A stretch of 21,870 bases of DNA from IMG/VR virus record IMGVR_UViG_3300023180_000457, positions 1 through 21,870 of that record, one strand, 5' to 3'. The notes below the pieces were generated by a model, which saw only the letters and a program-made list of their open reading frames with translations, was not told the DNA's origin and made no database searches. This DNA comes from a virus. The position numbers were made by a program, and so were the translations under genes. Position 1 is the stretch's first letter; every line of letters begins with the position of its first letter. Shown here piece by piece: positions 1 to 21,870 of this stretch.

Positions 1-3000
1 GTTTCTAGAATATGGAAGGGTAGAATTACTCCAGTTAATTCCATCTTCTGAGTGTATTGCCTGTGTGCTTAACTGCTTGATTGCAACAAATTTATGTCCA
101 CCTGCGGCAATCATGTTCCAGTTTCCGGCAGATGGAAGTGTTGCCGTTGTCCAGTTCGTTCCATCTTCTGTGTAGGAATAATTATCTGTTCCAGAAGCCA
201 CCGCAACAAATCTTCCGCTGGTTGCTGTGCCTTCATATCTAAATCCTGCGATTGTATTTGTACTATCTTCACTAACCTCTGTTACTGTTATAACGATATC
301 ATGCTCTCCGTCAACACCGCCAACATCCGCTCCAGAGATTGTTATTACCTGACCTACTTCGTACAATGCTCCTTCAAATGTCATTGTAACTTCATACGTT
401 CTTCCATTTTTTACTGCACTAAATGTTGCAGAGATCGGTGTTGATGTTCCTCCGGTAACAGTTCCCTGTAGGCTTGTATAAGTTTCTTTTGTTTCCCCGT
501 ATGCAATATCTTTCCAATTCAGCGTTTGGCCCATGTTAGGGATTGATGTGTCAAACGGCGGTTCACTAAATGTAACTCTAGGTTCAAATCTATAGGTATT
601 ATCAGTGAACAGCAACGGTTGCGAAGGAGTTCCAGGAATAACATGATCCCATCCTGGCGTATCGTCTGATTCTTTTCTAACCTGACAAACTTTTGACAGT
701 GTATTGTATGCTGTCACATATCCATACTGTCCCGCTCCTTTACCAGAAGTAATAATTAATCTCATTCCTAAAATGTCTGACTCTTCAGCGTCTGTGTTGG
801 ATGCCAGTGTAAGGCTGGTAGTATTTCCTTCCTGTGCGTTGTTACCTAGTAATGTATACCCCAGGCCGCCTTCTGTTGCACCAGTATCGCCAGGAGCGTT
901 TTTAACTAATGCTTCAAATACAGCATCATCTCTAATTTCCTCGTGTACCACATTTGCATTAATACCAGAACCAGTAAATGTATAATTTGCGGTTGAATAA
1001 TTTTGTCCTGCATTTCTATATTCTAATATTAGAATCTCGTCGTTGACTTCGCCGGCAAATGCTGATTCAATATATGCCTGTCCCGTTCTGTTATCAACTT
1101 CTGCATAAACAGGAGTTTCCGTAGGATCGTTGCCGTCAGCAACTGCACCAAAGTTACCATAGGATGAGTTACCATTGGTTGCTCTAATTACTCCGCCCTG
1201 TCTTGCAAACATACCAATCTGTGCATAGTAGGTAAACACAGACACAAGTTCTGCTCTACCATTGTTTTGTACCCATGCTCCCACGCCATCACTAATGACC
1301 TGCGTAAAGTCATTGGATACTATCGATTTAACTCCACCATTGTGTAATGCGCCGTCAATCTTTTGACCGACACAGTTATCACCAAAAGTGGTAACGTTTT
1401 GAATATAAGGTGATCTATTAACAATCCAGCATTCGCTGTGATCAGGACCAAAGCCCGGATCCAATGAACAGAATGCACCACCCGTTGGTAACTGATATAG
1501 TTCGTACACATTAGGTGGATTCAATGTTCCATTTAATCCCTTGACTGTCATGTCCTTGAGTGATGTTGTATCTCTCAAATAGAACATGTCGTCGTTTTGA
1601 GAACCTAGAATTAAATTTCTATAGTATCTTGCATTTAGCAAGGATCTATAATTTCCAGGATATCTTAAATCAAAAATAAATCCTTCAACAGCATTTCTTA
1701 AAAGATATCTGTATCTTGCTTCGTTAATTGTGTACACGCCAGCATTCTGTAATTTAACATATTGCAGTGCTTCTTCAGCAATAAAGTTTCTGTTTGCTCT
1801 TATGATTGTGTGAGTATTTCTAGCCGCTGGTCCTGTTATTTCATTCGAAAGGGCCGTAGTAGTTACTCCGCTACCAATGCTGTTCAATTCAAAATCTATG
1901 TATTGTCCCATTTCTGAAATTCTTGTAGAAATATCGGAACCTGCTGTATCGAGTATGTCAGAATCTTCTTCGATAGGTAGTCCTGTAACTGCATCTAAAG
2001 TTTCTGGAACCACATATACTTTTTCTAAATTATTAAACGTGGTTACTTGATCATATGTGTTTGTTACCGTCTTAGTAATTGGATTTCTGTTAATAATTTC
2101 CTGTATGATGTCAGATATTCTGTCCAGTGCTTCCTTGTAATAAGAAGTATCAACTGTGGGTAGTTCTAACGCTTTGTTTGGCCATATTGTTGTTGAACGT
2201 AATTCGCTACCAACTAATGATACATTCTTAGGAATGCTCATTGGTAAAATTTCGTAATAGTTTCCTGGAGCAACTCTAACAGTGTTTAAAACACTGTCTT
2301 CTCCTAGTTCCATTATTCTGTCAAGTGCAAATTTTACTGTTCTGTATGGTTTGTTTGGATCCTTGCCTCTATAAACATCCTCATCATCATCGAGTGCAAC
2401 TGCAGGATCAGCACTAACGTACCAAACCTTAGTAATGATTCCTACCCTTCCATAATCAACAGTGTTATCAGGTTGGACTATCAACGAATCAGATGCATTA
2501 CCTATTGCTAGGTTTGTAGTTCCTAGCGTTGATCCATCGCCTGCAAGTTCTCTAGATAAACCGTAGGTTAAGATGTCACCAACGTTACTTAAGGCAACAT
2601 TCGGTCCTGCTAATAGTACAATGTCCCAATAATAAAAACCCGAACCGTTGTCTCCTGGATAATTGTCATTGCTACTTGTGTGTTGGAAATTACATTTATA
2701 TGTAGAACCTCTGTATAAAACTAGATCTCCAATCGCATATGATGAGCCGGATGTCCAACTGTTTCTCCAGTAACTACCTGTAACCACTATTTCCCAGTTT
2801 GATGCATCTAGATAATCTAGTGTTGATCCGTCTGCCGATATATCAGTATCAATTAACGCTCTGTATAGATAGCCGCCTCTGGTTACTATGTCACCCGTTT
2901 GATAACTTGTTCCACTGTTCCATATTCCAGAATATCTAATACCGTTCTGTAACAATGACCAATTCATGTCCGGTTGTGGTTGATCATAAATGCTTGTCGC

Positions 3001-3822
3001 AGGATTTATATTTTGATGATTAGTGTTAGAAATATAGAGGAAACCTCCATGCTTTACAACATCACCTATTGCATAGAATGCAGAAGGAGACCATTCATTT
3101 CTAAAATTATAACCCGGAAATTCAACATCAAAATATTGTGGCTGTATATCTTCGTGATTTGAAACATGACCTTCATTAACACGAAGTATGCTTCCACCGT
3201 ATAATACTAAATCATTCTTAATGTATCGATAATTTCCTGTCTGGAATGCTCCGGTATAATTAATACCCTCATAAAGAGTTTCCCATAATTCTCCCGTGCT
3301 ATCATCTTGTGAATCAGCATTACCAACTTCAGGACCAACCTCCGATGTGTCTGAAGTATGCTCTGCAATACATCTATAAACAAAGCCTCCGTATTTTACA
3401 ACATCACCGATGCCGTATCTAGTTACTGGTTGCCAATTTACTGTCCAATTAAATCCTGTAGTGTATTCGGCCCATTTTTCTGCATTAGCAATAAATGTAA
3501 ACCCTGAATTATGTCCTTGCAAACAAATGTATAATACACCTCCGTAGAGAGCAAGGTCTCCAGGTGCATATGTTATTGATGAATTCCAGTCGCCTCTAAA
3601 TGCATAACCGTCGGTCATCTTTAGCCATGCTGGTGTAGGATCAGTATCTCCCGGATTTGCTAGATATGCTTGATCGGTAACAAAGGATGATGACGTATGT
3701 TTTCTAACACAGACATAAGTTACACCTCCGTATCTTATAACATCATCTTTGTTATAAGCGGTGGCTCCTAACCATGCTCCGCGCCATGTATATCTAATTC
3801 GACTTATCTTAAATTCTGCCAT
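1..3822 (-). CDS. Giant tail-fibre/adhesin-like structural protein, C-terminus beyond left edge
   Basis: This frame is open without a stop from ATG at 3822 to the window edge (1274 codons). Residues about 11-390 are seven tandem modules of the form Y..GD.V.YGG..Y.C...H, resembling carbohydrate-binding module family 5/12. Residues about 474-560 look like the start of a right-handed beta-helix (YRTVKFALD, VRVAPGNYYE, IPKNVSLVG). Residues about 800-895 hold a block I recognise from large structural proteins of marine T4-like phages (ALHNGGVKSIVSNDF, ISDGVGAWVQNNGRAELVSV). The visible end has two repeats (YTEDGTNW, HSEDGINW) like Asp-box/BNR propeller blades. The start lies 5 bases after the preceding stop. 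Its inferred role is host-surface recognition as part of an adsorption structure. The overall type is well supported; the receptor and the exact virion location are unknown. Confidence 0.88.
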   Translation of the reverse strand, partial: MAEFKISRIRYTWRGAWLGATAYNKDDVIRYGGVTYVCVRKHTSSSFVTDQAYLANPGDTDPTPAWLKMTDGYAFRGDWNSSITYAPGDLALYGGVLYICLQGHNSGFTFIANAEKWAEYTTGFNWTVNWQPVTRYGIGDVVKYGGFVYRCIAEHTSDTSEVGPEVGNADSQDDSTGELWETLYEGINYTGAFQTGNYRYIKNDLVLYGGSILRVNEGHVSNHEDIQPQYFDVEFPGYNFRNEWSPSAFYAIGDVVKHGGFLYISNTNHQNINPATSIYDQPQPDMNWSLLQNGIRYSGIWNSGTSYQTGDIVTRGGYLYRALIDTDISADGSTLDYLDASNWEIVVTGSYWRNSWTSGSSYAIGDLVLYRGSTYKCNFQHTSSNDNYPGDNGSGFYYWDIVLLAGPNVALSNVGDILTYGLSRELAGDGSTLGTTNLAIGNASDSLIVQPDNTVDYGRVGIITKVWYVSADPAVALDDDEDVYRGKDPNKPYRTVKFALDRIMELGEDSVLNTVRVAPGNYYEILPMSIPKNVSLVGSELRSTTIWPNKALELPTVDTSYYKEALDRISDIIQEIINRNPITKTVTNTYDQVTTFNNLEKVYVVPETLDAVTGLPIEEDSDILDTAGSDISTRISEMGQYIDFELNSIGSGVTTTALSNEITGPAARNTHTIIRANRNFIAEEALQYVKLQNAGVYTINEARYRYLLRNAVEGFIFDLRYPGNYRSLLNARYYRNLILGSQNDDMFYLRDTTSLKDMTVKGLNGTLNPPNVYELYQLPTGGAFCSLDPGFGPDHSECWIVNRSPYIQNVTTFGDNCVGQKIDGALHNGGVKSIVSNDFTQVISDGVGAWVQNNGRAELVSVFTYYAQIGMFARQGGVIRATNGNSSYGNFGAVADGNDPTETPVYAEVDNRTGQAYIESAFAGEVNDEILILEYRNAGQNYSTANYTFTGSGINANVVHEEIRDDAVFEALVKNAPGDTGATEGGLGYTLLGNNAQEGNTTSLTLASNTDAEESDILGMRLIITSGKGAGQYGYVTAYNTLSKVCQVRKESDDTPGWDHVIPGTPSQPLLFTDNTYRFEPRVTFSEPPFDTSIPNMGQTLNWKDIAYGETKETYTSLQGTVTGGTSTPISATFSAVKNGRTYEVTMTFEGALYEVGQVITISGADVGGVDGEHDIVITVTEVSEDSTNTIAGFRYEGTATSGRFVAVASGTDNYSYTEDGTNWTTATLPSAGNWNMIAAGGHKFVAIKQLSTQAIHSEDGINWSNSTLPYSRN
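2644..3792 (-). repeat. Seven tandem carbohydrate-binding-like modules in the giant adhesin
   Basis: Repeats start at about residues 11, 73, 124, 187, 238, 295 and 350, with a period of 51-63 residues. Each carries an aromatic/Trp segment, then Y(x)2GD(L/V)V(x)YGG(x)2Y, often ending C(x)3H(T/N)S. Examples are YAPGDLALYGGVLYICLQGH and YGIGDVVKYGGFVYRCIAEH. The copies differ clearly from one another, so this is an old protein-level duplication and not a recent DNA repeat. The similarity to CBM5/12 is by eye. Confidence 0.75.
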
Positions 3823-3827
3823 GTCTT

Positions 3828-4196
3828 TTATCCGTTACTAGAAGTTCCTGTTGGGTATTCATAATTTTGATTAATTCGTTGTACTAACATTCCCTGCTCA
3901 TCTACATAATATAAAATGCTTCTGTTATCCCATCTATATTGTGTGTAATACATATTATCGTATTCTTTTTCGTGATCGGCTTTGATTCCTTCGAAGTAAT
4001 CAATTCCTGGTTCAAAATCTTCAAATGTTTCATTTGGTGGTCCTGGCAAGTTTAAATCAACGCTATCCTTATCAACAATATTATCAACTCTTCTTAGAAA
4101 AATTTCACCGTCGTCGTTTCGTCTAACGAGATATAGATAACGAGGGCTATCGCCTAATGCGTTGTCTGGGTTTTGACCAAAGTAGTACGTACTCAT
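3828..4196 (-). CDS. Conserved phage structural protein of unknown function, 122 aa
   Basis: This is a small acidic protein starting MSTYYFGQNPDNALGD, rich in Tyr, Asp and Asn, with no signal peptide or membrane segment. The motif RYLYLVRRNDDGEIFL and the run FEDFEPGIDYFEG look like proteins encoded beside fibre genes in T4-like marine phages, but I cannot name a function. Its ATG overlaps the preceding gene's TAA by one base (TAATG), and a GGAG lies 8 bases upstream, so translational coupling is likely. The giant adhesin follows 5 bases after its stop. That tight packing suggests a fibre-associated or adsorption-apparatus part, which is inference from context only. Confidence 0.75.
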   Translation of the reverse strand: MSTYYFGQNPDNALGDSPRYLYLVRRNDDGEIFLRRVDNIVDKDSVDLNLPGPPNETFEDFEPGIDYFEGIKADHEKEYDNMYYTQYRWDNRSILYYVDEQGMLVQRINQNYEYPTGTSSNG

Positions 4197-4528
4197 TATG
4201 ATATCTCCACATAACTTACCGTGACGTCAATGCTGTCATCAGTATCTGTTTCTAATCTCAAACCTGCGGTTGCTGGCAGTATTAGCCTTTCACCGTTGGT
4301 AATAACTTTTGCGCTTGAGCCTGGCGGTATTGGTATTTGCCTTGCATAATTTCCTTGCGTTGAATTTTCATCTACTACATATAAATTTGCAATTACCATA
4401 TCGTAATCAGAAGTGTTTGATAAGTTACATCCAACAACAGTTGCTCTAACACCTTCACCAATTTGAAGAATGTCTACTGGTGTTGTTCCTACTCCTGTTA
4501 CTACTTCTTGTTTAAATACCGTTGGCAT
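4196..4528 (-). CDS. Small beta-sandwich-type virion protein, 110 aa
   Basis: This short, strand-rich protein has the pattern N(x)nANLYVVD, then a turn, then IPIPPGSSAKV, then ERLILPATAGLRLETD, and ends DVTVSYVEIS. The layout, a beta-strand protein with a central IP(P/A)G turn and a D..V.VSY.EI end, is common among small phage structural proteins. The 122-residue protein at 7814-8182 has the same layout (VDIYLVKQ, LAIPAGETVFF, EKIILDGGDEIHVKAD, ITVTVSSL), so the two look like diverged paralogues. The ATG at 4528 has AGGA 8 bases upstream. The gene sits 4 bases after the fibre-like gene upstream and overlaps the next start by one base. A role as a small virion decoration or fibre-linked protein is inferred. 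Confidence 0.75.
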   Translation of the reverse strand: MPTVFKQEVVTGVGTTPVDILQIGEGVRATVVGCNLSNTSDYDMVIANLYVVDENSTQGNYARQIPIPPGSSAKVITNGERLILPATAGLRLETDTDDSIDVTVSYVEIS

Positions 4529-4532
4529 AATT

Positions 4533-5600
4533 TTATCCTAACATTAATGCAAATGAGGCTGCAATATCATTTGCTACAATTTCTGATACAGCACCAGACG
4601 AACCTGCCGGTGACGCCCATGCTGTTCCGTCCCAAACTTCAATGGCTTTTGAAGTCGTGTTATATCTTGTCATACCTACAACAGCATATGCACTTGGTCT
4701 TTGTGCATCTGTTCCTCTAGGAGGAACAAAACCGTTTGTGGTATCAATTTTAAAATAACCTGTTCCTGTTTGTAAAATTTGTGTAATTGCTCCGTTGGAT
4801 ACGTTTTCAATTACGTTATCAGTTATTTTAAAATTTCCTAATCTTACACCGCCGGCTCCATTGCCGTCGATGTATAAATCTAAACCTGTTGTGGTAGTAA
4901 TCTCGTTATCACGGAACATTAAGTCACCAACATCAAGAGTGCTTACTGTTAAGTTGTCGGTAACAACGTTGTTAACAAAAACTTCTTTCCATCTAAAACT
5001 TGCACTACCTAAATTATATGTGTTGTCTGTTTCTGGAATCAAATCACTTTTTATAGCAGCATTAATTTGAATTGTATCTGTTAACGCATCACCTATTGTG
5101 ATGTTTCCGCCGATAGTAACATTTCCGTCAGCATCAATGTTTCCTGAAACATATAGGTTTCCGTCAATATTGGTAGAAGCAAATACTTCTAGCGTGCCAG
5201 TTCCGTTTGGTCTTAGTTCTAGTGTTGCATTTGAATTTGTAGTTGAAATCGTATTGCCTTCAACTTCAATATCATCAATTTGTAATCTTGAATGATAGAT
5301 AACTGGATCTGCTCCTGATGGAACAAAACTAATGGTATCTAAATCACTTGAAATTGTATTGCCGGTAATGTGTAAGTTACCAACATCTATTTGATTATCT
5401 ACTGTAAGTGTTGTAGTTCTTGTAGATCCTGTGACGTGTAAATCAGTTGTTGGAGCAGAGTTGTTTACACCTATGCGAGCATTGCTTACATCAAGATATA
5501 AAATGTCAGGGTCACTCGCTCCATTTCTAAAGGACAACGGTACATTATCACGTACCAAATTTGCCTTCAAGAGCGGCCCAGATATACGACCTATTGCCAT
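4533..5600 (-). CDS. Fibre-like virion structural protein, 355 aa, paralogue of the 467-aa protein
   Basis: This is a beta-rich, Asn/Thr/Asp-rich protein typical of marine T4-like fibre genes. The start at ATG 5600 is chosen because AAGGAG sits 5 bases upstream. A GTG two codons earlier would overlap that ribosome-binding site. The resulting start MAIGRISGPLL matches MAQLGRIGGPLL of the 467-residue protein at 5718-7121. They also share DVSNARIG/DVNNGRIG, a LELRPNGTGTLEV-type segment, NLYVSGNI-type strands and a W(K/N)E(V/L)(F/Y) segment. Near the C-terminus, FVPPRGTDAQRP followed by RYNTTSKAIEVWDG is a module seen again at 7132-7803. The last residues are FALMLG. It is the first gene of a transcription unit with its own late promoter and a 5' leader of about 92 nt. 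Confidence 0.85.
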   Translation of the reverse strand: MAIGRISGPLLKANLVRDNVPLSFRNGASDPDILYLDVSNARIGVNNSAPTTDLHVTGSTRTTTLTVDNQIDVGNLHITGNTISSDLDTISFVPSGADPVIYHSRLQIDDIEVEGNTISTTNSNATLELRPNGTGTLEVFASTNIDGNLYVSGNIDADGNVTIGGNITIGDALTDTIQINAAIKSDLIPETDNTYNLGSASFRWKEVFVNNVVTDNLTVSTLDVGDLMFRDNEITTTTGLDLYIDGNGAGGVRLGNFKITDNVIENVSNGAITQILQTGTGYFKIDTTNGFVPPRGTDAQRPSAYAVVGMTRYNTTSKAIEVWDGTAWASPAGSSGAVSEIVANDIAASFALMLG

Positions 5601-5692
5601 CTGCACTCCTTTTTACACGGGGATCCTGTCCCTCCAACCACCTTACATTGCGGGTTGACCACAGTAAAAGATTAACGTTGGCATACGTTAAC
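5601..5692 (-). promoter_or_regulatory. Structured 5' leader of the 355-aa fibre gene
   Basis: The leader is about 92 nt, from the inferred start site near 5692 to the ATG at 5600. A perfect 7-bp hairpin with a 6-nt loop (TTAACGT/ACGTTAA, 5672-5691) begins at about +2. A second small stem GGGA/TCCC lies close to the ribosome-binding site AAGGAG. A stem at the extreme 5' end is expected to protect mRNA from decay or to modulate translation. The start site is inferred from the -10 box. Confidence 0.5.
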
Positions 5693-5697
5693 ACAAG

Positions 5698-5704
5698 TAT
5701 TTAG
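5698..5704 (-). promoter_or_regulatory. Late promoter -10 box CTAAATA
   Basis: On the minus strand CTAAATA lies between the end of the 467-aa gene and the 355-aa gene, about 92 bases upstream of the latter's start. It resembles the T4 late consensus TATAAATA. The 13 bases TAAATACTTGTGT (5691-5703) are identical to those at the second promoter at 9688-9700, which is strong internal support. Confidence 0.7.
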
Positions 5705-5717
5705 CCAAAAGGAGAAA

Positions 5718-7121
5718 TTAGCCAAGCATTAGGCTATAAACGTCACCTAGATCTTCCATAAGTTCTATGTCAACTTCCGCACCACCACCTGTGGAAAGTT
5801 CATAACCGTCATCTATCTGTGCGCCTACTGTGATGGTAACATCGTTTGCTGGAGTTGCTCCGCCAGTAAATGCTGTTCCTAGTATAGTTATGATATCGTT
5901 TTGGACATATCCTTGTCCTTGATTAGTTACTGATATTCCTGCAATTGATCCTGAAGCGATTACGATAGTAAATGTAGCATTTTGTCCGTATCCGTTCGTT
6001 GCACCCGATAACCCTGTGCGTGTTTGGTTGGAAAGTCCTGCAACATTACCAATTGCTGTTACTACATTAATTTTTCCTGAAAAAGATTCTAGGTATTTTT
6101 CATCGGTATTCCAGCGAGTATCACCCAATTCAGGGCGTATAGGAGTACCTAAATTTTGTGGTCTGTCAGTATTAGGCCCTGCAGGAATAACAAAACCGTT
6201 ATCTCCCATAAATCTTAAATAACCAATTCCGGTGCTTCTGAATCGTAATGGAGTATCTACTAAATTTGTAATATTGTTAGTTTCCCATTTGGTATTTTCG
6301 ATATAAACCACTCCAGTGTCTGGATTCAATAGGATATCTTCGTTTGATTGCATTCCAAAGATTTGATTATCAACACCATTAAGATGCATCTGATCACTAA
6401 CATACACATTAAGGGGATTAACTCTATCGGCATTTACTAGGTTATCCGTTATATATAATTCGTTCCAGCGTCTTGGACTAGAGTCTAACTGATCTCTACC
6501 CAAATCCCAAAGGTTGTCGTCCCCTGGAATAATTGATTGTGTAAAATCAGGAACGATCTCAACCGTGTCACCTAATCCTGTATCAGGATCATATAATTCA
6601 TCACCAACAATTAAATTTCCTAACTTTGTTAGATTTCCATCTAGTGTGATATTTCCTGTAACTGTTAAATTACCGTAAATGTTAGTTGAAGATGAAACTT
6701 CTACAGTGCCAGTGCCGCTCGGTTTCAACTCAATAGTTTGATTTGATGTGGTTCCTGAAATTGTATTGTCATTGAATTGAAGATCGTCGGATCTCATTCT
6801 TTGTAAATTAATATAACTTCCTGCAGTCTGTGGTAATATGTGAATAGGTCCAACAACAGTAGTAAAAGAACTAGGTGCTACTGCAATAATATTATCAATT
6901 TTTGCACGCTCGTCAACGATCATGTTTGTGGTGCGAGCATCACTGTTAATGTCTAGATCAAAACTAGGTGTGTCATCCTTGATACCAATTCTACCATTGT
7001 TAACATCAATGTAAAGCAATGATGTTGAATCGTATATCGTGTTAGAAAATTTGATATCTACGCCGTCTCTGCGTAAATTTTGCTCTAGTAACGGTCCGCC
7101 AATTCGCCCCAATTGAGCCAT
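5718..7121 (-). CDS. Fibre-like virion structural protein, 467 aa
   Basis: It starts MAQLGRIGGPLLEQNLRRD at ATG 7121 with a strong AGGAGG 6 bases upstream. The N-terminal half is strand-rich with fibre motifs (LLYIDVNNGRIGIKDD, IELKPSGTGTVEVSSSTNI, NLTVTGNITLDGNL), paralogous to the 355-aa protein. Near residue 310 is FVIPAGPNTDRPQ followed by GDTRWNTDEKYLE, a diverged form of the module shared with two neighbours. The last 100 residues add a Gly-rich segment containing VTNQGQGYVQNDIITILG, absent from the 355-aa paralogue. It ends VYSLMLG. It lies in a tightly packed series with about 10-base gaps. A fibre or adhesin subunit is likely; its position on the particle is not shown. Confidence 0.85.
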   Translation of the reverse strand: MAQLGRIGGPLLEQNLRRDGVDIKFSNTIYDSTSLLYIDVNNGRIGIKDDTPSFDLDINSDARTTNMIVDERAKIDNIIAVAPSSFTTVVGPIHILPQTAGSYINLQRMRSDDLQFNDNTISGTTSNQTIELKPSGTGTVEVSSSTNIYGNLTVTGNITLDGNLTKLGNLIVGDELYDPDTGLGDTVEIVPDFTQSIIPGDDNLWDLGRDQLDSSPRRWNELYITDNLVNADRVNPLNVYVSDQMHLNGVDNQIFGMQSNEDILLNPDTGVVYIENTKWETNNITNLVDTPLRFRSTGIGYLRFMGDNGFVIPAGPNTDRPQNLGTPIRPELGDTRWNTDEKYLESFSGKINVVTAIGNVAGLSNQTRTGLSGATNGYGQNATFTIVIASGSIAGISVTNQGQGYVQNDIITILGTAFTGGATPANDVTITVGAQIDDGYELSTGGGAEVDIELMEDLGDVYSLMLG

Positions 7122-7131
7122 CTGTTACCTC

Positions 7132-7803
7132 CTAGTTTGCAAATCCAAAGAACACTGTTACATATTTTGCTAATGGAACTGCTGATGTAAATGTTAGGTA
7201 CCATCCTGTTGGTCTTGCTAGTCCGGTAGGGTCTGCGGCTCCAGCGCCAGTTGCTGTAAAGACTGTTCCAGGATTGCTGTCAGCAGCACCAATTGTTGTA
7301 AAGTCTGTTGAGCCAGTTGCAGTAATAATATATTCAACACCAATGCTAAAACTGCCGGCAGCAACTTCTTGTCCTGTTCCGGTTGATGTTGGATTTTGAT
7401 TCAGTGTAAAGTTTGTTGTTGGAATCTGCAAAACATTTTCGACTAGTACCAAAATGTTATTTGCACTTGCTGGTACATTATTTAACGGCCCAAAGATTGT
7501 GTCGGATGAATCTCCAGGACCAAATGTTTCAATTGAAATTGCAGTTGCACCCGGTGCTCTTACAGTTTCCCAATTGCCACCGACATAGGCTTCAATTTCA
7601 TTTAGTGTGGTATTGTATCTTATTGTTCCGTTAGCATCTGTGGGTTGTCTAACGCCAGTTAACTGCGGACGCTGTGCTGTCGTTCCCTTGGGTAACAATA
7701 CTCCGCCATTAAAGTCCATGACTGCTCTACCATAGGTGTTTACCCTAATGGTATTATCGCTAGGACTGTAACGTGATGTGTATTGTGTTTTTAAAAACTT
7801 CAT
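7132..7803 (-). CDS. Fibre-like virion structural protein, 223 aa
   Basis: It starts MKFLKTQYTSRYSPSDNTIRV at ATG 7803 with AAGGAT 6 bases upstream. Residues about 32-83 hold the module GGVLLPKGTTAQRP, then GTIRYNTTLNEIEAYVGGNW. This module is shared with the C-terminal parts of the 355- and 467-aa neighbours and is typical of marine T4-like fibre proteins. The C-terminal half is Gly/Thr/Ala-rich and ends YVTVFFGFAN. No catalytic motif or membrane segment is seen. Its stop lies 10 bases before the ATG of the 467-aa gene, and that gap holds the latter's ribosome-binding site. A fibre-network subunit is inferred. Confidence 0.8.
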   Translation of the reverse strand: MKFLKTQYTSRYSPSDNTIRVNTYGRAVMDFNGGVLLPKGTTAQRPQLTGVRQPTDANGTIRYNTTLNEIEAYVGGNWETVRAPGATAISIETFGPGDSSDTIFGPLNNVPASANNILVLVENVLQIPTTNFTLNQNPTSTGTGQEVAAGSFSIGVEYIITATGSTDFTTIGAADSNPGTVFTATGAGAADPTGLARPTGWYLTFTSAVPLAKYVTVFFGFAN

Positions 7804-7813
7804 CTATCTATCC

Positions 7814-8182
7814 TTATACAGGCAGCGAACTAACAGTAACGGTAATCAAGTTAGCATCGTCAGCCTTTACGTGTATTTCATCTCCACCATCTAGAATAAT
7901 TTTTTCATCGCTGAAAAATACAGTTTCACCTGCTGGTATTGCTAAATTTGCTACAATTTGATTTCCAACGACTGGAGTATTACCTTGTTTAACAAGATAG
8001 ATGTCAACTTCAGTTCTATTGGCCGTTTCGTCTGTGATAGTTACAGCACCAGTATTACACAGTATAATGTTTGTAACTGCTCTATCCTGTGCTGATACAG
8101 CACCACCGACTGATGCACCAGTTGTTGAAGCAGTAAAAACTTTTGTTATACTTGTGGTTGTTAGTTGTTGGCTTGTAATCAT
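7814..8182 (-). CDS. Small beta-sandwich-type virion protein, 122 aa
   Basis: The protein is strand-rich: an early Thr/Ser segment (TTTSITKVFTAS), then AVTNIILCNTGA, VDIYLVKQGN, LAIPAGETVFFSDEKIIL and GDEIHVKADDANLITVTVSSL. The central IPAG turn and the D.I.V.A......VTVS tail match the 110-aa protein at 4196-4528, suggesting an old duplication within the cluster. The ATG at 8182 has AAGGGA upstream at good spacing. It lies 10 bases after the 327-aa fibre gene and 10 bases before the 223-aa gene, so it is surely part of the same late operon. The role is probably a small structural or decoration subunit. Confidence 0.78.
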   Translation of the reverse strand: MITSQQLTTTSITKVFTASTTGASVGGAVSAQDRAVTNIILCNTGAVTITDETANRTEVDIYLVKQGNTPVVGNQIVANLAIPAGETVFFSDEKIILDGGDEIHVKADDANLITVTVSSLPV

Positions 8183-8191
8183 CTTTTTCCC

Positions 8192-9175
8192 TTAAAATAT
8201 CATGCTAAACAGCAATGCTTTATTTTTACTTATCAATTCATCGGTGCTGTTATTACTATTTCTGTAAAACAAACCTGTATCACCTATGCTTGGTTCTTTT
8301 GCATAAGCAATTGTCGATCCTGAAATATATGCAGGATCAACCGAAATTTCTTCTAATTGTAATCCATAATTAGTTCTTAATTTACCCGTACCGTTGGTTT
8401 GAAGATATATGTTATCGTTGGTGTTATTAACAGTAATGGTTGGATTATTTGGCTCATTTTGATTAAACTCTAATCCTTGCATTAATACCCTGTTGGTATA
8501 AAACTGAGTGTTAAGAGTTCCGTCAACTAACACCGAAACAGCACTCTCACCAAATGTGCTATATCCAGTGTTGGAAGTAAGATATGCCAATGAACCTGCA
8601 ACTTCCTTATCCGTTACAATTACTCTAGTATTGTCGTCAATGATTTGGAATGTTGGATTGTCTCTAATTGAATCGTCAACATATTTTTTGTTTGGAATGT
8701 CATCATCGTCAGTAACTTGGTCTTCGTAATTATTTGTTCCGGCTACCGTAATAACACCTTCTCCGTATCCTATTAATATCAAATCTGGACTGGCAGTATC
8801 AGTTGTAACTTTTTTTAATCTAAGAGTTGCATCTGAATAGTTAAATGCCGATTCAGGTGATCCTGTTGCTAGATTAAATGAATCGTCATTTTCATCCCAA
8901 AAGAACGAAGCAGGGGAAAGTGATCCTCTATCAATTTGTAAACCAGAATATCTTAGAGATACACCAGCCCCTGTCTCGCCAAAGTTTAATTGTATAATAT
9001 TGTCTCGAACATTTAAGTTCTCTGCTTCTACAGTTAGTGTGTCGCCTTCGACAATCAAGTCTGCGGTAACAATTACTTGTCCGCCACCGGTAGGAGGTCC
9101 AACATCAAGTTTGATGATGCCACCTTCTTTGGTTTTGATGTTATAATCACCGTTGGTTTGTAGAAACTCAGACAT
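8192..9175 (-). CDS. Fibre-like virion structural protein, 327 aa
   Basis: It starts MSEFLQTNGDYNIKTKEGG. Residues about 30-85 contain GGQVIVTADLIVEGDTLTV, NVRDNIIQLNFGETGAGVSL and YSGLQIDRGS, a signature I recognise from fibre and structural proteins of T4-like marine phages. A later segment has NNPTITVNNTNDNIYLQTNG and GTGKLRTNYGLQLEE, again fibre-like. The C-terminus LLFSMIF resembles the hydrophobic FALMLG and YSLMLG ends of the other two large fibre-like proteins. The ribosome-binding site is weak (AGGT about 9 bases before ATG 9175). The gene follows the 134-aa gene by 14 bases and belongs to the unit starting at the 9695-9701 promoter. Confidence 0.85.
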   Translation of the reverse strand: MSEFLQTNGDYNIKTKEGGIIKLDVGPPTGGGQVIVTADLIVEGDTLTVEAENLNVRDNIIQLNFGETGAGVSLRYSGLQIDRGSLSPASFFWDENDDSFNLATGSPESAFNYSDATLRLKKVTTDTASPDLILIGYGEGVITVAGTNNYEDQVTDDDDIPNKKYVDDSIRDNPTFQIIDDNTRVIVTDKEVAGSLAYLTSNTGYSTFGESAVSVLVDGTLNTQFYTNRVLMQGLEFNQNEPNNPTITVNNTNDNIYLQTNGTGKLRTNYGLQLEEISVDPAYISGSTIAYAKEPSIGDTGLFYRNSNNSTDELISKNKALLFSMIF

Positions 9176-9189
9176 TATTCAATTACCTA

Positions 9190-9594
9190 TTAACTAATTG
9201 CTGTTAAAACAATGTAATCTGCAGATGAATCGTTTTCTAGATACCAGTTATACTTGTTTCCAGAAAAGTCAGTTGCAACACGCTTAGTAATTTTAGCAAT
9301 GTTTACTAGATCAGCGTCAAGGTTACCTGTCGTTGAACCTTGCAGTTGCATTTCATATGCAGCACTAGGCGTTCCATTCTTTAGTTTACAAACAATTTGT
9401 TTGCCTGCTGTTGTATCAGCAATGTCGCCAATACGAGCACACAAGAATGAAGAACCTCCACGCTGTTTAATGATTACACCATCAGTTCTGTTTGATCCGC
9501 CTTGGTAAAAATTTACTGTAATACCTGTAGCAGCACCGGCAGGTGTTTTGATTACGTCTACACCATTTACATCTTTTCTAAGTGGTCTTCCCAT
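9190..9594 (-). CDS. Small virion structural protein of marine T4-like type, 134 aa
   Basis: It starts MGRPLRKDVNGVDV, an opening I associate with small structural proteins of T4-like cyanophages. It continues with VIIKQRGGSSFLCARIGD, an Ala/Gly/Thr-rich middle, and ends YNWYLENDSSADYIVLTAIS. No known catalytic motif is present. The ATG at 9594 has AGGAG 7 bases upstream. It is the first gene after the late promoter at 9695-9701 and its leader of about 95 nt, so it is probably the most strongly expressed gene of the adhesin operon. Its precise place in the virion is unknown. Confidence 0.8.
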   Translation of the reverse strand: MGRPLRKDVNGVDVIKTPAGAATGITVNFYQGGSNRTDGVIIKQRGGSSFLCARIGDIADTTAGKQIVCKLKNGTPSAAYEMQLQGSTTGNLDADLVNIAKITKRVATDFSGNKYNWYLENDSSADYIVLTAIS

Positions 9595-9689
9595 TTGTTT
9601 TCTCCTATGTTTAGAAGTCCGATGCGGGTTCTAGCCGCTACGGGGTTGGTTCCCCATAAGTCCACCACCTGGGTGGTACACTATCTGAC
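9595..9689 (-). promoter_or_regulatory. Structured 5' leader with three hairpins
   Basis: The leader is about 95 nt between the inferred start near 9689 and the ATG at 9594. Three successive inverted repeats are visible: ACCAC..GTGGT (9664-9677), GGGG..CCCC (9642-9655) and GCGG..CCGC (9624-9638). The ribosome-binding site AGGAG lies after them. Length and organisation resemble the leader at 5601-5692, and both contain AACCCGCA and AGGTGGT. Confidence 0.5.
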
Positions 9690-9694
9690 ACAAG

Positions 9695-9701
9695 TATTTA
9701 T
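9695..9701 (-). promoter_or_regulatory. Late promoter -10 box ATAAATA
   Basis: The minus-strand sequence GGATAAATACTTGTGT fits the T4 late consensus and shares TAAATACTTGTGT exactly with the promoter at 5691-5703. It overlaps the TAA stop of the 90-aa gene and precedes the 134-aa structural gene by about 100 bases. Confidence 0.75.
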
Positions 9702-9970
9702 CCTTTCGAAAGCAAAGCCATAAGTTCTACCTTGCTTATGGTAGTTAATATGCGATTGATATGATCTAGTTCTTCCTGTGCTTTTTCTAACCAAATCTTT
9801 TTTTTGCTTTGTTTGTATTTGATTAGGTGTTCCATGTGTTGCTTCATGTGTTCTTCAAGAATTGTGTCAAAATTTTTAACATCATGCCTAAACATAGGAA
9901 AGTTCCTTTTCCACCTCTCTAGTTGAGCTCGTAGTTTAGGGAAATCTTCGTATGTTTCAATTTCTTCCAT
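9698..9970 (-). CDS. Small charged helical protein of unknown function, 90 aa
   Basis: It starts MEEIETYEDFPKLRAQLERW at ATG 9970. It is very rich in Lys, Glu, Met and His, with a helical, possibly coiled-coil pattern (ILEEHMKQHMEHLIKYKQSK, EKAQEELDHINRILTT). I do not recognise the family. A GTG five codons upstream (9985) is possible, but neither start has a Shine-Dalgarno sequence. A late-like box TTAAATA sits 5 bases before the ATG, so a leaderless message is conceivable. It lies alone between the gp23 terminator and the fibre-cluster promoter, which overlaps its stop codon. Coding character is good; function is unknown. Confidence 0.68.
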   Translation of the reverse strand: MEEIETYEDFPKLRAQLERWKRNFPMFRHDVKNFDTILEEHMKQHMEHLIKYKQSKKKIWLEKAQEELDHINRILTTISKVELMALLSKG

Positions 9971-9975
9971 ACTAT

Positions 9976-9982
9976 TATTTAA
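9976..9982 (-). promoter_or_regulatory. Possible late -10 box TTAAATA immediately before a start codon
   Basis: Minus-strand TTAAATA ends 5 bases before ATG 9970. With T4 late spacing (box at about -13 to -6), transcription would begin at the A of the ATG. The gp23 terminator lies just upstream, so some promoter here is needed for the 90-aa gene. The match is weaker than at the other sites. Confidence 0.4.
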
Positions 9983-10010
9983 CACTAATTTTGATAGATT
10001 GTCAAGCCAT

Positions 10011-10039
10011 AAAAAAAGGGCGACCTAAGCCGCCCTTTT
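10011..10039 (-). terminator. Intrinsic terminator after gp23
   Basis: On the minus strand, stem AAAAGGGCG/CGCCCTTTT (arms 10031-10039 and 10014-10022) with an 8-nt loop is followed by a run of seven T. It lies 26 bases beyond the gp23 stop and should end the head-gene transcript. Confidence 0.88.
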
Positions 10040-10064
10040 CTATACTCGAAAGTATTGTTATTGC

Positions 10065-11246
10065 TTACGCAAAACGTAGGTTCGCTGATGTAACAGCAAC
10101 TTTACCTAAGTAGTCTGCCGCATTACCAAGAGATGATGCAGTGTTTGTTAACTCTACATAACCGTATCTTGTCATGAACGAAACTACTGGTTCAAATGTT
10201 GCTGGATCAAGAACCACACCGCTTGACATTAATGGAATGTATGGGCAGTAGAACGCTGCTGCGTCTGATTCTGATGAACCTTTGTAACCAATGATTACAT
10301 CGTCTGATGTAGCATAACCGTTTACATACACTTTCATCGCACTGTTTAAAGTTCCCACAAACTTAGTGTTTGTTGGTGCTTCAAAAGTACCTTCAGTTGT
10401 TCTTGCGAACGCAGAAGTTGTTGCAGATTGTAACAGAGTTAATACTGTTGGTGAAACAACAGCCCAGTTACCTGCACCACGACGTGTACGCTGTGCAATC
10501 AAGTTAGCAACACGGTTGATTTGAACTGCTAATGCAGCATGTTCATCACCAACGAATGTAGCAGTACCTGACACTGCGCCTTGGTCGTATGTTAAAGCGG
10601 CTGTACCAGCCAATGTGCTTAAAGAACCAATTACTTCTTGATCGATCTCAGCAGTAATCTCTTGTGCAAGAGCTGCCATGATCTCAGCCTCGATGTCAAT
10701 GCCCTGTTGAGCTTGTGCATCTTGAGCTGCTTCAAAAGTCCAACGAGCTGACAATTTACGTGTCTTCGCTTCGACTGTTTGTTTCAAGATTTGAATTGAT
10801 AATCTGTTTCCAGCAGTACCTTCAAGTGCAGCAGTTGAACCAGGCTTAGTACCAGTAGCGGTATCATTTCCTGAATAACCTTCTGCGATCTTGAATGGTG
10901 ATAATGCTTCTTCACCTGCTGTTACTGTAGTACCAGCACTTGGTGCAAAAGCGTCAGCATAACGCACACGCAATGTGTGAATTTGGCCAACTGGTCCAGT
11001 CATTGGTTGAACACCAACTAGTTCGTTTGCGATAACTGTTGGCATTACACGTCTGATTACTGGAAGAATGACGCGGTTTAGTGTTGCGACGTTGCCGGCA
11101 GAAGTGGCGCCTGCTGTAGCACTCTCTGACAAATACTTACGGGTATTTTCCAGAGTCGTTGCCATAACAGTACGCTTGTTACCTTGAAGACCTTCTAAAA
11201 GGGCGTCTTTGGTTTCTGACCAGCGTGACTCTAATAGTTGTGACAT
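10065..11246 (-). CDS. gp23: Major capsid protein, T4 gp23-like
   Basis: This 393-residue protein is the main subunit of the head shell. Recognisable gp23 segments are NVATLNRVILPVIRRVMPT, ELVGVQPMTGPVGQIHTLRV, FGYTxR-type capsid regions represented here by RKLSARWTFEAAQDAQAQQG, and a C-terminal FMTRYGYVELTN. T4 gp23 is 521 residues, so this version is about 130 shorter; the missing length probably reflects a reduced insertion domain and shorter loops. A likely gp21 cleavage site is L-S-E at residues 39-41 (KYLSE followed by SATAG), which would remove a 41-residue propeptide. The ATG at 11246 has AAGGAG 8 bases upstream. It is last in the head operon, directly before a strong terminator, as expected for a very abundant late protein. 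Confidence 0.95.
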   Translation of the reverse strand: MSQLLESRWSETKDALLEGLQGNKRTVMATTLENTRKYLSESATAGATSAGNVATLNRVILPVIRRVMPTVIANELVGVQPMTGPVGQIHTLRVRYADAFAPSAGTTVTAGEEALSPFKIAEGYSGNDTATGTKPGSTAALEGTAGNRLSIQILKQTVEAKTRKLSARWTFEAAQDAQAQQGIDIEAEIMAALAQEITAEIDQEVIGSLSTLAGTAALTYDQGAVSGTATFVGDEHAALAVQINRVANLIAQRTRRGAGNWAVVSPTVLTLLQSATTSAFARTTEGTFEAPTNTKFVGTLNSAMKVYVNGYATSDDVIIGYKGSSESDAAAFYCPYIPLMSSGVVLDPATFEPVVSFMTRYGYVELTNTASSLGNAADYLGKVAVTSANLRFA

Positions 11247-11258
11247 TTGTTGTTCTCC

Positions 11259-12359
11259 TTAAACTTTTAGTCCCGCAAGCCTGCGGATGTCAAATATCTC
11301 AGCGGTTTTTTGCTCCGAACCACCGATTTGTGCTGCCTGTTTATCGCCTGTTATTTCTTTGCCTTCAGTCAACGCTACCTTGTCCTTCTTAGGCACATTT
11401 CCTTCCATCACGGCTGGAATGTATTTGTCAAAGGCTGCGTGTAATTTATTTGTTTGAACTGATTCTAAGAGTTCGCTCATTACTTCACGCTTTTCTTTAG
11501 AAAGAGGTGACATTAATTCTGCCATTACTTCTTTTCTTTCAGAAAGGTCTTTCATGCGCTTGATCTCAGCATCTTTGCTCTCAACTAATTTTTCAATTTC
11601 CTCTGCTTTCGCATTGGCTTCAGCAACTGCTTCTTCTTTCTGTTTTACAACTTTAAGAAGTTTTGCTGTTTCTGATTTTTCATTGAGATGACTAGTTGCG
11701 TATTCACTTGCGAAACTTTCAAAGATTCTACGTCCAAAATCATTTCGACGTGCTTCTTCGATATCTTCTTTCAACTGACTCATTTCAGAACGCAATCCTT
11801 TAGAGACTGTTTCTTCAATAATCTTTACTGACTTAGCAATAAAGTCTTTCTTGACTGATTCAAACTTAGCCTTGCTATCTCTAACAAGTTTAACTTTTGT
11901 TTCAGCAAGATCTTTTTTGTCAGCATGGAATTCTGCGATTTCTTTCGCTAATGCATCCACGATGAAAGATTCAAGTTTTGCAACATTATTTGCTACATTC
12001 TTACGATCTTCACGAAGCTCACCAAGTTCCTTTTTAAGGTTGTTAAGAACGAAAGATTCCATTGCTTTGGAATCATTTTTCATTTTCTTAGCATACTTGG
12101 CTCTTGCCTCGATAAGTCCCTGGCGGTCTTCAGCAAATTCAGATAGCTCAGCAGTGATCCTGTCTGAAAGCATCTTCTCTACTGCTTCAACCATCGCGGT
12201 CTTATCGTGCTCATACTTCTGTGCAAATTCTTCACGTAGTTGTGTAGAAATAGTGTCACGGTTTTCTTGAACAGCAGTTTCCCAAGCGGATTCAATCTCC
12301 GACTTAGTTTCTTCGGAAATCACGTTATTTTCAAATAACTGTTTTACGAAATCTAACAT
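11259..12359 (-). CDS. gp22: Prohead scaffold core protein, T4 gp22-like
   Basis: This 366-residue protein is dominated by Lys/Glu/Ala-rich helix and coiled coil (residues about 20-290), with almost no Gly or Pro until the C-terminal 70 residues. That composition and its position between gp21 and gp23 identify it as the internal scaffold on which gp23 assembles and which gp21 later degrades. Several L/I-x-E tripeptides could serve as gp21 cleavage sites. The C-terminal part (MEGNVPKKDKVALTEGKEI through IFDIRRLAGLKV) probably contacts the capsid protein, by analogy with other scaffolds. The ATG at 12359 has AGGAG 8 bases upstream. The gaps to gp21 and gp23 are 11 and 12 bases and hold only ribosome-binding sites. 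Confidence 0.93.
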   Translation of the reverse strand: MLDFVKQLFENNVISEETKSEIESAWETAVQENRDTISTQLREEFAQKYEHDKTAMVEAVEKMLSDRITAELSEFAEDRQGLIEARAKYAKKMKNDSKAMESFVLNNLKKELGELREDRKNVANNVAKLESFIVDALAKEIAEFHADKKDLAETKVKLVRDSKAKFESVKKDFIAKSVKIIEETVSKGLRSEMSQLKEDIEEARRNDFGRRIFESFASEYATSHLNEKSETAKLLKVVKQKEEAVAEANAKAEEIEKLVESKDAEIKRMKDLSERKEVMAELMSPLSKEKREVMSELLESVQTNKLHAAFDKYIPAVMEGNVPKKDKVALTEGKEITGDKQAAQIGGSEQKTAEIFDIRRLAGLKV

Positions 12360-12370
12360 TTGTGATTCTC

Positions 12371-13000
12371 CTACGATTGTTTAAGACCTTGAATGATTTT
12401 CTTCAAGCTCTCTGTTATATAACGTTGTGCCTGTGCGTCGCCTTGGACTTCTTGTGCTACTTTAAATGCCTGATAACCACCTTTGTTATTCATAAGGTGT
12501 TCATAAACTGGTGTTGGATAGGCGCCTGGAGCACTTGGTTGTGCTACCACATCCACGGTAATAATTTCAAAACCTTGAACATTACCACTTGGATCAACTT
12601 CGCCTGATCCGCGGCTTGAAACGCCTAGTTTTACTCCCGACTCCAACATGGTCGTTACTAGTTGACCCATTGGAGTTGGAAGCATCTTAAGTTTTCCGTA
12701 GCCGTTAGGACCGTCCATCCACATCTTTGTAATCATGTGGCTAACACGGTCGAGGTTTATACGTAAATCTTGAGGATGATCAACTTCACCAAGCACTGAA
12801 TATCCCCCAGAAATCTGTTCGTTGAGCGTCTTGACAGCCCTATCAATTTCCTTAGAAGAATAAATGCGCTGGTTAGCATTACGAATGTCACCCTGAATAC
12901 AGATGCCACTCAAGTGTAATGTTTTGCCTTCGCCTTCATCACGCTCAAGGACGATTTTAGCCTGATCGAAACTCAGATGTTCTGCTAGTGTTGTTTTCAA
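12371..13000 (-). CDS. gp21: Prohead maturation protease, T4 gp21-like
   Basis: This is the serine protease that degrades the prohead core and trims gp23. In 209 residues the expected herpesvirus-like protease motifs are present: SVLGEVDHPQ with the catalytic His at about 75, and LGVSSRGSG with the nucleophile Ser at 128 or 129. FEIITVDVVAQPSAPGAYP follows, as in other gp21 proteins. The start is TTG at 13000 (KTTLAEHLSFDQAK follows), with GAGG about 9 bases upstream; no suitable ATG is nearby. It lies 15 bases after the acidic core gene. Relative order with gp22 and gp23 is that of T4. The product probably cleaves itself near the C-terminus, as in T4. Confidence 0.95.
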   Translation of the reverse strand: MKTTLAEHLSFDQAKIVLERDEGEGKTLHLSGICIQGDIRNANQRIYSSKEIDRAVKTLNEQISGGYSVLGEVDHPQDLRINLDRVSHMITKMWMDGPNGYGKLKMLPTPMGQLVTTMLESGVKLGVSSRGSGEVDPSGNVQGFEIITVDVVAQPSAPGAYPTPVYEHLMNNKGGYQAFKVAQEVQGDAQAQRYITESLKKIIQGLKQS

Positions 13001-13015
13001 CCTTTATATCCTCTA

Positions 13016-13948
13016 TTATCTACGACCACGGAAAACTGATTGTTTGTTGTCTGCTGTTTCTTTAGCACCCGCTTTTTCAGCACCATGTCCGCCTTTTACT
13101 GCTGACAAGTCTGCTGCTTTCTTAGCGCCTGGAACGTTAACATTACCAGCATTATCTTCTTTTGCGTTGATGTCTGCTAGTCCGCCATCGTTCTTTTCGT
13201 TGCCTTCGCCGCCTTTTGCGATGTTAGCACTTGTGCCGCCCATATCATTCTTCATGTTGTCAACAACTGACTTTTTGTTGTCTGCAGATTCTGCGCCGCC
13301 TTTTTTCTCAGCACCGTGTCCACCTGCTACTTTTTCAACATACTCGCGCATAGTTGCTAACTCAGCGTCGCCTTCTGGGTCTGCAGATGCTTCAGGAGCA
13401 AAAGTTTCTTCTTCTTTTTCTGCGTCCATATCCATCTCATCGCCTTCGTCGCCGCCCTTAATTTCATCGAATTTAGCCTGTAGCTCATCAACGATTGAAT
13501 CTAGGTCTTGGAATAACTCTTCTGGCTCTTTTTCGCCTTCTTCGTCATCACCTGTGATGTCTGCTTCTAGATCGTCTGTAGCGTCTCCGCCCATAGCGTC
13601 CATGTCGCCTTCATCTTCATCGTCTGCTTCTACAGCAACTTCTTCAAATTCTTCGTCAACTTCTTCATCGTTTGAAGACTCGTCAACTTCTTCATCATCT
13701 GCAGATTCGTCTACTTTGTCTTCTTCTGCTTCTTCGTCTTTTGATGCTTCATCAACTTCTTTGTCTTCTGCTTCTTCGTCTTTCGATGCTTCGTCAACTT
13801 CCTCATCTTTTACTTCTTCTTCGATAAGGTCTTCGTAAATTTCTCTTGATTTTGTGACCACGTACTCGTGGAATAATTCTTCTGCTTTTGCAGTGTCGTC
13901 ATTTACCAAATGCTCAAGCATTTGTTCTAATGTTGTTTTGTCTGCCAT
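13016..13948 (-). CDS. Acidic prohead core protein in gp68 position
   Basis: This 310-residue protein has a folded-looking, conserved-type N-terminus (residues 1-48; DKTTLEQMLEHLVNDDTAKA, FHEYVVTKSREIYEDLI) that I associate with prohead core proteins of T4-like cyanophages. It is followed by a very acidic repeat region (residues about 45-185) and a Gly/Lys/Asp-rich, probably disordered tail. The tail contains two related blocks, GGHGAEKKGGAESADNKKSV at about 209 and GGHGAEKAGAKETADNKQSV at about 286, and ends FRGRR. The ATG at 13948 has AAGGAG 6 bases upstream. Its place before gp21 and its charge fit an internal core component. Homology to T4 gp68 is positional, not shown by sequence. Confidence 0.82.
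   Translation of the reverse strand: MADKTTLEQMLEHLVNDDTAKAEELFHEYVVTKSREIYEDLIEEEVKDEEVDEASKDEEAEDKEVDEASKDEEAEEDKVDESADDEEVDESSNDEEVDEEFEEVAVEADDEDEGDMDAMGGDATDDLEADITGDDEEGEKEPEELFQDLDSIVDELQAKFDEIKGGDEGDEMDMDAEKEEETFAPEASADPEGDAELATMREYVEKVAGGHGAEKKGGAESADNKKSVVDNMKNDMGGTSANIAKGGEGNEKNDGGLADINAKEDNAGNVNVPGAKKAADLSAVKGGHGAEKAGAKETADNKQSVFRGRR
13661..13798 (-). repeat. Tandem acidic coding repeats in the core protein
   Basis: Two 42-base copies (13757-13798 and 13715-13756) encode VDEASKDEEAEDKE and VDEASKDEEAEEDK. Two 27-base copies follow (13688-13714 and 13661-13687), encoding VDESADDEE and VDESSNDEE. The 42-base copies are nearly identical at DNA level, indicating recent duplication and likely length variation between relatives. 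Confidence 0.85.
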
Positions 13949-13987
13949 TTTATTCTCCTTTATTGATGGTAAGGCTGTTTCGTAATG

Positions 13988-13994
13988 TATTTAC
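13988..13994 (-). promoter_or_regulatory. Possible late -10 box GTAAATA
   Basis: Minus-strand GTAAATA lies in the 67-base gap upstream of the acidic core gene, giving a leader of about 34 nt. The -10 match is good except for the first bases. It would allow extra expression of the core/gp21/gp22/gp23 block. Confidence 0.45.
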
Positions 13995-14015
13995 ATTTTA
14001 CTTATAAAAATAGGG

Positions 14016-14669
14016 TTAAATGGTAGTTTTTTGATTCATTTTGTCTTGATATATAGTGCCCTCGAAGGTATTTTCAAAGTCTTGCTGTGAAATGTGCTTT
14101 AAATTACCATGCTGAGGACCCAATTTATCAGGTATAAATGCTCCTGATTGCACTACCCTATAGAACTGTGTATGGGGAAATTCCTTAATTACACGCTCTG
14201 TTTGGCTTAACCAATTGCCAAAAAACGTTGCGCTATCCGTTGATTTCTTATAATTGTGCGTATCTGCGTACACATTATTAAACTTTCCGTTCAATCCTTG
14301 ATAGTCAAAACCGTGTATGTAGATTATTTTGTGCCCGTTTGATGCAGCAAACCACAATGCTGTAGGACCACTCGACCACCCCTTGTGCGGGTTAAAAAGA
14401 TTGATTTTATCCTTGGTTTTTATTCCTTTATTAGGATTCGTCCAAACTGTTCCTTTTTGATAATAGCCAGAATCTATTAATTCGTTAACCATTTTAACAT
14501 CAACTGCTACTAGATAATGTGGATCAAACTCTCTGTATTGTGCATTACATCCGTAGACTGTGCCAATGTCCAAAAGTTTTTCGCAGTTAATCGCCAAGCG
14601 ACTGTTTCCGTTGCCTAAAACAAACGCTATATCTTTAAGTTTTGGGGTATTTTTATTCTTCTTGCTCAA
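14016..14669 (-). CDS. DUF115 / sialyltransferase-like protein
   Basis: With the TTG at 14669 the protein has 217 residues. Residues about 16-24 read FVLGNGNSR and 38-43 VYGCNA, followed by a PHYLVAVDVKMVNEL segment. Around residues 98-122 is SSGPTALWFAASNGHKIIYI followed by HGFDY. This pattern (GNGxS, CN, SGxxA, IYxxGxD) resembles DUF115/MptE-like proteins and GT42-type sialyltransferases, which bind nucleotide-linked donors. The start is uncertain: TTG 14669 has GGAA 6 bases upstream, and TTG 14702 lacks a ribosome-binding site. No ATG precedes the conserved GNG motif. It overlaps the preceding gene and lies inside the head-assembly operon. The enzymatic role and substrate are unproven. Confidence 0.75.
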   Translation of the reverse strand: MSKKNKNTPKLKDIAFVLGNGNSRLAINCEKLLDIGTVYGCNAQYREFDPHYLVAVDVKMVNELIDSGYYQKGTVWTNPNKGIKTKDKINLFNPHKGWSSGPTALWFAASNGHKIIYIHGFDYQGLNGKFNNVYADTHNYKKSTDSATFFGNWLSQTERVIKEFPHTQFYRVVQSGAFIPDKLGPQHGNLKHISQQDFENTFEGTIYQDKMNQKTTI

Positions 14670-14892
14670 CTGGTGTTCCGTACATTTGTCTAATGAAGCC
14701 AAGTTCGGAATTTTTTTCCGCTTCGTGTGCTTCTGCTTGGAGTCGCAGTTGATTGATTTGTCTTAAGGTGAGTCGAATTTTTCTAGTATCATCATAGTTG
14801 ACAACAGAAGAATCCTTGCCGTTATCATATCTACGATCTACAGCAAAGTCGTTTATGTCGTCATTGAAATATAAAAATTCTCTAAGAAGCAT
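14653..14892 (-). CDS. Small core-like protein in gp67 position, 79 aa
   Basis: It starts MLLREFLYFNDDINDFAVD and continues with a helical charged region (KIRLTLRQINQLRLQAEAHE), ending ELGFIRQMYGTPVEQEE. I associate this layout with the small protein encoded directly after gp20 in T4-like cyanophages. T4 gene 67, a prohead core protein of about 80 residues, occupies the same place, but homology is not shown here. The ATG at 14892 is chosen because the protein then begins 11 bases after the gp20 stop; longer forms would overlap gp20 out of frame. No Shine-Dalgarno sequence is seen. A late-like box ATAAATA ends 4 bases before the ATG, so a leaderless message is possible alongside readthrough from gp20. 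Confidence 0.8.
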   Translation of the reverse strand: MLLREFLYFNDDINDFAVDRRYDNGKDSSVVNYDDTRKIRLTLRQINQLRLQAEAHEAEKNSELGFIRQMYGTPVEQEE

Positions 14893-14896
14893 ACTG

Positions 14897-14903
14897 TATT
14901 TAT
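14897..14903 (-). promoter_or_regulatory. Possible late -10 box ATAAATA overlapping the gp20 stop
   Basis: Minus-strand AATAAATACAGT directly precedes ATG 14892 and overlaps the gp20 TAA. The motif matches the T4 late consensus well. The start site it predicts falls on the ATG itself, so it would give a leaderless transcript or only serve downstream genes. It could be coincidental. Confidence 0.45.
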
Positions 14904-16603
14904 TACTGTGCAGGAGTTTCTGCCCCAGTCTCTCCCTCTGGTTGTTCAGCCGCTGCTGCGGCATCTGGCGATGCTTCTGCATCTTGCGTAGCGGCATCTG
15001 CTGCGATTCCACCAGGAGTAATTCCTGCTGTTCTTAATTCGCCCGCAGCGTCAGTTGTTGCAGGCATTAAGTTACCTTGGTTTTCTTCTCTCCACAGTTT
15101 TTCGTTTTCTTTGATTTCCTCTTCGGTTAGACCAAGATAACGTTTAAGTGCAAAACGTTTGGATAGATGTGGTACCTGTTGTAGTGTTCCAAAGATGTTT
15201 GCTCTTGTTGTATCAAGCTCTGCCTGTCTGTATGCGGCAAAGTTTTGTGGTGGATTGAATTTCAATTCAAATAGGCTAGAATCAATGTTGTATCCATTGC
15301 TTATTAACCATAACTTAAATTCCTTATCAAAGGATTCAACAATATTTGCCTGTAGTCTTTCGCAGTATTTGTTGAAGCGTAGTTCCTGAATGTATGCTGT
15401 TCCTACTTTTCCGTCTGCTACTGTGTTAGGCTGTTCGTCAATTGATGTTGGCAAATAAGATGCCGGAATTCTTAATGCACGGAATAATTTGTTTGTAAAA
15501 TATTTTAAATCTGTGATCTCACCAAGGTTAGTTCCACCTGGTAATGTTTCAACTTTAGATCCTCTACCTTCCGCTGTTTGTGGGAAGAAGTAATCCTCGT
15601 TAGTTGATAGTGGATTGTATGAAGCATCAATTACTGATGTTCCACCACCTGTTGAACTTGGAATACGTCTCTGCTGAATTTCATTCTTGACCTTTTCAAC
15701 AAAAGTCATAGCCATGTGAGCAGGCATATTACCCACGTCAACATAAAAAATTCTTCTTTCAGGAGCTCTTTGAATTCTGTAAATGATGATTGCATCTTCA
15801 AGCAACTCCTTCTGTTTATAAACTTTGAATACTGATTCTAATAGTGAATTACCAAAAGGATAATTGTTATCCAAACCTTCACTTAGTGAAATGTGCATCA
15901 CGTGTTCAGCATCAACGGTAATTTCGTTTTGTGCATTCTGGAATCTAGTTCCAGGTGTCTGTGCAACATTTCCAACCATGCCTCGGCCAAATCCACCGCC
16001 GCTTGTGTATGATGAAGTTCCGCTAGGTGAAGTGTGTGTAGTTCCATGTGGTGTTGTTGCCACTAGATTCTTGAAGTTAAAGTTAATGTCTTTTATAACA
16101 TACTGCTCGGGAATCTTTCCTTCGGATTCGTTAACAATAATTTTGGAGACTTTTGCTTGATCCACATAAAGCAATTTCTTAGTTTCTGGATCACGGATGA
16201 AAAAACAATCGCCATATTTGAATGTGTTCCTTACTACTCTAAAAATTCTATTTTCAAATTGCTGAGTCTTGCACCATTTTTGTAGTGCATCCTTGAGCAT
16301 TTTGGTTTCAACACCTGTTGGTGATTGCCTAAAGAAACAATGGAATGGAGTTGCATTTTCCTTGTCCTTGCCTGTGCAAAACTCTGCTAGGATGTCAAGT
16401 GCAGCATTGACTTCTGAATCCATGTCCATTGTGTCATACTGCATGTATCTTTCAATTCTGTTTGGAGCGCCTGCATAAACGTCTGGCAGATAGGATGAAT
16501 AATTCGATCGTGCGGGACCAGGGCGTCCTCCTCCACTAATTGGACTGTAGGATCCGCTTTGGTTATCGGTGTTAACTGGTGTAAAGTATTTTTTCCAACT
16601 CAT
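14903..16603 (-). CDS. gp20: Portal vertex protein, T4 gp20-like
   Basis: This 566-residue protein forms the dodecameric portal at the head vertex, initiating head assembly and passing DNA. Typical gp20 segments are present: RIERYMQYDTMDMDSEVNAA, ALDILAEFCTGKD, DAIIIYRIQRAPERRIFYVD, VGNMPAHMAMTFVEKVKNEI and FFPQTAEGRGSKVETLPGG. T4 gp20 is 524 residues; the extra length is mostly a low-complexity Ala/Glu/Pro tail ending GETGAETPAQ. The ATG at 16603 has AGGA 6 bases upstream. It follows the tape measure gene by 15 bases, so tail and head genes share a transcript here. The gp23-gp20 order and the sequence make this call very secure. Confidence 0.97.
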   Translation of the reverse strand: MSWKKYFTPVNTDNQSGSYSPISGGGRPGPARSNYSSYLPDVYAGAPNRIERYMQYDTMDMDSEVNAALDILAEFCTGKDKENATPFHCFFRQSPTGVETKMLKDALQKWCKTQQFENRIFRVVRNTFKYGDCFFIRDPETKKLLYVDQAKVSKIIVNESEGKIPEQYVIKDINFNFKNLVATTPHGTTHTSPSGTSSYTSGGGFGRGMVGNVAQTPGTRFQNAQNEITVDAEHVMHISLSEGLDNNYPFGNSLLESVFKVYKQKELLEDAIIIYRIQRAPERRIFYVDVGNMPAHMAMTFVEKVKNEIQQRRIPSSTGGGTSVIDASYNPLSTNEDYFFPQTAEGRGSKVETLPGGTNLGEITDLKYFTNKLFRALRIPASYLPTSIDEQPNTVADGKVGTAYIQELRFNKYCERLQANIVESFDKEFKLWLISNGYNIDSSLFELKFNPPQNFAAYRQAELDTTRANIFGTLQQVPHLSKRFALKRYLGLTEEEIKENEKLWREENQGNLMPATTDAAGELRTAGITPGGIAADAATQDAEASPDAAAAAEQPEGETGAETPAQ

Positions 16604-16618
16604 CTCTTATCCTATATA

Positions 16619-19375
16619 TTATACACTAAACGCATCATTTGTCAACCCCGACGTAACACCAATGTGTTTCTGTGCTAATGCATTGCTCATTCTTGTTAAT
16701 CCAACTAATTCTTGTATGCTACTATTTAACTCCGTCATAAGTTCTACTGGTGACTTTGTGGATTCCATGGGCGACAGTGCAGCAGTTTTCATTTCGGATT
16801 CTGTCATTGGTACTCCGGCCGTTGCTGCTGCCTTTTCTTCTGCCGTTAGCATATTTTGGACATTGCCAATAAAGGACTGCATGGTTCCTCGCACACCGCC
16901 CACGACAACTTCTGCCATCTGCGCCGGTGTAAGCACTGCTTCCATTCCGTGCAGCGTTGCAGGTGTTCCTTCTCCAAAGTTTCCAAACAGTTTGCCCAAT
17001 GCGCCCAGCGTACCGCCACTAAATTGTGCTCCTGGCAATATATCATGTTCAGTGTCGGCATTTTTTGCTTCTGCTAGTTCTTTTTCTTTGAGCTCCGCAA
17101 TCTTCTTTTCCATCTCGAGGATTCTCATTCTGGATTTTTGCTGTCCAAAACTTTCTCTACCGAATCCGCCATCCATTAAGCCATATTCGTCCTCGCCAGC
17201 CAAACTTCTCTCGAGCCTTGCCTTCTCCTTGGCAATCTCCGCTTCCATTTCGTCCATGGTGTTGATGCCGGCACCCGTTATGTCAACTAATTTTTTGGCT
17301 ACGTTTTGTCCATCTATCAAACCAAAACTAAGGCTGTCCACAATACCGCCGATCGTTGATGATGCTCTTTCACCTGCGGTCGCTGCTTCGCCTTCTTTTA
17401 ATCCCAGATATTCTTCAGCATTGAATCCTGCCGATGCTCCCTGTAGTAGTGCATCTCCGATCATGTATGCAGTTCCTAGGACCGGAACTGCTTTTAGGGC
17501 AGTCTTTCCTACACCCTTCATTATGGCGCCGGTGGTTCGTGCTGCATTGCCTGCTACGGAACCTGTGGTTCTTGCTGCCGTGTTGGCTACCGCACCTGTG
17601 GGAGGCTTAGGAACTTTGGGAGGCTTCTTGCCTCTGAATAATTTACCTACCTTGCCTACTGCTCCGGCACCCTGTGCCAATGCAGCAAGGCCTGCCGCTG
17701 CCGCAAGTGCCATTAGGGCAACTTCCGCTCCTATGGCTGCTGCTGCTACCTTCTCAAAATTGTCTCCACGTGTTGCCGTGCCAAGCACCGTTTCAGAAAA
17801 TGCCTGTGCTGCCTTGGATGCAGGCTCAAACATCTTTCTAAAACCAGCAATGGCTTCAGAACCAACCTGATTCATGGTTTGGGTCATTTCGCCGGCTGCG
17901 GTGTTAATTTGTAATCTAAATGATGCTATGGTAGAGGCATCAATTAATGGTTCACCATCTGGTGTTAGTTTGATTCCCTTGGCTGCGTTCTCCGCAGCAA
18001 TTCTCAATTCCTCTTCTGTTTTCTTTTGTATTTCCGCAACCGTTTTTTGACGTGCTGCCACATCGTGTGCTGCCACAACGAATGCATTCATTTCCGGACC
18101 GCCAAATAAACCTAGCGTCTGTCCAATTGCTGACTGAGCAAAATCCTTGGCTTCCTTGGAATAGATGTCATAGAACCTATCGCTGAACCCTTCCTGCAGA
18201 TCACCGGCTTGAATTGCTCGGAAAATTCCCTGTGCTTCCTGACCCGATTCTTTCAGGTATGCCATTGCTCTGATACCTTCCTCGGAAGTTGCGGTACCAG
18301 TTGCTAAAATTTCCTTGAGGCCCGTTCTGTGAGCAGCAGGAATGGATTGCATTAATTTTTCCATCTCCGCCTGTTGCTTCGGATTTAGTTTAGACATCAT
18401 GATACGATACTGCGCATCCGCCTGTCTAGCATCCGCCTCGGCCTGTAGTGCCTCCTTAGATTGTCCCGTTAACTTGGAAACTGCATCCAAGTTCTTCAAG
18501 TATGTTGCTGTGCCTTCTCTCAGTTCAGTGTCGGTCATTCCCTGCAGGCGACCGTTCTTCTGAAGCATCTTGCTGTAGTTTAGGAATCCTTCGTTCATCT
18601 GGGTAGAAGTATAACCCAGTCTTGATAGATCGTTAAATATCGGAGTATCTTTTAATTCCTTTCCGAATCTTGCTAGTCTCTTGGCACCTTCTTGTGTGCT
18701 TCCACCTAGATACATTAATGCTTCGCTGTTCTTGCCTACCATTCCTACGAAGTCGTCTAGGCTGATCCCCATCTTGGTTGCTGCCGCAACAGCACCATTA
18801 ACGTTACCAGCAAAGTTAACACCAGCCTGTGAAGCCTTTGTGAATGCATCATATGACTTGTCCAGTGCTTTCATCTGAGCACCGTATGCGGCTTCGAATG
18901 CCTCCGCAGCCATTCCTAGGCCCTTGATTGCACCTCCTGCCGATGCCATAGCGGACACTGCGCTGGATAGGCTTCCGTCCATGGACATGAACGAAGTGGA
19001 TACTTTATTGGCTGATTTGAGTAGTCCTAAACCTGCACCAGCAACTTTCTCAATGACGCTTCTGGCAAAATTTAGGAAATTTGTGCTTCGTTTTTGGGCT
19101 TCTGTATTATCATCTACAGCATCGGTATTTTCTTGCTGTGCTTTGTATGATCTTAGATTGGATTCTGTAAATTTTTTGCCTGATGCTGCTGCATCTTTGG
19201 TCTTTTTAGCCAATCCTTCAATGGCTGTGTTTAGGTCTCCGCCGCTTTTGAAGCCTTGGGCTGCATTGGCAGCAATGACCTTTTGCATTGCCAAAATCTG
19301 CTTGAGCGTGGCTTCGGTCGCGGCATTATTAAGAATAATGTCTTCTTGTCCAAATTGTCCTGTTACGTCAGCCAT
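16619..19375 (-). CDS. Tail tape measure protein
   Basis: This 918-residue protein is mostly helical, rich in Ala, Gly, Lys, Glu and Met, with long coiled-coil-like stretches. Hydrophobic segments are visible (VALMALAAAAGLAALAQGAG at about 550-575, and an Ala/Gly-rich patch near 125-150). At residues about 801-815 is GEGTPATLHGMEAVLTP, a motif common near the C-terminus of phage tape measure proteins. Such proteins set tail length and are delivered into the cell envelope with the DNA. T4 gp29 is 590 residues, so a tail longer than that of T4 is possible. The ATG at 19375 has a weak GGGA about 10 bases upstream. Its divergent neighbour, the gp26 frameshift pair, would be its chaperone. The gp29-equivalent role is inferred. 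Confidence 0.82.
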   Translation of the reverse strand: MADVTGQFGQEDIILNNAATEATLKQILAMQKVIAANAAQGFKSGGDLNTAIEGLAKKTKDAAASGKKFTESNLRSYKAQQENTDAVDDNTEAQKRSTNFLNFARSVIEKVAGAGLGLLKSANKVSTSFMSMDGSLSSAVSAMASAGGAIKGLGMAAEAFEAAYGAQMKALDKSYDAFTKASQAGVNFAGNVNGAVAAATKMGISLDDFVGMVGKNSEALMYLGGSTQEGAKRLARFGKELKDTPIFNDLSRLGYTSTQMNEGFLNYSKMLQKNGRLQGMTDTELREGTATYLKNLDAVSKLTGQSKEALQAEADARQADAQYRIMMSKLNPKQQAEMEKLMQSIPAAHRTGLKEILATGTATSEEGIRAMAYLKESGQEAQGIFRAIQAGDLQEGFSDRFYDIYSKEAKDFAQSAIGQTLGLFGGPEMNAFVVAAHDVAARQKTVAEIQKKTEEELRIAAENAAKGIKLTPDGEPLIDASTIASFRLQINTAAGEMTQTMNQVGSEAIAGFRKMFEPASKAAQAFSETVLGTATRGDNFEKVAAAAIGAEVALMALAAAAGLAALAQGAGAVGKVGKLFRGKKPPKVPKPPTGAVANTAARTTGSVAGNAARTTGAIMKGVGKTALKAVPVLGTAYMIGDALLQGASAGFNAEEYLGLKEGEAATAGERASSTIGGIVDSLSFGLIDGQNVAKKLVDITGAGINTMDEMEAEIAKEKARLERSLAGEDEYGLMDGGFGRESFGQQKSRMRILEMEKKIAELKEKELAEAKNADTEHDILPGAQFSGGTLGALGKLFGNFGEGTPATLHGMEAVLTPAQMAEVVVGGVRGTMQSFIGNVQNMLTAEEKAAATAGVPMTESEMKTAALSPMESTKSPVELMTELNSSIQELVGLTRMSNALAQKHIGVTSGLTNDAFSV

Positions 19376-19401
19376 TTAATAAAATCCCAGAAATATACGC
19401 A

Positions 19402-19409
19402 TATAAATA
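19402..19409 (+). promoter_or_regulatory. Late promoter -10 box TATAAATA for gp26
   Basis: An exact match to the T4 late consensus on the plus strand lies 45 bases upstream of the gp26 ATG. The predicted start is near 19415, giving a leader of about 40 nt. gp26 has GGAG 6 bases before its ATG. Confidence 0.82.
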
Positions 19410-19436
19410 CAACATAGCAATTGCTTATTAATATAT

Positions 19437-19443
19437 TATTTAT
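19437..19443 (-). promoter_or_regulatory. Late promoter -10 box ATAAATA for the tape measure/head operon
   Basis: Minus-strand GATAAATA lies 61 bases upstream of the tape measure ATG, with a predicted start near 19431. It sits downstream of the plus-strand promoter, so the two promoters face each other and the 5' ends of their transcripts overlap by about 15 nt. Confidence 0.68.
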
Positions 19444-19454
19444 CGGAGATAAAA

Positions 19455-20351
19455 ATGGACGAAAATATCGAGTTACCAAAGGTAGACGTATCCGGCCCGG
19501 CTCCTGTTCAAGAAAAGAAACAGAGTCCGCTTACTGCCTACTACAGACAACCTAAAATTTACATGAAGTTACCCAGTAATGGTGATTTCTACCCAGAAGA
19601 TGCACTGGACAAGAGCGAGGATGGTCAGTATCCTGTCTTTTCAATGACAGCAAAAGACGAACTGATTCTTAAGACTCCTGACGCCCTGTTAAGCGGTGCT
19701 TCAACCGTGTCAGTGATCGAGAGCTGCATTCCTGCAATCAAGGATGCTTGGCAAATGCCATCAATTGATGTGGATGCTGCATTGGTTGCTGTTAGAATTG
19801 CAACCTACGGCGAAAAGATGGATCTTGATTCCAATTGTCCAAAGTGCAGCGAAGAACTAAGGCACGAATACGATCTAACAGAATTTTTAAATCAATTAGG
19901 TAGTTTTAAATACACCAAGCAAATTCCCGTTGGAGAATTGGTATTCAACATTCGTCCGTTTACATACCGAGAAACCACAAAGAAAGCAATTACTAGAATT
20001 GAACAGGAAAAAATTTATGCAATCGTCAATGACGAAAACATGAGTGATGAAGAAAAGCTCGAAAGATTTGGCACAAGTTTTGTCAAGATCACGGAACTAA
20101 CCGTTGAGTTGATTGCCGATGCAGTACACAGAATTGATACTCCGAACGGTTCTGAAACTGATCGCGATGCAATTAAAGCATTCATTCTAAACTCAGAGCA
20201 TAAAGTATTTGACACTATCAATACTAAATTAGTAGAAATGAAACAGACACTTGATTTAAAAGTAACTGGAGCAAAATGTGATAAATGTGAACACACATTT
20301 GACATTGCGATAGGGATGGATCAAGCGGATTTTTTCGCCGCAAGATCTTAA
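19455..20351 (+). CDS. gp26: Baseplate/tail-assembly protein, T4 gp26-like (zero-frame product)
   Basis: This 298-residue protein begins MDENIELPKVDVSG. The segment YYRQPKIYMKLPSNGDFYP (residues about 29-47) and the following VFSMTAKDELILKTPDALLS are typical of the T4 gp26 / T4 baseplate protein family. Two cysteine pairs, CPKC (128-131) and CDKC (275-278), could form one zinc site across the domain. In T4 gp26 is assigned to the baseplate hub or its assembly. Here it lies divergently next to the tape measure gene. T4 gp26 is 208 residues, so this one is longer. Near its end, T TTT TTC (20330-20336) probably redirects some ribosomes to the -1 frame. The ATG has GGAG at 6 bases and a consensus late promoter upstream. 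Confidence 0.85.
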   Translation: MDENIELPKVDVSGPAPVQEKKQSPLTAYYRQPKIYMKLPSNGDFYPEDALDKSEDGQYPVFSMTAKDELILKTPDALLSGASTVSVIESCIPAIKDAWQMPSIDVDAALVAVRIATYGEKMDLDSNCPKCSEELRHEYDLTEFLNQLGSFKYTKQIPVGELVFNIRPFTYRETTKKAITRIEQEKIYAIVNDENMSDEEKLERFGTSFVKITELTVELIADAVHRIDTPNGSETDRDAIKAFILNSEHKVFDTINTKLVEMKQTLDLKVTGAKCDKCEHTFDIAIGMDQADFFAARS

Positions 20352-20375
20352 CCCTTCCTTTGCCGGAGATCTTGC
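20312..20375 (+). other. Candidate -1 programmed ribosomal frameshift signal
   Basis: Three elements are in the right order. AGGGATGG (20312-20319) is SD-like. The heptamer T TTT TTC (20330-20336) is in the correct phase with gp26 codons TTT TTC. A perfect 9-bp stem GCAAGATCT/AGATCTTGC (20340-20348 with 20367-20375) has one further G-U pair and a 16-nt loop. The order resembles the E. coli dnaX signal. The 3-nt spacer to the stem is shorter than usual. Confidence 0.72.
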
Positions 20376-20563
20376 AGGAAGTCAAGAAATTAGACAAAGA
20401 GGCAAGGAGCATAAAGAAAGACATTCTCAAGATGTGTTGGTACATGAGAGGTCTTTCTTACAGTGAAGGCATGCACCTAGGTCACGAGGAGCGTGAAATA
20501 GTGGGCGAAATAATAAAAGAAAATCTGGAAACTACCAAAAAAAGCGGACTGCCTTTTTTCTAG
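20336..20563 (+). CDS. -1 frame extension of gp26 (frameshifted tail-assembly product)
   Basis: This frame encodes 75 residues after the slip site: RRKILTLPLPEILQEVKKLD, a charged helical stretch, then CWYMRGLSYSEGMHLGHEER and an end KKSGLPFF. It has no ATG until residue about 33 and no well-placed ribosome-binding site. A TTG at 20360 would give a stand-alone 67-residue protein but has no Shine-Dalgarno. The -1 frame is closed upstream by TGA at 20300-20302, so it overlaps gp26 only by about 50 bases around the slip site. A -1 shift would give a 369-residue gp26 fusion, analogous to lambda gpGT made beside the tape measure gene. Both the coding character and the fusion are inferred from sequence only. 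Confidence 0.7.
   Translation, partial: RRKILTLPLPEILQEVKKLDKEARSIKKDILKMCWYMRGLSYSEGMHLGHEEREIVGEIIKENLETTKKSGLPFF
20537..20559. terminator. Possible weak bidirectional terminator between convergent genes
   Basis: A run of seven A, GC, loop GGACT, GC, a bulged C and six T form an imperfect hairpin that reads as an A/T-flanked terminator on both strands. It lies inside the last codons of the frameshift extension (KKSGLPFF) and just beyond the minus-strand stop. The GC core is only 2 bp, so it may be just a product of the coding sequence. Confidence 0.25.
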
Positions 20564-21870
20564 GCGGCCAACAACTTCTTAGCGTCCTCAACAGCATCAG
20601 GACCCAATTTTTTAAGTTCAGCAGCAAGTTTATTGATATCAACAGGAGCAGCAGTTGCACCTCCTGGTGCTGCCGTATCCTGTCCTTGTCCTGAGCCTCT
20701 GTTATCAGGTGCTGGTGTTTCTCCGCTTGTAGCGTCTGGTGCTACTGATTTTCCAGTTTGTGGATCAACTATAGCATTGTCATCCTGACCACCGCTTGTT
20801 GACGCTGTATTCGTGTCTGTGGCGCCATCTGTAGGTGCTCCTACTGGATTGCCTGTCTTGTCAAGATTGTCTTCGGGTGAAGCATCGGGCGATCCTGCTT
20901 TTGGTTCGGCAATTGGTTTGCCAGTTTTATCCATAAGACCCGCTTTTGGAAAATTATAAGTTTTGTTCTTTTCGTCCTTGATTGACAGGTGGGTTTCACG
21001 ACCATCTTCGGACGGGCCAACAATTGTTCCTTTCATCTGTTGACCTTTCGCTGTCTTGAATGTAACTTCGGTTCCTTTTTCAATGCCTTGCTTTTTCAAT
21101 TCCTTGGCTGCTGTAAATTCTTTTTCTACTTGTTTTTCTTCCTGTGGAGAAAGACCTCTTCCAAGTCTTATGGCTCTCTGTTCCTTTGCTTTTCCTAGTG
21201 CTGTTTCGTCATCAGCGTCACTGGTTGATGCAGTATTGGTTGTGTCATCAGTTGGTGCTGGTTCGTCTCCGCCTGCATTGGTATCTGCTGCTCCAGTTGT
21301 TGAAGTATCTGAACCGCCATCGCCTGCTGTTGAATCCGTAGGTGCATCTGCATTTGTATCTGCATCTGCCGCTCCTGGATCTTGATCGCCATCTGGTGCG
21401 TCTGTTGCTGCCGGAACTTCAATCTTCATTGAGTCAAATGTTCCTTTGATAACATCATCTGCAACACCTAGTCCTTTGATTACATCGTAAACTGCTGCGC
21501 TGTCTGTGGGCGAACCTGCTTTTTTCCATGCTGTGTTTAATTTTTCTGCTGTTACCTTTGTGGTAACTTGTTTTGCTGCTCCGCTGATAGCGCCACCTAC
21601 TGCCTTAGCACCAGTTTTAAGAGCACCGCCTACTTTACTTGCTGCACCTTTAAGTGCATCCATAGGACCTTCATTTAAATTTTGTCTGTGATAATGTGAT
21701 ACTGCATCAAACACACTTTCAAACATCAGTTTGTTTTCTAACATGTGTGTGTTTACTGTTTCAACTTTGTTGAACAGCATATAAATCTGTCCTTCTGAAA
21801 GTCTTTTTACTTTATAGTCTATTGATTCTTGTGCTTTTGCAGGTGCGTCTCCAGCACCAACAACCTTTTT
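20560..21870 (-). CDS. Asp/Thr/Gly-rich structural-type protein, 5' end beyond right edge
   Basis: The frame is open from the right edge to TAG at 20560-20562 (436 residues visible). An ATG at 21780 with AAGGA about 9 bases upstream would give 406 residues. The 30 codons before it are also open and read naturally (YKVKRLSEGQIY leading into MLFNKVETVN), so the gene probably starts outside the window. Visible parts are a helical N-terminal region, a Gly/Ala/Lys-rich amphipathic stretch (ALKGAASKVGGALKTGAKAV), two long Asp/Thr/Ala/Gly-rich low-complexity linkers, a compact basic/beta segment between them (GTEVTFKTAKGQQMKGTIVG) and a helical end KKLGPDAVEDAKKLLAA. I do not recognise the family. 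A virion or injected internal protein is a guess. Its stop shares CTAG with the opposing gene. Confidence 0.75.
   Translation of the reverse strand, partial: KKVVGAGDAPAKAQESIDYKVKRLSEGQIYMLFNKVETVNTHMLENKLMFESVFDAVSHYHRQNLNEGPMDALKGAASKVGGALKTGAKAVGGAISGAAKQVTTKVTAEKLNTAWKKAGSPTDSAAVYDVIKGLGVADDVIKGTFDSMKIEVPAATDAPDGDQDPGAADADTNADAPTDSTAGDGGSDTSTTGAADTNAGGDEPAPTDDTTNTASTSDADDETALGKAKEQRAIRLGRGLSPQEEKQVEKEFTAAKELKKQGIEKGTEVTFKTAKGQQMKGTIVGPSEDGRETHLSIKDEKNKTYNFPKAGLMDKTGKPIAEPKAGSPDASPEDNLDKTGNPVGAPTDGATDTNTASTSGGQDDNAIVDPQTGKSVAPDATSGETPAPDNRGSGQGQDTAAPGGATAAPVDINKLAAELKKLGPDAVEDAKKLLAA

Follow-up and report, generated by a model that had tools for sequence, protein, structure and literature searches.

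A conserved slippery heptamer and RNA stem suggest that gp26 of uncultured T4-like phages specifies a short and a long tail assembly chaperone

The window analysed here, a stretch of 21,870 nt of viral DNA (IMG/VR record IMGVR_UViG_3300023180_000457, positions 1 to 21,870), raises the question of whether gp26 of a marine T4-like phage specifies one protein or two. The gene (19455–20351, plus strand) encodes a product of 298 aa that matches the family profile PF12322 (E 7.5e-14; 52.4 bits, over the curated cut-off of 24.5) and PHROG 150, annotated 'baseplate hub' (E 6e-16). Its zero frame ends with a TAA at 20349–20351, and a second frame, in −1 phase, is open from 20303 to 20563. The final gp26 codons, GAT TTT TTC GCC GCA AGA TCT TAA, contain a T TTT TTC heptamer (20330–20336, plus strand) that lies inside the overlap of the two frames in the canonical X XXY YYZ phase, as tandem slippage needs. 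It is followed, after a 3-nt spacer (GCC, 20337–20339), by a stem of nine perfect Watson-Crick pairs between GCAAGATCT (20340–20348) and AGATCTTGC (20367–20375), to which a U·G pair (20349/20366) adds one step, so that the two arms span 20340–20349 and 20366–20375 of the plus strand. A fusion formed at the heptamer would join 294 residues of gp26 to 75 residues of the −1 frame, giving 369 aa with the C-terminus GLPFF. The ends of both frames, the lack of a good start in the second, the phase of the heptamer, the 9-bp stem 3 nt downstream and the 369-residue fusion are all as the initial annotation had read them; its proposal that they make up a −1 cassette encoding a pair of the G/GT type is strongly supported by the comparative evidence given below. 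We conclude that, very probably, gp26 serves this phage as the short tail assembly chaperone and the fusion as the long one, comparable to G and GT of phage lambda.

Two IMG/VR scans with gp26, together with named phages, provided 108 loci with a usable junction, 96 from the lineage of the window and 12 more distant. An in-phase slippery heptamer is found shortly 5' of the gp26 stop in all 108, and the −1 frame is open past that stop in every locus except for contigs that end inside the frame. The codon triplet xxT TTT TTC is present in 96/96 lineage loci, including two in which the residue preceding the Phe pair is altered and the T of the heptamer is retained. Codon bias does not explain this choice, since TTC accounts for only about 22% of the Phe codons elsewhere in the lineage gp26 genes and TTT for 78%. 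The loci share descent and are not independent, with protein identities down to about 25%, and the conservation of the heptamer is far above chance. Among the distant loci, TTTTTTC is carried by Atu_ph07, Phosso, PAC2/Cassandra (PA5oct type), CBB, RaK2, 121Q, SCTP-2 and Vibrio 2.275.O, with TTTTTTT instead in XacN1 and RAS14 and AAATTTT in one contig (L021). A scan of IMG/VR with the S-SSM7 gene gave 79 usable cyanophage-like loci, all of which have TTTTTTC in phase. The same heptamer occurs in S-SSM7, S-CRM01, P-SSM7, S-RIM8, Vibrio D490 and Aeromonas Ah1, while that of Rhizobium RL2RES is TTTTTTG.

The stem past the heptamer is selected as RNA. Folded alone, the stem of the window has an energy of −14.6 kcal/mol (z −2.25). 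In an alignment of 70 distinct sequences, 89.9% of cells are paired, versus 33–50% when the partner is slid, and compensatory double changes, counted on a tree of gp26 proteins, occurred on 15 branches versus 0–1 in four slid controls. At the pair formed by alignment columns 15 and 42, seven branches saw GC replaced by AU, and all changes inferred at column 15 are matched by its partner. Constraint on the −1 protein fails to explain the stem changes because those observed at columns 12, 15, 42 and 45 are, on codon reading, synonymous in the −1 frame. RNAalifold returned no consensus structure for all 70 sequences, owing to a minority of members that break or shift the stem, and the pairs were therefore counted on the named stem instead. 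Stimulators of −1 frameshifting usually stand 5–8 nt from the slippery site; the 3 nt of the window is shorter, which counts against frameshifting. Such a short spacer is common across the lineage, being 3 nt in most relatives and 6 nt in members with a stem shorter at its base (for example L014). These 6-nt spacers make it plausible that the lowest pairs of the window stem open and lengthen the spacer, as had been suggested for this site. Not borne out was the upstream SD-like AGGGATGG (20312–20319, plus strand), taken at first as part of the cassette: it is present in the window and absent from the relatives, SD-like matches are not enriched at its place relative to the inside of gp26, and it is probably not functional. 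Such a stimulator is an optional feature, so its absence was not counted against the frameshift site. A long perfect hairpin, GTATGTCTC...GAGACATAC, lies past the heptamer in cyanophage loci of the S-SSM7 type (L111, 3690–3720, and similar loci of S-SSM7 and relatives); it differs in sequence from the stem of the window lineage.

In the mechanism that we propose, a ribosome at T TTT TTC would carry tRNA-Phe in both its P and A sites and would be held there by the stem 3 nt downstream. A minority of ribosomes would slip one base back, with TTT TTC re-pairing as TTT TTT. They would pass the TAA at 20349 without stopping and translate 75 further codons, yielding the 369-aa long form (TAC-NC). The C-terminal domain (C-domain, 20336–20563) would be read only after this frameshift. 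As the tail is assembled, the abundant short form (TAC-N) would coat the tape measure protein; the tape measure complex would be tied to the tail tube subunits by the C-domain of the rare long form. In T4, the same two products would be supplied by the genes of gp26 and gp51. The slippage itself, its rate and the chaperone role are what we infer from the comparisons reported here.

The −1 frame past the heptamer (20336–20563, plus strand) encodes 75 aa, RRKIL...GLPFF, and ends with a TAG; the short and long products, of 298 and 369 aa, would have a common N-terminus. Beyond the gp26 stop, the −1 frame is stop-free in 86/86 loci of equal length, and both remaining frames contain stops in the same 86. 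Its median dN/dS is 0.16, third positions vary most, and the end of the domain, NLETTKK-x-GLPFF, is nearly invariant; by these sequence measures, the −1 frame is real coding sequence and is under selection. The C-domain is confidently predicted to be a compact helical domain (pLDDT 90); jumbo phages have a homologous C-domain (prob 99.5, E 3e-22), which is mis-annotated there. Family searches with the C-domain (Pfam, PHROGs and NCBIfam) gave nothing credible. In a fold search, the top viral matches were unnamed or uncharacterised phage proteins, one tail assembly chaperone appeared at E 2.2, which is not significant, and no useful PDB match was obtained. A short made-up peptide used as query gave no match. 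The TAG of the −1 frame overlaps the stop of a convergent ORF (20560–21780, minus strand) in one CTAG (20560–20563), and the −1 frame therefore abuts the next gene exactly, with zero gap. The convergent ORF encodes a protein of 406 aa that has no family match; its sequence is rich in Ala, Asp and Thr and includes low-complexity stretches.

The comparison with T4 bears on the role of the two products. Residues 1–201 of T4 gp51 match PF12322 (E 3.9e-52), and homology links the gp26 alignment to that of gp51 (E 2e-20). For cyanophage fusions, the alignment with T4 gp51 crosses the junction and extends into the C-domain (prob 99, E 3e-18), and marine fusions align with cyanophage fusions (prob 97, E 3e-10); because the marine C-domain alone has no significant similarity to the cyanophage one, the homology of these two C-domains rests on the whole fusions. 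The marine fusions align only weakly with T4 gp51 directly, so that the link between them passes via the cyanophages. Gene number and heptamer are complementary. Of eight large uncultured contigs that bear the heptamer and may be incomplete, seven contain a single gp26-family match each; in the eighth (G008), one match over the cut-off is accompanied by a sub-threshold second with stops. S-SSM7, Ah1, Atu_ph07 and RaK2 each have a single match, and T4 has two. T4 gp26, the homologue of the window protein, keeps Phe-Phe near its end, but encoded as TTC TTT, with no heptamer, and the heptamer is kept in none of five other gp26 genes examined from two-gene phages. T4 thus has two separate genes without a heptamer, the second of which, gp51, combines a gp26-family domain with a homologous C-terminal extension, whereas the heptamer genomes have one gp26-family gene. 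The simplest reading of these sequences is that a duplicated pair replaced the frameshifted gene in the lineage of T4. As one gene with a heptamer is found where T4 has gp26 and gp51, the short chaperone is most probably gp26 and the long one its fusion. A PDB sequence search with gp26 and gp51 found no relative. The N-terminal part of the gp26 model could be aligned with the tail assembly chaperone of HK97 (2ob9; Z 5.3, 86 residues, rmsd 4.7), a weak match, with Z under 8, that stands amid unrelated helical matches in the ranking.

The divergent neighbour of gp26 encodes a putative tape measure protein of 918 aa (16619–19375, minus strand). It has no Pfam or NCBIfam match and is therefore assigned by its position and by its RaK2 counterpart, which is annotated as similar to tail tape measure protein; an alignment with T4 gp29 revealed no similarity. 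A long ORF, mostly of about 770–1300 aa, lies divergent to gp26 in nearly all lineage loci. The tape measure gene had been placed next to gp26 by the initial annotation; the adjacency stands for this putative gene and a lambda-like orientation does not, gp26 being divergent from it and not co-transcribed with it. This arrangement counts against a chaperone role, as does the classical naming of T4 gp26 as a baseplate hub protein. Because the tape measure neighbour is divergent and without a domain match, and the HK97 alignment is weak, the two gp26 products are best called putative chaperones. The divergent intergenic region (19376–19454) contains TATAAATA (19402–19409, plus strand), a T4-type late promoter sequence that 76 of 109 loci have at most 110 nt 5' of the aligned start of gp26; judging from the T4 late promoter consensus, it would serve as a late promoter.

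Frameshifting could be real and nevertheless yield baseplate hub proteins or hub assembly factors, not tape measure chaperones. Such a role would agree with the family annotation 'baseplate hub', which comes from T4 genetics, and with the failure of the C-domain to match a known chaperone C-domain family. We hold it to be unlikely, because one gene encodes a short and a long product and stands beside the putative tape measure gene, and because PMC10885494 and PMC12846349 refer to a published study that assigned tail assembly chaperone genes in T4-like phages.

Many phage annotations call the −1 frame a separate small gene, which would have its own start or be translated by coupled re-initiation at the gp26 stop, and some junctions would suit this. 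The heptamer and an ATGA stop/start overlap occur together in L022, L066, L099 and L100, where a fusion and a free C-domain could both be made. Vibrio phage K362 and Pseudomonas phage Cygsa01 (L200 and L113) have a TAATG junction and no heptamer, a possible switch to coupled re-initiation. In the window, by contrast, TTG is the sole start codon that the −1 frame offers close to the junction, occurring at +11 and +23 from the stop, and several relatives (L005, L032, L037, L042, L052 and others) have no ATG, GTG or TTG there, which argues against independent initiation and hence against a separate gene. The conserved residues of the C-domain start 5' of the candidate start codons, and a separate gene would leave the conservation of the heptamer and the stem without a reason; we give this explanation very little credence. 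Transcriptional slippage on the T6 run, leading to mixed mRNAs, appears extremely improbable: the TTTTTT run is universal, but six Ts are short for slippage of a bacterial polymerase, the second Phe codon of the lineage is always TTC and not the commoner TTT, so that the T run is not lengthened, and a covarying RNA stem just 3' suits ribosomal frameshifting better.

Ribosomal frameshifting into a chaperone pair, the reading that we prefer, has its model in the lambda G/GT system, reportedly described by Xu, Hendrix and Duda in 2004, in which a short protein and a −1 fusion are said to have a common N-terminus and to be encoded next to the tape measure gene. The putative gp26 pair is alike in these respects, with a putative tape measure gene beside it. 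The lambda heptamer is G GGA AAG, unlike T TTT TTC, and the window lineage further differs from lambda in having a stem under selection and a gp26 gene divergent from the putative tape measure gene; gp26 and lambda G are unlinked in the PHROGs, Pfam and NCBIfam libraries. The 2022 study by Vladimirov, Gautam and Davidson reportedly states that frameshifting appears conserved in several T4-like groups.

As cited in PMC10885494 and PMC12846349, Vladimirov, Gautam and Davidson (Virology 2022, 566:9-15) identified the tail assembly chaperone genes of T4-like phages, the same phage group and proposed function as for gp26 and its fusion, and their title puts the emphasis on a T4 solution without frameshifting. 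In some T4-like phages, according to the PRFect paper, frameshifting is not used and the long form has a fused gene of its own in addition to the short one (PMC10885494); the Adele paper refers to poly-T slippery sequences as known in TAC-N genes of T4-like phages (PMC12846349). To judge from that study as these papers cite it, the phenomenon was already known in kind, and the novelty at first claimed for T4-type gp26 does not hold. In Vandenendeviridae and Andersonviridae, as the Adele paper describes them, a poly-T motif likewise ends TAC-N and the −1 frame is open in all members; these are other phage families, the motif is GTTTTT, and a stem does not figure in the part of the paper that describes it (PMC12846349). 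The present analysis contributes a stem supported by covariation and the split between one-gene and two-gene genomes, and it extends the phenomenon to an uncultured lineage and to jumbo phages; the stem and the breadth may so far be undescribed. A broader proposal, to which we would give even chances, is that gp26 frameshifting is nearly universal in T4-related phages, from cyanophages to jumbo phages, outside the closest relatives of T4, with a selected RNA stem as the stimulator in the lineage of the window, and that the lineage of T4 replaced it by a gp26 + gp51 duplication. If true, what is classically called the hub role of gp26, and likewise the role of gp51 as a catalyst, would be those of two chaperone forms. 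The roles of the T4 proteins become testable as a chaperone pair. The results indicate that widespread uncultured T4-like phages, too, use a mechanism that is standard in long-tailed phages, and they account for the small ORF, called 'gp51' or hypothetical, that databases enter separately or overlook; annotation pipelines should merge both frames.

Elsewhere in the window, an ORF between the portal and prohead genes (14016–14702, minus strand) encodes a 228-aa protein that matches phrog_30607, a family of unknown function, well and the sialyltransferase family phrog_4603 weakly (E 0.009). The ORF at 1–3822 (minus strand) encodes a very large protein containing repeated modules of the type Y-x(3)-GD-V-x-YGG-x(2)-Y-x-C, which is probably a virion surface or tail protein.
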